Source: Sphingobium sp. SYK-6 (GTDB taxonomy: Bacteria; Pseudomonadota; Alphaproteobacteria; Sphingomonadales; Sphingomonadaceae). Taken from it: a stretch of 64,000 nt of DNA. Shown here piece by piece: positions 1 to 64,000 of the stretch. The stretch's first letter is position 1, and each line of letters opens with the position of its first letter. Position numbers and translations under genes: made by a program. The stretch covers positions 3,566,501-3,630,500 of the forward strand of contig NC_015976.1 of assembly GCF_000283515.1 (NCBI RefSeq), written 5' to 3'. Under the pieces are notes generated by a model. The model was not told where the DNA came from, made no database searches, and worked only from the letters and a program-made list of their open reading frames with translations.

Positions 1-276
1 GGCCGCATCGATGACCTTGCGGTATGATTCATTGATGTCGGCCACGGTGCAGTCCATGCCGAACATCTTGCTGAGCAGCAGCGCCATCTGGCCCCCGCCG
101 AACTCGATCATCTTCATGTCCGAATCGAGGCCCATGTCGCAAAGCAATTGCAGCGAGCGCCAGTATCGTTCCCGGTCGATCTCGTAATATTCGGGCACTT
201 CGAGAAAGTTGGATCCGATGACATGGTCGTTATAAGCCCGGTCGAATTCCGCGCGCGTCGGACTGCACTTCCCCAT
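1..276 (-). CDS. SAM-dependent methyltransferase, N-terminal part (cut by left edge)
   Basis: The frame opens at an ATG whose complement is 274-276 and reads 92 codons without a stop to the left edge, so the C-terminal part is missing. The protein begins MGKCSPTRAEFDRAYNDHV. At about residues 61-70 it carries MIEFGGGQM, a class I methyltransferase motif I (glycine-rich SAM loop), followed by an acidic VADIN at the end of the next strand. The substrate cannot be told. It is the last gene visible upstream of a glycosyltransferase and an LpxH-like phosphoesterase on the same strand, with a gap of about 175 bases. An envelope or lipid role is possible but is inference. Confidence 0.7.
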   Translation of the reverse strand, partial: MGKCSPTRAEFDRAYNDHVIGSNFLEVPEYYEIDRERYWRSLQLLCDMGLDSDMKMIEFGGGQMALLLSKMFGMDCTVADINESYRKVIDAA

Positions 277-451
277 GAGCTTAATCGTCCTGCCTTCAAT
301 TCGTGGAACAAGGCCCCGCTCGTATCGGGGAATGACGAAGAATTGGTATCGCCAGTCCCCCGCAAAGTCCATGCCCGCGCGGCATCGTGCGGCGGACGCG
401 GCGCCCGTCCCGGGCATGCGATGGATCGGAGAGTCGCCCCGGGCGGGGATG

Positions 452-1510
452 TCAGGCAGCGCGCGCGTATCCGTCCTCGCCAAGCCAGTGCAGGCTGCCG
501 AGGAACTGTTCGGCGCTCCGGCGCCAGCTGAAGCTGCGGCCAAAAGCAGCGCAGGCCGTGCGGTCCATGGTCAGCGCCCGCTCCACCGCCGTTTCGAGCC
601 GCTCGTCCATGGCGCCGCTCGTTGGCGTGAGAACGTCGACCGGCCCCATCACCGGATAAGCGGCGACCGGCGTCCCGCAGGCCAGCGCTTCGATCATCAC
701 CAAGCCGAACGTGTCGGTGCGGCTGGGGAAGACGAGGACGTCAGCGCCCCGATAGGCGTTCGCCAGCGCCTCCCCGGTCAGCAGCCCGAGGAAATGCGCA
801 TCGGGGTAGCGCTGCTCCAGCGCCGCGCGGGCCGGCCCGTCACCGACCACGACCTTGGTGCCCGGCAGATCCAGTCGCAGGAAGGCCTCGATATTCTTCT
901 CGACCGCCACCCGGCCGACATGCAGCATCACCGGCCCCGGCAGGCCGGCATAGGCCGGATGCGCCGGGCCATCGGGCGTGAAGAGCGCCAGGTCCACGCC
1001 CCGCCCCCAATGATGGGTCTGGCTGATGCCCGCGCGGTGGAGCCCGGCCCGGATCGAGGGCGTGGAGGTCAGCACCGCGCTGGCAGGACCATGGAACCAG
1101 CGGAAATAGGGCCAGAAGAGATCCGCCGAGAGGCCGGTCCGGCTCTGGACATAATCGGGGAAATTGGTGTGATAGGCCGTGGTGAAATGATAGCCGCGGC
1201 GCAGGCACCAGCGGCGCGCGGCGACACACAGCGGCCCTTCGGTCGCCAGATGGATGGCATCGGGACGGAAAGCGGCGATCATCCGGCCGATCGTCCCCGG
1301 GGCCGCCATGGCGAGGCGGATCTCGGGATAAGTGGGGCAAGGCAGGGTCGCGAAGCGGTCCGGGCCGATCACGTCCACCACATGGCCCATGGCCCCCAGC
1401 TCGGCACTGACGGACTGGAGCGTGCGCACCACGCCATTGACTTGCGGCGCCCATGCGTCGGTGACGATGAGAATGCGCCGCCCCGGGGCGATCTGCCCGA
1501 TCTCCGTCAA
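452..1510 (-). CDS. GT4-family glycosyltransferase
   Basis: A 352-residue glycosyltransferase of the GT-B fold. The N-terminal half starts with RRILIVTDAWAPQVNGVVRTL, the acceptor-side pattern of family 4 enzymes. The C-terminal half has the donor-site region VFPSRTDTFGLVMIEALACGTPV, with the E-x7-E motif that binds the nucleotide-sugar phosphate. Such enzymes transfer a sugar to a lipid or glycan at the cytoplasmic membrane face; MgtA-like glucosyl or mannosyl transferases are the nearest type I recognise. The first codon is TTG, overlapping the TGA stop of the upstream phosphoesterase as TTGA, which suggests translational coupling. No in-frame ATG lies before the conserved N-terminal strand, which supports TTG. 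Confidence 0.88.
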   Translation of the reverse strand: MTEIGQIAPGRRILIVTDAWAPQVNGVVRTLQSVSAELGAMGHVVDVIGPDRFATLPCPTYPEIRLAMAAPGTIGRMIAAFRPDAIHLATEGPLCVAARRWCLRRGYHFTTAYHTNFPDYVQSRTGLSADLFWPYFRWFHGPASAVLTSTPSIRAGLHRAGISQTHHWGRGVDLALFTPDGPAHPAYAGLPGPVMLHVGRVAVEKNIEAFLRLDLPGTKVVVGDGPARAALEQRYPDAHFLGLLTGEALANAYRGADVLVFPSRTDTFGLVMIEALACGTPVAAYPVMGPVDVLTPTSGAMDERLETAVERALTMDRTACAAFGRSFSWRRSAEQFLGSLHWLGEDGYARAA

Positions 1511-2385
1511 GCCGCCAGTTCCAGGAGCTGATCGGTCTCGGGCGTTTCCCGCGCGGCCATGATGTCGGCCCAGTGCAGGATTTCCATGCGCCCGTCATGA
1601 TGCTCGACAAGCGCGGTGCAGCCTTCCACCCAGTCGCCGTCATTATAATAAGTGATGTCGCCGAACTGGCGGATTTCCGCCGTGTGGATATGGCCGCAGA
1701 CCACCCCGTCCACATGGCGCCGCTCCGCTTCATGCGCAACGATCTCCTCGAAGCGCGATATGAAGGCCACCGCATTCTTGACCTTGTGCTTCGCCATCTT
1801 CGAGAGCGACCAATAAGGCATGCCAAGCAGCCGCCGTGCCTGGTTGACGCGGCGATTGATCGCCATCAGCGCGGTGTAGGCAGCGTCTCCCACCACGGCC
1901 AGCCAGCGATGTGCCAGCATGATCGCGTCGAACTCGTCGCCATGCAGGACGAGCAGCTTGCGCCCGTCGACGGTGGTGTGGATCATCTTGCGGCGGATCT
2001 CGACGCCGCCGAAGCTCATGCCCGTGAACTGCCGGAAAATCTCGTCATGATTGCCCGGAATGTAGATGACGCGCGTGCCCCTCCGCGCGCGCTTCATGAT
2101 GCGCCAGACGACGTCATTGTGCGCGGTCGGCCAGTAGACGCGCTTCTTGAGCTGCCATCCATCGACGATGTCGCCCACCAGATAGAGCGTGTCGCTGTCG
2201 ACGCTATCGAGGAAATCGACCAGCATCCCCGCATTGCATCCCTTGGTGCCGAGATGAATGTCGCTGATCCAGATCGTGCGAAAATGGAGCCGTGAACGCT
2301 CGCCTCTTGCCAAACGTTCCGGCGCTATCGTGCCAAGCGCGGTCATGCTGGTGCGGACCCCCGAGTGGAGTTTGTCTCCGCGCAT
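1507..2385 (-). CDS. LpxH-like metallophosphoesterase (putative UDP-2,3-diacylglucosamine diphosphatase family)
   Basis: A 292-residue calcineurin-like phosphoesterase with all metal-binding blocks in order: SDIHLG, GDIVDGW, GNHDE, LHGDEFD and GHIHTAE. The two-metal site hydrolyses phosphate or diphosphate esters. The family is usually labelled UDP-2,3-diacylglucosamine diphosphatase (lipid A synthesis). The third block here reads GNHD, whereas classical LpxH has GNRD, so the substrate may be another lipid-linked diphosphate. Overlap with the following glycosyltransferase points to one operon acting on an envelope lipid. The start at 2385 gives MRGDKLHSG; a second ATG 12 codons in (MTALG) is also possible. 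Confidence 0.82.
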   Translation of the reverse strand: MRGDKLHSGVRTSMTALGTIAPERLARGERSRLHFRTIWISDIHLGTKGCNAGMLVDFLDSVDSDTLYLVGDIVDGWQLKKRVYWPTAHNDVVWRIMKRARRGTRVIYIPGNHDEIFRQFTGMSFGGVEIRRKMIHTTVDGRKLLVLHGDEFDAIMLAHRWLAVVGDAAYTALMAINRRVNQARRLLGMPYWSLSKMAKHKVKNAVAFISRFEEIVAHEAERRHVDGVVCGHIHTAEIRQFGDITYYNDGDWVEGCTALVEHHDGRMEILHWADIMAARETPETDQLLELAA

Positions 2386-2450
2386 GCCCCTAGCTGAGGA
2401 TTATGACAGTTTTTCTTGAATTATGACGAAGCTGCGTCAGTCGCGCCGGC

Positions 2451-3071
2451 TCAATCCGTTATCGGGACATAACCCGGCAGCGCCTCAACCCGGGCGATCC
2501 AGCGCAGAATCGCGGGCCAGTGTTCGAGGTCGAAACCGCCGGCATCGGCGACATGGGTATAGGCGAACAGGCAGACGTCCGCGAGGCTCGGTGTCGCGCC
2601 GACCAGCCAGTCGCGCCGGTCGAGCTCCGCCGCCATCAGGTCGAGGGCCGCTTCCCCGGCCGCGCGCTTACCGGCGATCTGGCCGCGCTGCGCGTCAGTG
2701 AGCGCCGCTTCTCCCACAAAGGCCAGCCAGAAGCGCAGCATCGCGATGTTCGGCTCGTGATTATACTGCTCCCAGAACATCCAGCGCAGCATATCGGCGC
2801 GATCATAGCGATCATCCGGGATGAGCGCCGAGCCGGTCGCGAGCCAGAAGCAAGCTGCGTTGCTTTCGGGAAGGAAGCGTTCGCCGATCTGCAGCACCGG
2901 GATGCGGCCATTCGCGTTCACATTCGCCAGAAAATCGGGCGTCCGGGTTTCACCCCGCATGATGTCATAGTGCCGCCGCGCGAGTGGCAGGCCAAGCAGC
3001 GCGGCCGTCAGCCTGATCTTGTAGCAATTGCCTGACGGCGCATATTCGTGGAGGATCAGGGGCTCACTCAT
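2451..3071 (-). CDS. Glutathione S-transferase family protein
   Basis: A 206-residue protein with the two-domain GST layout. The N-terminal thioredoxin-like part begins MSEPLILHEYAPSGNCYKIR and has the cis-proline stretch GRIPVLQIG near residue 55 and the ESNA glutathione-binding turn. The C-terminal helical part contains PSLADVCLFAYTHVAD, the conserved Asp capping motif. It probably conjugates or reduces electrophiles with glutathione in the cytoplasm; the substrate is unknown. Its ATG overlaps the TGA of the upstream quinone oxidoreductase by one base (TGATG), so the two are co-translated and a shared detoxification role is reasonable. Confidence 0.9.
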   Translation of the reverse strand: MSEPLILHEYAPSGNCYKIRLTAALLGLPLARRHYDIMRGETRTPDFLANVNANGRIPVLQIGERFLPESNAACFWLATGSALIPDDRYDRADMLRWMFWEQYNHEPNIAMLRFWLAFVGEAALTDAQRGQIAGKRAAGEAALDLMAAELDRRDWLVGATPSLADVCLFAYTHVADAGGFDLEHWPAILRWIARVEALPGYVPITD

Positions 3072-4069
3072 CAGCGCACCTTGAGGACGATCTTGCCGAC
3101 ATGCTCGCCCGCTTCCATGCGGCTGTGCGCGTCGGCGGCCTGTGCCAGCGGGAATATCCGGTCCATCGCCGGACGCAGCGTCCCTTCTGCGACGAAGGGC
3201 CAGGCCGTGCGCATGATCTCGTCGACCAGCAGGGCCTTGAACGCGCTCGTGCGCGGCCGCAAAGTCGATCCGGTCAGGGTCAGCCGCCGGGTCATGATCT
3301 GCGGGATCAGTATCTCCGCCTTCGCGCCGCCCAGCACCGCGATGGACACATGCCGCCCGTCCTCGGCGAGGCACTGCAGGTTGCGCGGGAGATAATCGCC
3401 GCCCACCATGTCCAGCACGGCATCAACGCCGGCCCCACCCGTGATGCGCTTCACCGCCTCGACGAAATCCTCGTCACGATAATTGACGGCGTGGCCGGCG
3501 CCCCAGTCCAGCGCGGCACGGCATTTCCCGTCGCTTCCGCACGTGACGATGGAGGTAATGCCGAACAGGCGGCAGAGCGAGATCGCCATGGTGCCGATGC
3601 CGCTCGTCCCGCCATGGATGAGCACATGGTCGCCGCTCGCCACATAAGCGCGCTCGAACAGATTATGCCAGACGGTCATGAGCGTCTCGGGCAGTGCCGC
3701 GGCCTCTTCCATGGCGAGGCCCGGCGGCAGCGGCATGCACTGGGCATGATCGGCGAGCGCATATTCGGCATAGCCGCCGCCCGCCACCAGCGAGCAGACG
3801 CGGCGTCCCACCGCACCGGGATCGACGCCCGCCCCCACCGCTGCGATCGTGCCGGCGACTTCCAGACCCGGCAGCGGCGAAGCGCCGGCCGGCGGCGGAT
3901 AACGTCCCTGTCTCTGCAGCACGTCCGGGCGATTGACGCCGGCGGCGGCGACTTCGATCAGCACTTCCCCCTGCCCCGGCACGGGCACCGGCACCGTCGT
4001 CTCGACAAGCATCTCGGGGCCTCCCGGTGCCTTGATTTCCACCGCCCGCATCATGCCCGGCACCGCCAT
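3071..4069 (-). CDS. NAD(P)H-quinone oxidoreductase, PIG3/QOR-type MDR protein
   Basis: A 332-residue medium-chain dehydrogenase/reductase without the catalytic zinc ligands. It starts MAVPGMMRAVEIKAPGGPE, contains AAGVNRPDVLQRQGRYPPP (the quinone-oxidoreductase signature), then the cofactor-binding GGTSGIGTMAISL. The family reduces quinones or conjugated carbonyls with NAD(P)H. The start at 4069 is preferred over an in-frame start at 4210 because AGGGGGA lies upstream at suitable spacing and the extra 47 residues do not resemble the family. It forms a two-gene operon with the downstream GST and is divergent from the DUF1192 gene. Confidence 0.9.
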   Translation of the reverse strand: MAVPGMMRAVEIKAPGGPEMLVETTVPVPVPGQGEVLIEVAAAGVNRPDVLQRQGRYPPPAGASPLPGLEVAGTIAAVGAGVDPGAVGRRVCSLVAGGGYAEYALADHAQCMPLPPGLAMEEAAALPETLMTVWHNLFERAYVASGDHVLIHGGTSGIGTMAISLCRLFGITSIVTCGSDGKCRAALDWGAGHAVNYRDEDFVEAVKRITGGAGVDAVLDMVGGDYLPRNLQCLAEDGRHVSIAVLGGAKAEILIPQIMTRRLTLTGSTLRPRTSAFKALLVDEIMRTAWPFVAEGTLRPAMDRIFPLAQAADAHSRMEAGEHVGKIVLKVR

Positions 4070-4217
4070 ATCCGTCCCCCTCGGCTGCTGATCCTGCATT
4101 GCCGCCCTGTCTAGTCGCCCTCGCGGAAAAGGCCAGACCTGCGTGACAGGAGACGGTGAGAGAGCGGCCGTCGCGACGGCGTTGACACCGTCTCGCTTTG
4201 CGGCAACCATGGTGGCA

Positions 4218-4418
4218 ATGGATTCTGACGACGCCTTTCCCCGGGCGCGGCCCGGCAGCCTGACGGCACAACTTGCCAGCGAGGACCTTGAGCGGCTGTC
4301 CGTGTCCGAGCTCGATCAGCGGATCGCATTGCTCACCGCCGAGGTCGAGCGGACCCGCAGGCAGCGCGAGCGCTCGGTTAATCACAAGGCAAGCGCCGAG
4401 GCGCTATTCAGAAAATGA
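4218..4418 (+). CDS. DUF1192 family small protein
   Basis: A 66-residue acidic protein, MDSDDAFPRARPGSLTAQL, followed by LSVSELDQRIALLTAEVERTR, the conserved core of DUF1192. The central part is a predicted amphipathic helix or coiled coil. The function of the family is unknown. In alphaproteobacteria it often sits near clpA or other housekeeping genes. An in-frame ATG lies three codons upstream at 4209, and neither start has a strong Shine-Dalgarno sequence, so the exact N-terminus is uncertain. About 145 bases separate it from clpA. Confidence 0.75.
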   Translation: MDSDDAFPRARPGSLTAQLASEDLERLSVSELDQRIALLTAEVERTRRQRERSVNHKASAEALFRK

Positions 4419-4563
4419 GGAGAGTGGAAGCAGGATCGCCCTCCGGCGCATATCGGCTTCCGCAGCATCGGGTCGTTGACAGCTTGCTCTTGAAGGCAGG
4501 CGCGGGGGCTCCGACATTGGTCAGGTCGTGGCCTGGCTCTCAGGCCGCAGGAGTAAGATAGAC

Positions 4564-6897
4564 ATGCCCTCTTTCGCCCCCGCCCTTGAAACCACGCTCC
4601 ACAATGCGCTGGCCCATGCCACGGAGCGAAGCCATGAATATGCGACGCTGGAGCATCTGCTCCTCGCGCTGATCGATGACGAGCATGCCGCCAAGGTGAT
4701 GCAGGCATGCGGCGTCGATCTGGGCGAACTCGGCGACACCGTGACGCATTATCTCGACAGCGAGCTGGACAGCCTGAAGGTGACCGGCAGCGTCGATCCC
4801 TCGCCCACCAGCGGCTTTCAGCGCGTCGTCCAGCGCGCCATCCTGCATGTCCAGTCGTCCGGCAAGGAAGAAGTGACCGGCGCCAACGTGCTGGTGGCGC
4901 TCTTCTCCGAGCGGGAAAGCTATGCGGTCTATTTTCTGCAGCAGCAGGACATGAGCCGCCTGGATGCCGTCAGCTATCTCTCGCACGGCGTCGGCAAGGG
5001 CGCTGCCACGCAGGAGCCGCCCAAGCCGCCTCAGGCCGAGGAAGAGAAGAAGGGCGAGACCAAGAAGAAGGACGGCGCGCTCGACCAGTTCACCGTCAAC
5101 CTCAACGAGAAGGCGAAGGACGGCAAGGTCGACCCGCTCATCGGCCGCAGTGCCGAGGTCGATCGCACGATCCAGATCCTCTGCCGCCGCTCGAAGAACA
5201 ATCCGCTCTATGTGGGCGATCCCGGTGTGGGCAAGACCGCCATCGCGGAAGGCCTCGCGCGCAAGATCGTGCAGGGCGAAGTGCCCGACGTCCTCAAGGA
5301 AGCGGTGATCTACTCGCTCGACATGGGCTCGCTGCTGGCCGGCACGCGCTATCGCGGCGATTTCGAGGAGCGTTTGAAGGCCGTCGTCTCGGAGCTCGAG
5401 AAGATGCCGCACGCGGTGCTCTTCATCGACGAGATCCACACGGTGATCGGCGCGGGCGCGACCTCCGGCGGCGCTATGGATGCGTCCAACCTCCTGAAGC
5501 CGGCGCTCTCGGGAGGCTCGATCCGCTGCATCGGGTCGACCACCTACAAGGAGTTCCGTAACCACTTCGAGAAGGACCGCGCGCTGCTGCGGCGGTTCCA
5601 GAAGATCGACGTGAACGAGCCAACGGTCGAGGATACCATCAAGATCCTGATGGGCCTGCGCTCGGCTTTCGAGGACCATCACGCCGTCAAGTACACGCCC
5701 GACGCGATCAAGGCGGCCGTGGAGCTCTCCGCGCGCTACATCAATGACCGCAAGCTGCCGGACAAGGCGATCGACGTGATCGACGAGGTCGGCGCGATGC
5801 AGATGCTGGTGGCGCCGTCCAAGCGCAAGAAGATGATCACGCCCAAGGAGATCGAGGCCGTGATCGCGACCATGGCGCGCATCCCGCCCAAGACCGTCTC
5901 GACGGACGACAAGAGCGTGCTGGAATCGCTGGAAACCGATCTCAAGCGCGTCGTCTTCGGGCAGGACAAGGCGATCGGGGTGCTCAGCTCCGCGATCAAG
6001 CTGTCCCGCGCGGGCCTGCGCGATCCGGACAAGCCGATCGGCAATTATCTGTTCTCCGGCCCCACCGGGGTCGGCAAGACGGAAGTTGCCCGGCAGCTGG
6101 CCACGCTGCTCGGCATCCCGCTCCAGCGCTTCGACATGTCGGAATATATGGAGCGGCACTCGGTCAGCCGCCTGATCGGCGCGCCTCCGGGCTATGTCGG
6201 CTATGATCAGGGTGGCCTGCTCACCGATGCGATCGACCAGAATCCGCACTGCGTCCTCCTGCTCGACGAGATCGAGAAGGCGCATCCGGACCTGTTCAAC
6301 ATCCTGCTGCAGGTGATGGACAATGGTCGCCTGACCGATCACCACGGCAAGACGGTCGATTTCCGCAACGTCATCCTCATCATGACCACCAATGCCGGCG
6401 CGTCCGACATGGCGAAGGAATCGATCGGCTTCGGCGAGTCCACGCGCGAGGACGTGCAGGAAGAAGCCGTGAAGAAGCTCTTCACGCCGGAATTCCGCAA
6501 CCGTCTCGATGCGATCGTGCCGTTCGACTATCTGCCGACCGAGGTGGTCTCCCGGGTGGTCGACAAGTTCGTCATTCAGCTCGAGCTGCAGCTGGCGGAC
6601 CGCGACGTTCACATCACGCTCGACAATGATGCGCGCGAATGGCTCACCGCGCGCGGCTATGACAAGCTCTATGGTGCCCGCCCGATGGGCCGGCTCATTC
6701 AGGAGAAGATCAAGCAGCCGCTCGCCGAGGAGCTTCTGTTCGGCAAGCTGGTCAATGGCGGCGAAGTGCATGTGCGCCTGAAGGATGGTGCTCTTACATT
6801 CGAGATCACGCCCGCGGCGCCCCGGCGCGGCAAGAGTGGTCCCGCCGGCAAGGCCAGCGGCAAGGGCCGCAAGGCGCCGGCGCCGACCTCACGCTGA
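4564..6897 (+). CDS. clpA: ATP-dependent Clp protease ATP-binding subunit ClpA
   Basis: A 777-residue AAA+ unfoldase that feeds substrates into ClpP. It has a Clp-N double-repeat domain (about 1-150), then a Lys/Glu-rich linker. The first AAA module has Walker A GDPGVGKT near residue 218 and Walker B VLFIDEIHTV. The second has GPTGVGKT near 499, pore loop GYVGYDQGG and VLLLDEIEKAHP. ESIGFGES is the ClpP-docking IGF/IGL loop, which marks ClpA rather than ClpB. The ATG at 4564 follows AGGAG; the 12 codons before it do not look like ClpA. No clpS is adjacent. The Lys-, Ala- and Pro-rich C-terminal tail is longer than usual. Confidence 0.97.
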   Translation: MPSFAPALETTLHNALAHATERSHEYATLEHLLLALIDDEHAAKVMQACGVDLGELGDTVTHYLDSELDSLKVTGSVDPSPTSGFQRVVQRAILHVQSSGKEEVTGANVLVALFSERESYAVYFLQQQDMSRLDAVSYLSHGVGKGAATQEPPKPPQAEEEKKGETKKKDGALDQFTVNLNEKAKDGKVDPLIGRSAEVDRTIQILCRRSKNNPLYVGDPGVGKTAIAEGLARKIVQGEVPDVLKEAVIYSLDMGSLLAGTRYRGDFEERLKAVVSELEKMPHAVLFIDEIHTVIGAGATSGGAMDASNLLKPALSGGSIRCIGSTTYKEFRNHFEKDRALLRRFQKIDVNEPTVEDTIKILMGLRSAFEDHHAVKYTPDAIKAAVELSARYINDRKLPDKAIDVIDEVGAMQMLVAPSKRKKMITPKEIEAVIATMARIPPKTVSTDDKSVLESLETDLKRVVFGQDKAIGVLSSAIKLSRAGLRDPDKPIGNYLFSGPTGVGKTEVARQLATLLGIPLQRFDMSEYMERHSVSRLIGAPPGYVGYDQGGLLTDAIDQNPHCVLLLDEIEKAHPDLFNILLQVMDNGRLTDHHGKTVDFRNVILIMTTNAGASDMAKESIGFGESTREDVQEEAVKKLFTPEFRNRLDAIVPFDYLPTEVVSRVVDKFVIQLELQLADRDVHITLDNDAREWLTARGYDKLYGARPMGRLIQEKIKQPLAEELLFGKLVNGGEVHVRLKDGALTFEITPAAPRRGKSGPAGKASGKGRKAPAPTSR

Positions 6898-6902
6898 CGA
6901 GA

Positions 6903-6937
6903 CGAAGGGTGGGGAAGCAGGCTTTCCTCACCCTTCG
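6903..6937 (+). terminator. Hairpin after clpA, terminator-like
   Basis: Five bases after the clpA stop, CGAAGGGTGGGGA (6903-6915) pairs with the inverted copy ending at 6937 over 13 positions with one mismatch. There is no clear U-run after it, so it may be an mRNA-stabilising hairpin rather than a true intrinsic terminator. Confidence 0.5.
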
Positions 6938-7096
6938 CAGCGCCCGGACCCGCTCTCGCAGGTCGGTGCCCGGCTGGTCAGGAACGGCCCGCCACCTGAC
7001 CGACATCTTTCCCGCCCCGCGACTGCGACCCGGCGCGAACCGGTCACGCTTCCTCCATCAGCCCTTTCGCCCGGGACCGGCTCCGGTCATCATGGG

Positions 7097-7810
7097 ATGA
7101 TGTCGGACGCGTCTTCCGCCTTGCCCACGGTGGTCATTCTGCACGGCTTCGGCGGGATCGGCCTGATGAACCGGCCCCTCGCCATCATGTTGCGCCGCGC
7201 CGGCTATCGGCCGGTCGAGATCACCTATGATAGCTGGGGAACGCCGCTCGACCGGATCTGCGAGCGCCTCCTGCCACGCATCGCGGCGTGCGGCGACGGA
7301 GAGGCGCCGCTTCATATCGTGGCGCATTCCATGGGCGGGCTGGTTGCGCGGGCCCTCATCACGCGCGAGCGCCCAGCCAATCTCGGCAGCGTCGTGATGC
7401 TCGGCACGCCCAATGGCGGCAGCGAGATCGCGGATTTCCTCCATCAACGGCCCTGGCTGCGGCCCATCCTCGGCAAGGCGGCCGAAGCGCTGGTCACCCA
7501 ACGGGATGCCGCCACCGATGCGCTGCTCGGGCGCGTCGACTATCCGGTGGGAATCATCGCCGGCGACAGGCCGATCATGCCGATTGCGGCCGCCCGGCTG
7601 GTGCCCTTGCCGAGCGACGGCAAGGTCAGCGTCCTCTCCACGCGCCTGCAGGACGCAGCGGACCACATCGTCCTGCCCCTGCCCCACAGCCTGCTGCCCT
7701 ATCACCCCTCCGCCCATTTGCAGATCAGGCATTTTCTCGCGACCGGCCGGTTCTTCCGCGACGATGCGCGCCCCATCGAGGAACGGCTGGCCAACGAGAC
7801 TTGTTCCTGA
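7097..7810 (+). CDS. Alpha/beta hydrolase (lipase/esterase-like)
   Basis: A 237-residue alpha/beta hydrolase. VVILHGFGGIG near the start is the oxyanion-hole strand and loop. HIVAHSMGGLVARAL carries the nucleophile elbow G/AHSMGG, and LPLPHSLLPYHP near the end supplies a likely catalytic histidine. VMLGTPNGGSEIADF is typical of triacylglycerol lipases and PGAP1-like esterases. No signal peptide is visible, so it is probably cytoplasmic. The start is weakly determined: ATG codons at 7097 and 7100 lack a good Shine-Dalgarno sequence. It lies 24 bases upstream of a GST gene on the same strand. Confidence 0.82.
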   Translation: MMSDASSALPTVVILHGFGGIGLMNRPLAIMLRRAGYRPVEITYDSWGTPLDRICERLLPRIAACGDGEAPLHIVAHSMGGLVARALITRERPANLGSVVMLGTPNGGSEIADFLHQRPWLRPILGKAAEALVTQRDAATDALLGRVDYPVGIIAGDRPIMPIAAARLVPLPSDGKVSVLSTRLQDAADHIVLPLPHSLLPYHPSAHLQIRHFLATGRFFRDDARPIEERLANETCS

Positions 7811-7834
7811 TATGTTCTCATCAGGAGGTGACCC

Positions 7835-8476
7835 ATGACTGCTGCAATCCAGTTCTACACGAACCCCATGTCGCGCGGACAGATCATAAGATGGATGCTC
7901 GAGGAACTCGGGCAGCCCTATGAGACTCATCTGCTCGATTATGCGGGAAGCATGAAATCGCCCGACTATCTCGCGCTCAACCCGATGGGGAAGGTCCCGG
8001 CCATCGTTCATGATGGCAAGATCGTGACCGAATGTGCGGCGATCTGCGTCTATTTGGCGGAGTGCTTTCCCGAGGCCTCGCTCGGTCCCCGGCCGGAGGA
8101 GCGCGCGGATTATTATCGCTGGCTGTTCTTCGCGGCCGGGCCGGTCGAAGCCGCTGTCACCAATCAGGCGGCGGGCTTCACGGTCTCGGAGGAACGGGCG
8201 CGGATGTTTGGCTATGGCACTTACGACCTGGCGATGCAGACGCTCGAAAGCGCCGTCACGGGGCGTGATTATGTCTGCGGGCCCCGCTTCACGGCGGCCG
8301 ACGTCTATGTGGGTTCGCAGATCGACTGGGGCCTGCAGTTCGGGACCATGCCGGACCGGCCGGCCTTCCGTGCCTATGCCGAGCAGCTGCGGGCAAGGCC
8401 TGCTTATCAGCGCGCCAAGGACATCGACAATGCGCTCATCGCGCAGATGAAAGGCGCAGCGGAGAAGCAATCATAG
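7835..8476 (+). CDS. Glutathione S-transferase family protein
   Basis: A 213-residue GST beginning MTAAIQFYTNPMSRGQIIRW, with the cis-proline block MGKVPAIVHDG, ECAAICVYLAECFPE for glutathione binding, and FTAADVYVGSQIDWG as the C-terminal-domain Asp motif. It is distinct from the GST at 2451-3071 (different N-terminal signature). A strong AGGAGGTGACCC precedes the ATG and fixes the start. It follows the hydrolase gene closely and ends at a bidirectional terminator shared with the convergent BI-1 gene. Confidence 0.92.
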   Translation: MTAAIQFYTNPMSRGQIIRWMLEELGQPYETHLLDYAGSMKSPDYLALNPMGKVPAIVHDGKIVTECAAICVYLAECFPEASLGPRPEERADYYRWLFFAAGPVEAAVTNQAAGFTVSEERARMFGYGTYDLAMQTLESAVTGRDYVCGPRFTAADVYVGSQIDWGLQFGTMPDRPAFRAYAEQLRARPAYQRAKDIDNALIAQMKGAAEKQS

Positions 8477-8522
8477 TGGGGTTCGCCACAGTCTTGTCGT
8501 GACGAGACTTGGCGGATGCAGA

Positions 8523-8554
8523 AAGGCCCGGCGAACCTGCGTTCGCCGGGCCTT
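8523..8554. terminator. Bidirectional terminator between GST and BI-1 genes
   Basis: A perfect 14-bp stem, AAGGCCCGGCGAAC (8523-8536) with its inverse complement (8541-8554), closes a 4-base loop. It lies between two convergent genes and can serve both. Confidence 0.75.
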
Positions 8555-8578
8555 CTGTCGCAGTCCGAAGGGATGCGC

Positions 8579-9316
8579 TTATTCGCGGCTGCCCATGAAG
8601 CGCAGCAGGAACATGAACATGTTCACGAAGTCGAGGTACAGCGACAGCGCACCCATGATGACGGCCTTGCCCATCATGTCCGTGCCCGCGACATAGCTGT
8701 ACATGCTCTTGAGCCGCTGTGTGTCATAGGCGGTGAGGCCAGCGAAGATCAGCACGCCCAGGATGCTCACCACGAGGCCGAGCGCGCTCGACTGCAGGAA
8801 CAGATTGATGACCGACGCGACCAGGATGCCGACCACGCCCATGATCAGGAACGTGCCGAAGCCCGACAGATCACGCTTGGTGGTGTAGCCGTAGAGGCTG
8901 AGGCCCGCAAAGGCCGCCGCCGTCGCGAAGAAGGTCTGCGCGATGGATTCGCCGGTGTAGACCAGGAAGATGGAGGCCATGGAAAGCCCCATCACGACGC
9001 AATAGGCCCAGTAGAGCATTTGCGCGGTGCCGGTCTGCAGCCTGTTGATGCCGAAGCTGAGCACCATCACGAAGCCGAGCGGCGCAAACATCAGCAGATA
9101 TTTGAACGGGCCGGGGCCGAGCAGGATCTGCGCAGCAAAGCCGCTCTGCGCGAACAGCAAGGCGACGATGCCCGTCACCAGCACACCGCTCGCCATATAG
9201 TTGTAGATCGACAGCATATAGGACCGCAGACCTGCATCGAAGGCAGCGTCGTCCGCGCGCGTCGAGACGCCGCCAAAACCCGCCGAGGTTGTCCGGGGAT
9301 CCGGCCAGTTCGCCAT
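8579..9316 (-). CDS. Bax inhibitor-1 / YccA family membrane protein
   Basis: A 245-residue integral membrane protein with seven hydrophobic segments after a soluble N-terminus MANWPDPRTTSAGFGG. AGLTAYDTQRLKSMY near the C-terminus is the BI-1 signature around the last helices, including the acidic residue linked to pH-gated calcium leak in family members. The role in bacteria is unclear; it may bear on FtsH-linked membrane quality control. The ATG at 9316 is chosen because AAGGAG sits 7 bases upstream; in-frame ATGs at 9322 and 9349 are less well placed. It is monocistronic, with a terminator after it. Confidence 0.93.
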   Translation of the reverse strand: MANWPDPRTTSAGFGGVSTRADDAAFDAGLRSYMLSIYNYMASGVLVTGIVALLFAQSGFAAQILLGPGPFKYLLMFAPLGFVMVLSFGINRLQTGTAQMLYWAYCVVMGLSMASIFLVYTGESIAQTFFATAAAFAGLSLYGYTTKRDLSGFGTFLIMGVVGILVASVINLFLQSSALGLVVSILGVLIFAGLTAYDTQRLKSMYSYVAGTDMMGKAVIMGALSLYLDFVNMFMFLLRFMGSRE

Positions 9317-9485
9317 GTTCATTCTCCTTGTGACCAGCTTCAGTGCCAATCATTCGGGTGCAATATCATGTCTTTGGTGCCGCGTTTCAAGCAAAACCGG
9401 CCCCTTGGCGCCCGCGAGAGGTCCGCCAGGACGCCCCGGCGCGGAAATGCGCGGCTGCGCGGACGCGGAAAATCGCGCGGGCACG

Positions 9486-9513
9486 AAAAAAGGGGCCGGT
9501 CGCCCGGCCCCTT
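9486..9513 (-). terminator. Intrinsic terminator of the ompA-like gene
   Basis: On the minus strand a 10-bp stem AAGGGGCCGG / CCGGCCCCTT with a 4-base loop is followed by a run of T, the classical rho-independent form. It lies about 40 bases past the stop of the OmpA-family gene. Confidence 0.85.
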
Positions 9514-9551
9514 CTTTGTGGATGACCGCCCGAGAGCGGCCTATCCGTATC

Positions 9552-10616
9552 TTAGTTGCCCGAACCCGGACCGTAGGTGATTTCCACGCGACGGTTCTGG
9601 AGTTCACGGACGCCATCGGCGGTTTCGACGCGCGGACGGGTCTCACCGAAGGCCTCGGACGAAATCACGCCGTCCGAAATGCCACGCGAGGTCAGGTAAC
9701 CGCGCACCGCCGTGTTGCGGCGAGCCGACAGACCCATGTTGTAGCGGGGCGAGCCCGACTTGTCCGCGTGACCGGCCAGCATGACCGACGCGCTGCCGCA
9801 GTTGGCATAAGCCGAGATCGCGTTGTCGAGGATCGAGGCAGCGTCCGGCGTAATGTCGGCGCTATCCCACTCGAAGAACACGATGTACGGCCCAGGCGCA
9901 CACTGCACCACCGGCGGAGGCGGAGGCGGCGGAGGCGGCGGGGGAGGCGGCGGCGGGGGCGGCGGCGGCGGGGGAGGCGGCGGCGGAGCCGGCTCGGCGC
10001 CACCGAAGTTGTAGATGATGCCCGCCAGGATGCTGTGCGTGCTTGCCTCGGACTCGAGACCCACGCCACGGGTGTTCCGCAGCTTGATGTCGTCGTGGTT
10101 GAAGTAGCGATACTTCAGCGACAGATCGACGTTGGTGGTCACCGGATAACGGACGCCGGCGAGAGCCTGCCAGGCGAAGCCGCTGTCCGAATCGCGCGTG
10201 TCGGGGAGAGAGATCTTCGAACGAGCGATACCGACGCCACCGCCGATGAAGCCCTGCAGACCATCGTCCGGACCGAAATCGAGCAGACCGTTGAGCATCA
10301 GCGAGTCGATGCGCATCTGGCCGCCCGACAGGTTCGTCGAGAGGTTCGAATAGTTGGTCTGCTTGTTCATCGCCTTCTTGTGCGAATATTCCGCTTCGAG
10401 ACGGAAACCGCCGAAGTCGTAGCCGACCATGCCGCCGGCATCATAGCCGGTCTTGTGCGGCGTGTTCGCGGTAACGCCATTATCATACGTCGAGTCCGCG
10501 TCCTCGGCGATCATCGCGCCAACTTCGGCACCAATGTACCAGGACTTGTCCTTGGCCAGCGATGGCGAGGCCATCGCAGTCGACGCGAGCGCTATGGCAA
10601 TGCCAAGCTTCCGCAT
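9552..10616 (-). CDS. OmpA family outer membrane protein with polyproline linker
   Basis: A 354-residue protein with a signal peptide (MRKLGIAIALASTAMASPSLA). An eight-strand beta-barrel region follows (about 23-215, beginning SWYIGAEVGAM), then a run of 25 prolines. The C-terminal OmpA/MotB peptidoglycan-binding domain (about 245-354) contains LAGHADKSGSPRYNMGLSARR, with the conserved Asp and Arg that bind diaminopimelate. The barrel anchors in the outer membrane and the C-domain grips the cell wall. AAGGGG precedes the ATG. It is monocistronic, with its own candidate promoter and terminator, consistent with an abundant structural porin. Confidence 0.95.
   Translation of the reverse strand: MRKLGIAIALASTAMASPSLAKDKSWYIGAEVGAMIAEDADSTYDNGVTANTPHKTGYDAGGMVGYDFGGFRLEAEYSHKKAMNKQTNYSNLSTNLSGGQMRIDSLMLNGLLDFGPDDGLQGFIGGGVGIARSKISLPDTRDSDSGFAWQALAGVRYPVTTNVDLSLKYRYFNHDDIKLRNTRGVGLESEASTHSILAGIIYNFGGAEPAPPPPPPPPPPPPPPPPPPPPPPPPPVVQCAPGPYIVFFEWDSADITPDAASILDNAISAYANCGSASVMLAGHADKSGSPRYNMGLSARRNTAVRGYLTSRGISDGVISSEAFGETRPRVETADGVRELQNRRVEITYGPGSGN
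9912..9986 (-). repeat. Polyproline (CCN)25 microsatellite inside the OmpA-like gene
   Basis: Twenty-five consecutive proline codons of mixed third base lie between the barrel and the OmpA domain. The GGN/CCN tract is prone to slippage in units of three, so linker length may vary between strains without breaking the frame. Confidence 0.9.
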
Positions 10617-10659
10617 ATCATTCCCCTTTCAGAGTTAAGACGAAAATGCTGCGCCAATG

Positions 10660-10687
10660 GTGTAATGTTGCGCGAAAGTAGATTCAA
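10660..10687 (-). promoter_or_regulatory. Candidate promoter of the ompA-like gene
   Basis: On the minus strand TTGAAT (10682-10687) and TTACAC (10660-10665) are 16 bases apart, about 45 bases upstream of the start codon. The -35 matches the consensus at 5 of 6 positions; the -10 is weak. The rest of the gap 10617-10816 shows nothing else I can name. Confidence 0.35.
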
Positions 10688-10816
10688 GGGAGATTCCGGG
10701 GGGTTCCAGCGCGCTGTTGCCGAAATGTCGCAGTTTTCATCACATGGAAGACGACCGGGAACAGGGGCGCGACGCGGGGCGTGAAACAATGAACGGCCCG
10801 AAGAAACGTTCCGCGA

Positions 10817-11314
10817 TCAAAGTGAAATAAGGCCATGAGCGCGCAAGGCGGAAAGAATGGCGAGTAGAGCGATCCGCGCCTGATCGTCCTGCACCGCGCC
10901 GCCTATGGGGTCCGCGATGGCGCCCTGGCGTGCGGAAAGGACACGTTCGCCCCCGACATAGAAGCCATCCTCGCGCGCCAGGCCGTCCACCCAGGCCGAT
11001 CCGTCGAAACGTAGTTCATGCCCCCTGTCGATTGTCCAGGCCCGCCATCCCGCCGCCGGGCGCAGGAACAGCCAGCCCTGGCTCGTCCAGCCGGCGATTG
11101 CGCCCTCCGCGTCCAGCCATGCGCCGGTGGCCCCGGTCGCTACGATCCAGCACTGGCCCGTCCCGGGATCCGCGGGCGGCGTGGCGATGTCCGCGCTTTC
11201 CACGATGAGCTGAACCGCCAGATCAAGCAGCGCAAGCGCCTCATTATGCGTGATTTCCTTTTGCGCTTGCCCGGCGGCAAGCAGCGGCAGGGCAAGCCGG
11301 TCGGTCGTAGCCAT
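10817..11314 (-). CDS. DUF2793 domain protein, last gene of the GTA cluster
   Basis: A 165-residue protein with the DUF2793 core: LPLLAAGQAQKEITHNEAL near the N-terminus and GWLFLRPAAGWRAW centrally. The family is found at the tail end of alphaproteobacterial phages and GTA clusters, where it is thought to be a tail-fibre or receptor-contact component, although no precise function is known. A strong AGGAGG precedes the ATG. The gene lies 39 bases after gp15 and probably shares its transcript. No clear terminator follows; only an imperfect hairpin is visible near 10795. Confidence 0.82.
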   Translation of the reverse strand: MATTDRLALPLLAAGQAQKEITHNEALALLDLAVQLIVESADIATPPADPGTGQCWIVATGATGAWLDAEGAIAGWTSQGWLFLRPAAGWRAWTIDRGHELRFDGSAWVDGLAREDGFYVGGERVLSARQGAIADPIGGAVQDDQARIALLAILSALRAHGLISL

Positions 11315-11353
11315 GGGTAATTCCTCCTGATGTCGTGAACGTCTGCAGCGAGG

Positions 11354-13579
11354 TCAGGCGATGTCGAGCACGAGCGGGCGGCTCAGGCCCCACATGCCCC
11401 GCTGCCGGATTTCCATCCTCAGCGGATGCCCATCGGCAGCGAGTAGGTCCGCGCTCCGCTGGGCGGCACCATAAAGGGTGGCGGTGGTTGCCGTTTCCCA
11501 TTCCCGCAGGACGATGCCCCCGGCGGTCACCCGCACCAGATAGGCTTCCGTCTCCTCCCCCAGCGGACTGTCGGCATGGTCCGACCAGAGCCAACCGAGA
11601 CGGCTGCGCCTGATCCAGCCGATCGCCAGGTCGCCGCCGCCGGCCGGCCGCACGCGGCCATGCACCGGAGAGAGCGGCAGCATGGCGCTGCCTTCGATTG
11701 CCCTGTGTGAAACGGCCGGGGTCAGGTCGCCGCTGCCGATGGCTTTCAGCGTCAGCAACCGTCCCGCATCAGCGGATGTCAGCGCCACGGCCGCGAGTCG
11801 CGCGGGATCGAGGAGAAGGAAGCGCTCGCCGGCCTCATGGTTGACCGCCGCCCATTCCGTGCCGCGCCAGCCGCGGATCAGGCGGGACAGGCGATAGCGC
11901 CGGGGCGCCAGCGGTTCGGCCTCTCCGAACAGCAGCAGTTCCTGCCCGATCTGGCAGGGATTGCCACCGCTGATGAGCGCATCGTCATCGATCGAGGTCA
12001 GCGCGTCGGCCGCATTGTCGAGTTCCACCTCGATGTGGCTATGGCGATCGATGCGCCACGGCACGCCGGCCGGCAGCGCGGTCAGCGCCGTGCCGATCAC
12101 GGCCCGGGGCGCGGTACGGCCGATCGGTTCGTCGCCCGGCGGATCGGTGAGGGTCCGAAACAGCGCGGCGCGGCGCCAGCCTGCGTCGGCGCCCGTCGCC
12201 GCGACGCAGACCTGCGGCGCCGTGGCCAGCGTCGCCCCGTCCGGCGGCCATTCGACGATCGCGAGGCTGGTCGGCCCCTGCGCCAGGTCCGGCTCGCGCA
12301 CCATGCCGCCCGGATCGCCTGCGGATGCGTCCGGGCGCGCACCCGCCCGCACCGCGCGCAGCGTCAGGCGCACGGCCATGTCTTCCCAGTCGCTCGCCTC
12401 GATGAGCCAGCGCCCCGCTTCGCCCTCCAGCGCCACGATGTCGCCCGGGGCGAGATCGAGTGCGGTCCAGTCCATCGCGCGCGTGCAGTGGCTGCGCTCG
12501 CGCCCCGCGGCGCGCAGCCGCTGCCCGGCGAGCGTGCGGGCCTGCGTCGCGGTCAGTACAGCCGGGAGATCGAGGTTCTCCTCGCGCGGCCCCGGCCCTG
12601 GCCGTTCCGCCGACTGGCTGCCGATCTGGAAGTCGCGGTCGGGATCATGATGGCGGATGGTGAGGCGCGCCGGCAAGGTCTCGATGGCCTCCCGGCGCTT
12701 CGTTCCCTCTTCCACGGCCCGGCCATCCAGACTTCGGATCGCGTGGGCGCGCGCCAGCGTCCGGTCCGTCCAGGCGCCGCGACCGAGCGCGACGGCCCCT
12801 TCCCGCTCCCGCCAGCGCATCCCGAAGACGTCCGTCAGCGGTGCCACCGTCTCGCGCACATCGCTTCCCTCGGCGGCAAAACCGGCGAGATGCGGCTCGT
12901 CCTCGTCTCCCGCATGGACCACGGGCTCGCCCGCCAGATCGGAGACGATCGACGCGATGCCGGGCGGCGCGGCGTCCGCGAACAGCTCGATGGTCAGCGA
13001 GGGAATGCGGTTGCCGAAATCGGCAAGGTCCAGTCCCTCGAACAGCACATAGGCGCAGCCCCGGCAGGCCGGCGCCGCCGCGATGCCCACATCCGCCGCG
13101 ATCAGCGGATCGACCGGCTGGTCCTGCCCGCCATGATGGATGCGAAAGGCGCTCACCGGCGATTTCCAGTCGCCTGCCGCGCCGCGCAGCAGGTTGCCGT
13201 CCGCCCAGATGCGGCCGATGCCGGCGATCGGACGGGAGGAAAGCGCCACCGCGAAGCTTGCCGAATAGCTGTAGCGCGTGATGCTCGGCTGCCCCTTCCC
13301 CCCGCCGCTGGTGCTGCTGCTCTCGATGAGATCGGTGGACCAGATCACCGTGCCCGCCACGCGCATCGTCCCATAGATGCGCGGAATGCGCGCGCCATAT
13401 CGGGAGGTCTGGACCTGCAGGTCGCTCAGGCGCGGGCCGGATTGCGGGCCGGGGCGAAAGATCAGGCCGTCGATCGCCTGCCCTGCCACCGCGCCGATGG
13501 CGCCGCCCATAGCCGCGCCGATCGCGCCCAGCGGTCCACCGATCGCGCTGCCCAGCGCCGTCAGAACAAGTGTCGCCAT
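11354..13579 (-). CDS. GTA gp15-type tail tip / host-specificity protein (short form)
   Basis: A 741-residue homologue of the large GTA baseplate protein. The N-terminus is a Gly/Ala-rich hydrophobic stretch (GGPLGAIGAAMGGAIGAVAG), followed by SRYGARIPRIYGTMRVAGTV and RYSYSASFAVALSSRPI, hallmarks of the gp15 start. The middle and C-terminal parts contain the phage-tail-protein-like region and repeats with Ig/fibronectin-like character. RcGTA gp15 is about 1300 residues and includes a TIM-barrel-like domain; I cannot place that domain here, and the 560-residue deficit fits its absence. The product should form the tail tip that contacts recipient cells. It starts 4 bases after gp14. Confidence 0.88.
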   Translation of the reverse strand: MATLVLTALGSAIGGPLGAIGAAMGGAIGAVAGQAIDGLIFRPGPQSGPRLSDLQVQTSRYGARIPRIYGTMRVAGTVIWSTDLIESSSTSGGGKGQPSITRYSYSASFAVALSSRPIAGIGRIWADGNLLRGAAGDWKSPVSAFRIHHGGQDQPVDPLIAADVGIAAAPACRGCAYVLFEGLDLADFGNRIPSLTIELFADAAPPGIASIVSDLAGEPVVHAGDEDEPHLAGFAAEGSDVRETVAPLTDVFGMRWREREGAVALGRGAWTDRTLARAHAIRSLDGRAVEEGTKRREAIETLPARLTIRHHDPDRDFQIGSQSAERPGPGPREENLDLPAVLTATQARTLAGQRLRAAGRERSHCTRAMDWTALDLAPGDIVALEGEAGRWLIEASDWEDMAVRLTLRAVRAGARPDASAGDPGGMVREPDLAQGPTSLAIVEWPPDGATLATAPQVCVAATGADAGWRRAALFRTLTDPPGDEPIGRTAPRAVIGTALTALPAGVPWRIDRHSHIEVELDNAADALTSIDDDALISGGNPCQIGQELLLFGEAEPLAPRRYRLSRLIRGWRGTEWAAVNHEAGERFLLLDPARLAAVALTSADAGRLLTLKAIGSGDLTPAVSHRAIEGSAMLPLSPVHGRVRPAGGGDLAIGWIRRSRLGWLWSDHADSPLGEETEAYLVRVTAGGIVLREWETATTATLYGAAQRSADLLAADGHPLRMEIRQRGMWGLSRPLVLDIA

Positions 13580-13583
13580 GTCT

Positions 13584-13997
13584 CTAGCTCCCTTCCTCTC
13601 GCGGCGCGCATCGCCAGCGCCCGAGCAGCGGCCAGGGGGATGGCGGCGGCATCAGCACGGCGCGGCCCAGCCCGGCATGCGCATGGACCAGCCCCCGGCT
13701 GGTCTCGATCATGAGATGAAGCTGCATTGGCCCGCTGCGAACCAGCAGGATGTCGCCCGGCCGGGGCTCGGCTGCCGGCAGCAGGCCGGCCTCGCGCAGT
13801 GCAGCGACGGCATGGTCCGGCGCGGTTCCCCGCAGCCGGTAGGCCGGCAGGCGATGCACCGGCACGCCCGCGCGCAGCAGTGCCAGCGCCCCCAGCCCCA
13901 CGCAGTCCAGCCCCGTCCGCTCGGAGCGGCCATGCAGCCGGAACGGCGCGCCGACCAGCGCCAGCGCTTCGGCCGCGATACGGTCGTGAAGGGTCAT
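13584..13997 (-). CDS. GTA gp14-type NlpC/P60 peptidase
   Basis: A 137-residue papain-like cysteine peptidase of the NlpC/P60 group. GLDCVGLGALAL holds the catalytic cysteine (about residue 32), and MQLHLMIETSRG holds the histidine. PRPGDILLVRSG is the conserved turn before it. In GTA particles this baseplate enzyme opens the recipient or donor peptidoglycan for DNA delivery. It begins three bases upstream of the gp13 stop region and is followed immediately by gp15, so it is part of the baseplate block gp12-gp15. Confidence 0.9.
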   Translation of the reverse strand: MTLHDRIAAEALALVGAPFRLHGRSERTGLDCVGLGALALLRAGVPVHRLPAYRLRGTAPDHAVAALREAGLLPAAEPRPGDILLVRSGPMQLHLMIETSRGLVHAHAGLGRAVLMPPPSPWPLLGRWRCAPREEGS

Positions 13998-14000
13998 CGT

Positions 14001-14822
14001 TCAGCTCCCGGGATAGCGCGTCAGCAGGTCCATGCCCGGCAGATGCGGTTCGCCGCGAAAATTGGCGGCGTTGGCGAAGCGGGCCGCGCAGGTGGCGAGG
14101 CGCTTGTCGCAGCCCTGTGTCAGCAGCGCCCGGCTCCCCGCGGCGACCGGAAAGGGCGGCGGTTCCGACAGGAAGAGCCGCGCGTCGTCCTGATCGATGA
14201 TCGTCTGCACCAGCCCGGCATTCGCGCCATCAAGCCAGCGCAGGTTGCCGAAGGGATAGGCGCCCGGGCCGAGTCCGGCGCATGTCACGGCATCGTCCGC
14301 CACGCTTTCCACCGTCACGATCATGCGCAACGGCCGCAGGTCGACCCGGCAGGCCCGGTCGCCGAGCTGCGCCCGGCAGGTGGGGCTGGTGACCGGCGCC
14401 ACTGGCCGGTCGAGCATTTCCCCGATGTGCGAGCGCAGCGCCACCGAATAGCTTTCGCCCTGCTGCTCGACGCTGCCCAGCGTGCCGCGCGCCAGCTCCA
14501 GCCAGAGTTCGCCGGGCCGCGCCCAGTCGGTGAGATGCAGCAGCAACGTCGCGCCGTCCCATCGCCCCGCATCGAGGTCATCCTGCGTGATGGCAGCGGA
14601 GCTGAGCGCACCGCGTATGTCGGTCAATTCCGCCGCGCCGTCGCTGCCGCGCAGCAGGGCGCCGGGCACAAGGCCGGGCGCGGGGCGATAGGTGAGCCCG
14701 CTCATGGTGATCGGCCGGTCATGGCTGGTAAGGCCAAGCGTCACGCCGTCGCGCCGTTCCAGCCGCCAGCAGAAGGCGAAGGCGCAAAGCGGCCCGGCGA
14801 GCATGTCGGTCAGCGCGGTCAT
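14001..14822 (-). CDS. GTA gp13-type hub protein, DUF2163
   Basis: A 273-residue protein with the DUF2163 (N-terminal) and phage_BR0599 (C-terminal) pattern. Four cysteines lie in CRAQLGDRAC and GCDKRLATC; in the R. capsulatus GTA structure the hub protein was reported to carry an iron-sulphur cluster, and these residues are the obvious ligands here (from memory, not checked). It forms the baseplate hub to which gp15 attaches. ATG overlaps the gp12 stop as ATGA, which fixes the start. A longer upstream open frame exists but overlaps gp12 and has no family match. Confidence 0.9.
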   Translation of the reverse strand: MTALTDMLAGPLCAFAFCWRLERRDGVTLGLTSHDRPITMSGLTYRPAPGLVPGALLRGSDGAAELTDIRGALSSAAITQDDLDAGRWDGATLLLHLTDWARPGELWLELARGTLGSVEQQGESYSVALRSHIGEMLDRPVAPVTSPTCRAQLGDRACRVDLRPLRMIVTVESVADDAVTCAGLGPGAYPFGNLRWLDGANAGLVQTIIDQDDARLFLSEPPPFPVAAGSRALLTQGCDKRLATCAARFANAANFRGEPHLPGMDLLTRYPGS

Positions 14823-17149
14823 TCCCGGATTTCCACCAACGGGACCGAGGGCACCGCGCCTGCCGCGAAGGTCTCCCGGTCGATGTCCAGACGATCCTCC
14901 GCGAACCGCACCGGCACGTCGAACAGGAAGCCCGCGGTCACGCTCGTGCCGGCAGCGGGTGCGGTCTCGAAAGCGATCAGGCCGAGGCCGGCATGATGCC
15001 ACCCGGCCGCCTGCTCGACGCTGTCCAGCGCGACCCGGATCGTGCCCTCTTCCGGCCGGGTGATGAAGCGCACCTGCGCATCCGGTCCTTCGCCATAGCG
15101 CTTGAGCAGGCGGAAGTGCGCCGTCGTGCCGTCGCCGGTGCCGAGGCTCTGGTCGGTCGCGCTTGCCATGTCTTCGGCCGGTGCGGACGTGCAATCGAAG
15201 GGATCGCGGAAGCGAAAGCCTCGCGCCGCGCCCCGCCGCGCCCGGAAGAAGGCGATCAGCGTCGCAATGTCCGCTTCGGAGCGCACGCCCGGTCCGGCGT
15301 CGAAATGGAGCCGCGCGTCCGCCCACTGGGTGCTGCGCTGCTCATGGCCGGACACGCTCTCGACCACGCGCGTCGAGAAGGTCGGCGCCACTTGCGCCCG
15401 GCGGCCGATGTCGAGCGGAAAGGCGATGTCGTCGAATGCCTGCACGTCGGCGTCTCCCTGAAGATCGAAGAATGTGAAGCCGTCCCGCGCGACCTGCGGC
15501 AGTGCCCAGATGAATGTCGCGGCATGGCCGCGCTCCATTGCCGCTTCCGCCGCCGCCGCAATCCGCGACCAGGCCGTCGCCGTCTCATCCGCCGTCAGCC
15601 CGGCGGGCACGAAACCGGCGAGATAATGCTGCGCACCGGGGGGATAGCCGAGCCGCGCGTTCATCGCCGCGCGTCCCGCTGCCGAGAGCGCCACGCGGCC
15701 TTCCGTCACCCAGTCATAATCCTCGATCTGCAGCCGGTCGAAGGCCGGCGCCGCCCAGCCGACCGGCAGGTTCGCCCGCTTGAGCTCCGGCGCGGCGGGG
15801 TCGAGCACGCTCGGGAGATAGACCAGCAGCAGCGTCTCCGCCTCGATTGCTTCGTCCAGCACTGCTTCCCGCACCGCGGCCGTGGAAGCCGCGAGCAACG
15901 CCCCCGCTTCGTCGAGCAAGGCGATCTGCGCCGCGTCGAGCGGGCCACGCACGGTCGGGATGTCCGGCGGCGCGCCGCCCAGCGCCAGCCGCGCGGCATC
16001 GTCATAGAGGCAAGGCCGCCCGTCCGGCATGATCCACCACCAGGGCTCGCCGATCTGGAACCGCACCGCCAGCCCCGCGTCGCGCGCAATGGCGACGAAG
16101 GCGCGGGCTACCGCCGCCAGATAGGCCGTCGCGCCGTCATGGGCCGGGGAGAGCAGGGTCGATGGCGGCACCCATCCGGTCAGCGCCGGTGCCCCGTCCC
16201 AGGCCCGCTGCTTCCACGCCGCCGGGCAATAGGCATCGAACAGCTCGTATGAGAGCGAGAGGATGAGCCCGAACCCCAACGCCACGCAGCGCGCCGCGAA
16301 GTCCGCGAGCCAGCGCGCACAGGGCGTCGCCAGCGCACCGCCGGCCAGGCTCGCCTCGAAGCCGTCGGAGACCGGCGCGAGCCGCATATAATGGCTCATG
16401 CCGACATAATGATTGATCGCGCCGCGATAGCCCAGCGCCAGCGCCTGCCGCAGCAGCCGCTCGGGCGTCTGATTATAGGCGTCGTCATAGCCCGTCGCGA
16501 TGGAAAGGCCGTGCTCGGGCACCATGATGTCCCCGATGGCGAGCACCGAACCGGGGCCATCGCAGCGCATGTCGCTGATCTCGACCCAGGCCTCGGCCGC
16601 TTCCGGGAACAGCGTGTCGCCCGCGTCATAAGCCTGCGGCACGAGGGAAATGAACATCCGGTCGATGTCGCCGGGATGGACAGCGTCGGCTTCGTCGGGC
16701 AGCAGGAAGCCGCCATTAAGCGCATCGAAATCGAGCGTGATCCGCGCATCTTCCGGATCGCCGGTCGCGTAGTTCCACAGCCGCACATACCATGCGCGCG
16801 GCGCGCCGGAGGCATCCCGCCCCTCGATGGTCAGGGTCGGCCCGTGGACCGCATCCAGCGGCTTCATGCCTTCGCTGCGCCAGCGGAAGGACAGGCGGCA
16901 ACCGCCATGGTCCCGCCGCGTCTCGTAGCGCAGCAGCGGATGATCCCAGCGGTCCTCCGACTCCCAGATGAGGCCCGCAAGATCGCCCGAACCGTGGAAC
17001 ACCGCGTCGATGCGCAGTCCGTCCGCGCCCTGCGTCACGACCGAGGCCATCATCGGCCGGGGGAAATCGACCGTCCAGAACGGCGGCGAGAAACGCTTGA
17101 CGACGCCGCTCTCCTGATGGCGCCGGGCATCGGCCAGCCAGTAAGCCAT
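14819..17149 (-). CDS. GTA gp12-type distal tail protein (DUF2460/TIGR02217) with 570-residue N-terminal extension
   Basis: A 776-residue protein. The last 205 residues, from FDDIAFPLDIGRRAQ (about 572), are a full DUF2460/TIGR02217 distal tail protein, which in RcGTA is the entire gp12. The first 570 residues start MAYWLADARRHQESGVVKRF and contain an N-terminal beta-rich part. From about residue 200 comes a segment with alternating strands and helices and aromatic/acidic motifs (INHYVGMSHYMRL, FQIGEPWWWIMPDG) that reads like a TIM-barrel glycoside hydrolase or carbohydrate-binding domain. This assignment is inference. The gene overlaps gp13 by 4 bases and starts 81 bases after gp11. One continuous frame; no sign of a recent fusion scar. 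Confidence 0.82.
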   Translation of the reverse strand: MAYWLADARRHQESGVVKRFSPPFWTVDFPRPMMASVVTQGADGLRIDAVFHGSGDLAGLIWESEDRWDHPLLRYETRRDHGGCRLSFRWRSEGMKPLDAVHGPTLTIEGRDASGAPRAWYVRLWNYATGDPEDARITLDFDALNGGFLLPDEADAVHPGDIDRMFISLVPQAYDAGDTLFPEAAEAWVEISDMRCDGPGSVLAIGDIMVPEHGLSIATGYDDAYNQTPERLLRQALALGYRGAINHYVGMSHYMRLAPVSDGFEASLAGGALATPCARWLADFAARCVALGFGLILSLSYELFDAYCPAAWKQRAWDGAPALTGWVPPSTLLSPAHDGATAYLAAVARAFVAIARDAGLAVRFQIGEPWWWIMPDGRPCLYDDAARLALGGAPPDIPTVRGPLDAAQIALLDEAGALLAASTAAVREAVLDEAIEAETLLLVYLPSVLDPAAPELKRANLPVGWAAPAFDRLQIEDYDWVTEGRVALSAAGRAAMNARLGYPPGAQHYLAGFVPAGLTADETATAWSRIAAAAEAAMERGHAATFIWALPQVARDGFTFFDLQGDADVQAFDDIAFPLDIGRRAQVAPTFSTRVVESVSGHEQRSTQWADARLHFDAGPGVRSEADIATLIAFFRARRGAARGFRFRDPFDCTSAPAEDMASATDQSLGTGDGTTAHFRLLKRYGEGPDAQVRFITRPEEGTIRVALDSVEQAAGWHHAGLGLIAFETAPAAGTSVTAGFLFDVPVRFAEDRLDIDRETFAAGAVPSVPLVEIRE

Positions 17150-17230
17150 GGTTTTTCCTTCCGATAGCGCAAGTGAATCGACGCGGGCCGCACGCTTTCC
17201 GGATGGCGATTTTCCGGGATGGCCCCGCCG

Positions 17231-17824
17231 CTATTCCATCAGCGCGCCGCGCACCGCCCGGGCCACTTGCCGCACACTGCGGGCGAGCGCGCGCGGCGCA
17301 TCCTGCCCGCTGCCGTGGACGGTGATCGCCACGCGCACGTCCCGCGCGCTGCCCGGCCCGGCCGCGCCGGGCAGGATTTGCCCGCTGCTCGTCGGCAGGA
17401 ACAGCTCCGGCCCGCGCTCGCCGACCAGATAGGCGCGGCCGGGCGCGACCGGCCCGCCGGTCGCCCGGCCCGGCAGACCCAGCAATCCGGCGACCAGGCT
17501 CGTCCCCAGTCCCGCAAGGCCGGCCTGCCCGGCCCCGCCGCCGCCCAGCGCCGCGTTCATGCCGTTGCGCACGGCCGCCTGCGCGATCTGCGCCATCACG
17601 GAGAGCGCGACCTTGCCCAGATCCTCGAAGCCGAAGCGCCCCGTCCTCACCGCGCGCAGCAGGCCGGCTTCGATCGTCCGGCTTGCCCGCTCGGCGCCGG
17701 AGGCAAGCTGGGCGATCTCGTCGCGCAGTCCGGCGGCCTCGCCGCGCGTGCGCGCCAGCTCCGCCTGCGCCGTCTGCCAGTCGCCGTCATTCGGCCAGTC
17801 CTCGTCCATCGCGCGCTCATTCAT
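17231..17824 (-). CDS. GTA gp11-type short tail tape measure protein
   Basis: A 197-residue protein with an N-terminal helical part (AQAELARTRGEAAGLRDEIAQL), then a Gly/Ala-rich hydrophobic middle (GLGTSLVAGLLGLPGRATGG) and GRAYLVGERGPELFLPTSSG, the C-terminal motif of phage tape measure proteins. Tape length sets tail length; this size fits the very short GTA tail (RcGTA gp11 is about 220 residues). The ATG overlaps the stop of the preceding chaperone gene by 8 bases. Confidence 0.88.
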   Translation of the reverse strand: MNERAMDEDWPNDGDWQTAQAELARTRGEAAGLRDEIAQLASGAERASRTIEAGLLRAVRTGRFGFEDLGKVALSVMAQIAQAAVRNGMNAALGGGGAGQAGLAGLGTSLVAGLLGLPGRATGGPVAPGRAYLVGERGPELFLPTSSGQILPGAAGPGSARDVRVAITVHGSGQDAPRALARSVRQVARAVRGALME

Positions 17825-18032
17825 CGGGATGTGCCTCCATCAATTGCCCAAGCGAGGCCCGGTCCAGCGGATGACCCGCCCCGCCCACGCCGCTCGCATC
17901 GCCGATCGCCCGCAGCGCGGCGAAGGCGTCGGCCAGTTCGTCAGGCGTGGCGCGCCAGAATTCGTTCGGGCGCCAGCCGAGCAGCAGGCCCGCCTGCCCC
18001 GCGAGCCGTCGCGCCGCCTGCGCGAAGCTCAT
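17817..18032 (-). CDS. GTA gp10.1-type tail assembly chaperone (rcc01693 family)
   Basis: A 71-residue protein, MSFAQAARRLAGQAGLLLGW, then RPNEFWRATPDELADAF, which is the rcc01693/DUF2376 signature of small GTA tail assembly chaperones. It overlaps gp10 by ATGA at its start and the tape measure gene at its end. In tailed phages the chaperone lies just before the tape measure gene, often with a frameshift; here the two chaperones (gp10 and gp10.1) are separate overlapping frames. Confidence 0.85.
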   Translation of the reverse strand: MSFAQAARRLAGQAGLLLGWRPNEFWRATPDELADAFAALRAIGDASGVGGAGHPLDRASLGQLMEAHPDE

Positions 18033-18343
18033 TGCCCGCCGGCCAGTGCCTGCCGCAGGATCGCGCGGATCGCCGGCATGGCGGCGCCCAGACCCTTCGC
18101 CAGCAGCGCCTCGCCCAGCGTGGCCCGCGCCATCGTCTTCGGCCGGTCGACAAGGCAATGCCAGAGCAGCGCTTCCATCTCCGCGAGCGTCAGTCGCCCC
18201 TCGGCCGCCCGGTCGACCAGCGCCAACAGCGGCCCCGTCTCGCTTTCCGCCGCCACCAGCGCGGCGAAGCTGGGGCGCACCGTCATCAGCCGGTCGCCGA
18301 CGCGCAACATGGCCTCGCCGCGGGCAGGATTGGCGCCGCTCAC
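18029..18343 (-). CDS. GTA gp10-type protein, tail tube chaperone family
   Basis: A 104-residue acidic helical protein. LMTVRPSFAALVAAESETG and AEMEALLWHCLVDRP match the GTA gp10 / phage tail-assembly chaperone family (PF11836-like). It probably coats the tape measure during tail assembly. It overlaps the major tail gene upstream and the gp10.1 chaperone downstream, each by 4 bases. Confidence 0.82.
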   Translation of the reverse strand: MSGANPARGEAMLRVGDRLMTVRPSFAALVAAESETGPLLALVDRAAEGRLTLAEMEALLWHCLVDRPKTMARATLGEALLAKGLGAAMPAIRAILRQALAGGQ

Positions 18344-18747
18344 AGCGCGCTCACCGGACCGGAGCTTTCCAGGCTGAGCGTGTAGGTCCGCTCGGCATTA
18401 TAGTCCCCGGCATAATCGAGCCGCGTCACGAGGAAGCGGCCGCGCAGCCGCTCCCCGCTTTCGAAGCTCAGCTCATAGTCGTCGATGGCGCCGCCCAGCG
18501 CATGGTCGCGCAGCCGCACTTCCGCCGCCGATCCGGTGAAGATGCCCGCGCCCGACACGCTCACCGAGCGTACGCCCGCGCCCGGCAGCAATTGCCGCCA
18601 GCCGCCCGAATCCTTGGACGTGATGTTCACGGCCTCGCCGTTCACGGAGAGCTGCGTCGCGCGCAGCCCGGCGATGGTCGCGTAAGTCACCGGCGCACCG
18701 CCGTCGCCGATCTTGAGCAGGAATGCGCTGCCCTTCTCCACTGCCAT
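18340..18747 (-). CDS. GTA gp9-type major tail protein (TP901-1 family)
   Basis: A 135-residue tail tube protein: MAVEKGSAFLLKIGDGG, then TYATIAGLRATQLSVNGEAVNITSKD in segments and a C-terminal beta-rich half, the TP901-1/TIGR02126 pattern. It forms the hexameric tail tube rings. GGAAG precedes the ATG at 18747, which sets the start; a longer open frame upstream is intergenic. It lies 49 bases after gp8. Confidence 0.9.
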   Translation of the reverse strand: MAVEKGSAFLLKIGDGGAPVTYATIAGLRATQLSVNGEAVNITSKDSGGWRQLLPGAGVRSVSVSGAGIFTGSAAEVRLRDHALGGAIDDYELSFESGERLRGRFLVTRLDYAGDYNAERTYTLSLESSGPVSAL

Positions 18748-18796
18748 GGGGTCTTCCTTTCGCTTCGTGATGATGTGAGAGAGCCGGGGCGCTTCG

Positions 18797-19192
18797 TCAG
18801 TGCAGCCGTGCGATCCGCACGGCATAATCGAGGCTCGCGCGCCAGGCCGTCCGCCCATGGGCAATGCTCGTGCGCGCCCGGTGCAGGCTGGTGATTCGCC
18901 ACGCGCCCAGATCGCCCTCCATGGCGCGAAGCACGCTGTCGATCCGCTCCAGCACGGACGCCATCCGGGCGGAATCGTCGCTGCGCACCGTCAGTAGCAG
19001 CGGCTGCCGCAACGCCAGCCCGTCCACGCCCCGCGCGCCCCAGCCGGTTCCCGTCGGGTCGCCGACCAGCAGCCAGGGGGGGCTGGCCTTCATCCGCTCG
19101 CCATCGGCGACAAGGTTGACCAGCGCCATGAGCGCCGCGTCTTCCCGCAACGCCGCGAGGATCGCGCCGCGCACGGCAACGGCGCCGCTCAT
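18797..19192 (-). CDS. GTA gp8-type tail terminator, DUF3168
   Basis: A 131-residue protein, MSGAVAVRGAILAALREDA, with PPWLLVGDPTGTGWG and the C-terminal ITSLHRARTSIAHGRTAW, which match DUF3168 / tail completion proteins that cap the tail tube at the head side. Its ATG overlaps the stop of the gp6 gene as ATGA. In RcGTA a gp7 head-completion gene lies between gp6 and gp8; the overlap leaves no room for one here. Confidence 0.85.
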   Translation of the reverse strand: MSGAVAVRGAILAALREDAALMALVNLVADGERMKASPPWLLVGDPTGTGWGARGVDGLALRQPLLLTVRSDDSARMASVLERIDSVLRAMEGDLGAWRITSLHRARTSIAHGRTAWRASLDYAVRIARLH

Positions 19193-19728
19193 GCCAGCAC
19201 CATGCGCCGCCAGGGCCGCAGCAGCGCGCTGACCGATGCCGGCAGGTCCGTTTCCAGCCCTTCGCGCCGCGCATGGCGCTCGCCTGCCAGCCGCACGATG
19301 GCATGGCGGATCGCGTCCGGCAGGGCCGCTGCCTCGCTTGCGAGCCCCGCGACATAAGTCACGCGGATGCGCCCTGCGGCGCCGGGATTGGCGACGCGCA
19401 CGCGCCCTGTGCCGTCCGCGCCGATGTCGAGCGTGTAGTTTTCGACCGGCAAGGCGAACTCCGCGCCCTCTGCCGGAATGCCGGAGACTGCCGTGATCGC
19501 CTGCACTGGCCGGATCGCCAGCGACCGCCATGCGCTGACGGCGGGGACGATCTCGTCCACCGGCCGCACGATCAGCAGCTGGCCGATAAAGCGCTCCGCC
19601 GTTTCGCTGGCGGCGCGGATGAGGCCGGTCAGTGCCGCATCCTCGTCGGGCAGGCTGATCTGCAGATAGGCCTTGAGGTCGTCGAGCGGCACCGCGAGCG
19701 GCCCGCCGGTCGAGATCGTGACAGTCAT
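19189..19728 (-). CDS. GTA gp6-type head-tail connector
   Basis: A 179-residue protein with PLDDLKAYLQISLPDEDAAL and TGLIRAASETAERFIGQLL, the signature of gp6-like head-tail connectors (adaptor ring below the portal). PDAIRHAIVRLAGERHARR closes the helical part. The ATG at 19728 is preferred; an in-frame ATG 17 codons upstream lies inside the terminator hairpin after the capsid gene. Overlaps gp8 by 4 bases. Confidence 0.87.
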   Translation of the reverse strand: MTVTISTGGPLAVPLDDLKAYLQISLPDEDAALTGLIRAASETAERFIGQLLIVRPVDEIVPAVSAWRSLAIRPVQAITAVSGIPAEGAEFALPVENYTLDIGADGTGRVRVANPGAAGRIRVTYVAGLASEAAALPDAIRHAIVRLAGERHARREGLETDLPASVSALLRPWRRMVLA

Positions 19729-19768
19729 GAGGGAGTGCGCCTTTCGCGTGATGATCGCGGGAGAAGGG

Positions 19769-19807
19769 AAAAGCGCCATGCCGGCGGGGAGGAACCGGCA
19801 TGGCGCT
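19769..19807 (-). terminator. Intrinsic terminator downstream of the GTA capsid gene
   Basis: On the minus strand a 13-bp perfect stem AGCGCCATGCCGG / CCGGCATGGCGCT with a 10-base loop ends in CTTTTCCC. It sits about 30 bases after the capsid stop and 40 bases before gp6, so it is placed to end or attenuate the capsid transcript. Confidence 0.7.
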
Positions 19808-19833
19808 GCACCGGGCGGGGCCCGGCGCGATGC

Positions 19834-20973
19834 TCAGCTCTCGGCGAACTTCATGAGCTTGATGGCCTCGCTGTTCGACACCGCGCCGCCGATCCGCTTG
19901 ACGGCATAGAAGTGCACGAACGGCTTGTTGGTGAAGGGGTCGCGCAGGATGCTCGTCTCGGCGCGCTCGGCGATCACATAACCATGCGTGAAATTGCCGA
20001 AGGCGATCGAGAGGCTGTTCGCGGCGAGATCGGGCATGTCTTCCGCCTCGATCACCGGATAGCCGAGCAGCGTCGCCGGCTGGCCTGCGGCGAGCCCCGG
20101 CTGCCACAGGAACGCGCCGTCGCTGGTCTTGAACTTGCGGATACGCGCCAGCGTCGCCGAGTTCATCACGAACGCCGCGCCCTGCCGATACGGCGCCCGG
20201 AGCGACTGGACGAGGTCGATCAGCCGGTCCTGCGGATTGCTCGCCGGGAAGCCGCCGGCCGCGCCCGAGGGCACATATTGCAGCGTACCGAAGGCGCGCG
20301 CGCCGTCCGCCTGGGCGGTCGTGGCGTAGGTCAGGAAGCCCTTGGGCTTGTTCGTGCCGTCCCCGCCGACGAAGGCGGCGCCTTCCGCCCTGGCGAATTC
20401 CTGCGCGATTTCCTGCGCCAGCCAGCCTTCCACGTCGAACTGCGCGTCGTCCAGCATCGCCTGGCTCGCCGACGGATTGGCGAACAGCTCGCCGGAGGAC
20501 GGCGCGATTTCCTGGAAGGTCGGCGTCGCCGTCTCGGCGCGCGCGCCGGTCTCGGATGCCCAGCCGGACACGATGCCGCCGGTCGTCACCAGCTTGCGAT
20601 AGCCCGCCGAGCCGGTGCGAACGACATTGGCAATCGCGCGGATGGGCGAGATGGACTTGAGCGTCGCCTCGATCATCTCGTCGATCTCGCGCGGCACGGC
20701 ATAGCCGCCGCTGCCGCCGCTCGCACCGGAGAAGCTCTTCAGTTCCACGCCGGCCTCGATGCCCCGGCGCAGATAACGCTCCGTGAAGGCGGCCCGCGCC
20801 GGATCGGTCTCGCTGCCCTTGGCGCCGTCGAGCGGCGGGCGGGCGGCCCTGGTCGCCTGCGTCCTCACGGCATCGTCGAGCGCGTCCATGCGCGCCTCGA
20901 TCCCGGCAATACGGTCTGCCTGCAGCACCGCGTCGAAGCTCTCCTCGAGCGCATCGGCTTTCACTTCCAGCAT
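19834..20973 (-). CDS. GTA gp5-type HK97-fold major capsid protein
   Basis: A 379-residue capsid precursor. Residues 1-75 form a helical delta/scaffold region (LEESFDAVLQADRIAGIEAR), expected to be cut off by the gp4 protease. The HK97 fold follows with GIEAGVELKSFSGASGGSGGYAVP, ALKSISPIRAIANVVRTGSAGY and the P-domain and E-loop segments. It builds the small GTA head. AAGGAG precedes the ATG. The gene is bracketed by two hairpins (20993-21019 and 19769-19807), unlike its tightly overlapping neighbours, so capsid mRNA may be processed or made separately. Confidence 0.95.
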   Translation of the reverse strand: MLEVKADALEESFDAVLQADRIAGIEARMDALDDAVRTQATRAARPPLDGAKGSETDPARAAFTERYLRRGIEAGVELKSFSGASGGSGGYAVPREIDEMIEATLKSISPIRAIANVVRTGSAGYRKLVTTGGIVSGWASETGARAETATPTFQEIAPSSGELFANPSASQAMLDDAQFDVEGWLAQEIAQEFARAEGAAFVGGDGTNKPKGFLTYATTAQADGARAFGTLQYVPSGAAGGFPASNPQDRLIDLVQSLRAPYRQGAAFVMNSATLARIRKFKTSDGAFLWQPGLAAGQPATLLGYPVIEAEDMPDLAANSLSIAFGNFTHGYVIAERAETSILRDPFTNKPFVHFYAVKRIGGAVSNSEAIKLMKFAES

Positions 20974-20992
20974 GGTTCACGTCTCCTTGGTC

Positions 20993-21019
20993 AAAAAGAA
21001 GGGGGCCCTTGCGGGCCCC
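20993..21019 (-). terminator. Hairpin with U-rich tail between GTA gp4 and gp5
   Basis: On the minus strand GGGGCCC / GGGCCCC pair around a 4-base loop and are followed by TTCTTTTTG, an intrinsic-terminator form. It lies about 70 bases after the gp4 stop and 20 bases before the capsid start. It may attenuate read-through or act as an RNA processing site. Confidence 0.65.
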
Positions 21020-21090
21020 GTCGATCGATCGTGCGCGCGCCTCGCGGCAGCGCGGAAAAGCCTGTCCTTCGCGCGCGAAGGCGATCGCCC

Positions 21091-21564
21091 TCAGGGCCCG
21101 CCCCGCCGGCCCGCCGTCCCGGCAGGGAGAGGCACTTCCCCCTCCACCGCATGCACGCGGGCAAGCGGCTGCATCGGGTGCGTGACGAGGCTCACTTCCA
21201 CCAGGTCGAGCGCATCCAGCCGCCGGGGCTGCGCGCCCTGCGCCGCGACCACGCGGTAGCCGAACGACAGGCCGTCGATCCGTCCCGCGCGCACCAGCGC
21301 CGCCGCGCGCCGGCCGGTCTCGCTCGCGCCGTCGATCGTGCCGATCACCCGCAGCCCGCGCCCGTCCTCGCTTGCCGTGTCGATCCGCCCGACGGGCTGG
21401 TCCGCCCGATGCTGCCAGAGCAGTGGCAGGCCGTCCTTGCCGCGCCGGGCAAGGCTTGCCGCGAAGGCACCGGGGCTGATGACGTCCCCGCCATTGTCCG
21501 GCCGCGCGAAGATCGCGGCATAGCCCGCGAAGCGCACCGGCGCGCTGCCCTTGCCCGCCCTCAT
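21091..21564 (-). CDS. GTA gp4-type HK97 prohead protease
   Basis: A 157-residue serine protease of the HK97 prohead family. VRFAGYAAIFARPDNGGDVI opens the fold; LLWQHRADQPVGRI provides the catalytic histidine and GRIDGLSFGYRVV the serine. RLDALDLVEVSLVTHPMQP is the conserved end of the domain. It matures the capsid by removing the delta domain. The ATG overlaps the portal stop as ATGA. Confidence 0.92.
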   Translation of the reverse strand: MRAGKGSAPVRFAGYAAIFARPDNGGDVISPGAFAASLARRGKDGLPLLWQHRADQPVGRIDTASEDGRGLRVIGTIDGASETGRRAAALVRAGRIDGLSFGYRVVAAQGAQPRRLDALDLVEVSLVTHPMQPLARVHAVEGEVPLPAGTAGRRGGP

Positions 21565-22706
21565 GCGCCGGCCGCCTCGATGCCCAGCATCGCCTTCTTC
21601 TCTTCCGCGCTCAGGAAATCGGCCGCGCCGACCTGTTCCCAGAGCAGCGTACGGTCATCGACCAGGGCGGGCACGCGGTTCATGTCCACGCCGAGCGTCA
21701 GGCCCGGCATGAAGTCGCCCAGCCCCTGCGCCAGCGCGCCGAGGATCTTGTCCGCCAGCGGCAGGACACTCTGGCGCCAGAGCGCCTTGTTGGCCTCGCG
21801 GTAATTGGAATAAGTGCTGTCGCCCGGCAGGCCGACGAGCACTGGCGGCACGCCGAAGGCAAGCGCGATGTCGCGCGCCGCCGCCGCCTTCAATTGCACG
21901 AAGTCCATGTCGGCGGGTGACAGGCTCATCGATTGCCAGGAGAGGCCGCCTTCCAGCAGCATCGGCCGCCCGGCATTCTCCCGCCCCTGGAAAGCGCTTT
22001 CCAGCTCCGCCCTCAGCCGGTCGAACTGGTCGGAGGAGAGCGCGCTGCCATCCTTGGGATCGTAGACCAGCGCGCCGGAGGGGCGAGCGGCATTGTCCAG
22101 CAGTGCCTTGTTCCAGGCCGTCGCCGCATTGTGGATGGCGACGGCGCCCGCCGCCGCGCACAGGCAACCCAGCCCCAGCAGGTCATCGCCCGGGTTGAGC
22201 GCCTTCACATGGATCACCGCCGTCCTCCCGGCAGCGTCCTCGCCCGGGTAGCGCAGCAGCCGCTCGCCCGCCCGGTAGCGATAGGCGACCGGCCAGCCCT
22301 GCATGTCCTGCTCGATCGTGATCCGGTCCGGCCGCAGCGCATAGAGGCCGGCGGGCCGTCCGTCCGGGCCATGGCTGATCTGCGCATAGCCATTGCCATG
22401 GACGAGCACATGCGCCGCGAGCGTCTCCAGCAGCCCCTGTCCCGCCGAACGGTGCTGGACGAGGCGCAGCGCGTCCCGCGCATCGCCGGCATTGTCCGCC
22501 GTCGCGCTCAGCGCTGCGCTGCCGACGGCCTCGCTGACCAGCCGCAGCGCGCGCTGCGCCACGGGATTGACGGTCACCGCCGCCTTGAGCTGCGCCGCAT
22601 AATCCTGCGGCCAGGCGCCCGAGCCCGAGCAGCCCGGGCCGATCCACGCGCGCGCCAGCGGTGGTCGCGCCTCTGCCGGCGCGGCCTTGCGTCCAAACCA
22701 TTTCAA
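21561..22706 (-). CDS. GTA gp3-type portal protein
   Basis: A 381-residue HK97-type portal. After a short N-terminus (MKWFGRKAAPAE) it has NPVAQRALRLVSEAVGSAAL, LLETLAAHVLVHGNGYAQI and the DNA-tunnel and clip segments up to PLADKILGALAQGLGDFMPG. Twelve copies form the portal through which DNA enters. The start is placed at a TTG (22704-22706) with AAGGAG 7 bases upstream; the only in-frame ATG/GTG starts lie far upstream in a region with no portal similarity. About 177 bases separate it from the luxR-type gene. Confidence 0.87.
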   Translation of the reverse strand: MKWFGRKAAPAEARPPLARAWIGPGCSGSGAWPQDYAAQLKAAVTVNPVAQRALRLVSEAVGSAALSATADNAGDARDALRLVQHRSAGQGLLETLAAHVLVHGNGYAQISHGPDGRPAGLYALRPDRITIEQDMQGWPVAYRYRAGERLLRYPGEDAAGRTAVIHVKALNPGDDLLGLGCLCAAAGAVAIHNAATAWNKALLDNAARPSGALVYDPKDGSALSSDQFDRLRAELESAFQGRENAGRPMLLEGGLSWQSMSLSPADMDFVQLKAAAARDIALAFGVPPVLVGLPGDSTYSNYREANKALWRQSVLPLADKILGALAQGLGDFMPGLTLGVDMNRVPALVDDRTLLWEQVGAADFLSAEEKKAMLGIEAAGA

Positions 22707-22849
22707 TGATTGTCTCCTTCTCCGGAGCAGAGGAATGTCAGGCAGGCAGAACCACTGCCGGCCGGGCGAAAGCCCGCACGAGGCCCATGTGGGCCGTCCG
22801 TCATGGATTCCGGTCTCTATGAAAAACGTCCGCAGCCACCCTTCACCGC

Positions 22850-22875
22850 GCCGCGCGGTTCGCAACCGCAGCGGC
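22850..22875 (-). terminator. Hairpin just after the luxR-type gene
   Basis: GCCG..CGGTT and AACCGC..CGGC form an 11-pair stem with one bulge and a 3-base loop, 8 bases past the regulator stop. No U-run directly follows (a short T5 appears about 25 bases later), so it is only a possible terminator. It could uncouple the regulator from the portal gene. Confidence 0.4.
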
Positions 22876-22883
22876 AGCGCAGG

Positions 22884-23591
22884 TCAGGCCGCGATCAGCC
22901 CCAGTCCCACGCCTTTCACGGCGGCGGAGGTCCGGTCGGAGACTTCCAGCTTCTCGTAGATGCGCCGCATGTAGGTATCGACCGTTCCCGGCGAGATGGC
23001 GAGAATCTCGGCGATCACATTGTTGCTCTTGCCGCGCGCCACCCAGTCGAGGATTTCCTTCTCCCGCGTGGAGAGCTGCCGGTCGCGGACCACCTCGTCG
23101 GCAAACAGCGTGCAGATGCGCAGATGCGCCGCCTGCGCCGCAAAGTGTAGCAGGGAGAGGTGGCTCGGGCTGATGTCGGTCTGCTCCGTCATCTTCCCGA
23201 TGCCGACCACCGCGTTGCGGCTGTTGGGGCCATAGCAGGGCAGCGAGAAGCCGTCGGTGAAGTCGATCGTCCTCATCGCGGCCAGGAACTCGCGTTCCTC
23301 GCCGGTCAGTTCGCTGTTCTTCCAGATGTCGCTCCAGCGGATCGGCATGCCGGCGGCCAGCGCCGCGCGCGGCACGATGTCGAGCCGCTGGAAATCGAAC
23401 GAGAGATAAAGCTCGATCTCGCTTTTGGAGAAGCCATATTGCAGCGGGACGCTGGCGGGCAGATTGGTCGTCGTGCGCACCCAGTAATAGCTCACCCCGC
23501 CGAAGCCGTGGCGATGGTAATAACGGGTCATCTGCCGCCAGAGCAGCGGCAGGGTCGTAGCACCCGCAATCCTTTTCAAGATGTCGTCCAC
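22884..23591 (-). CDS. LuxR-family transcriptional regulator inserted in the GTA cluster
   Basis: A 235-residue regulator with an N-terminal autoinducer-binding-like domain (about 1-165; GFGGVSYYWVRTT, DFTDGFSLPCYGPNSRNAV) and a C-terminal GerE helix-turn-helix: LSTREKEILDWVARGKSNN and VIAEILAISPGTVDTYMRR. The DNA-binding half is intact. The start codon is GTG with GGAGGA upstream. It lies 97 bases after gp2 and 177 bases before gp3, same strand, where RcGTA has no regulator. No luxI-type synthase is in the window, so it is a LuxR solo. Regulation of the GTA genes is a natural hypothesis but only from position. Confidence 0.9.
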   Translation of the reverse strand: MDDILKRIAGATTLPLLWRQMTRYYHRHGFGGVSYYWVRTTTNLPASVPLQYGFSKSEIELYLSFDFQRLDIVPRAALAAGMPIRWSDIWKNSELTGEEREFLAAMRTIDFTDGFSLPCYGPNSRNAVVGIGKMTEQTDISPSHLSLLHFAAQAAHLRICTLFADEVVRDRQLSTREKEILDWVARGKSNNVIAEILAISPGTVDTYMRRIYEKLEVSDRTSAAVKGVGLGLIAA

Positions 23592-23688
23592 CCCGGGCTC
23601 CTCCCGCAGCCCTGCAGTCCGGCGATCGTCCGCCCTTCCCGTCCCAAAAGCAAGTCAATAACCGGAGCGGCGCCCGGTACGTCCCGTT

Positions 23689-25071
23689 TCAAAGGCGCCT
23701 GAGCCGGGCTTTGGCTCCACCCGGCGCGAGGAGGTCGGCGAGGCTCCACACCAGCGCGTCCGCCCGGTCGGGCGAGCGGCCCGGCCCCTCATAGCCTCCG
23801 CCGATCATCATGCCGCAAAGCTGGTCCTCCAGCGCGGCGAACAAGCCCGCGTGGCGCACCCGTCCGGCCTCGTAGGCCGCCGCCACCGGCTCGGCCCGCG
23901 CGCTCTTGCCGCGCGAGGCATGGACGAGACGGACCGGCAGCGCGATGTCGGCCGCGCGCAGCACGGCTGCCACCATCGCGCCGCCATTATTGGCCTCGGC
24001 CACGACCCTGTCCGCATTCCACCGCGCCGCCGCGGCAGCCGCCGCCTGCGCCCAGCGTTGCGGGCTCGCCTGTTCGACTGTCGCATCCTCCAGCACCAGC
24101 GCGCCGCCATCGGCATCGAGCGCCGCCACCACGATCCCGCATGCGTCGCCATGCTCGCTTGCCGGCGGATCGACGCCCACGACCACCCGCACGAGATCGC
24201 CGGGCGAAGGCACCGGCCCTGCCAAGCGGCATCGGTCCAGCAGGTCGCGCGTCCAGAGCGCGCCCGGCGTATCGAGCAGCAATTCCCCGTCCAGCTCCTG
24301 CCGGCCGAGCCGCGTGGCCGCGAAGCTGCGGTCCATTTCCCGCACGAACTGTCGGGGCAGCATGGCGCGGTTGTCGCGCATCCGGCCCTGCGTCACAGCA
24401 ACCGCCGGGTCGCTCGCCAGCCGTCGCACCAGCGCCACCGGGCGCGGTGTCGTCGTCGCGACGATCCTCGGGCGCCGGCCCAGCCGCAGCCCCATCACCA
24501 GATTGTCCCAGGCGCGGATGCCGCGCGGCCATTTGGCGATCTCGTCCGCCCAGCCATGGCTGTGCTGCGGCCCGCGCAGCGTATCCGGCTCGCTCGCGCC
24601 ATAGATCGTCGCACGCGCGCCGCCGGGCCAGACGAGCTGGCGCAAGGCGGGGTGCCAGTGCGGCCGCCGGCCGGCCGGCGCGATCGCCAGCAGGCCGCTT
24701 TCGCCTTCCACCATGATGCTGCGCGCTTCGTGCAGGCTGGCCGCCACCAGCGCGATGCGGGCCGTGTGGTCCGCTTCGGCGATGGCGCGCACCCATTCCG
24801 CGCCGGCGCGCGTCTTGCCGAAGCCGCGTCCTGCCATGATGAGCCAGACGAACCAGTCGCCCGGCGGCGGGAGCTGCGCCGGGCGCGCCCGGCAGGCCCA
24901 GCCCTCCATCAACGCCCGTCGCGTGCCCGCGCCAAGCCGGTCGAGCGCATCCTGACGCTTCGCCCGTTCCAGCCAGGCAACGCGTTCGTAAAGGGAAAGC
25001 GCGTGTAGGCCCGACTGGCCTCCGGACCGGAGCCGGTGTGCCCGGCCCTTCCCCTGCCAGACGTCAGTCAC
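23689..25071 (-). CDS. GTA gp2-type terminase large subunit
   Basis: A 460-residue packaging motor. The ATPase half has Walker A AGRGFGKTRAGAEW (GRGFGKT 81-87) and an SHGWADEIAKWPRG block as Walker B/coupling region. The nuclease half has VVVGVDPPASEHGDACGI with the first metal-binding Asp and ends in PDRADALVWSLADLL. It packs host DNA into GTA heads headful-wise. The start is GTG at 25071, giving an 8-base overlap with the gp1 stop; the longer frame upstream is low-complexity arginine-rich shadow of gp1. Confidence 0.93.
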   Translation of the reverse strand: MTDVWQGKGRAHRLRSGGQSGLHALSLYERVAWLERAKRQDALDRLGAGTRRALMEGWACRARPAQLPPPGDWFVWLIMAGRGFGKTRAGAEWVRAIAEADHTARIALVAASLHEARSIMVEGESGLLAIAPAGRRPHWHPALRQLVWPGGARATIYGASEPDTLRGPQHSHGWADEIAKWPRGIRAWDNLVMGLRLGRRPRIVATTTPRPVALVRRLASDPAVAVTQGRMRDNRAMLPRQFVREMDRSFAATRLGRQELDGELLLDTPGALWTRDLLDRCRLAGPVPSPGDLVRVVVGVDPPASEHGDACGIVVAALDADGGALVLEDATVEQASPQRWAQAAAAAAARWNADRVVAEANNGGAMVAAVLRAADIALPVRLVHASRGKSARAEPVAAAYEAGRVRHAGLFAALEDQLCGMMIGGGYEGPGRSPDRADALVWSLADLLAPGGAKARLRRL

Positions 25072-25657
25072 GTTCCGCCTCACCCGATTCCATCCCGCTC
25101 GGTTCCGTCTCGTCCGATTCAGCCTCGCCTTCCGCCATTGCGTCCGCGTCGCCGCAGGGCTCCTGCAGGCGCTCATATACCACGTCCATGTCCTGGAGCA
25201 GCCGCTCCACCACCGCTGCTGCGTCCGCGTCCTCCGCGTCCCCGCCAGCCGCCGCCGCGCCGCGATCGGGTCGCGCTGATCGATGCGCCTCGAGCAGCCG
25301 AAGCCCCAGCATGGGCGCCGGGGCGCGAGTCAGTTTGATCTGCTTCACGCTGCTGGTCGCGCCGTCGAAAACCACTTCGGTCCGCACCGTGCCTTTCAAC
25401 GCCTGCAGCATCAGCGACAATTCGAGTTCGGAATAGCCATCGTCCACCGCCGCGCGCCATTGCCATGCGAAGATCTCGTCCCGTGCCTTGAGTTCATAGG
25501 CACCCGAGCGGCTGACGCCCGCCGCGCGTGCGGCCGCCGCCACATTGGGGTAGGCGGCGAGCGCGCTCAGGAAGAGCGACCTGCGCCGCCCCGACCAGCG
25601 AGAGCGGCGGCCCGGACGCGCGGCGCGACCGGCCGTGCCGTCTTGGCGATCCTTCAT
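25064..25657 (-). CDS. GTA gp1-type small terminase
   Basis: A 197-residue protein with a basic N-terminus (RAARPGRRSRWSGRRRSLFL), then a helix-turn-helix segment YPNVAAAARAAGVSRSGAYE, a central oligomerisation region (SELELSLMLQALKGTVRTEV) and an acidic tail rich in Glu/Asp. This is the layout of RcGTA gp1, a degenerate small terminase that no longer selects a specific pac site, in line with random packaging. It is the first gene of the cluster, with a candidate promoter about 80-105 bases upstream. Confidence 0.85.
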   Translation of the reverse strand: MKDRQDGTAGRAARPGRRSRWSGRRRSLFLSALAAYPNVAAAARAAGVSRSGAYELKARDEIFAWQWRAAVDDGYSELELSLMLQALKGTVRTEVVFDGATSSVKQIKLTRAPAPMLGLRLLEAHRSARPDRGAAAAGGDAEDADAAAVVERLLQDMDVVYERLQEPCGDADAMAEGEAESDETEPSGMESGEAERD

Positions 25658-25735
25658 CCGACGATGTCCTGTTGACTGGAGCCGTCCAGGCTGGCGCCCC
25701 GCGCCGCCGACTGACTCGAATTGCGATGTTGCGCT

Positions 25736-25764
25736 TCTCTAACCAGATAGCGTCACGATGTCAA
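25736..25764 (-). promoter_or_regulatory. Candidate promoter of the GTA cluster
   Basis: On the minus strand a perfect TTGACA (25759-25764) is followed after 17 bases by TAGAGA (25736-25741). The -10 is weak, which would fit an activator-dependent promoter. It leaves a leader of about 70 bases before gp1 and lies only 20 bases past the trmB stop. No palindromic lux-box was recognised beside it. Confidence 0.45.
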
Positions 25765-25783
25765 CATGAAAGTTCCAAATAGG

Positions 25784-26497
25784 TTAGTCTGGCCGCCGCC
25801 GATACCGGAAGTACCAGACCTCATGCCCCTTCTGGCGCGCTTTCGCTTCATAGCGGGTTTCGGGCCAACCGCCGGGGCGCTGGAGGAAGTCGCGCGGCGT
25901 CTCGCACAGCCATTCGAAGTCGGTCCGCCCGCGCATCGTCATCAGCGCCCAGCGCAGATAGACCGGATGATCGGTGCCGAAGCGGAATTCCCCGCCCGGC
26001 TTCAGCTTGGCGGCAATGAGGTCCACCGGGCCCTTGTTCATCATTCGCCGCTTGGCATGGCGCGCCTTGGGCCATGGATCGGGATGCAACAGGTAGACGA
26101 AGCTCAGCGCTCCGTCGGGAATGCGCGCCAGCACGTCGAGCGCATTGCCCATGTGCAGGCGGACATTGGCCAGGTGCCTGTCGCGCACATGCCCCAGCGC
26201 CCCGACCACACCATTGAGGAAGGGTTCGCAGCCGATGAAGCCGTGATCCGGCAGCATGTCCGCCCGGTAAGCGAGATGCTCGCCCGATCCGAAGCCGATC
26301 TCGAAATGCAGGGGCCGCTCGCCAAAGGCGCTCGGGCCGAACAGCCGCGTCGCGGTGATCTCCCCGTCCTCGGGCACGCTGATTGCCGGCAGCAGTTCCT
26401 CGACCAGCGCCTGCTGCCCCGCCCGCAGCTTGTGGCCGGACTGGCGCCCGTAAAGACGGTTGAGCGTGGTCGGATCGCCGGTTTTGAAAGCAGTCAT
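25784..26497 (-). CDS. trmB: tRNA (guanine-N7-)-methyltransferase
   Basis: A 237-residue class I methyltransferase that makes m7G46 in tRNA. HFEIGFGSGEHLAYRAD is the SAM-binding motif I with the family's E-I-G-F/G-x-G; GCEPFLNGV follows. VYLLHPDPWPKARHAKRRM is the diagnostic TrmB motif (hPDPWPKxRHxKRR), and FGTDHPVYLRWAL ends the core. Full length. It lies about 160 bases after metK on the same strand, separated by a terminator. Confidence 0.96.
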   Translation of the reverse strand: MTAFKTGDPTTLNRLYGRQSGHKLRAGQQALVEELLPAISVPEDGEITATRLFGPSAFGERPLHFEIGFGSGEHLAYRADMLPDHGFIGCEPFLNGVVGALGHVRDRHLANVRLHMGNALDVLARIPDGALSFVYLLHPDPWPKARHAKRRMMNKGPVDLIAAKLKPGGEFRFGTDHPVYLRWALMTMRGRTDFEWLCETPRDFLQRPGGWPETRYEAKARQKGHEVWYFRYRRRPD

Positions 26498-26582
26498 CGG
26501 CGCGTTCCTACTCCCTGCCGCGCCGAGCGCAAGAGGGGCCGGGCGCCGCGCCCTTCCCGCGATGGCCTTGCGCCTGCAAAGG

Positions 26583-26612
26583 AAAAGGCGCCCGCATGAT
26601 CGCGAGCGCCTT
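26583..26612 (-). terminator. Intrinsic terminator after metK
   Basis: On the minus strand AAGGCGC and GCGCCTT (a 7-bp stem, extendable by imperfect inner pairs) are followed by TTCCTTT. It lies 45 bases past the metK stop and upstream of trmB. Confidence 0.7.
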
Positions 26613-26656
26613 CCTGTCAGTCTGCGATGCCGCGCTCCCCGGCGAGGGAAGCAGCG

Positions 26657-27865
<1,209 letters not shown>

Positions 27866-27922
27866 CGGGGAACGCACCTTTCTTCTAGCGGCTCTGACAT
27901 GGCCGCGGTTGATATAAAGAAA
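27866..27922 (-). promoter_or_regulatory. Structured leader of metK, possible translational control element
   Basis: Reading the minus strand, TTTCTTT (27916-27922) comes first, then a GCGGC/GCCGC stem (27902-27906 with 27888-27892). AAGAAAGG (27877-27884), the only Shine-Dalgarno-like tract of metK, follows. TTTCTT can pair with AAGAAA around the central stem and would mask the ribosome site. SAM-binding leaders upstream of metK are known in alphaproteobacteria, but I cannot match this one to SAM-II or SAM/SAH motifs. Confidence 0.35.
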
Positions 27923-27938
27923 TGTTTATGTGTGCCCC

Positions 27939-29513
27939 TTAGCGGTTGCGTCGCCCAATGGCAACGCCGCTAACGATAAGCAAAGCAGCGAGCGTGAGAG
28001 GGAGGATGTTGCCCCAGCGGGCGAAGGGCGTCGGTCCGGTCGCGGCGGGCAGGCGCGCATCGAAAGCGCCGGCCGTGCCGTGCGGAATGGCGGCCACCAC
28101 GTGCCCGGCGGCATCCACGAGTGCCGAGATGCCGGTGGGTGTCGAGCGGATCACCGGCAGCCCTTCCTCGATTCCCCGCAGCCGCGCCTGCGCGAGATGC
28201 TGCGGCGGCCCCCAGGTGCCGAACCAGGCGTCATTGGACGGGTTGAAGATGAACTCCGGACGGTTCGCGCGGTCGATGATCTGGCCGGAGAACACGATCT
28301 CGTAGCAGATCTGCACTGCCATGCGCAGCGATGGCCGCTCCGGCGCGCCGGGCAGGTCCAGCGTGCGCGGCCCCGGCCCGGGCCAGAAATCGATGTCGCC
28401 GGGCACCAGCCGCGCAAGACCGATGCCCGAGAGCAGCGATCGCATCGGCAGATATTCGCCATAAGGGACGAGATGCGCCTTGTCGTAGCGCCCGAGCAGC
28501 GCGCCGCGCGCGTCCATCACCCACAGGCTGTTGTTGGCGCCTTCCAGCACATTGGCGTCCATGATCCCGTCCCGCTCGCGGAAATGGAACTTGTCGCCGC
28601 CCAGCATCAGCAGGTCGCCCGGCCCCAGCAGCGAGGCGATGCGCGCGCGCCAGGCCGGTTCCATGTCGAGAATGGCGGGCACGGCGGCTTCCGGCCAGAA
28701 CACCAGTCGCGGCGCTCCGCCCGGCGCGCCGGTCAGCGCGGAGAGGCGACGGAAATTCAGTTCCTCGAGCTGCGGATCATATTTCTCGTTCTGGTTGATG
28801 TTGGGCTGGACGACGCGAATCGCCACGCCACCGCCCTCGACCGGTGCGCCGACCTGCCCGGCGCGCAGCAGGCCGAGCAGCGCGACCAGCACGAGGCCGC
28901 CCGCCACCATCGCCGCCGGGCGCCATTGCCGGTGCGCGGCCCACCACAGCGCGCCTGCCGCGAGCATGGCGACAAGGCCCAGGCCATAAGTGCCGATCGC
29001 GATCGCGAGCTGGTCGACGCCGGTGCCCAGCCAGATCACGCCCAGCGGGTTCCAGGCAAAGCCGGTGAACATCGTGGCGCGCAGATATTCCGTCAGCAGC
29101 CACGCGCAGCCGAGGAACAGCGCGAAGAGCTGCGGCCGCCCGCGCCCGAGCTGCCAGCCGATGAGCGCGGCCATGGCCGGATAGAAAGCGAGGTAGAAGG
29201 AGAGGAGGAGAATGGCGGGATAGCCGAGCCAGTGCGGCATGGCGTCCTGGAAGGTGAAGGCGTGGGCGATCCAGTTGAGCCCTACGGTGAACTGCCCCAG
29301 GCCGAAGGCATAGCCGATGCGCGCGGCCTCGCGCCGGCTCGGGGCGCGCCAGAGCAGTTGCATGAACAGCGCCAGCATCGCCAGCATCACGGGCCACAGG
29401 TGCAGCGGCTCGAAGCCGGTCGCGGAGAGGACGCCCGCGCCCAGGGCCACGAGGCCCGGCCGTTTCGCGAGCCATGCCTGCGCGGCTGCCCGATCGATTG
29501 TCTGGATTTTCAT
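27939..29513 (-). CDS. lnt: Apolipoprotein N-acyltransferase
   Basis: A 524-residue inner-membrane enzyme that adds the third acyl chain to lipoproteins. The N-terminal 210 residues hold six to seven hydrophobic segments. The periplasmic nitrilase domain has the catalytic triad in VFWPEAAVP (E275), [16 protein letters not shown] (K345) and [12 protein letters not shown] (C403). A last hydrophobic helix ends the protein. AGGAG lies upstream of the ATG at 29513; an in-frame start at 29594 would overlap the divergent VOC gene and has no support. metK follows on the same strand. Confidence 0.96.
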
Positions 29514-29577
29514 CTTGGGCGCTCCTATCGCGCGCCTTGATGACAGTTGCAATTCCGCGCTGACCGGAGGCCCGCCG

Positions 29578-29994
29578 ATGAGACCCTTCCACATCGCCTT
29601 TCCCGTCCACGATCTTGCCGCTGCGCGCGCTTTCTACGGGGACGTCATGGGCTGCCGGGAAGGGCGCAGCAGCGACTCCTGGATCGATTTCGATCTTTAT
29701 GGCCACCAGATCGTCGCGCATCTCGATCCGGCCGGAAAGGCGCATGACCCGATCCGCAACCCGGTCGACGGCCACGACGTGCCGGTCCCGCATTTCGGTG
29801 TCATCCTTGACCGGGCGGACTGGGACGATCTCGCCGCGCGGATGAAAGCGGCCGGCACGCGCTTCGTCATCGAGCCCTATGTGCGCTTCGCGGGCGAGGT
29901 CGGCGAGCAGGCGACGATGTTCTTCCTCGATCCGAGCGGCAATGCGCTCGAATTCAAGAGCTTCGCCAGCGACGACATGATCTTCGCCACCTGA
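29578..29994 (+). CDS. VOC (glyoxalase/bleomycin-resistance) family protein
   Basis: A 138-residue vicinal-oxygen-chelate protein with two beta-alpha-beta modules: [20 protein letters not shown] at the start and [19 protein letters not shown] in the second half. It ends with [16 protein letters not shown], the usual metal-ligand Glu motif. Candidate metal ligands are His5, His66-type residues and the Glu of LEFK. The substrate is unknown. GGAGG precedes the ATG. It is divergent from lnt and convergent with the AraC gene. Confidence 0.9.
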
Positions 29995-30034
29995 GCCGGG
30001 GCCGGGAGCGCCCGCGGCACCGAACGCCGGACTC

Positions 30035-30931
30035 TCAGGCGGCGTTCAGATAGTCGCGGCCCATCTGCATGCGGTCGATGTCCTGGCGCGGCGGCGCGCC
30101 GAACAGCCGGCGATATTCCCGGCTGAACTGCGAGGGGCTGTCATAGCCCACGGCGAAGCCCGCGCTGCCCGCGCTCACGCCTTCCGCCAGCATCAGCCGC
30201 CGTGCTTCCTGCAGGCGCAGCTGCTTTTGATATTCGAGCGGCGTCATCCGCGTGATCGCCTTGAAATGCTCGTGTAGCGAGGATTCGCTCATGCCGGCCG
30301 CCGCGGCGATGTCCCGGATGCGCAGCTGCTCGCGGAACTGCCCACGAATCCGGGCGATCGCGCGGCTCACCTGGCTGAGATGGCTGTCGGCCGCCGCGAG
30401 GTGCCGCAATGTCGCGCCGTGCGGTCCGGTCAGCAGCCGGTAGAGGATTTCCCGCTCGATCAGCGGCGCGAGCGTGGGCACGGCCTGCGGCTGATCGAGC
30501 AGCTTCACCAGCCGGCAGGCCGCGTCGATGAGGTCCGGGTCGCTGGGATAGACGGCGAGGGCCGGCGTGGGCGCGGCGCGGGCCGTCAGTCCCTGCGCTA
30601 TGATGAGGTCCGCCAGCGCGGAGAGATCGAGGTCGATCTGGCAGCAGAGATAGGGCGCGCCCTCCCTCGCCTCGATGATGTGCCCGGTCAGCGGAAGGTC
30701 CACCGAGACGACGAGATAATGCGAGGCGTCATAGACCAGGCTATGGTCGTGAAGCGAGACCCGCTTGGCACCCTGGGCGATCAGGCAAAGCGACGCTTTG
30801 TAGACGGACGGTATGGGCAGCGTCGGCCGATCCGCCCGAAAGAGGGACAGGCACCCGACCGAGGTGCCATACATCCCCGTCGCCGGGGCATGCCGTGTGA
30901 TGATCTCCGCGAGCGTCTGCATCCTGTCCAT
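30035..30931 (-). CDS. AraC-family transcriptional regulator (AraC_N type)
   Basis: A 298-residue regulator. The N-terminal half (VGCLSLFRADRPTLPIPSVY, CLIAQGAKRVSLHD) is the AraC_N sensor type common in regulators of short-chain dehydrogenases. The C-terminal half carries two helix-turn-helix motifs: IRDIAAAAGMSESSLHEHFK and AVGYDSPSQFSREYRRLFG. It is divergent from the SDR gene at 31076, with 144 bases between them, the usual layout of an AraC regulator and its target. Confidence 0.93.
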   Translation of the reverse strand: MDRMQTLAEIITRHAPATGMYGTSVGCLSLFRADRPTLPIPSVYKASLCLIAQGAKRVSLHDHSLVYDASHYLVVSVDLPLTGHIIEAREGAPYLCCQIDLDLSALADLIIAQGLTARAAPTPALAVYPSDPDLIDAACRLVKLLDQPQAVPTLAPLIEREILYRLLTGPHGATLRHLAAADSHLSQVSRAIARIRGQFREQLRIRDIAAAAGMSESSLHEHFKAITRMTPLEYQKQLRLQEARRLMLAEGVSAGSAGFAVGYDSPSQFSREYRRLFGAPPRQDIDRMQMGRDYLNAA

Positions 30932-31075
30932 GCCCTTCCTGTCCCTCAGGATGGACCGGAGCGCAAGCGGCGCGCACCGATTTCGGAGGATCGTGCAATT
31001 CGGACGGACGATCGATCTACCGCGTCCCGCCCCCTTCGCTGCATTTCGGGGTCACCAACAGCGAAGGAGTTCATC

Positions 31076-31801
31076 ATGACTGGAGTGACCGACAAGATCA
31101 TACTCGTGACCGGCGCCTCGAGCGGCATCGGTGAAGCGACGGTGCGCGAACTCGTCCAAGGCGGCGCGAAGCTGTTCATCGGTGCCCGCCGGGGCGATCG
31201 CCTGCAGGCGCTGGCGGAGGAGCTCGGCGAGCAGGTCGCTTGGCAAGTGCTGGACGTGACCGATTCCGACAGCGTCGAGGCCTTCGTCGCCGCTGCCGAG
31301 GCGCGCTTCGGGCGCGTCGATGCGCTGGTGAACAATGCCGGCGTCATGCCTCTCTCTCCGCTCGCGGCGCTCAAGCGCGACGAGTGGAAGAAGATGATCG
31401 ACGTCAACATCCATGGCGTGCTGAACGGCATTGCCGCGGTCCTGCCGCGCTTCGTCGCGCAGCGCTCGGGCCATGTCGTCAATGTCGCCTCCATCGCGGC
31501 GCATTTCGTGATGCCCACGGCGGCGGTCTATTGCGCCACCAAACATGCCGTCTGGGCCATCACCGACGGCCTGCGGCAGGAGCATGACGACATCCGCGCG
31601 ACCGTCATTTCCCCCGGCGTGGTCGCGACCGAGCTCGGCCATGACATCACGGACCAGAATGTCGCGGCGGCATTGCAGGAGTGGCGCAGGAAGTCGCTGA
31701 CGCCCGACGCGATCGCCCGCGCGATCCGCTTCGCGCTCGAACAGCCCGAGGGCGTGGACATCAACGAGATCGTCGTCCGGCCCACTGCCGCCGGGATGTG
31801 A
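31076..31801 (+). CDS. Short-chain dehydrogenase/reductase
   Basis: A 241-residue classical SDR: cofactor motif VTGASSGIGEATVREL (TGxxxGxG), NNAG in DALVNNAGVMPLS, catalytic Ser in NVASIAAHF and YCATKHAVW with the Tyr-x3-Lys pair. The Arg pair in IGARRGDR suggests NADP(H). The substrate is unknown; close relatives reduce carbonyls under oxidative or electrophile stress. A GAAGGAG lies upstream of the ATG. Likely controlled by the divergent AraC protein. Confidence 0.94.
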   Translation: MTGVTDKIILVTGASSGIGEATVRELVQGGAKLFIGARRGDRLQALAEELGEQVAWQVLDVTDSDSVEAFVAAAEARFGRVDALVNNAGVMPLSPLAALKRDEWKKMIDVNIHGVLNGIAAVLPRFVAQRSGHVVNVASIAAHFVMPTAAVYCATKHAVWAITDGLRQEHDDIRATVISPGVVATELGHDITDQNVAAALQEWRRKSLTPDAIARAIRFALEQPEGVDINEIVVRPTAAGM

Positions 31802-31946
31802 TTCGCGTCAGGGGAGGCTGCGCCTTCCCTGAGCGCCATGGCCGCCGGTGCCCCATCGGCGACCATGTCCGCTTTGCGCACTGCCGGCCCCGCTTCCGAC
31901 CTGCCTCCCCGAGCAAAACACTCGCTTTCGCCGCCGCCCTCATATT

Positions 31947-32720
31947 ATGGGCGCTTTCATGCCCGCCACGCCCGCCTGGCCTCCGCGATCCGCTCCGCGC
32001 CTCTTCGTCGAGGCAGCGCTGGGTGCGGGCGTCGCCGTGCCGGTGGACGGCAATGGCGCCCATTATCTCATCTCCGTGATGCGGATCCGGGAAGGCGACA
32101 CTGTCCTCCTGTTCGATGGCCGCGCAGGGGAATGGGCTGCAACGGCCGGGCAGGTCCGCAAGCGCGATCTCGTCCTCCAGTGCACGCAGCAGACGCGCCC
32201 GCTCGAATCGGTGCCGGATTTCTGGCTCTGCGCCGCGCCGATCCGCAAGGGCCGCATCGATCTGGTGGCGGAGAAGGCCTGCGAGCTGGGCGTCGCGCGC
32301 CTCGTGCCTGTGCTCGCCGAGCGCTGCGTGGTGGACAAGGTCAATGCGGACCGGCTGCATGCCCATCTGGTGGAGGCGGCCGAGCAATGCGGCCGCACTG
32401 CCCTGCCCGCGCTGGCCGATCTTACGCCCCTCGCCGCGCTGCTGGCGGACTGGCCGCAGGGCCGCACCCTGTTCTTCGCGGACGAGACCGGCGGCGCGCC
32501 CATGCGCGATGCCTTCGCCGCGCATCCCGGTCCGGCGGCGCTGCTCGTCGGCCCGGAAGGCGGCTTCGCACCGGCCGAACGGGCGCTGATCCGCGCTCAT
32601 CCCGGCGCGCGTCCCATCTCGCTCGGCCCGCGCATCCTGCGCGCGGAAACCGCCGCCATCGCGGCCACCGCCTGCTGGATGGCGATCAACGGCGACTGGA
32701 CAAGTTGCGAAACGAAATGA
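31947..32720 (+). CDS. rsmE: 16S rRNA (uracil(1498)-N(3))-methyltransferase
   Basis: A 257-residue SPOUT-class methyltransferase. An N-terminal PUA-like part (APRLFVEAALGAGVAVPV, HYLISVMRIREGDTVLLFDG) precedes KGRIDLVAEKACELGVARLV and the knot motifs LLVGPEGGFAPAERAL and LGPRILRAETAAIAA, which are diagnostic for RsmE. It methylates U1498 in the decoding site. Starts at 31947 or 31959 are both possible; neither has a clear ribosome site. gshA follows 62 bases later on the same strand. Confidence 0.94.
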   Translation: MGAFMPATPAWPPRSAPRLFVEAALGAGVAVPVDGNGAHYLISVMRIREGDTVLLFDGRAGEWAATAGQVRKRDLVLQCTQQTRPLESVPDFWLCAAPIRKGRIDLVAEKACELGVARLVPVLAERCVVDKVNADRLHAHLVEAAEQCGRTALPALADLTPLAALLADWPQGRTLFFADETGGAPMRDAFAAHPGPAALLVGPEGGFAPAERALIRAHPGARPISLGPRILRAETAAIAATACWMAINGDWTSCETK

Positions 32721-32782
32721 AATTGCACGCCTCCCGCAAAGACCCTATGGGCCCCGGCGAAGGGTGAGGACACGAACCGGCC

Positions 32783-34156
32783 ATGAGCACACGCACTGAA
32801 TCGACCGGCAAGGACGACATCATCGAATCCCGGGACCAGCTGGTCAGCCTGTTCGAGCGCGGCGAGAAGCCGCCGACCGACTGGAAGATCGGCACCGAGC
32901 ACGAGAAGTTCGTCTATCGCAAGGCCGATTACCGCGCGCCTTCCTATGACGAGCCCGGCGGCATCCGCGATCTGCTCGAGGGGCTGCGCGCTTATGGCTG
33001 GGAGCCCGTCATGGAAGGCGGCAATGTCATTGCGCTCGCCGGCGCGGATGGCGGCATCAGCCTGGAGCCTGCCGGCCAGCTCGAGCTGTCCGGCGCGGCG
33101 CGCGACAATCTGCATGAGACCTGCGCCGAGACCGGCCGCCATCTCGAGCAGGTGAAGGCGGTGGGCGATCGGCTCGGCCTGGGCTTCCTCGGCCTTGGCA
33201 TGTGGCCGGACAAGACGCGCGCGGAACTGCCCGTCATGCCCAAGGGCCGCTATGCCATCATGCTGCGCCACATGCCGCGCGTCGGCAGTCTCGGGCTCGA
33301 CATGATGCTGCGCACCTGCACCATCCAGGTCAATCTCGATTATTCGGACGAAACGCGGATGGCGAAGATGTTCCGCGTCTCCCTCGCGCTCCAGCCGCTC
33401 GCGACGGCCCTGTTCGCCAACTCGCCGTTCACGGAAGGCAAGCCCAACGGCTATCTTTCCTATCGCAGCCACATCTGGTCGGATACCGATCCGGCACGCA
33501 CCGGCATGCTGCCTTTCGTCTTCGAGGATGGCTTCGGTTACGAGCGCTATGCCGACTATGCGCTCGATGTGCCGATGTACTTCGTCTACCGGGACGGGAA
33601 ATATATCGACGCCGCCGGCCAGAACTTCCGCGATTTTCTGGAAGGCCGGCTCCCCGCGCTGCCCGGTGAGAAGCCGCGCATGAGCGACTGGTCGGACCAT
33701 CTCTCCACCGCCTTTCCCGAAGTGCGCATGAAGAGCTTCCTGGAGATGCGCGGCGCGGATGGTGGCCCGTGGAACCGCATCTGCGCGCTGCCCGCTTTCT
33801 GGGTGGGCCTGCTCTATGACGATGCCGCGCTGGATGCGGCATGGGATGTGGTGAGGCACTGGACGATGGACGCGCGCGAGACGCTGCGGGCCGAAGTGCC
33901 CCGGCTCGGCCTCGCCACGCCGCTGGGCGACGGACGCACGCTGCGCGACATCGCGGCGCAGGTGCTGGACATCGCGCGCGCCGGCCTTGCCGCCCGCGCC
34001 CGGCTCAACAGCATCGGCGACAATGAGACCGGCTATCTCGCCGCGCTCGATGAAGTGGTGGCGAGCGGCCGCACCCATGCCGAGCGCCTGCTGGCGCGCT
34101 ATGAGGGCGCATGGGGCGGCGACATCTCGCGCATCTATGCCGAGGAAAGCTACTGA
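32783..34156 (+). CDS. gshA: Glutamate-cysteine ligase (alphaproteobacterial/plant type)
   Basis: A 457-residue enzyme for the first step of glutathione synthesis. WKIGTEHEKFVYRK is the ATP/glutamate-binding start; GGISLEPAGQLELSGA and LGLGMWPDKTRAELPVMPKG follow, and TCTIQVNLDYSDE provides further metal ligands. This is the GCS2/plant-like form typical of alphaproteobacteria. It fits with the two GST genes in the window that need glutathione. No strong Shine-Dalgarno sequence; the ATG is set by homology of the N-terminus. Confidence 0.95.
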   Translation: MSTRTESTGKDDIIESRDQLVSLFERGEKPPTDWKIGTEHEKFVYRKADYRAPSYDEPGGIRDLLEGLRAYGWEPVMEGGNVIALAGADGGISLEPAGQLELSGAARDNLHETCAETGRHLEQVKAVGDRLGLGFLGLGMWPDKTRAELPVMPKGRYAIMLRHMPRVGSLGLDMMLRTCTIQVNLDYSDETRMAKMFRVSLALQPLATALFANSPFTEGKPNGYLSYRSHIWSDTDPARTGMLPFVFEDGFGYERYADYALDVPMYFVYRDGKYIDAAGQNFRDFLEGRLPALPGEKPRMSDWSDHLSTAFPEVRMKSFLEMRGADGGPWNRICALPAFWVGLLYDDAALDAAWDVVRHWTMDARETLRAEVPRLGLATPLGDGRTLRDIAAQVLDIARAGLAARARLNSIGDNETGYLAALDEVVASGRTHAERLLARYEGAWGGDISRIYAEESY

Positions 34157-34208
34157 ACGTCGCCGCCGCCCTTCAGGCGCGGCGGAGTGACGGAACGACC
34201 TCCGCCGG

Positions 34209-35519
34209 TCATTCGGCCGGCTGGATGTCCCCTTCCCGCTTCGGCGCGCGCTGCCCGCCGAGCAACGCGAGCAGGCGCGGTACCGGGCCATGGCGCGCCA
34301 TCCAGTCGGAATAGGCGCGATAGGCCGGGTCGGTGCCCAGATGCGCTTCCTCGGTGCGGGCCCGCCAGTAATAGACCCCGCTGGTGAGCGCGAGCAGCAG
34401 CGTGTTGCGCACCGCCGTCTCCAGGCTGCCCGTCGTCACGAGGAACGGCATGGCCGAGCACCACCAGAAGGCGTTCTTGGAGAGATAGGCAGGATGCCGG
34501 CTCAGCCGATAGGGCCCGTGCGTCAGGATACCGCGATGCGTGAGGTTGGAGAAACGCAGGCCGAAGGCCACCGTCGCCCAGGCATAGACGCCCGTGAGCG
34601 CCACCAGCAGCCCACCCCACATCCAGAGCAGTGCCGGATGGCCGGCCAGCCAATAGTCCCAGCTTCGCGTGTCCGTCTCATAGAAGAGCGGCCCGCCCGG
34701 CCCCATCAGCACGAAGGGCGGATAGCAGATCAGCGCCGCGATCCAGCCGCCGAGCAGCGGATTGGCGGAGCGGATATGCGCATCGAGCGGCCGCATGGTC
34801 AGCACATAGCCCGCCGTGGCGAAGGCGACGTCCACCACGAACATCAGCGTGATGAGGAATCCCGCGAGGCTGACGGGATTGGTCCACAGGTCCGCCGCCT
34901 GCCAGCGCACCATGCCCGCGAAATTGCCCGGCACGACGGCAAGCATGAAGGCAAGGAAGAAGGCCTTGACCGTCCAGCTCAGCGCGTGGTTGGCGATCGC
35001 GCCGCGCGCGGGCCTGCCGGCCGCGCCGCCGATCAGCCATTGCCCGAAGGCGTAGGCGCCGTCGCGCGGCTTCACCATGTGACGGTCGATCCACAGCACA
35101 TAGGGGATGGAGAGCAGGACCACCGCTGGCGCCGCGTGGCTGATGACGGAGAGCGCATAGCGATAGTCGCCCTGCATGTACCAGCCGCCGGTCACGTAGA
35201 AGAGCGCGATGATGCCCCATGTCGTCCACAGGCCAGTGATCTTGACGACGGCGCCGTCCACCACCGCGCGCAGCGGGCGCGGGTTCGACCAGTCGAGCCC
35301 GGTGCTGGCGCGGCGATGCACCTTGTCGACGAGCAGCGACCAGAGGATCATGGGGATGCCGCAGGCGAACACGGCAGCGAGGCCGGCATGCGGCCCGTCC
35401 ATGTGATAATGGCGCGCCACCGCGATCCAGATGGCCAGCCCGGCAAGGCCGGCCAGCCCGACACCATGGCTGACCGCCGAGGGCGGGCATGGTTCCGGCG
35501 CGGCGGGGCGATCGTTCAT
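34209..35519 (-). CDS. Isoprenylcysteine carboxyl methyltransferase-like multi-span membrane protein
   Basis: A 436-residue membrane protein with about nine hydrophobic segments. The C-terminal part carries GPYRLSRHPAYLSKNAFWW and RARTEEAHLGTDPAYRAY, the SAM-binding pattern of the ICMT/DUF1295/PEMT group (RHPxYxxN and EE...Y). The longer N-terminal half resembles sterol-reductase-like folds. It may methylate a membrane substrate; the identity is unknown. It ends convergent with gshA, the 52-base gap holding a GC-rich hairpin. Confidence 0.8.
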   Translation of the reverse strand: MNDRPAAPEPCPPSAVSHGVGLAGLAGLAIWIAVARHYHMDGPHAGLAAVFACGIPMILWSLLVDKVHRRASTGLDWSNPRPLRAVVDGAVVKITGLWTTWGIIALFYVTGGWYMQGDYRYALSVISHAAPAVVLLSIPYVLWIDRHMVKPRDGAYAFGQWLIGGAAGRPARGAIANHALSWTVKAFFLAFMLAVVPGNFAGMVRWQAADLWTNPVSLAGFLITLMFVVDVAFATAGYVLTMRPLDAHIRSANPLLGGWIAALICYPPFVLMGPGGPLFYETDTRSWDYWLAGHPALLWMWGGLLVALTGVYAWATVAFGLRFSNLTHRGILTHGPYRLSRHPAYLSKNAFWWCSAMPFLVTTGSLETAVRNTLLLALTSGVYYWRARTEEAHLGTDPAYRAYSDWMARHGPVPRLLALLGGQRAPKREGDIQPAE

Positions 35520-35589
35520 GCCGCTGTCCTAGCCCGCAATGGTAAGCAAGCCGTGAAGCCGCCTGTCCTACCGTGCGCGGGAAAGCCGC

Positions 35590-36228
35590 TCAGCCGCCCA
35601 GCATGTTGATGGTGAAGGCGACGATGCCGAGATTGAACACGAAGGCGGCAAGGCAATGGAACAGCGCCACCTTGCGCAGGCCCGGATCGGTGATCGCGAT
35701 GTCGCTGGTCTGGAAGGTCATGCCGAGCGTGAAGGCGAAATAGGCGAAGTCCCAGTAATCCGGCTCCTCCCGGCGCGGGAAGTCGAGCCCGCCCCGGTCA
35801 CCGCCATCCTTGCCGCCACTGTAGAACAGGAAGGCGTAATGCAGCGTGTAGACGATGTTGGAGAAGAGCCAGGCCAGCGTCAGCGTCGCCATGATGAGCG
35901 CGGCGGTCGGCAGCGGCGTCCCGTGGCCATACAGGAGCGCGCTGGCGACCACCACGAGGATGACGCCCATGACGATGCCGGTCAGCGCCAGGATCAGCGT
36001 GCGGTTGGCGTCGTTGCGGCGGGCATTCTCGCGCATCCGCTCCGCCCCGTGAGTCAGCATCGAGGGGACGGTGGCGAGCAGCGCGAGCACGCCCAGGTCG
36101 AAACCGAGCATGATGCCGTGGACCGGCCCCAGCAGCAGCGAGAGCGGGAGCGCGCTGGCGAAGATCAGCAAAAACAGGCCATAGCGCCAGGGCAGGATCG
36201 CCTTGTCGGCCCGTCGCGTCATGCTCAT
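35590..36228 (-). CDS. DUF1345 family membrane protein
   Basis: A 212-residue protein with five hydrophobic segments. The DUF1345 hallmark is in the loop and last helices: LHYAFLFYSGGKDGGDRGGLDFP and PDYWDFAYFAFTLGMTFQTSD, where the acidic and aromatic residues are family-specific. The function is unknown. It is divergent from the aldo/keto reductase gene, and 70 bases upstream of the ICMT-like gene on the same strand, possibly one transcript. Confidence 0.9.
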   Translation of the reverse strand: MSMTRRADKAILPWRYGLFLLIFASALPLSLLLGPVHGIMLGFDLGVLALLATVPSMLTHGAERMRENARRNDANRTLILALTGIVMGVILVVVASALLYGHGTPLPTAALIMATLTLAWLFSNIVYTLHYAFLFYSGGKDGGDRGGLDFPRREEPDYWDFAYFAFTLGMTFQTSDIAITDPGLRKVALFHCLAAFVFNLGIVAFTINMLGG

Positions 36229-36391
36229 GATCCGGCACTCTTCCTGTCGCCGCCACTCGCCGGCAGCCTCGCCCGCTTATGACATGGCAGCCGCATCCCT
36301 GAACAGCCTGCCCGGCGTGCCCGGTCCGGCATTGCATCCGCTTCGGGCCGGTCCATATTGGCATGCATCCCCCCCGCCGGAGTCGTCCCCC

Positions 36392-37438
36392 ATGCGCTAC
36401 AACCAGCTTGGCCGCACAGGCCTCACCGTTTCTGAACTCTGCCTCGGCACCATGACTTTCGGCTCGGGCGAAGGCCTGTGGACGCAGATCGGCCAGCTCA
36501 GCCAGTCCGCCGCCGACGCAATGGTGAAGACCGCCTTCGATGCCGGGATCAATTTCTACGATACCGCCAATGTCTATTCGTCCGGCTCCTCGGAGGCGGT
36601 GCTGGGCCAGGCGATCCGCAATCTCGGCCTTGCCCGCACGGACGTGGTGATCGCCACCAAGGTGCTCGGGCCGATGGGAAGCGGCGTCAATGATCGGGGC
36701 CTCTCGCGCGGCCATATCATGGATCAGGTCAAGGCGAGCCTGAAGCGCCTGCAGACCGACCATATCGATCTCTATCAGGTTCACGGCTTCGACAATGCCA
36801 CGCCCATCGAGGAGACCGTGCGCGCGCTCGACGATCTCGTGCGTCAGGGCCATGTCCGCTATGTCGGCGTCTCGAACTGGGCGGCCTGGCAGATCGTCAA
36901 GGCGCATGGCATCGCGCTGGCGCAGAATCTGGCGCGCTTCGAGAGCCTGCAGGCCTATTACAGCATCGCCGGGCGCGATCTGGAGCGCGAGCTGGTGCCC
37001 ATGCTGCTGTCCGAACGCGTCGGCCTCATGGTCTGGAGTCCGCTGGCGGGCGGCCTGCTGTCGGGCAAGTTCAGCCGGGATGGCGCGGGCGAAGGACGCC
37101 GCGCCAGCTTCGATTTCCCGCCCGTCGACAAGGACAAGGCCTTCGACATCATCGATGTCATGCGGCCGATGGCGCAGAGCCGGTCCGTCTCGGTCGCGCA
37201 GATCGCGCTGGCCTGGCTGCTTCACCAGCGCGTGGTGACCAGCGTGATCGTCGGCGCGACTCGCCTTGACCAGCTCTCCGACAATATCGCTGCCAGCGAT
37301 GTCGAGCTCACCGAGCCAGAACTGGCCGCGCTTGACGAGGCAAGCCGGCTCGCGCCCGAATATCCCGGCTGGATGCTCGCTCGGCAGGGCGAATATCGCG
37401 AGGTGGCCGGCGCAGCGCCCCCGCGCTGGCGGCGCTGA
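36392..37438 (+). CDS. Aldo/keto reductase
   Basis: A 348-residue NADPH-dependent reductase of the AKR fold. MRYNQLGRTGLTVSELCLGT is the typical start. GINFYDTANVYSSGSSEAVL has the catalytic Asp and Tyr, VIATKVLG the Lys and DLYQVHGFDNATP the His. GATRLDQLSDNIAASDVEL forms the cofactor phosphate site. This group reduces aldehydes and ketones; YhdN/YajO-like enzymes are nearest. GGAG lies upstream of the ATG. Convergent with the next small gene. Confidence 0.94.
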   Translation: MRYNQLGRTGLTVSELCLGTMTFGSGEGLWTQIGQLSQSAADAMVKTAFDAGINFYDTANVYSSGSSEAVLGQAIRNLGLARTDVVIATKVLGPMGSGVNDRGLSRGHIMDQVKASLKRLQTDHIDLYQVHGFDNATPIEETVRALDDLVRQGHVRYVGVSNWAAWQIVKAHGIALAQNLARFESLQAYYSIAGRDLERELVPMLLSERVGLMVWSPLAGGLLSGKFSRDGAGEGRRASFDFPPVDKDKAFDIIDVMRPMAQSRSVSVAQIALAWLLHQRVVTSVIVGATRLDQLSDNIAASDVELTEPELAALDEASRLAPEYPGWMLARQGEYREVAGAAPPRWRR

Positions 37439-37481
37439 CGCAGGGCGGCCAGCGGAACGACCGGCGCCCCGCGCCGTCCGG

Positions 37482-37832
37482 TCAGGAGACCAGAGCGGCC
37501 GGGTTGGGCACCGTATCGCCCGGCTTGTCGTCGATGCGCGCGGCCTGTTCCTCGGCGGCTTCCGCCACCTTCTGCACATGGGCGCTGGCGCCCTCGGCCG
37601 CGACCTTCGCGGCCCCGCGCGCCTGATTCATCATTTCCTGCCCCATCGCGTCCTGACCCAGCGTCTTCTGCGCCCCGAGCGCCATCGGCAGCATCTGCGT
37701 CGCCATCGCCATGCCGTTCTGCATCGCGGCAAGGCCGAGGCGGGCCGGGAGAGTCCAGAGCGTCATCATGGCATCGATGGCCGAAGCCGGCGCGGCGGGA
37801 GACATTTGCGTGGCGTCCGTCGGGAGGGTCAT
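37482..37832 (-). CDS. Hypothetical protein, phasin-like
   Basis: A 116-residue Ala/Met-rich protein. The N-terminal half is amphipathic and helical (AIDAMMTLWTLPARLGLAAM, NGMAMATQMLPMALGA). The C-terminal part is a second helix with heptad-like Ala/Glu spacing (VQKVAEAAEEQAARI). The composition recalls phasins or other granule- or membrane-surface proteins, but I do not recognise a family. No signal peptide. It lies between an aldo/keto reductase (convergent) and the arsR-type gene (same strand). Confidence 0.6.
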   Translation of the reverse strand: MTLPTDATQMSPAAPASAIDAMMTLWTLPARLGLAAMQNGMAMATQMLPMALGAQKTLGQDAMGQEMMNQARGAAKVAAEGASAHVQKVAEAAEEQAARIDDKPGDTVPNPAALVS

Positions 37833-37937
37833 GGCTGGGTCCTCTTTGCGGTGGATGATGTTGGCGGTGGCTTATCATCGCAACGCTTCAGGTCACTTTC
37901 GTGTCCACCCTTCCTGCCGGCCCCTCCGCTGGCCGCG

Positions 37938-38261
37938 TCAGCGCTCCAGATCGTCCTTGAGCCGGCGCAGCATCGTGACGGCCTGCGCTGCATGCGGGCC
38001 GATCCATCGCTCGTGGATGTCATGGATGGGCAGCGGATTGAGGTGGTTCCAGCGCTCACGCCCGCGCCGCACCACCGTCACCAGATCGGCTTCTTCGAGC
38101 ACCTTGAGATGCTGCATCACCGTGCAGCGGTCGAGGTCCGGAAAGTGCGCACACAGCGTGCCGGTGGTGAGGGGCTGGTCGCGCAGATCGTCCAGGATCT
38201 GGCGGCGGACGGAGGCGGCCAGCGCCTTGAACACGCGGTCATGGGCATCGCTGATTGACAT
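37938..38261 (-). CDS. ArsR-family transcriptional regulator
   Basis: A 107-residue winged-helix repressor: VFKALAASVRRQILDDLRDQ, then LTTGTLCAHFPDLDRCTVMQ and HLKVLEEADLVTVVRRGRER, the classical ArsR helix-turn-helix and wing. It belongs to the subgroup paired with SRPBCC/AHSA1 genes. Cysteines in the DNA-recognition region are few, so metal sensing is not evident. The ATG lies inside a perfect 20-bp palindrome, which leaves almost no leader and no Shine-Dalgarno room; the mRNA may be leaderless. Divergent from the SRPBCC gene. Confidence 0.92.
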   Translation of the reverse strand: MSISDAHDRVFKALAASVRRQILDDLRDQPLTTGTLCAHFPDLDRCTVMQHLKVLEEADLVTVVRRGRERWNHLNPLPIHDIHERWIGPHAAQAVTMLRRLKDDLER

Positions 38262-38283
38262 GTTATAAATTTATAACATAGTC
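38255..38283. promoter_or_regulatory. ArsR operator overlapping divergent promoters
   Basis: The perfect palindrome ATGTTATAAATTTATAACAT spans 38260-38279. On the plus strand it lies between a consensus -35 TTGACA (38255-38260) and a -10-like CATAGT (38277-38282), spacer 16. On the minus strand its first three bases form the arsR start codon (38259-38261 complement) and its TATAAA can act as a -10 with TTGAGT about 15 bases further upstream. A bound ArsR dimer would block both genes. Confidence 0.75.
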
Positions 38284-38321
38284 GGGACCGACTCAAGCGG
38301 AGACTCAGGCGGAGAGGACCG

Positions 38322-38798
38322 ATGGATCTCAAATTTCAGGTGTCGATCCGGATTGCCCGGCCGGTTCACGAGGTGTTCGAGGCAGTTGCCGACCCGGGAC
38401 AGCTGTCTCGCTATTTCACCACCGGCGGCGCGCAGGGCCGGCTGGAGGCGGGCAGCACCGTCATGTGGTCGTTCCATGATTTCCCCGGCGCCTTCCCCGT
38501 CGAGGTGACGGCGCTCGAGCCGGACCGGCTGATCGTCCTGCGCTGGGAAGCCAATGAAGGCGTACCGGAGGATGGTGATCCGGTGGTCAGTGTCGGCTAC
38601 CAGACGGAAGTCACCATGCGCTTCGAGCCGCTGGAGGGCGGGCGCACGCTCGTCTCCATCAGCGAGCATGGCTGGCGCGAGACGCCCGAGGGTCTCGCCG
38701 GCTCCTACGGCAATTGCATGGGCTGGACCCACATGCTCTGCGCGCTCAAGGCGTGGCTGGAACATGGGATCAATCTGCGCGAGGGCGCCTTCAGCTGA
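38322..38798 (+). CDS. SRPBCC / AHSA1 (activator of Hsp90 ATPase-like) domain protein
   Basis: A 158-residue START-like protein: MDLKFQVSIRIARPVHEVFE, LSRYFTTGGAQGRLEAGSTV and a helix-grip end GWTHMLCALKAWLEHGINLR. The fold binds hydrophobic ligands in a cavity. Such genes are very often divergent from an ArsR repressor, as here, and are probably controlled by it. GAGAGGA precedes the ATG. The ligand is unknown. Confidence 0.92.
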   Translation: MDLKFQVSIRIARPVHEVFEAVADPGQLSRYFTTGGAQGRLEAGSTVMWSFHDFPGAFPVEVTALEPDRLIVLRWEANEGVPEDGDPVVSVGYQTEVTMRFEPLEGGRTLVSISEHGWRETPEGLAGSYGNCMGWTHMLCALKAWLEHGINLREGAFS

Positions 38799-38866
38799 GC
38801 GCATGCTCCCGGATCGCCGGAAACGCACGGGGACCTCGCGCGTTCTGGCTGTGAAAGGAGTGACTC

Positions 38867-39004
38867 ATGGAACGCGAGATTCACAAGAATACCGAAGAGG
38901 CGCGTGCGGGCTCGACGCCGCACATCGTGCGCTATGTCCTGTCCATCTCGCTCGTGCTGGCGCTGGTGGCGATGGCCGTACTGCTGCTCTGGGGGGCCGT
39001 CTAA
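38867..39004 (+). CDS. Small single-span membrane protein, 45 residues
   Basis: A 45-codon frame begins MEREIHKNTEEARAGSTPHI and continues into one hydrophobic helix (VLSISLVLALVAMAVLLLW) that ends the protein. AAGGAG lies 7 bases before the ATG, strong for this genome. Charged N-terminus and a single C-terminal anchor suggest a small inner-membrane protein; no family recognised. It lies 68 bases after the SRPBCC gene and may share its transcript. Convergent with argG. Confidence 0.72.
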   Translation: MEREIHKNTEEARAGSTPHIVRYVLSISLVLALVAMAVLLLWGAV

Positions 39005-39073
39005 TCCCTGCCCGCAGATCGGACTGCGTGAGAAGATCGGACTGCGTGGCTGGCCGCCCCGGCCGATCCCGCC

Positions 39074-40291
<1,218 letters not shown>

Positions 40292-40370
40292 GGGCGGTTT
40301 CCGCTGCTGGAAGGAGGAACGGCGCGCGGTTATCAGTCGCCGCCCTCTTGCGCAACACCTCGCCCGTGCC

Positions 40371-41429
40371 TCACTTCATGATGCCCATCACCAGCAGGAT
40401 GGTGAGGAACAACGAAAGCGCCACGAAGGCCGACATCACCAGGAAGCTCGCGCGGAACAGCGCCGTGATCCGGCGGCTCCGATAGGCGCCGCGCACTTGC
40501 TTGTAGATGTGCACCGGCGGCACGATCATCGCCGCGAGGGCGATCGCGGTGGAAGAGACGCCCACCGCGCCGAGGATCGTCAGCGTCGTCACCAGCAGGC
40601 TCATGAAGGTGATCGAGAGCGTGACGAACACCAGATGGTCGTAGAAGCGATATTGCCGCTTCCAGAAGAACAGGATCCACACGAACGGCAGCGAGAGCGG
40701 GATCAGCAGCCAGCTGAACTTGTAGGCGCTGGTCTGCATCCGATAGAGGAACAGGTCGGGATTGTCGTTGACCGCCGCGATGCCCTTGTCGAGCTTCGCC
40801 CAGCCGGTCTTGAACGTGTCCTTCTCCGCCTCCGCGGCGGGCTTCACCTTGTCGGCGAACAATTTCGTGGCCTCGATGTTCTCGCGCGTGGAGGCCAGCC
40901 GCTGCTCCAGCTCCGCTGTGTCCTCGCCCGCCGCGCGCGCTTTCTCGATGCGGCTTTCCAGCCGCGTCGCCCGCTCTTCGAGATCGCCGATCTCCTGCTC
41001 GACATTGGCGCGCGTGAGCGAGCGATATTCGTTGGCGCTCCACGAGCCCGCGAGATTGTTCACCACCGCGAACATCAGGAACACGCTGAACAGGAACAGC
41101 GCGACCGGCGAGACGAATTTCGCGCGCTCGCCCGCGATGTAGCGCCGCGTCAGCTCGCCCGGCTTGAACAGCAGCAGCGGCAGCGTGTTCCAAAACTTGC
41201 CCTCGAAATGCAGGACGCCGTGCATGATGTCATGCGCAAAGCCCCCGAGCGAGCGATGCAGATGGCCGTTCTGGCCGCAGGCGTGGCAATAATGGCCCTT
41301 GAGCGGCGTGCCGCAGTTGAGGCAGTCGCCATGCACTGCCGCCCCGCCCTCGCCATGCCCCGGTTCGACGGCCCCGGCGACCACCGCGCCGGTCATGGCC
41401 TCGCCCACTGCCTCGATGCCTGAGGCCAT
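40371..41429 (-). CDS. DUF3667 family membrane protein with zinc-ribbon-like N-terminus
   Basis: A 352-residue protein. The N-terminal [20 protein letters not shown] is a four-cysteine zinc-ribbon typical of DUF3667. The domain continues with [20 protein letters not shown] and [21 protein letters not shown] first membrane segment, a long coiled coil (about 125-200) and four more membrane segments follow. The function is unknown. The ATG at 41429 has AAGGGGAAG upstream; a longer frame would overlap the next gene's leader. Confidence 0.88.
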
Positions 41430-41566
41430 GATGCACTTCCCCTTGTTCGATCCCGCCCCGGCCGGTTTACCAGCGGCACCCGGCGCGGGCAATTGCAGGG
41501 CGCTCAATTGGCGAAAGCGGGCAGACATGGCATCCTGCGGCGCGAGTCGGAGGCCGGAGCGCAAGC

Positions 41567-41986
41567 ATGGCGGAACTCAAGACGAAGACGACCGGGCAAG
41601 ATCCTGCCGCGTTCCTCGCGGCGCTGGACAATCCCGCGCGCCGCGAGGATGGCCTGCGGCTGCTGGACCTCATGGCCCGGATCAGCGACGAGCCGGCCGC
41701 GATGTGGGGCCCGTCCATCATCGGCTTCGGCCGCTATCATTATCGGTATGACAGCGGCCATGAAGGGAAGATGTGCCGGATCGGCTTCTCGCCCCGCAAG
41801 GCCAATCTCGTCCTCTATGTGCTGGCGGGCTCGGCGGATGCCCAGCCCCTGCTCGCGCGCCTCGGCAAGCACAGGACGGGCAAGGCCTGCCTCTACATCA
41901 ACCGGCTGGACGATGTGGACATGGCCGTCCTCGAGCAGATCGTGCGCGCGGGCTGGGCGGAGATGGCAGCGCGCCACCCCGCCTGA
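41567..41986 (+). CDS. DUF1801 family protein
   Basis: A 139-residue protein with the DUF1801 core: RREDGLRLLDLMARISDEPA, MWGPSIIGFGRYHYRYDSGH and IGFSPRKANLVLYVL. The fold resembles SufE/YdhG-like iron-chaperone relatives; function unknown. GGAG lies upstream of the ATG. It is divergent from the DUF3667 gene and is followed by an intergenic palindromic element. Confidence 0.9.
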   Translation: MAELKTKTTGQDPAAFLAALDNPARREDGLRLLDLMARISDEPAAMWGPSIIGFGRYHYRYDSGHEGKMCRIGFSPRKANLVLYVLAGSADAQPLLARLGKHRTGKACLYINRLDDVDMAVLEQIVRAGWAEMAARHPA

Positions 41987-42020
41987 ACCGGGCGAACGGC
42001 CATCGCCGACCGGCCCGACC

Positions 42021-42166
42021 TAGGGCTGATCGACATCCAGATGATGGCGTGGCGAAAATGGTGGTTTTTCGGGACCCGGCGCGCAGCGTACTTACGGTAC
42101 GTGAGCACCGGAAGCACGGGAAACCGCCATTTGCAGTCCGTCAGCGCTGGATGTCGATCAGCCCTA
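42021..42166. repeat. Palindromic element A, copy 1 (complete)
   Basis: TAGGGCTGATCGACATCCA (42021-42039) is repeated as an exact inverse complement at 42148-42166. Inside, AATGGTGGTTT and AAACCGCCATT form a second nested pair with one mismatch, and the centre has a further short palindrome around GTACTTACGGTACGT. The whole 146 bases can fold into one long hairpin. The right end supplies the TAG stop of the cfa gene. Related copies lie at 44897, 45712 and 58492. No coding potential. Confidence 0.9.
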
Positions 42167-43399
42167 ACCCAGCGCGCGATAGCGGGCTTCGGCCTGCGCC
42201 ATATAGTCGCGCGTCAGCGGCAGCGTGTGGCGGTTGCGGCAATATTGGAGCTGGTAGATGGTCTGGCTGCCGTACAGGAAGCCGGACGCGGCAGCCGCCA
42301 GATAGAAAGTCCACATGCGGTAGAAGCGCTCGTCGTAAAGCGCCACGATCTGGTCCTTCGCGTCGAGCACGCGCGCATACCAGTGGCGCAGCGTGTGATA
42401 ATAATGGAGCCGCAGCACCTCGATGTCCGTGAGCAGCAGCTTGTTGGGCTCGCTGCCCTCCATGATCTCGGAGAGCGCGGGCGCATAGCCTCCGGGGAAG
42501 ATATATTTGCGCATGAAGGCATCGGTCGAAGAGGGGCCGTTCAGCCGCCCGATCGTGTGCAGCAGCATCACGCCGTCCTGCTTCAGCAGATTGTGGCAGA
42601 CGCGGAAGAATTCCCGGTAATGCCGCGCGCCGACATGCTCGAACATGCCCACCGAGACGATCCGGTCGAACTCGCCCTGCACGTCGCGATAATCGATCAG
42701 CTCGAAGCGCACCCGGTCCGCCACGCCCGCTTCCTGCGCCCGCCGCCGCGCGACCTTGAGCTGTTCCTCGGAGAGCGTGACGCCCAGCACGTCCACATCC
42801 GCCACGCGGTGGAGATACAGTGCCATGCCGCCCCAGCCGCAGCCGATGTCCAGCACCCGCTGGCCCGGGCTCAGCGCCAGCTTGGCCGCGATATGGGCCT
42901 TCTTGTGGAGCTGCGCGTCCTCGAGGCTGTCGGTCTCCGGATCGTCGAAATAGGCGCAGCTATATTGCCGGTCCGCGTCGAGGAAGAGATCGTAGAGCTT
43001 GTCGGAGAGATCATAATGATGCGCGACATTCGCTTTCGAGCGGTCGCGCTTGTTGTAGGTGTCGTGCCAGTGCTTGAGCCGCTCCCCGACATGGCCGAGC
43101 AGGCCCGGCGTCTCGAGGCTGCGGCTGCTTTCCATCGGCGCATTGGCCGAAACCAGCATGAGCAGATCCCAGATGGTGCCGCGCTCCAGCAGCATCCGCC
43201 CGTCCATGAAGCCCTCGGCGGCGCCCAGCGCCGGGTTGGTGACGATGGCGCGCGCGGCGGCATCATCCGTGAAGCTGATGGCGACGTCGGGCCAGTTCTC
43301 GGCCGGTGTGCCGAGCACTTCCTGCGTCCCGTCCGCATAGCGGATGGTGAGCGTGCCCTGGTTGATGATCCTCGCGAGCAGCCTTGTCAGTATCGTCAT
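42164..43399 (-). CDS. cfa: Cyclopropane-fatty-acyl-phospholipid synthase
   Basis: A 411-residue SAM-dependent enzyme. It has the N-terminal lipid-binding region (GAAEGFMDGRMLLERGTIWD), then YDLSDKLYDLFLDADRQYSC and QRVLDIGCGWGGMALYLHRV (SAM site). EEQLKVARRRAQEAG and SVGMFEHVGARHYREFF follow. It adds a methylene bridge to unsaturated acyl chains in membrane phospholipids. The TAG stop is formed by the end of palindromic element A. Divergent from the Tat-exported aminotransferase gene; the long frame upstream of 43399 is antisense to that gene. Confidence 0.95.
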   Translation of the reverse strand: MTILTRLLARIINQGTLTIRYADGTQEVLGTPAENWPDVAISFTDDAAARAIVTNPALGAAEGFMDGRMLLERGTIWDLLMLVSANAPMESSRSLETPGLLGHVGERLKHWHDTYNKRDRSKANVAHHYDLSDKLYDLFLDADRQYSCAYFDDPETDSLEDAQLHKKAHIAAKLALSPGQRVLDIGCGWGGMALYLHRVADVDVLGVTLSEEQLKVARRRAQEAGVADRVRFELIDYRDVQGEFDRIVSVGMFEHVGARHYREFFRVCHNLLKQDGVMLLHTIGRLNGPSSTDAFMRKYIFPGGYAPALSEIMEGSEPNKLLLTDIEVLRLHYYHTLRHWYARVLDAKDQIVALYDERFYRMWTFYLAAAASGFLYGSQTIYQLQYCRNRHTLPLTRDYMAQAEARYRALG

Positions 43400-43609
43400 G
43401 GCGGCTGGTCTATCGCGACCCGCCGGGGTCGACCAGACCCATTTTGCACCATGCCGGCGCGATGACCGCCACACCCCGCACCGCGATGCGCGGAAGATGC
43501 GCGCCGCACGCAAGATTGCACTTGCGTTGGATGCGGCAGACGGCAGTCTGCGCGGGACCGGCCGATCTCGCGCCGGACGCCATCTTCGCTTCCGCCAGAC
43601 GAGGTGCCC

Positions 43610-44899
43610 ATGCTCAACCGCCGTTCGTTCCTGGGCAGTGCCGCCCTTGCCGGAGGACTGGCCGCGCTGCCGGACACGGCGCTCGCCGGGCTGCCGCCCA
43701 AGACGCCCCTGCCCTCGCCCGATCTCCATGCGCGCGACGAGGACGCCTACTGGGCCGCGCTGCGCCGGCAGTTCCTCATCCCCGCCGATGTGGTGAACCT
43801 CAACGTCGGCACGGTCGGCTCCTCGCCCCGCCCTGTGCTCAAGGCGATCTTCGATGGCTATGAGCAGACCGAGCAGATGACGCAGGCGAAATCGGAGGAT
43901 TATCCGATCTGGGGCTATGACCGCTGGGACGAGTATCGCCGTCCCTTCGCCGATTTCATGGGCGCCCGCGTCGACCAGCTGGCGCTGCTGCGCAACTGCA
44001 CGGAAGCGAACAGCTACATCGCCAACGGCTTCGACATGAAGGCGGGCGACGAAGTGCTGATCAGCGACGAGGAGCATGGCTCGGGCGAGATGCCCTGGAT
44101 GCTGCGCTCGCGCCGCTACGGGATCGTCGTGCGCAAGTTCGCGATGCCCAAGCCACCGAAGGACGCGGCCGAGATCCTGAGCCGCATCAATGACGCCATC
44201 ACCCCGCGCACCCGCATCATCTTCGTCAGCCATGTGAGCACGACGACGGGCGTGGTCCTGCCGATCCGGGAGATCGCCGCGCTGGCCCGCGCGAAGGGGA
44301 TCGTCACCGCCGTGGACGGCGCCCATGTGCCCGGCATGATGGCGGTGGACCTCAATGCACTGGGCTGCGATCTCTACACCGGCTCCATGCACAAATGGCT
44401 GTTCGCGCCCAAGGGCACCGGCTTCCTCTATCTGCGCGACGAGGCGATCATGGACCGGGTGTGGAGCACCATCGTCACTGGCGGCTATGACAATCCCGAT
44501 CGCAAGGCGGATCGCTACATGCAGATCGGCTCCTCCTGCATCCCCACGCTGATGGGCCTCAATGCCGCCGTCGCGCTCGCCGGGCAGATCGGCATGGACC
44601 GGATCGAGCAGCGCGGCCGGATGCTCGCCGATTATATTCATGCGCAGATGCTCGAGCGCGGCGCGCAGAGCTGGACCTCGCCCGACCCCGCGCTGCGCTG
44701 CGCGATCGTCACCGTCAACGTGCCGCCGGTCAGCCGCATGGAACTGCAGGACTGGCTCTGGGCCAACCACAAGGTCCGCGTGCGCGGCGGCGAACCCAGC
44801 AAGCTCCGCCTCGCGACGCCCTATTTCCTCAGCAAGGCCGACATCGACCGCTTCCTCACCCTGTTCGACCGCTTCCGGGCGATGAAGGGTATGGCGTAG
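43610..44899 (+). CDS. Tat-exported class V aminotransferase
   Basis: A 429-residue PLP-dependent enzyme. The first 28 residues, MLNRRSFLGSAALAGGLAAL to ALA, form a twin-arginine signal with cleavage expected after TALA. The mature part has VVNLNVGTVGSSPRPVLKAI, LLRNCTEANSYIANG, AVDGAHVPGMMAVDLNALG and TGSMHKWLFAPKGTGFLYL with the PLP lysine. Relatives include isopenicillin-N epimerase and EgtE-like lyases; the substrate is unknown. Export of a folded PLP protein to the periplasm fits Tat. The stop TAG is the first three bases of a repeat element. Confidence 0.9.
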   Translation: MLNRRSFLGSAALAGGLAALPDTALAGLPPKTPLPSPDLHARDEDAYWAALRRQFLIPADVVNLNVGTVGSSPRPVLKAIFDGYEQTEQMTQAKSEDYPIWGYDRWDEYRRPFADFMGARVDQLALLRNCTEANSYIANGFDMKAGDEVLISDEEHGSGEMPWMLRSRRYGIVVRKFAMPKPPKDAAEILSRINDAITPRTRIIFVSHVSTTTGVVLPIREIAALARAKGIVTAVDGAHVPGMMAVDLNALGCDLYTGSMHKWLFAPKGTGFLYLRDEAIMDRVWSTIVTGGYDNPDRKADRYMQIGSSCIPTLMGLNAAVALAGQIGMDRIEQRGRMLADYIHAQMLERGAQSWTSPDPALRCAIVTVNVPPVSRMELQDWLWANHKVRVRGGEPSKLRLATPYFLSKADIDRFLTLFDRFRAMKGMA

Positions 44900-44930
44900 G
44901 GCGGATCGACCATCAGATCATGGCATGGCG
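44897..44930 (+). repeat. Palindromic element A, copy 2 (single arm)
   Basis: TAGGGCGGATCGACCATCAG and the following ATCATGGCATGGCG match the left arm of element A copy 1 (TAGGGCTGATCGACATCCAG, ATGATGGCGTGGCG) with few differences. No second arm is visible. The first three bases are the stop of the aminotransferase gene; the end abuts the ribosome site of the Sel1-type gene. Confidence 0.7.
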
Positions 44931-44940
44931 GGAGAAGATG

Positions 44941-45678
44941 ATGCGAACGGTCGCGCTGATGGTGGCCCTTGCATGCGCCACCTTGCCTGCATGCGGACAC
45001 GCGCAGGATGCCGGCAGGTTGATCACAGCACTGGAGACGCTCGCCGCGAAGGACAATGCGGAAGCGATCTACCATCTCGGGATGGCCTACCAGACGGGAG
45101 CCGGATTGCCGAGGAACCCTGCCAAGGCCCTTGAAGCCTTCCGCCGTGCCGCAGCCCTCGGCGACGTTCTCGCGGCCTACAAGCTTGGCTGTTTCTACGC
45201 CGGACAGGGCGAGGGGCTTGTGCAGGATGATCCCGGGATTGCCCTGCAGCACAAGCTGGTCGCGGCGGAAGCAGGCTATGCCCTTGCGCAGCAGGACGTC
45301 GCCGCCCTGTATGCGGCGCGCGGCGATCTCCCCGCCGCGACCGACTGGTTGGAGAAGGCCATGCGTCAGGGCTGGCCCGACGCTCTGGCCACCTATGCCG
45401 CCATCTACAACGGTGCGGAGGGTATCCCGCCCGACCCGGTCAAGACCGCCGCATATTTTCGCATCCTGCTCGACCGGACGGAAGCCACCCAGGATCAACG
45501 CGACTGGCTCTCGAACTTCGAGCAGCGAATGACAGCCGAACAGCGGCGACAGGCCAGTGAGATCGTGCGGTCTTACCGGCCGGCGCCCACGGCTCTCACC
45601 ATGAAGGCACTGTCCGGCCAGCGCGCCGCGGCAGAGCTTGTCTCCCGTCATGGCAGCGCAGCTTCCCGACCTCGTTGA
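44941..45678 (+). CDS. Sel1-repeat (TPR-like) exported protein
   Basis: A 245-residue protein. The signal sequence MRTVALMVALACATLPAC ends in a lipobox-like LPAC, so it may be a lipoprotein (Pro at -2 is unusual). Sel1 repeats follow: AEAIYHLGMAYQTGAGLPRN, DVLAAYKLGCFYAGQGEGL and PDALATYAAIYNGAEGIPPD. These form an alpha-solenoid for protein contacts. GGGAG precedes the ATG at 44941. An in-frame ATG at 44920 lies in the repeat element and is not favoured. Confidence 0.85.
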   Translation: MRTVALMVALACATLPACGHAQDAGRLITALETLAAKDNAEAIYHLGMAYQTGAGLPRNPAKALEAFRRAAALGDVLAAYKLGCFYAGQGEGLVQDDPGIALQHKLVAAEAGYALAQQDVAALYAARGDLPAATDWLEKAMRQGWPDALATYAAIYNGAEGIPPDPVKTAAYFRILLDRTEATQDQRDWLSNFEQRMTAEQRRQASEIVRSYRPAPTALTMKALSGQRAAAELVSRHGSAASRPR

Positions 45679-45711
45679 GCGCTCTCGCGCCGCCCGGGCC
45701 CGCCCCGCTCA

Positions 45712-45906
45712 AGGGCGGATCGACATTCATTTCCTCCGGTGAACAGGCACCCTTCCTGCCAATAACCTCGTCATGCTGAACTTGTTTCAGCATCCATCGT
45801 GCCTTCAAGCTCCGGTCTCGGACGCGAAATGGATGCTGAAACAAGTTCAGCATGACGTTTTACAGGGAGGCAACGCGCTCCAGAGGTTGAATGTCGATTA
45901 GCCCTA
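45712..45906. repeat. Palindromic element A, copy 3, hosting element B
   Basis: Arms AGGGCGGATCGACATTCA (45712-45729) and TGAATGTCGATTAGCCCTA (45888-45906) are inverse complements with two differences and match element A. The right arm ends in the TAG stop of the molybdopterin oxidoreductase gene (minus strand). The interior does not match copy 1 but contains a different 29-bp inverted repeat (element B). Confidence 0.8.
45769..45857. repeat. Inverted repeat element B (29-bp perfect arms)
   Basis: CGTCATGCTGAACTTGTTTC and nine further bases (45769-45797) are repeated as an exact inverse complement at 45829-45857, with a 31-base spacer. It resembles dispersed repeats I recall from sphingomonad genomes. 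It lies within element A copy 3, suggesting insertion of one element into another. Confidence 0.85.
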
Positions 45907-46668
45907 AATCCCCGCATACCAGTCATAGCCCGCCACATCCTCCCAGAAGCCGCCATGGCCGCCGCGCACGGCGGAGAGGTCGGCCACGGCCTCGATGCGG
46001 CTCAAATATTTGGCGTGCTTGTAGCCCAGCTGCCGTTCGACGCGCAGCCGCAGCGGGGCGCCGTTGCGCACCGGCAGCAGCGCATCGTTGAGCGCGAAGG
46101 CGAGGATGGTCTGTGGGTGGAAGGCGTCGACCAGATCGATGCTCTCATAATAATCCACGCCGCCGCCCATGTCGTCCATGCAGTGGAACACCAGATAGCG
46201 CGCGCGGGTGGAGAGCGCGGCCGCGTCCAGCACCGTGGCGAGCGGCACGCCTCGCCAGGTGCCGATGGCGCTCCATCCCTCCACGCAGTCGTGCCGGGTG
46301 GTCTGCACCCGCTGCGGCATCGCCTGGAGCTGCGCGAGGCTGAGCGTGAGCGGACGGCCGACCAGCCCGTCCACCCGCAGCCGCCAGTCCGCAAAGTCGT
46401 TGCGCCACAGCGCCGCATAAGCGGGCGTCCCGGGATTGAGCGTGCCATTGCCCCGGAAGAAGGGCGAGCGCTGGTCGGGCCGGAATTCCCGCGCCAGCGC
46501 GTCCCGGTCCTGCAGCGATCGCTGGAGCCATTTGTGCATGTTCTCGGCGGAGAACAGCGCCTTGCGGAAATCCTCGTCGCGGCCGAGCCGGTCGCAGCCG
46601 GCGAGCATCCCCGCGGCGCCGGCGGTCAGGCCGGAGAGCAGGGCGCGGCGTGAGAGGCGCGACGTCAT
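45904..46668 (-). CDS. Molybdopterin-dependent oxidoreductase (sulfite oxidase/MsrP-like fold)
   Basis: A 254-residue oxidoreductase. The N-terminus MTSRLSRRALLSGLTAG is a Tat signal (SRRALL), and LAGC could also make it a lipoprotein. WRLRVDGLVGRPLTLSLAQL and TTRHDCVEGWSAIGTWRGVP carry the Mo-coordinating cysteine (RHDC). YYESIDLVDAFHPQTILAF and GAPLRLRVERQLGYKHAKYL complete the SUOX fold. Periplasmic; the substrate is perhaps a sulphoxide or other oxidised compound. It overlaps the cytochrome b gene by 4 bases, its electron donor in all likelihood. Confidence 0.93.
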   Translation of the reverse strand: MTSRLSRRALLSGLTAGAAGMLAGCDRLGRDEDFRKALFSAENMHKWLQRSLQDRDALAREFRPDQRSPFFRGNGTLNPGTPAYAALWRNDFADWRLRVDGLVGRPLTLSLAQLQAMPQRVQTTRHDCVEGWSAIGTWRGVPLATVLDAAALSTRARYLVFHCMDDMGGGVDYYESIDLVDAFHPQTILAFALNDALLPVRNGAPLRLRVERQLGYKHAKYLSRIEAVADLSAVRGGHGGFWEDVAGYDWYAGI

Positions 46669-47447
46669 GGCCTGCCCTCCCCTGCGCTCTCCCGCGCGCC
46701 TTCACCTTCGCGATCGCCCGCGCGCGCACCCGGCACGCGATACCATCCCGTGATCATCCCGCGCAGACCATTGCCCGCGCCGGCCAGCAGCACCATCACG
46801 ATGTGGACGAGGAAGAAGGCGAAGAGCAGCCATGCCGCGATGAAATGGATCGACCGGGCGGATTGCCGCCCGCCGGAAAGCTGGGTGAGCCACGGCCAGG
46901 CCGCGTCCATCCCGGGGGACATCGCAAGGCCCGTGAAGATAAGGACAGGCAGCAGGATGAAGATCACCGCGATATAGCTCGCTTTCTGCAGCACATTGTA
47001 GCGCAGCGCCGCCGCGCCCCGGGGAAAGCGCAGTCGGGCATGATCGGCGATCTCGCGCCGGATGGTCGCCCAGCGCAGGTCCGCCTTCCGCAAGGCAAGG
47101 TCGCGCGTCACATGCCGGTTGGCGAGGCTCCAGAGCATGTAGGCGAGCAGCGCGAAGGCGAGCACGAGGGCGAACGCCAGATGCCAGCGGCGCGACAAGG
47201 CGAGGTCATAGGTCGAGGGCAGCGTCCACGCGCTGCCGAAGCGCGCCAGCTCCAGCCATGCCCTGTCGAAATTCGCGCCATAGTCGCCCCAGTAGAGCCG
47301 GGGATGCGCATTGAAGATGCCGAGCCCGCTGGTGAAGAGGACATAGACGCAGAGCGCCGTCGTCCAGTGCCACAGCCGCGTCGAGAGGCGATGGCGCTTC
47401 ACCGGGGCGGAAGGCGCCGTGGCGGCCGGATCATCCTCTTCCCTCAT
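46665..47447 (-). CDS. Cytochrome b561-type membrane subunit for the molybdopterin oxidoreductase
   Basis: A 260-residue protein with four to five hydrophobic helices and histidines placed for heme: STRLWHWTTALCVYVLFTSG, RRWHLAFALVLAFALLAYM, RSIHFIAAWLLFAFFLVHIV. This is the cytochrome b/b6-domain family that passes electrons from quinol to periplasmic partners. The ATG-TGA overlap with the downstream oxidoreductase shows a two-gene operon. The C-terminal tail is Glu/Gly/Arg rich and cytoplasmic. The 213-base gap upstream to the FAA-hydrolase gene has no recognisable feature. Confidence 0.9.
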   Translation of the reverse strand: MREEDDPAATAPSAPVKRHRLSTRLWHWTTALCVYVLFTSGLGIFNAHPRLYWGDYGANFDRAWLELARFGSAWTLPSTYDLALSRRWHLAFALVLAFALLAYMLWSLANRHVTRDLALRKADLRWATIRREIADHARLRFPRGAAALRYNVLQKASYIAVIFILLPVLIFTGLAMSPGMDAAWPWLTQLSGGRQSARSIHFIAAWLLFAFFLVHIVMVLLAGAGNGLRGMITGWYRVPGARAGDREGEGARESAGEGRP

Positions 47448-47660
47448 GGCCCGCTGCTGATCTCCATGGCCGGACGGGCCGCACCCGCACCGGAGAGGCC
47501 CGCCCCCATGCTAGCGCGCCAGACACGAGCCGGCCAGCCCGTTGATCCCCCGGCGAGCCCGGTGGCGCTGCCCCCCCGGGGCAGGGCGCGCGCACCCAAG
47601 GCTATCCCGCCTCCGCCATTCCGGCAAACCCGGGCATCTAGTAGGTCTCAAGGCTCCGCC

Positions 47661-48338
47661 TCAGGGCAGGAAGCTCACAATCAACGGCGCCAGGCCCTCG
47701 ATCTCTGCCTGGAGGCTCTGCCCGGGCAGGATGGGCCCGACGCCGGAGGGCGTGCCCGTGAAGATGAGGTCGCCCGGCGCCAGCGCTACATAGGTCGAGA
47801 GATTGGCGATGATTTCCGGCACGCTCCAGATCATCGCGGCGAGGTCCCCGCGCTGGCGGATCTCGCCGTCTACGCTGAGGCTGATGGCCCCGGCGCTCGG
47901 CGGTGCGCCGCGTCGCAGGGCGCCGAGTGGCGCGGACTGGTCGAAGCCCTTGGCCATGTCCCAGGGGCGGCCGGCCTTCTTGGCCTCGGCCTGCAGGTCG
48001 CGGCGAGTGAGGTCGATACCGACCGTCCAGCCGTAGATGGCGTCGGTGGCCGCTTGCGGCGCGAGGTCGGCGCCCCCGCTTCCCAGCGCGATCACCAGTT
48101 CCACTTCATGGTGCAGGCTGGCGGTACGGGAAGGGAACGGAAGCGTCGCGCCATGTTCCACCACGGCATCGGCGGGCTTGGTGAAGAAGAAGGGCGGCGC
48201 GCGATCCGGGTCCGCCCCCATTTCCCGGGCATGATCGGCATAATTCTGGCCCACGCAGAAGATGCGGCGGACGGGAAAGCGGGCTTGCGTGCCTTCGATG
48301 GCGATGGTGGGCGTGGCGATGTCGAAGATGGTCGTCAT
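47661..48338 (-). CDS. Fumarylacetoacetate hydrolase family protein
   Basis: A 225-residue enzyme of the FAH fold: RRIFCVGQNYADHAREMG at the start, then the metal ligands in LHHEVELVIALG (E-x-E) and TVGIDLTRRDLQAEAKKAG (Asp). KGFDQSAPLG and GDLIFTGTPSGVGPILPG are diagnostic. Members cleave or decarboxylate beta-diketo acids or fumarylpyruvate-type ring-cleavage products. The ATG at 48338 is set by the family N-terminus. It stands alone between the cytochrome and DUF885 genes. Confidence 0.94.
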   Translation of the reverse strand: MTTIFDIATPTIAIEGTQARFPVRRIFCVGQNYADHAREMGADPDRAPPFFFTKPADAVVEHGATLPFPSRTASLHHEVELVIALGSGGADLAPQAATDAIYGWTVGIDLTRRDLQAEAKKAGRPWDMAKGFDQSAPLGALRRGAPPSAGAISLSVDGEIRQRGDLAAMIWSVPEIIANLSTYVALAPGDLIFTGTPSGVGPILPGQSLQAEIEGLAPLIVSFLP

Positions 48339-48449
48339 GGTTGCTTTCGCGGCAAGGATGAGTGGCGCCGTCGGGGTTGAGCGGCAGGAGCATGCATGCC
48401 GCCCGCTTCCCTTCGACACGGAGGATGCGCGCCGGGAGGCGCTCCCGCT

Positions 48450-50225
48450 TCAGTTCGCGGCCTTGGCTTTTTCCGCGGCGATCCAGTCATCCACTTGCCG
48501 CTCCAGCACGTCGAGCGGCACCGAGCCCTGACCGATCACCGTGTCGTGGAATCCCCGCAGGTCGAAGCGGTCGCCAAGCGCCTTTTCCGCCCGGGCCCGC
48601 AGTTCGCGGATGCGAATCTCGCCGATCTTGTAGCCTAGCGCCTGCCCCGGCCAGCTGATGTAGCGATTGACCTCGGCATCGATGTTCGCGGCGCTGAGGG
48701 CCGTGTGTTCCAGCATGAAATCGACGGCCTGCTGCTTGGTCCATCCCTTGGCATGGATGCCGGTATCCACGACCAGCCGGCAGGCGCGCCACATCTCGTA
48801 GGAGAGGCGGCCATAATGCTTCTCGGGCGTGTCATAGAGGCCCATGTCGAACCCCAGCACTTCGGTATAGAGCGCCCAGCCCTCCACGAAGGCGGTGAAA
48901 TGAGAGAGATACTTGCGCAACGGCGGCAGGTCGAGTTCCTGCTGCAAAGCGATCTGGTTGTGATGGCCCGGCACGGCCTCGTGCAGCGTCAGCGCGGGCA
49001 GCTCGTAGAGCGGGCGCTGGTCGAGCTTGGACGTGTTCACATAATAGAAGCCGGCGATGCCGGTGTCCGGGCTGCCCGGATTATAATAAGCCGTGGTGGT
49101 CCCCTCCGCGATCTCGGCAGGGATTTCGCGGATGCCATAAGGCAGGCGCGGCAGCTTGTGGAAGTAGCCGGGCATCTTGCCGTCGATGGTCTTGGCGATC
49201 CGCGCGGCGGCGGACATCAGTTCCTCGGGCGTCTTGGCATAATAAGCCGGGTCGGTGCGCAGCTTCCGCACGAAGGCGGCCTTGTCCGCAAAGCCCGCGC
49301 TCTTGGCGACCTCCACCATCTCCGCATCGATGCGCGCGACCTCGTCGAGGCCGATCTTGTGGATCTGCTCGGGCGTGAGATCCGTCGTCGTCTCGGCGCG
49401 CACCCGGTAGGCATAGTATTTCGCCCCGTCCGGCTGGCTCGACACGCTCACCGATTGCGCGCACCGCGGCATATAGTCCTTCGCCACATAGTCCGCCGCT
49501 CGGGCGAAGGCCGGGGCGAGCGTCTGGCTGAGCAGGGTCTTCGCTTCGGCCTGCAGCGCGCTCCAGTCCGCTTCGCTCACGGTGCCGGGGCGCGGGCCGG
49601 CAAAGGGCACGTAGAGCCGTGACCGGGTGGGGTCGGCGGGAACGACGCCCCGGATCGAGCCTTCCAGGCCGCCCAGCGTCACGCAGGCCTGCACATAGCC
49701 GCCAGCCACCGCCTTGCGGGTGATGGCGATCAGCGTCTCGTTGATGGCGGGGAAGCTGGCGAGGCGCTTGAGATAGTTGCGATAATCCTGCGCGTTGCGA
49801 AAGCTGGTCATCTCGCCCAGCCCGGCAAGGCTCTGCCAGGGCGAATAGAAGCTGCTGAACAGCATCATGCGCTGGCCGAAGCCATTGCCCTCGATCGCTT
49901 CGACGAGGTTGCGCCGCAGGATGAGCCGATTGACCTTGTCCGCCTCGCTCAGGCCCGCATCGGGGATGGCGTCGAGCCGGGCGAGGAAGCGCTTGTTGTC
50001 CGCCGTCTGCCGATCCGCCGCTTCGAGCGAATAATCCCCCAGCCTGTCATCATAGCGGCGATCGCCCACCATCGTCGCGAGCGTCGGGTTCTGCGTCAGC
50101 GACCATTGCCAATGCTCATCGAGCAGCGCGGCCAGGTCGCCTGAAGGCGAGGCGAACGTCGGCGCGGCGAGCGCCAGAGAGATGGCGAATGCGATCGATT
50201 TGATGCCGCGCGGCAGAACAGGCAC
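48450..50225 (-). CDS. DUF885 family exported protein, probable metallopeptidase
   Basis: A 591-residue protein with a signal peptide (MPVLPRGIKSIAFAISLALA, cut after TFA). The DUF885 core has the gluzincin-like motif TLHEAVPGHHNQIALQ (His415-Glu416...His), RYDDRLGDYSLEAADRQTAD early, and YEMWRACRLVVDTGIHAKGW near the end. Relatives are secreted or periplasmic peptidases or dipeptidyl hydrolases; the role is not settled. Full length; stops close to the FAA-hydrolase gene on the same strand. Confidence 0.92.
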   Translation of the reverse strand: MPVLPRGIKSIAFAISLALAAPTFASPSGDLAALLDEHWQWSLTQNPTLATMVGDRRYDDRLGDYSLEAADRQTADNKRFLARLDAIPDAGLSEADKVNRLILRRNLVEAIEGNGFGQRMMLFSSFYSPWQSLAGLGEMTSFRNAQDYRNYLKRLASFPAINETLIAITRKAVAGGYVQACVTLGGLEGSIRGVVPADPTRSRLYVPFAGPRPGTVSEADWSALQAEAKTLLSQTLAPAFARAADYVAKDYMPRCAQSVSVSSQPDGAKYYAYRVRAETTTDLTPEQIHKIGLDEVARIDAEMVEVAKSAGFADKAAFVRKLRTDPAYYAKTPEELMSAAARIAKTIDGKMPGYFHKLPRLPYGIREIPAEIAEGTTTAYYNPGSPDTGIAGFYYVNTSKLDQRPLYELPALTLHEAVPGHHNQIALQQELDLPPLRKYLSHFTAFVEGWALYTEVLGFDMGLYDTPEKHYGRLSYEMWRACRLVVDTGIHAKGWTKQQAVDFMLEHTALSAANIDAEVNRYISWPGQALGYKIGEIRIRELRARAEKALGDRFDLRGFHDTVIGQGSVPLDVLERQVDDWIAAEKAKAAN

Positions 50226-50306
50226 GGATGATCTCCCCCTTTGGCGCCACCCCGGCGCGCTCGTTCGCGGACTATTGCCGTTCCTTTGCCGCTTGTCGAC
50301 TGTTGC

Positions 50307-50801
50307 TCAGACCATTTGGGCCTGCCCTGCGCCCCAGGCCCGGCTTTCGCCTTTCCACGGCACCTGGCCGTTGATCCACAGATCGACGAAGACGCTCCGG
50401 AAGCGCCATTCGCCATCGTCGCACAGCACGGCCAGCGTGTCCCATGTGCCCATGCCGAACACGCGATTCTCGAAAGTGACGACATCATGCTGCAGGATCG
50501 ACCAGAAGCATTTGATGCGGATGCCCCGCTCCTCCTCGGTGTCCTCCGGGCTCATCAGAACCTGGCTCATCCGGTGCTGCCGGCCGAGATAATGATTGGG
50601 CGTATCGTACCAGAGGGAATCGGTCGCGCGCCTGAGGCCTTCGCGCCCGTGGCAGCGGCCCTGCGGCCAGTGTTCCAGCCACCCGTCCTCGCAGAAGCAG
50701 GCGGCATAGCCCTCGAAATCCCCAGTATCGAGCGCCCATGCATAGCGCGCCATGAGGTCCTCGATTTCGGCCCGGTGTTCGAGCGATACGCGCAGCGCCA
50801 T
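50307..50801 (-). CDS. NTF2/SnoaL-like protein
   Basis: A 164-residue protein of the nuclear-transport-factor-2 fold: HRAEIEDLMARYAWALDTGD, FEGYAACFCEDGWLEHWPQG and GEWRFRSVFVDLWINGQVPW. Many such proteins are the small subunit of aromatic dioxygenases or dehydratase/isomerase enzymes; no partner is adjacent. The Asp/His pattern of active ketosteroid-isomerase types is not clear. It precedes the DUF885 gene by 80 bases on the same strand. Confidence 0.82.
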   Translation of the reverse strand: MALRVSLEHRAEIEDLMARYAWALDTGDFEGYAACFCEDGWLEHWPQGRCHGREGLRRATDSLWYDTPNHYLGRQHRMSQVLMSPEDTEEERGIRIKCFWSILQHDVVTFENRVFGMGTWDTLAVLCDDGEWRFRSVFVDLWINGQVPWKGESRAWGAGQAQMV

Positions 50802-50933
50802 CTATTTCCCCTCCGCAACCTCTCCTGCGGGCCATTGTCGATGCAGTCGGGGGGCGGGTCAAGGCATCGCAGATGAAGGCAGGACAACGGGCGATTAAGG
50901 TCCCGCTAAGGTGGTGCATGCTATGGAGGCGGC

Positions 50934-51074
50934 ATGTTCTGGAAGGAGCCTGCCTTGATGTCCCGGATGCTGGGTGACGATCGTCGAGCGAAAGCCGTCG
51001 AGTTCGGGCTAACAGCCGCACTTGTCGCGGTGGCCGGCGGGGTCGCGACCCTGTCGATGATCTTCGCGGGCTGA
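50934..51074 (+). CDS. Small Flp/TadE-like pilin-type protein, 46 residues
   Basis: A 46-codon frame: MFWKEPALMSRMLGDDRRAK, then AVEFGLTAALVAVAGGVATL and a hydrophobic end. The A-V-E-F-G-L stretch with Glu5 after the cleavage-like site, followed by one hydrophobic helix, is the Flp type IVb pilin pattern (compare SIEYGLIAAL in the convergent gene at 51279). It is shorter than usual. The start is uncertain: ATG codons at 50934, 50958 and 50967 are all in frame. No Tad assembly genes are in the window. Confidence 0.6.
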   Translation: MFWKEPALMSRMLGDDRRAKAVEFGLTAALVAVAGGVATLSMIFAG

Positions 51075-51123
51075 CGCTTCCCCCATTCCCCCGAAATATC
51101 CGGCGCGAATAGCGGCTGACAGG

Positions 51124-51279
51124 TCAGCCGAGCGCGTTGGATATCGTCATGAAGATGTCGCTCAGATTGAGCCCCAGCGTCGTGAACGCGATGATGCAGG
51201 CCAGCGAGATCAAGGCCGCGATGAGCCCATATTCGATGCTGGTCGCTGCGCGTTGATCCGCCCCCATGCCCGCTCGCAT
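51124..51279 (-). CDS. Flp family type IVb pilin
   Basis: A 51-residue pilin precursor: MRAGMGADQRAATSIEYGLI, then a hydrophobic helix and LGLNLSDIFMTISNALG. The prepilin pattern (small residues, then Glu5-Tyr6 of the mature chain) is typical of Flp. GGAGG lies 6 bases before the ATG at 51279. It is convergent with the Flp-like gene at 50934-51074, 49 bases apart. The Tad secretion genes needed for assembly must be elsewhere. Confidence 0.88.
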   Translation of the reverse strand: MRAGMGADQRAATSIEYGLIAALISLACIIAFTTLGLNLSDIFMTISNALG

Positions 51280-51479
51280 CCCGTTCCTCCCAGATGTGGC
51301 CAGCGAGCCTGGCATCGATTTCCTCACCGAACCGGCACCGAGCAGGATGAATGCGCCATGCACGCTTTCCCGGGCGCCGCCCATGCGCAAAGCCGGGAAA
51401 ATGGCATAACCTCGGAACGATCCGGCCGGGGCCGGGGTTAAGCCAGAACAGCGCAAGCAATGGATGAGGGAGCGCAGAC

Positions 51480-52088
51480 ATGCACCGAGCGAAATTGATA
51501 TGCCTCGCCACGACCATCGGCCTCGCGGCCTGCGGTGGCCCCGCGACCACGGAGCAGGCCCGGAACGACGGGACCCCGCCGGGAGAGCTGCCGGCCGGGA
51601 CAGCATCGAACATGGTGCCGGAAGTCTCGCCGCCCGGCGCGACGGCCCAACTGCGAACGGCTGAGGGTGCCATGGCGGGCACGGCCCGGGTCTCCCAGAT
51701 GGGCGACGGGCTCGAAATCAGGCTTGCGGTGGAAAATCTGCCCTCCGGCGAGCATGGCGTCCATGTCCATATGGTCGGCAAATGCGATGCGCCCACTTTC
51801 GAAACCGCGGGCGGCCACTGGAATCCGGCCGATACCCGTCACGGACTGGAAAATCCGCAGGGACAGCATGCGGGCGATATGCCCAATCTCGCAGTGGGCG
51901 AGGATGGGCGTGGCTCGCTCACCTACAGCCTGAAGGGCGGAACGCTCGCGCAACTGATGGATTCGGACGGCGCGGCATTTGTGGTCCATGCCGGCCGCGA
52001 CGATCAGAAGACCGATCCCGCGGGAGACAGCGGCGCGCGGATCGCGTGCGGCGTCTTCGAAACAGGCCCGCAGGACATGGCGCGCTAA
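51480..52088 (+). CDS. Cu/Zn superoxide dismutase family lipoprotein
   Basis: A 202-residue exported protein. MHRAKLICLATTIGLAACGG has a clear lipobox (LAAC), so it should be membrane-anchored in the periplasm. HGVHVHMVGKCDAP (metal His pair and disulphide Cys), GGHWNPADTRHG, HAGDMPNLAVGEDG (His and Asp) and FVVHAGRDDQKTDPAG complete the metal sites. IACGVF gives the second Cys. All catalytic residues appear present, so it is probably active. Convergent with rlmN. Confidence 0.93.
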   Translation: MHRAKLICLATTIGLAACGGPATTEQARNDGTPPGELPAGTASNMVPEVSPPGATAQLRTAEGAMAGTARVSQMGDGLEIRLAVENLPSGEHGVHVHMVGKCDAPTFETAGGHWNPADTRHGLENPQGQHAGDMPNLAVGEDGRGSLTYSLKGGTLAQLMDSDGAAFVVHAGRDDQKTDPAGDSGARIACGVFETGPQDMAR

Positions 52089-52100
52089 ACGCGGCATGGC

Positions 52101-52135
52101 TCGTCGGAGGCAGGCCTCGCGCCGCCTCCTGACGA
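52101..52135. terminator. Hairpin between SOD and rlmN genes
   Basis: TCGTCGGAGGC (52101-52111) pairs with GCCTCCTGACGA (52124-52135) with one bulge. It sits between two convergent genes; no U-run, so it may be a weak bidirectional terminator. Confidence 0.45.
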
Positions 52136-52141
52136 AGCGGA

Positions 52142-53413
<1,272 letters not shown>

Positions 53414-53493
53414 GGGGCCGGATATAAGGGCAAAGCGCTTTTTGCGCCAGTCCCCGCCTGTTCGAGGCTTCGCAGGCGCGATGATGTGTTGCG

Positions 53494-54009
53494 TCAGCGC
53501 AGGCGCGCGCAGCCCAGCGCGGCCGCGTCGATGGCCGTGGCAGCGCCGCGCAGATCGTACCGGTCCGTGAAGGTGCCGCCGGCGCGGGCGCGGCCGGCAA
53601 TGCTCATCGTCCGCCCCGAGCGCATGGCGGCGATGATGGCGGCATCGGCTTTCCGGTCGCGCGCCCACACATCGGCGCCGCCGCCCGCGAGAGCGAAGCG
53701 CTGGTCCCCGATCGCCAGCGTCGCGCCGGAGCCGGCGGCGAGCTGGTGGCTGAGCCTGATGTTGATCTGGCCGCGCAGTCCGCGCTGCGGCCAGTAGCCC
53801 ACGGCCGCGAACGGTCGCCAGGGCGAGCCTTGCCAGCCGCCCGCCAGGGGCTGCGCGATGGCGAAGCAGCGCTTCTGTTCCGCATCGCGAAAGGCGCCCC
53901 AGCGCTGGAACACGCCAAGCACGTCCCGCCCGGCGGCCACAGCCGGCGCGACCAGCAGCGCGCTCGCCGCCAGGAGCCGAAACGCACGCGCCGGAACTCT
54001 GTGCCTCAT
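53494..54009 (-). CDS. Exported hypothetical protein (IalB/DUF1176-like, tentative)
   Basis: A 171-residue protein with a signal peptide ([20 protein letters not shown], cut near AVAAG). The mature part has [20 protein letters not shown] and a final [17 protein letters not shown] with two cysteines that could form a disulphide. The pattern W-x-A-F...RC.A at the start and ...GC at the end recalls invasion-associated-locus-B proteins, but I am not sure. It lies upstream of rlmN on the same strand and divergent from dnaN. Confidence 0.72.
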
Positions 54010-54183
54010 GCCAACAGGCCAAAGCGCAAAGCGCCGGCCATGACAAGGGCCGCCGGCGCGGCGCCCCCTTTTTCGGCCTGATGTCTTGCCCCAAGGCGCA
54101 ATTTCGATAAGGAAAGGACCTCCACGAGCGGACGCTTCCTGTCCGACTCCAGCAACCGCGCAAAGAAACGGATACCAAGAGGG

Positions 54184-55296
54184 ATGAAGGCCACCATCGA
54201 ACGTGCGACGCTGCTCCGCAGCCTCGGCCATGTCCAGTCGGTCGTGGAACGGCGCAACACGATCCCGATCCTGTCCAACGTCCTCATTGACGCGACGGGC
54301 GACGGTGCGATCAAGCTGATGGCGACCGACCTCGATCTCCAGATCGTCGAGAATGTGCAGGCGCAGGTGGATGTGCCCGGCGCGACCACGGTCTCCGCGC
54401 ACACCCTGTTCGACATCGTGCGCAAGCTGCCCGAAGGCAGCCAGGTGCGCCTCGAGGCCGCCGAGGGCAAGATGCTGGTGCAGGCCGGCCGCGCCCGGTT
54501 CAACCTGCAGACGCTTCCCCGCGACGACTTCCCGGTCATTGCCGAGGGCCCGCTGCCGACCAGTTTCGAGCTGCCGGCGACGGCGCTGGTGCAGATCATC
54601 GACAAGACGCGCTTCGCCATCTCGACCGAGGAAACGCGCTACTATCTGAACGGGATTTTCCTCCATGTGGCGGAAGACCCGGCGCCCGTGCTCAAGGCCG
54701 CCGCCACGGACGGCCATCGCCTCGCGCGCGTGACGGTGGCCCGCCCCGATGGCGCGGAAGGCATGCCCGACATCATCGTGCCGCGCAAATGCATCGCCGA
54801 GCTGCGCAAGCTGCTGGACGAAGTGGAAGGCAGCATTCATGTCGACCTCTCGCCCAGCAAGATCCGCTTCGATCTCGGCAATGCCGTGCTCACCAGCAAG
54901 CTGATCGACGGGACTTTCCCGGACTACAGCCGTGTCATCCCGACCGGTAACGACAAGCTGCTGAAGATCGATCCGCGCAGCTTCGAGGAAGGCGTGGACC
55001 GCGTGGCAACCATCGCCACCGAGAAGACCCGCGCGGTGAAGATGGCGCTGGAGAAGGACAAGGTGACGCTCTCCGTCACCAGCCCGGAAAACGGCACGGC
55101 CGCCGAGGAAGTCTCGGGCGACTATGACGCGCAGCCCATCGAGATCGGTTTCAATGCCCGCTATTTGCTGGACATATTAGGACAGATCGAAGGGGACTCG
55201 GTGGAAGTGCATCTGGCCGATGCGGCGGCACCGACGCTGATCCGCGAGAACGAGAAGGCGCAGGCCCTGTACGTGCTGATGCCGATGCGGGTGTAA
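54184..55296 (+). CDS. dnaN: DNA polymerase III beta subunit (sliding clamp)
   Basis: A 370-residue clamp with three similar domains: [20 protein letters not shown] at the start; [14 protein letters not shown] and [15 protein letters not shown] are conserved; and the last strand [10 protein letters not shown] ends the protein as in all DnaN. It holds the polymerase on DNA. dnaA and recF are not adjacent, as in many alphaproteobacteria. GGGATG-type weak ribosome site; the N-terminus matches the family. It stands alone, followed by a 531-base gap. Confidence 0.97.
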
Positions 55297-55827
55297 GGGC
55301 CAGGCCGGCCTCGATAAATCCTTTTATAACAATTCATTAACTCCATATCGTCGTGTCGCCTGACGGGCGTCCGGCGTGTGGGGAGGCGCATGTGATGTCC
55401 CGCCATGATCCCGCATGAACGCGCGGGCGGGGCCCCGTCACGGCGGGCCTTGCGGATGATCGGGCGTGTATTTACCGGACAGTCTGGCCCGGTGCCTTTT
55501 CGCGCGCTGGCCGGCTGCGGATATGCCCGGCGCTGCGAGGCACTCCCCTCCCTCCGATCCGATTGATCCGCCCCGGGCGACGCGCCGTCACGAGGACAAA
55601 GCCGGGCCGGCAGCGCGTCGCTCGGGCGGCTCTTCCGCGTCCGGTCGGGCTGTCCCTCGCGGGCATGCGAAGCGCGATGCAGGGAGGGGCGCCTGTGCCG
55701 CCGGGCCTTCCCGATACCCCTCCCGGCTCGAAAATATATCCTTACCGATCAATTAATTAACACAATATAAGGCCTGTTGAACGTCGCCTTAACCCTTCTG
55801 CAACGGCTCTGATGGCATGGCGGGCCC
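55297..55827. other. 531-base region without a recognised gene
   Basis: Both ends are AT-rich (near 55315-55345 TTTTATAACAATTCATTAAC; near 55733-55775 a run with ATTAATTAA and AATATAAGG) and the middle is GC-rich with several short inverted repeats (for example around 55410-55455). The AT-rich right end is a plausible promoter zone for the GGDEF-EAL gene, with TTAATTAA 60 bases before its start. A 96-codon frame in the middle has no coding character. No DnaA-box cluster (TTATCCACA) was seen. Confidence 0.55.
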
Positions 55828-58494
55828 ATGAGCTTCGTCCGTCCCAAGGTGCCCTCGACGCAGGACAGTCGCCCGGACTGGTACGCCATGATCGGCGCTG
55901 CCGACGAGCATAACGGCGATTCGCTCGAGCAGCTCGCCAGGGCGCTGCGGCTGATCGCCACGAGCTGGCCCCTGCTGATGATCGCACGGGCGGTGCTGCT
56001 CGGCCAGGCGGTGGGCTGGTGGAACATCCAGGCCGCGCTCGTCCGGCCGGGCTTCCTGATCTTCCTCGGGGCGATTCTCGTCATCGATCTCGGCATCATG
56101 CTTGCACCGCGCCTTCCGGTGTTCGCGCGCCTGTCGCCCAACCAGCAACTGCTTGTCACCGCGCCCTTCGTCGCCCTCTCCAGCGCCGTGTTCGCGACAT
56201 CGGCCGCCGCCGCGCTGGGCAGCGACTTCTTCCGCCTCATGGTGGTGACGCTCACGCCCGCCCTGCTCGCCGTCGCCATCTTCGGCCGGCAGCGGCTGCT
56301 CAGCATCGCTTACGGGCTGGGCGGGGTCATCGCCTTCATCGGCAATATCCCGGTCATGGACCTGCTGACGCCCATGCTGGTCTTCGCGGCCGGCGTGACG
56401 ATCGTCATGGCGGTCGAGTTCCGGATCAGCCGCCGCGCGACGGCGCAACAGCGCGAGAACATGCTGACGGGCGACCAGGCCAAGGCCTTCCTCGTCGACC
56501 TGGAACAATCCGGGCGCGGCTGGTTCTGGGAAACCGACCGGGCCGGCAACATCACCTACATCTCCGAGACGCTCGCCGCACGGCTGGGCCGCGGCCAGCG
56601 GCAGCTCCTCGGCCGCCCCTTCGCGAGCCTGATCGCGCCGCCCGAGCCGGGAACACCCAATGAGGGCCAGCGCTCGCTCAGCTTCCATCTCTCCACCCGG
56701 ACGAGCTTCTGCGATCTCGCGGTGCGTGTTGCGGGGACGCAGGACGAGCTGTGGTGGTCGGTCTCGGGGCAGCCGGCGGTGACGCCATTCGGCCAGTTCC
56801 TGGGCTTTCGCGGCAGCGGCACGGACCTGACGGAGATGCGCCGCTCGCAAGCCGAGATCACGCGCCTCGCCAAGTTCGATTCGCTCACCGGCCTCGCGAA
56901 CCGCAGCCACATGCTCGCCACGCTGGAGCAGGCGCTGACCGAGCAGCGCGGCATCATGAGCGAATGCGCGCTTCTGCTGCTGGACCTCGACCGCTTCAAG
57001 GAAGTGAACGACACGATGGGCCACCCGGCCGGCGATGCCCTGCTGCGGCAGGTGGCGCAGCGGCTGCTCCGCCTTGTCGGCACGGACGGGAAGGTCGGGC
57101 GGCTGGGCGGCGACGAGTTCGAGATCCTGCTGCCGGGCCTGAGTGACCGGACCAGGCTGACCCGGCTGGCCAAAGCCATCATCGAGACGCTGTCCCAGCC
57201 TTATTCGATCGAGGGTAGCCAGGTGGTGATCGGCGCCTCCATCGGCATCGCCATCGCGCCGACCGACGGGAAGAATGCCGAGACGCTGACCCGCAATGCC
57301 GACCTGGCGCTTTATGCCGCCAAGGACGACGGGCGCGGCGCGTTCCGCTACTTCGCGCCCGCCATGCATGCCGATGCCGAGGACCGGCGCCAGCTGGAGC
57401 AGGACCTGCGGCTCGCCATCGCGGCGCGCACCCTGCGCATCGACTATCAGCCGGTGGTCTGCGCCAGCAGCGAGAAAATCACCGGCTTTGAAGCGCTGAT
57501 CCGCTGGGACCATCCCGAGCGCGGCACCATTTCACCTGCCGCCTTCATCCCCATCGCGGAAGAGGCCGGCCTCATCGGCGCGATTGGCGAATGGGTGATC
57601 CGCACCGCGTGCACCGATGCCGCCGGATGGCCGGAAGGCACGCGCGTCGCCGTCAACGTCTCCCCCATCCAGTTCGCGAACCCGGGCTTCCCCTCGCTCA
57701 TCATGAGCGCGCTCGCCATGGCCGGGCTCTCCGCCAACCGGCTCGAACTCGAGATCACCGAGAGCGTCTTCCTTGCCGACGGTGCGGACACGGACGGCAT
57801 GTTCACCGCGATCAAGAATCTCGGCGTCCGCCTTGCCCTCGACGATTTCGGCACGGGCTATTCGGCGCTCGGCTATCTCAAGCACGCGCCGTTCGACAAG
57901 ATCAAGATCGACCAGAGCTTCGTGCGCGGCGCCGCCATCAAGGGCAGCCGCAATGCCGCGATCGTCAAGTCGATCGTGAGCCTGGCCGAAGCGCTGGGCA
58001 TGGAAACCACGGCGGAAGGCGCCGAGACGATGGACGAGCTGGCGCTCATCCGCTCGCTGGGCTGCAGCCATGTGCAGGGCTTCGTCTACGGCGCGCCGGT
58101 GGATGCCGCCGGGGTGCGCGCCATGCTCGCCGCGGGCAAGGGCCATGCCGAAGCCTCGGGCCACAAGGCGAGCCGGGAACCGCGCATGGCGATGCTGCGC
58201 TCCGTCACGCTCATGCACGATGGCCATAGCTACCCCGCCCGCATCCGGAACATCTCCTCGCGCGGGGCGATGGTCGAGGGACTGGTCGACGTGCCCACCG
58301 GCACGGTATTCGAGATCGAGCTCATCAAGGGCTACACCGCGCAAGGCACATGCCGCTGGTCCGAAGGGGAGCGCATGGGCATCGAGTTCGCCGCCGCCAT
58401 CGACGTCGAGCGCCTGCGCGCGCCGGCCGAGAAGGAAAAGGTGGTGACCGACATCCCGGACTTCTATCGCGAAGGCTGGCGGCAGGCGGGCTAG
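55828..58494 (+). CDS. Membrane GGDEF-EAL protein with PAS and PilZ domains
   Basis: An 888-residue c-di-GMP enzyme. Residues about 40-200 hold five to six hydrophobic segments. A PAS domain (about 215-340; RGWFWETDRAGNITYISETL) precedes a GGDEF domain with the intact motif GGDEF (427-431). The EAL domain has FEALIRW (555-557), ITESV and LDDFGTGYSALGYL intact. A C-terminal PilZ-like domain (about 790-870; YPARIRNISSRGAMVEG) may bind c-di-GMP. Both catalytic motifs appear intact, so it may be bifunctional. The stop TAG is formed by repeat element A copy 4. Confidence 0.93.
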   Translation: MSFVRPKVPSTQDSRPDWYAMIGAADEHNGDSLEQLARALRLIATSWPLLMIARAVLLGQAVGWWNIQAALVRPGFLIFLGAILVIDLGIMLAPRLPVFARLSPNQQLLVTAPFVALSSAVFATSAAAALGSDFFRLMVVTLTPALLAVAIFGRQRLLSIAYGLGGVIAFIGNIPVMDLLTPMLVFAAGVTIVMAVEFRISRRATAQQRENMLTGDQAKAFLVDLEQSGRGWFWETDRAGNITYISETLAARLGRGQRQLLGRPFASLIAPPEPGTPNEGQRSLSFHLSTRTSFCDLAVRVAGTQDELWWSVSGQPAVTPFGQFLGFRGSGTDLTEMRRSQAEITRLAKFDSLTGLANRSHMLATLEQALTEQRGIMSECALLLLDLDRFKEVNDTMGHPAGDALLRQVAQRLLRLVGTDGKVGRLGGDEFEILLPGLSDRTRLTRLAKAIIETLSQPYSIEGSQVVIGASIGIAIAPTDGKNAETLTRNADLALYAAKDDGRGAFRYFAPAMHADAEDRRQLEQDLRLAIAARTLRIDYQPVVCASSEKITGFEALIRWDHPERGTISPAAFIPIAEEAGLIGAIGEWVIRTACTDAAGWPEGTRVAVNVSPIQFANPGFPSLIMSALAMAGLSANRLELEITESVFLADGADTDGMFTAIKNLGVRLALDDFGTGYSALGYLKHAPFDKIKIDQSFVRGAAIKGSRNAAIVKSIVSLAEALGMETTAEGAETMDELALIRSLGCSHVQGFVYGAPVDAAGVRAMLAAGKGHAEASGHKASREPRMAMLRSVTLMHDGHSYPARIRNISSRGAMVEGLVDVPTGTVFEIELIKGYTAQGTCRWSEGERMGIEFAAAIDVERLRAPAEKEKVVTDIPDFYREGWRQAG

Positions 58495-58646
58495 GTCTAA
58501 TCGACATTGTCCTGCGGACGCCTTCAGCTCCAGCGCTAGCGGCCTGCAAATAGCGGTTTGCCGGGCTCGCGGCGCTCACATGGCTCGCATGGGGTTGCGC
58601 TCCGGGTCCTGAACATCATCATAATGCCACGCCATCGTCTGGATGA
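58492..58646. repeat. Palindromic element A, copy 4 (diverged)
   Basis: It begins TAGGTCTAATCGACATT at the stop codon of the GGDEF-EAL gene. CTGCAAATAGCGGTTT, GGCGCTCAC, CCGGGTCC and GCCACGCCATCGTCTGGATG line up in order with the inverse complement of copy 1. The outer part of the right arm is missing, and a different inverted repeat (element C) begins 5 bases further on. No gene in the gap 58495-58827. Confidence 0.75.
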
Positions 58647-58650
58647 CTCT

Positions 58651-58740
58651 CGTCACCCCGGGCTTGCCCCGGGGTCCCGCTTTCTGTCGGGCTGGCCGAT
58701 AAAGAAGGCAGCTGGACCCCGGATCAGGTCCGGGGTGACG
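58651..58740. repeat. Inverted repeat element C
   Basis: CGTCACCCCGGGCTTGCCCC plus seven bases (58651-58677) and the inverse complement at 58714-58740 match over 27 positions with a few differences; each arm also contains its own CCCCGG..CCGGGG palindrome. It resembles dispersed repeats in sphingomonads and lies directly beside element A copy 4, possibly inserted into its right arm. Confidence 0.8.
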
Positions 58741-58827
58741 GCGTGAGTAGTTGGGGGACTGGCGCCGCGCCCTTTGTCGCCGCCTCCCATGTCGACACAT
58801 CCCTGAGCGCTCGATAAGGGTCGGGCG

Positions 58828-59388
58828 GTGAGCTTTCTGGAGATCCTTGCTGTCGGTCTGGGACTGACGAACATCATCCTCATCGTCCGTCGCAGCCTGT
58901 GGAATTATCCGGCGGGCATCGCGATGGTGACGCTGTATTTCTTCATCTTCGCGCAGGCCCGGCTGTATAGCGACGCGCTGTTGCAGATCTTCTTCCTCGT
59001 GCTGAATGCCTATGGCTGGGTGAACTGGCGGCGGGCGCAATCCGGCGGGGACGTGCCGGTCCGCTGGCTGGGCGGGCGGGGGCTGGCCGTCTGGGGCGCC
59101 ATTGCCCTGGCCGCGAGCCTGCTCTGGGGCCTGCTCATGCATCGCCAGACGGACGCGGCGTTCCCTTACTGGGACGCTGCCGTGGCGATGCTGAGCGTGA
59201 CCGCGCAATTGCTGATGGCCCGGCGCTATATCGACAACTGGGCCTTCTGGATCCTCGTCGATTGCCTTGCCATCCCGCTTTACTGGATGCGCGGGCTGCA
59301 TCTGACGGCCGGGCTTTACGTGGTCTTCCTCGCGCTCTCGATCGCGGGGCTGATCGCCTGGACGCGGGCGCGGAGAGCGGCGGCATGA
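58828..59388 (+). CDS. pnuC: Nicotinamide riboside transporter, PnuC family
   Basis: A 186-residue membrane protein with six hydrophobic segments. LWNYPAGIAMVTLYFFIFAQ, YSDALLQIFFLVLNAYGWVN and WWxx-type NWAFWILVDCLAIPLYWMRG are PnuC motifs, with aromatic and Asn residues that bind the nicotinamide moiety. The start is GTG with AAGGG upstream. The stop overlaps the next ATG (ATGA), so import and phosphorylation of the substrate are coupled. Confidence 0.92.
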   Translation: MSFLEILAVGLGLTNIILIVRRSLWNYPAGIAMVTLYFFIFAQARLYSDALLQIFFLVLNAYGWVNWRRAQSGGDVPVRWLGGRGLAVWGAIALAASLLWGLLMHRQTDAAFPYWDAAVAMLSVTAQLLMARRYIDNWAFWILVDCLAIPLYWMRGLHLTAGLYVVFLALSIAGLIAWTRARRAAA

Positions 59389-59912
59389 GCGTGCCGAGCG
59401 TGGTCCTGCACGGGCCGGAAAGCACGGGCAAGTCGACGCTGGCGCAGCGGCTCGCGGCGCATTGGGGCACGGTGGACGTCCCCGAATATGGCCGCACTTA
59501 TTGCGAGGCGCATGGCACCGACCTGACGCCGGAGGACCTGATCGCGATCATGGACGGGCATGTCGCGGCGCGCCGGGCGATCGAGCCGCGCGCGCGGGGG
59601 CTGCTGATCCAGGATACCGACCCGGTGATGACGGCGGCCTGGAGCATGATGCTGTTCGGCCACCGCATCGCGGCGCTGGACGCCTTTACGGAGGTGGGCG
59701 CGCTCTATCTGCTCATGGACATCGACTTGCCGTGGATAGGCGATGAGGTGCGCATGTTCCCGGATGCGGCGGACCAGCGGCGCTTCTACGCGCTCTGCGA
59801 GGCGGAACTGGTGCGGCGGGCGCTGCCTTATGTGCGGATCTCCGGCGATGGCGAGCAACGCTTCGCGCGGGCGGTGGCGGCGGTGGACGCGGCGGGGCTG
59901 GTGGCGCGCTGA
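59385..59912 (+). CDS. NadR-like nicotinamide riboside kinase (AAA ATPase)
   Basis: A 175-residue P-loop kinase: VVLHGPESTGKSTLAQRLAA at the N-terminus (Walker A), VDVPEYGRTYCEAHGTDLTP, GLLIQDTDPVMTAAWSMMLF and YLLMDIDLPWIGDEVRMFPD. These are the motifs of the kinase domain of NadR, without its helix-turn-helix or adenylyltransferase parts. It likely phosphorylates nicotinamide riboside imported by PnuC to make NMN for NAD. Translationally coupled to pnuC. Confidence 0.88.
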   Translation: MSVPSVVLHGPESTGKSTLAQRLAAHWGTVDVPEYGRTYCEAHGTDLTPEDLIAIMDGHVAARRAIEPRARGLLIQDTDPVMTAAWSMMLFGHRIAALDAFTEVGALYLLMDIDLPWIGDEVRMFPDAADQRRFYALCEAELVRRALPYVRISGDGEQRFARAVAAVDAAGLVAR

Positions 59913-60008
59913 GCGGCCGGGCGCCGGACGATCATGAAATCGTATACAATCGCTTGACCTGCGCCGCGCGCGGTGGAAGGCTGCGCGCTTCAACCGGGCA
60001 GGGAACGC

Positions 60009-61943
60009 ATGGCCAGCATCACGCAGAGTGAAGACGATCGTCTCGGCATGACCAGCGCCGTCACGCGGCGCGACCTCATCAATGGCGCGCTGGCGGGGGC
60101 CGGCGCCATGCTGATGGCGGGTGCGGGCGGCAGCGCCGCGCACGCGGGCGAGGCAGGCGCCGACGCGATCAGCGGCTATGGCGGCGTGGGCGACTATGCC
60201 TCGTCCAACGGCAACACGCTGCCGGTGATGAACGCCGCGCACGGCATCCGCGACGCGCTTTACGAAGGCTGGGAGGACGCACCGGCCAGCGAGCATTACG
60301 ATCTGGTGATCGTGGGCGGCGGGCCGAGCGGGCTGATGGCCGCGCATGAATTCGCGAAGCTCACGGGCGGGGGCAAGCGCTGCCTGATCCTGGAAAATCA
60401 CGACGTCTTCGGCGGCGCCTCCCGCCAGAATGACTTTCTGGTCGAGGGCGTGCATCTCACCGGCCCGCAGGCGGCGAACGGCTTCCTCATTCCCGAGGCC
60501 GGATCGGGCACGCAGATGGACGGGCTGTTCGACGAGCTGGGGCTGCCGCGTCATTATGAATTCGGCGCGCTCGCCCCCGGCATCACCCCGGTGCGCTGCG
60601 CGACGGACAATTATGCGCCGATGGACGGGCTGGCCGAGAGCGAAGTCGACGTCGCTTATTATTTCGACCGGGGCGACGGCGCGGCGGGGCCGACATGGCG
60701 GCGCAACATCTGGGCGAACGCGCTTGCCGAGACGCCATTCCCGCTCGCGCTGCGGCGCGACCTGCTCGCCTGGCGCGCCGGATCGCAGGAAGGCGACCCG
60801 CCGCCCGAGCTGCTCGACCGGATGAGCTATCGCCAGTATCTCGAGGAGCTCAAGGGCTTCGACCCGGGCGTGACGCGCGTGGCGCGGCCGCACACCAGCC
60901 TGCTGACCGGCGTGAGCCCCGATGCCGTGTCCGCCCGCGCCGCGCGCATCTATGTGCGGCCGACCCCGCGCATGGACCCCTCCTTCCCCGGCGGCAACAG
61001 CGTGCTGGCGCGCGCGCTGGTGAAGAAGCTCGTGCCCGAGGGCATCGAAGGCGAGGACCGGTTCGCGGACGTGGCGCGCCGGCCGATCCGCTTCGCGGCG
61101 CTGGACCGGCCGGGGCAAGCCACCCGCATCCGCCTTGGCGCGACGGTCTTCTCCGTGCGGCATCGCCCCGGGGGCACGGGCACCGGGGGGACGGGCACCG
61201 GGGGAACGGGCGCCGGGGGCACGGGCGTGGACGTCGCTTATGTGAAGGGCGGCAAGCCCGCGCGGATCACCGCCGGCGCGGTCGTCATGGCAAGCGGGGG
61301 CTGGGTGACGCGCCGCGTGGTCGCGGACCTGCCGCCCGAGATTGCCGAGGCTTATGCGCAGTTCGTCCATGCGCCCGCGCTGGTCGTCAATGTCGCGCTC
61401 ACCAACTGGCGGTTCCTCCACCGGCTCGGCGCCTCGGCGGCGCGCTGGTTCGACGATGAGGGCATGTTCGGATTCGTCGGCAATATCAGGCGGCCGATGC
61501 TGATCGACGGCAGCGCGCCGGCGCTGGACCCGGACAAGCCCGCGCTCTTCACGCTCTACACCGGCCTCTATTCACCGGGCGAGGCGGACGCGCGGATGCA
61601 GGCGACCGCGCACCGCATGCGCCTCATGGCGACGCCCTATGCCGACTATGAACGCACCATCCGCGCGCAGATGACGCATCTGTTCGGCCCGACCGGCTTC
61701 GACGCGAAGCGGGACATCGCCGGCATCGTGCTCAACCGCTGGGGACACGCGCGCGTGGTGCAATATCCCGGCTTCTTCTACGGCGCGGACGGCCGGCCCG
61801 GCCCGCGCGAGATCGTCGCCCGGGGCTTCGGCCAGATCATCATCGCCCACTCCGAACTGGAAGGCGCGCAGAACTACACCGGCGCCTTCAAGCACGGCGC
61901 CCGCGCCGCAAGGGAGGCCGCAGCGCGGCTGGGGCTGGGGTGA
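60009..61943 (+). CDS. Tat-exported FAD-dependent amine oxidase, spermidine-dehydrogenase-like
   Basis: A 644-residue flavoprotein. The N-terminus includes VTRRDLINGALAGAGAMLM, a Tat signal. The FAD site is YDLVIVGGGPSGLMAAHEF, followed by HDVFGGASRQNDFLVEGVHL. RMDPSFPGGNSVLARALVKK and GIRDALYEGW match spermidine dehydrogenase (SpdH) proteins. It may oxidise polyamines in the periplasm; substrate by similarity only. A 20-residue Gly-Thr repeat (coded by 61168-61227) interrupts the middle. A short GC-rich leader contains GGGAACGC before the ATG. Confidence 0.85.
   Translation: MASITQSEDDRLGMTSAVTRRDLINGALAGAGAMLMAGAGGSAAHAGEAGADAISGYGGVGDYASSNGNTLPVMNAAHGIRDALYEGWEDAPASEHYDLVIVGGGPSGLMAAHEFAKLTGGGKRCLILENHDVFGGASRQNDFLVEGVHLTGPQAANGFLIPEAGSGTQMDGLFDELGLPRHYEFGALAPGITPVRCATDNYAPMDGLAESEVDVAYYFDRGDGAAGPTWRRNIWANALAETPFPLALRRDLLAWRAGSQEGDPPPELLDRMSYRQYLEELKGFDPGVTRVARPHTSLLTGVSPDAVSARAARIYVRPTPRMDPSFPGGNSVLARALVKKLVPEGIEGEDRFADVARRPIRFAALDRPGQATRIRLGATVFSVRHRPGGTGTGGTGTGGTGAGGTGVDVAYVKGGKPARITAGAVVMASGGWVTRRVVADLPPEIAEAYAQFVHAPALVVNVALTNWRFLHRLGASAARWFDDEGMFGFVGNIRRPMLIDGSAPALDPDKPALFTLYTGLYSPGEADARMQATAHRMRLMATPYADYERTIRAQMTHLFGPTGFDAKRDIAGIVLNRWGHARVVQYPGFFYGADGRPGPREIVARGFGQIIIAHSELEGAQNYTGAFKHGARAAREAAARLGLG
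61168..61227 (+). repeat. Four 15-bp tandem repeats inside the SpdH-like gene
   Basis: CCGGGGGCACGGGCA and three near-identical units (61168, 61183, 61198, 61213) code for a repeated Pro/Thr/Ala-Gly-Gly-Thr-Gly. The frame is kept. The units differ at one or two bases, so the array is not very recent. Probably a surface loop that tolerates length change. Confidence 0.85.
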
Positions 61944-62219
61944 GGGGGTTGGGGGGGCTGGGGGGATAGGGCGAGGCATGATCGCCGTTGGTGGACTGGG
62001 CCGCGTGGATAGATGTGATCGGCGGAAATTCACGCTCTCGGGACTGGAGCTATTCCGCAAATGGGACAAACCCCCTCGTTCTCGACACACAAAGTGCTGT
62101 GCGGGAAAGCCCCAGACCGGGGCGCCGATATCTACCATGAAAAGCCCTCTGTAAGGAATGCAGGGCTTCCGCTACACTTGGCCGCCAACTTGATAACGAT
62201 GAAATGATTCCGAGGGACT
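61942..62219 (+). other. Gap with a G-rich run, boundary between host-like and lower-GC sequence
   Basis: Right after the SpdH-like stop, GGGGG, GGGGGGG, GGGGGG and GGG follow one another within 30 bases (61943-61971), a potential G-quadruplex. From about 62020 onward the sequence becomes visibly richer in A and T. No gene, tRNA or clear attachment repeat is visible up to 62219. GAGGGA near 62212 is the ribosome site of the TIR-NTPase. Confidence 0.6.
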
Positions 62220-64000
62220 ATGCTGCCGACTGTGTTTCTGTCGCTTTCTGGCGTCGATGTAAATTTTGTCGGCAACGTCGAGCGCAACATACCGCCCGGA
62301 ATGGCATATTTTTATCCGAAGAGCTTTGAAAACGGCGAGAACCTCATCTCGGCGATGGAGGAGCGGGTGGCGGAGAGCCGCATATTCGTACTTTTCGCAT
62401 CTCGCGCGTCAGTCGACTCCGTTTGGGTTCAATTTGAGATCGAGCGCGCGCGTCTCAACAAAATTCAGAATCCAGGCTTCAGATATTTTGTCTTCCCGGT
62501 GGAGCCCGGCGTGGAACGTGCCAGGCTCCCGGCTTGGATGCGCGAGGCGTGGGTTCCTTCGGCTGGCCACACCGCCAAAGATATCGCCCGTTATCTACGT
62601 GGTGTGCTGGCGAGCATGGCGGAACTTAGCGGGACGATCCTGCCTCCCCTCGGACGCGGCGGCCTCATCGACAAGGCACGCCGTGAGTATCAGAATGCCA
62701 CGTTCATCAACAAGGTCGCCCCAGGCTTGTTCCTATTCACCGGCCACGCCGGGATTGGCCGCCGAACGGTCAAACGCCTCCTCATTCCGACGCTCTTCCC
62801 GACACAGCCTGAGATGAACTACGGGCCGGAGTTTGAACTTCCGCCCCATGCAGACCTGGGCGACATCTACCGCGCCGTTCGACAGGAGTTGGAAGACCAC
62901 TTCTCGATCAAGAAATTCGAAAGTGCCTTGGCCGCCTTCAATGATGCGTCGATCGACGAGCAGGTCGAAGAAATTCTCCAGTCGATGTGCCACTTCGCTG
63001 ACCTTGGTCAGACGGTGACAATCGTCATTGGCCTCGGTTTATACGAGGATCGCGGTGAACTTAAGCCCTGGGCCGCTGCGCTGTTGAGCGCTGCCGCGAG
63101 GTATGACCAGCTAAAGCTATGCCTGATTTCGGCGCGTAAGTTGAAATTCAAGGACCTGCGGCCGCTGCAGAATGTCCAGCAGGTTGACGTGGAGCAACTC
63201 GAGGCCCCCGACATTCGGACTCTAATCTTGGAGACGATTCCAATCTTCGGGGGAACGCCCGCGTTGCCGAACGATACGGTGATCCAGTCAATCGGCGGGC
63301 ATCCTACCATAGCGCGTACGGTCGCCCGCCTCATTGCCCATGGTGGCCCGGTCGTCGTTGACAGCGACCCGAAGCAACTCCATGATATTCAAGAAGAGAT
63401 TCTATCAGAAAGCCTCAGCTTTGATCGTCTGAAACCGATCGAGCGTGATATCCTCTCGATTTTGAGCTGGGTTCCCCAGCTTAATGGACGGATGATGGCC
63501 AACATCATCCAAGGCCATCACGGCATCGAGCAAGAGGGAATGGTCGAGACGATCGAATTTCTGATTGCCGGGTGCCTCATGCAAATCAGCGGTGCCAACT
63601 ACCTTATCTCCGCGCCTGTTCGCGGGATGTTTCGTCGGAAGCATGGCTACGGGAGCACCGAACTTCGCACGATCTTCGCGCGCTTTCTGAAGGCAGAATG
63701 GGAGGCCGCCGTCAAAAATGACGAACTGAGAGCAGAATTGTTCGACGCCTTTGTCTACATGACTGCGCTGGAGGGGGGGACGCTTCCAAAGGAGTTCAAG
63801 GGTCTTCTCCTGCCCTCTACCCTGCAAGACCTCGTGCGTGACGCTTATGATCGACGCCATGTCGACGACCACGCTCTGGATCGCGTCGTGGCGTGGGGAA
63901 TGCCCGCGATCGACATGAAAATGGATGAGAACACCCGAGAGGAGATTCTGTCGTACCTGTTGCGTGCTCTAGTCCGCCTTGGCTCTCCCGATGCCAGGCG
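62220..64000 (+). CDS. TIR-domain STAND-like NTPase, 5' part (cut by right edge); probable anti-phage defence
   Basis: A frame from ATG at 62220 stays open for 593 codons to the window end. Residues 1-135 form a TIR domain: TVFLSLSGVDVNFVGNVERN, SFENGENLISAMEERVAESR, and WVQFEIE with Glu73 at the place of the NADase catalytic glutamate. Residues 165-290 look like a P-loop NTPase: LFTGHAGIGRRTVKRLLIP (175-183; GIGRRT in place of GKT), then TVTIVIGLGLYED. Later DRLKPIERDILSILSWVPQL resembles the winged-helix end of a STAND module. The codon use (ATA, TTA, CTA, AGA) and lower GC differ from the neighbours. GAGGGA lies before the ATG. Confidence 0.82.
   Translation, partial: MLPTVFLSLSGVDVNFVGNVERNIPPGMAYFYPKSFENGENLISAMEERVAESRIFVLFASRASVDSVWVQFEIERARLNKIQNPGFRYFVFPVEPGVERARLPAWMREAWVPSAGHTAKDIARYLRGVLASMAELSGTILPPLGRGGLIDKARREYQNATFINKVAPGLFLFTGHAGIGRRTVKRLLIPTLFPTQPEMNYGPEFELPPHADLGDIYRAVRQELEDHFSIKKFESALAAFNDASIDEQVEEILQSMCHFADLGQTVTIVIGLGLYEDRGELKPWAAALLSAAARYDQLKLCLISARKLKFKDLRPLQNVQQVDVEQLEAPDIRTLILETIPIFGGTPALPNDTVIQSIGGHPTIARTVARLIAHGGPVVVDSDPKQLHDIQEEILSESLSFDRLKPIERDILSILSWVPQLNGRMMANIIQGHHGIEQEGMVETIEFLIAGCLMQISGANYLISAPVRGMFRRKHGYGSTELRTIFARFLKAEWEAAVKNDELRAELFDAFVYMTALEGGTLPKEFKGLLLPSTLQDLVRDAYDRRHVDDHALDRVVAWGMPAIDMKMDENTREEILSYLLRALVRLGSPDAR

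Follow-up and report, generated by a model that had tools for sequence, protein, structure and literature searches.

The question raised by this locus is whether the open reading frame at the right end of the window, the stretch of 64,000 nucleotides analysed here, encodes an anti-phage TIR-STAND protein, and how such a protein might work with arginine at the P-loop lysine position. The frame (62220-63998) stayed open up to the window edge. Read whole within the 4.2 Mb contig, the gene encodes 856 amino acids (L002:2220-4790; window coordinate = L002 position + 60000). The order of parts in the complete protein was a TIR domain, a STAND/NB-ARC-like NTPase, a winged-helix-like part and helical repeats. 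As the initial annotation had expected, the sensor part lies beyond the window edge, where the frame runs on. A search of the gene's own genome at E ≤ 0.001 returned no match besides the gene itself. The features are listed in Table 1.

Table 1. Features of the TIR-STAND-repeat gene and its surroundings, in window positions
Feature	Position	Strand	Remark
Strain-specific segment	62066..64000 (to 64875 in genome terms)	.	PARIS-like pair instead in same-species genome G706
Upstream leader travelling with the gene	62107..62219	+	DNA homology with L072, L078 and L074
TIR-STAND-repeat gene, residues 1-593 of 856	62220..64000	+	Stop at G000:C1:3631290 (L002:4790), 790 bases past the window edge
TIR domain, about residues 1-136	62220..62627	+	Pfam TIR_2 above cut-off; strands and helices alternate in the model
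Glu73	62436..62438	+	Glu in 34/34 readable family members
STAND / NB-ARC-like NTPase, about residues 140-400	62637..63419	+	Strand-loop-helix in the model; Foldseek matches RPP1, CED-4, Dark, Apaf-1, 6mfv
P-loop GHAGIGRRT, residues 175-183	62742..62768	+	Arg181 stands for the Walker A Lys, Arg182 for the Ser/Thr
Walker B region VTIVIGLG, residues 266-273, without Asp	63015..63038	+	Asp in 21/34; absent from the whole 10-protein clade
GHP, residues 360-362	63297..63305	+	Pro in 34/34 by column count; in L017 the adjoining residues are gaps
Winged-helix-like segment (putative), about residues 404-475	63429..63644	+	Modelled as helices with two short strands
Start of helical-repeat (TPR-type) C-terminal part, about residues 505-846	63732..64000	+	Paired helices in the L072 model

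Pfam TIR_2 matched residues 5-94 of the window protein with 35.4 bits (cut-off 28), which bears out the TIR domain claimed for the N-terminus. The glutamate of WVQFE is residue 73, as had been read, and is conserved throughout the readable family proteins. We take it to be the TIR NADase glutamate, a role assigned by analogy. The TIR domain starts with FLSLS in the window clade, as opposed to FLSHSSxDK.

The AlphaFold2 model of the 593 window residues, built with 16 relatives, had a mean pLDDT of 86.8 and a pTM of 0.82. Strands and helices alternate in it in a TIR-like manner as far as about residue 136; then come a P-loop strand-loop-helix (170-174, 175-180, 181-192), a STAND/NB-ARC-like body to about residue 400, a putative winged-helix-like unit at 404-475 and paired helices. 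The top Foldseek match of this model was RPP1, a plant TIR-NLR (E 2e-10; rmsd 9.9; TM-scores of 0.40 by query and 0.45 by target). Further resistosomes ranked below it, as did Dark, CED-4, Apaf-1 and 6mfv, a STAND-TPR protein. For the Sphingomonas protein L072 (93% identical), modelled at full length, mean pLDDT was 83.2 and the paired helices ran on to residue 846; this second model matched human SAMD9 first and RPP1 second, at TM-scores of 0.2-0.3. PDB entry 9m0n was absent from the top-50 Foldseek lists of both models. A TIR fold within the first 140 residues and a P-loop fold at 165-290, both anticipated from the letters, appear in the predicted models with distant matches. The modelling indicates that the central STAND NTPase fold is present in the window protein, at a TM-score of about 0.4 to its distant matches. 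Pfam TPR models at E ≤ 0.1 were found in up to 10/15 relatives, and none at that threshold in the window protein. One SUKH-4 match in the repeat region (residues 624-669) was weak, at E 0.018 and below the Pfam cut-off, and is probably due to chance.

The TIR-NLR family, whose action against phages is known from Rousset et al., includes the window protein as a divergent member. BLASTP aligned residues 6-603 with an E. coli protein (1e-14, 20% identity), phmmer homology reached beyond the TIR domain (2.7e-8, residues 6-346), and identity to the E. coli protein across the alignment was 16%. The PADLOC TIR-NLR model (PDLC03015) matched the window protein in the TIR domain only (residues 6-112, E 5.7e-6) and the 46% identical relative L011 at residues 14-187 only. 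We read this partial match as a detection limit, since other proteins of the same tree match the model over its full length. All 15/15 members of alignment A2 matched it at E ≤ 0.1, the best being a Photobacterium protein (9.4e-277). The best solved relative was PDB 9m0n/9umd, 824 aa (A2 profile, E 7.9e-211). Sequence, fold and family all support the TIR-STAND defence protein proposed at the outset.

The tblastn and profile searches found relatives on 16 distinct viral contigs, not counting L129, which had a TIR match only. Plasmids of several genera carry others: Komagataeibacter (46%, full length), Acetobacter, Enterococcus, Zymomonas, Phocaeicola and Photobacterium. Relatives in genomes were those of Sphingomonas sp. 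IC081 (93%), an alphaproteobacterial MAG (92%), Novosphingobium organovorum (88%) and a Rhodospirillales MAG (50%). Across the class, the single protein at E ≤ 0.001 found matches in 5/385 genomes, counting its own, and in one of the five the match was to the repeat region only; within the genus, the gene was absent from 60/60 other genomes searched. The PADLOC family search of the class at E 1e-20 gave 2/289 and missed the window's own gene. Full-length A1 profile searches returned mostly TIR-only or TPR-only matches and were left out of the family counts. Phage records contained no match to the window protein or to L071, and one viral scan (A7) contained no relative. A frame of 540 aa on viral contig L118 lacks TIR and P-loop there and is probably a broken copy.

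DNA of the Photobacterium gene had partial matches in 26/5426 E. coli genomes, covering 16% of the query at 68.5% among the matches listed. One E. coli protein matched the 9m0n chain over residues 1-824 with 1781 bits and is near-identical to it. The E. coli TIR-NLR gene lies between a fragment of phage polarity suppression (psu) and a tyrosine integrase, by a tRNA-Leu, which corresponds to the psu-integrase position in the P4 hotspot. In another E. coli strain psu is intact at the site and the TIR-NLR is in two frames; in E. coli CS5L (L133:3001-5476), the P4-site TIR-NLR is annotated as two overlapping frames, a TIR part and a TPR part. We infer that the E. coli gene found here is the gene cloned by Rousset et al. 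That work (Rousset et al. 2022, PMC9122126) reports phage protection by a single-gene TIR-STAND-TPR system of the P4 hotspot, with P2-like phages among those affected, and suggests for it ATP- or GTP-dependent oligomerisation after sensing and NAD+ degradation.

The Walker A sequence had been read correctly, with arginine at the lysine position. The canonical Walker A pattern GxxxxGK[ST] was not matched by the window protein, nor was its VTIVIG segment a canonical Walker B (hhhhD). The features first noted in the window protein (TIR, Glu73, arginine P-loop, missing acidic Walker B) are real. The GHP triplet is presumably the GxP motif of STAND proteins.

Among the collected loci, 44 ORFs matched the NTPase profile (E ≤ 1e-5). 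Dropping duplicates that were exact over the last 500 residues left 35 non-redundant ORFs, which were aligned with MAFFT; with L118 excluded, 34 readable proteins were counted. These are a similarity-collected set, found with a profile built from family members and not a random sample, and the placement of three divergent ones (L017, L019 and L113) is weak. Arg stood at the Walker A lysine position in 34/34. The next residue was Arg in 21, Lys in 7, Thr in 2, Ser in 2, Gly in 1 and Gln in 1; the third residue, counted from the lysine position, was Thr in 20, Ser in 11, Lys in 2 and Arg in 1. An upstream Gly-Arg pair was also conserved (Gly145 in 32/34, Arg146 in 34/34). The P-loop of the E. 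coli family protein, GLIGVGRRS, has Arg likewise. The arginine P-loop is therefore not peculiar to the window gene. L017 (L091:3505-6036; G603, another genus) is a divergent TIR-STAND protein with GYNGVGRQT directly downstream of lepA, and L019 is a divergent TIR-STAND protein similar to it.

The 13 proteins without the Walker B Asp were the 10 proteins of the window clade and the divergent L113, L017 and L019. The missing acidic Walker B noted at first thus holds for the window clade and does not extend to the family. The 10 proteins formed one group with support 100/100 (unrooted tree with long branches and uneven composition flagged), so a single Walker B loss suffices for all of them. The Walker A arginine is thus common to all branches seen, with the Walker B loss as a further step in the window clade. 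The initial annotation had also suggested a little-described subfamily, which holds in part. The family as such is known (PADLOC TIR-NLR, Rousset 2022, PDB 9m0n), but the window clade is divergent and the arginine P-loop runs throughout the collected members. In a limited search, the accessible parts of the literature contained no description of an arginine P-loop in bacterial TIR-NLRs.

The intact 856-aa frame was found in four copies: the window, L072, L073 and L074. The dN/dS values (Nei-Gojobori, own script) against L072 and L074 were 0.072 and 0.080 overall, 0.045 and 0.069 in the TIR domain, 0.071 and 0.079 in the NTPase, and 0.081 and 0.083 in residues 401-856. Against L073 the value was 0.043, with synonymous sites near saturation. 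Selection is strongly purifying, the NTPase included. The window frame is not a chance frame, because it combines 88% DNA identity at such low dN/dS to two other copies with a confident model.

The DNA shared with L072, L074 and L078 comprised the gene, about 113 bases upstream and about 45 bases downstream, at 87-88% identity; it starts at 62107 (L072, L078) or 62110 (L074) and ends at 64835/64829. The DNA shared with L073 was the coding region and six bases. The gene moves alone with its leader. The L072 copy is carried by a prophage, in which PHROGs identified genes for both terminase subunits (small and large), a head protein, a scaffold, a portal, a DNA methyltransferase and an integrase. 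We take their order to be P2-like, and viral contig L078 has the same phage genes. The L073 copy (88%) is near an integrase, and the L074 copy lies between genes that by reading have no obvious phage nature. Family copies are also found on six plasmids (L011-L014, L070 and L071). On the Komagataeibacter plasmid (L011:5770-16689), the 46% relative is annotated among MazF, IS elements, a UvrD-like helicase and a PD-(D/E)XK nuclease gene.

A mobile element with defined ends was considered and rejected: L002 positions 2031-2120 and 4801-4900 shared no match of 8-14 bases in either direct or inverted orientation, and the homology with L073 is confined to the coding region and six bases. The leader was likewise rejected as a folded RNA (z -1.44; 20/200 shuffles fold as well), and a promoter and terminator scan of it gave chance-level results. 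It contains a seven-base inverted repeat (AAGCCCT, 62142-62148; AGGGCTT, 62162-62168), at which L072 has GCCTC / GAGGC, and this repeat could be an operator.

The initial annotation placed the gene at the edge of a probable defence island and expected any partners to the right of the window. Neither expectation held. To the right of the gene are a csgG-like gene, lepA, threonine synthase and recF, housekeeping genes fill the 16 kb around and beyond, and no defence cluster appeared among the 10 neighbours scanned. Compared with PADLOC at E 1e-10, nine of them had no match, and RecF (TIGR00611) cross-matched the mad3 and AriA models. A tRNA scan of L003 and L004 found none.

Genome G706 of the same species shares the flanks, at 94.9% up to 62065 and 98.1% from 64876. 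At the same site it carries two other genes (L088:5081-7467), which match the PARIS pair: AriA at E 1.5e-24, over part of the models, and AriB at E 1.9e-20. No NCBIfam model was above cut-off for either. G028 has neither the TIR gene nor the PARIS-like pair, and its NadR-like and csgG-like genes adjoin. The window gene thus stands alone as a defence gene in a swap site, where the defence system differs from genome to genome within the species. The claim does not extend to the csgG/lepA point as a hotspot of the whole genus, for which 20 more genomes were mapped for ten reference proteins only.

PnuC (E 1.7e-55) and a NadR-like gene (Pfam AAA_28; NadR by reading) were found at 58828-59912. These NAD-salvage genes were rejected as partners, because three other genomes of the genus (G706, G028 and G808) have relatives of them but no TIR gene. 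Despite lying close to the predicted NADase, they are part of the usual gene surroundings.

Taken together, the window gene is probably a stand-alone anti-phage NLR of the TIR-NLR family, with NAD+ degradation by the TIR domain, a lysine-free P-loop core and a one-gene cargo form. The C-terminal repeats would sense a phage cue, the STAND core would then oligomerise, and the gathered TIR domains would degrade NAD+, whereby the infected cell would stop or die before phage release. We infer the trigger, the oligomerisation, the NAD depletion and the loss of ATP hydrolysis. The role in phage defence is proposed by analogy with published work on the family, in which it was shown for a member elsewhere. 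The motifs suggest that the STAND core of the window clade most likely serves as a nucleotide switch, weak or without hydrolysis, or as a scaffold, because the P-loop lacks Lys across the family members found and the window clade lacks the Walker B acid. Several results count against the reading as a whole: the low identity to the E. coli protein, a PADLOC match confined to the TIR domain, the distant structural matches, the altered TIR start of the clade and the absence of TPR matches at E ≤ 0.1 from the window protein.

A rival reading is an ordinary ATP-switch NLR, in which Arg181 replaces Lys and ADP to ATP exchange still activates the protein; we regard it as a serious possibility without favouring it. 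Arginine would keep the positive charge, the Gly-rich loop and the predicted strand-loop-helix are kept, as is the Gly-Arg pair, and 21/34 relatives retain the Walker B Asp. Yet Lys occurs in 0/34, and the next residue is Arg or Lys in 28/34, where the canonical motif has a Mg-binding Ser/Thr. The arginine makes canonical ATP hydrolysis doubtful, and the window clade has lost the Walker B Asp as well. Fourteen further TIR ORFs of at least 500 aa were found in the collected loci. Nine of these were more copies of family members; the five outside the family carry [GA]xxxxGK[ST] in 4/5 cases, L063 having neither form. Immunity by PaAvs5, a STAND defence protein, depends on its Walker A lysine (PMC12931631). 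A tightly bound nucleotide without turnover is possible, since Arg could still hold phosphate, and 9m0n may contain a bound nucleotide. We tentatively consider a further reading, in which the STAND core of the whole family works without the canonical P-loop Lys, with its nucleotide permanently bound or none, and ligand-driven assembly alone activates the TIR domain; the window clade would be the extreme case, a P-loop-independent NLR.

That the TIR domain makes a cyclic ADP-ribose type signal for a separate effector, as in Thoeris, and does not deplete NAD seems unlikely. The TIR domain does match ThsB models weakly (Pfam 0.026, below the cut-off; PADLOC 0.0011), but no partner travels along: the shared DNA stops shortly before and after the gene, and neighbours vary between copies. 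A regulator of a host process, for instance NAD homeostasis, might be suggested by the nearby PnuC and NadR-like genes. We think this very improbable, as the relatives of these genes are found without the TIR gene, the gene was not found in the 60 other genomes of the genus searched and its close copies are on mobile elements. The non-canonical Walker A and B could also be signs of a decayed gene with a rotted P-loop. This is hardly credible: decay is strongly contradicted by the dN/dS result (0.07-0.08 in the NTPase), and the intact frame in four copies and the arginine shared by all 34 proteins also speak against it.

The preferred reading of a lysine-free TIR-NLR matters for how these proteins are switched. 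Arginine at the catalytic lysine position in all readable members, and in a near-identical relative of the structurally solved 9m0n/9umd, offers a direct test of whether an NLR can work without a nucleotide switch. If true, the P-loop-independent reading contradicts the ATP/GTP-dependent oligomerisation that PMC9122126 suggests. The locus is also an example of a single chromosomal position whose defence system differs between genomes of one species.

Among known systems, PARIS (AriA-AriB) has the site alone in common with the TIR gene; its proteins and mechanism are unrelated. Thoeris differs in that no ThsA effector adjoins the window gene and the conserved unit is a single gene. The plant TIR-NLRs RPP1, Roq1 and WRR4A likewise join TIR and NB-ARC and are among the best solved folds (E 2e-10 to 4e-6), but at 12-15% identity and TM-scores of 0.35-0.41 over the query. 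They have a canonical P-loop lysine and an LRR sensor. The Avs proteins recognise phage terminase or portal. Avs / AVAST systems resemble the window protein in having a STAND switch and a C-terminal repeat sensor, and the N-terminal effector of Avs5 is also of NADase type, namely Sir2, whereas the window protein has a TIR effector and Arg in place of the Lys needed in the GPAGSGKT of Avs5 (PMC12931631). Closest is the TIR-NLR of E. coli P4-like satellites (PMC9122126; PDLC03015; 9m0n/9umd), which shares the TIR-STAND-repeat order, the single gene, the mobile-element cargo, the TIR Glu, the GxxxxGRR[TS] P-loop and the GxP motif. It differs in its 16-20% identity, and the window clade in its missing Walker B Asp and FLSLS start; the window protein has no full-length match to PDLC03015. 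The kind of system is already known, and the window clade is a divergent variant of it.
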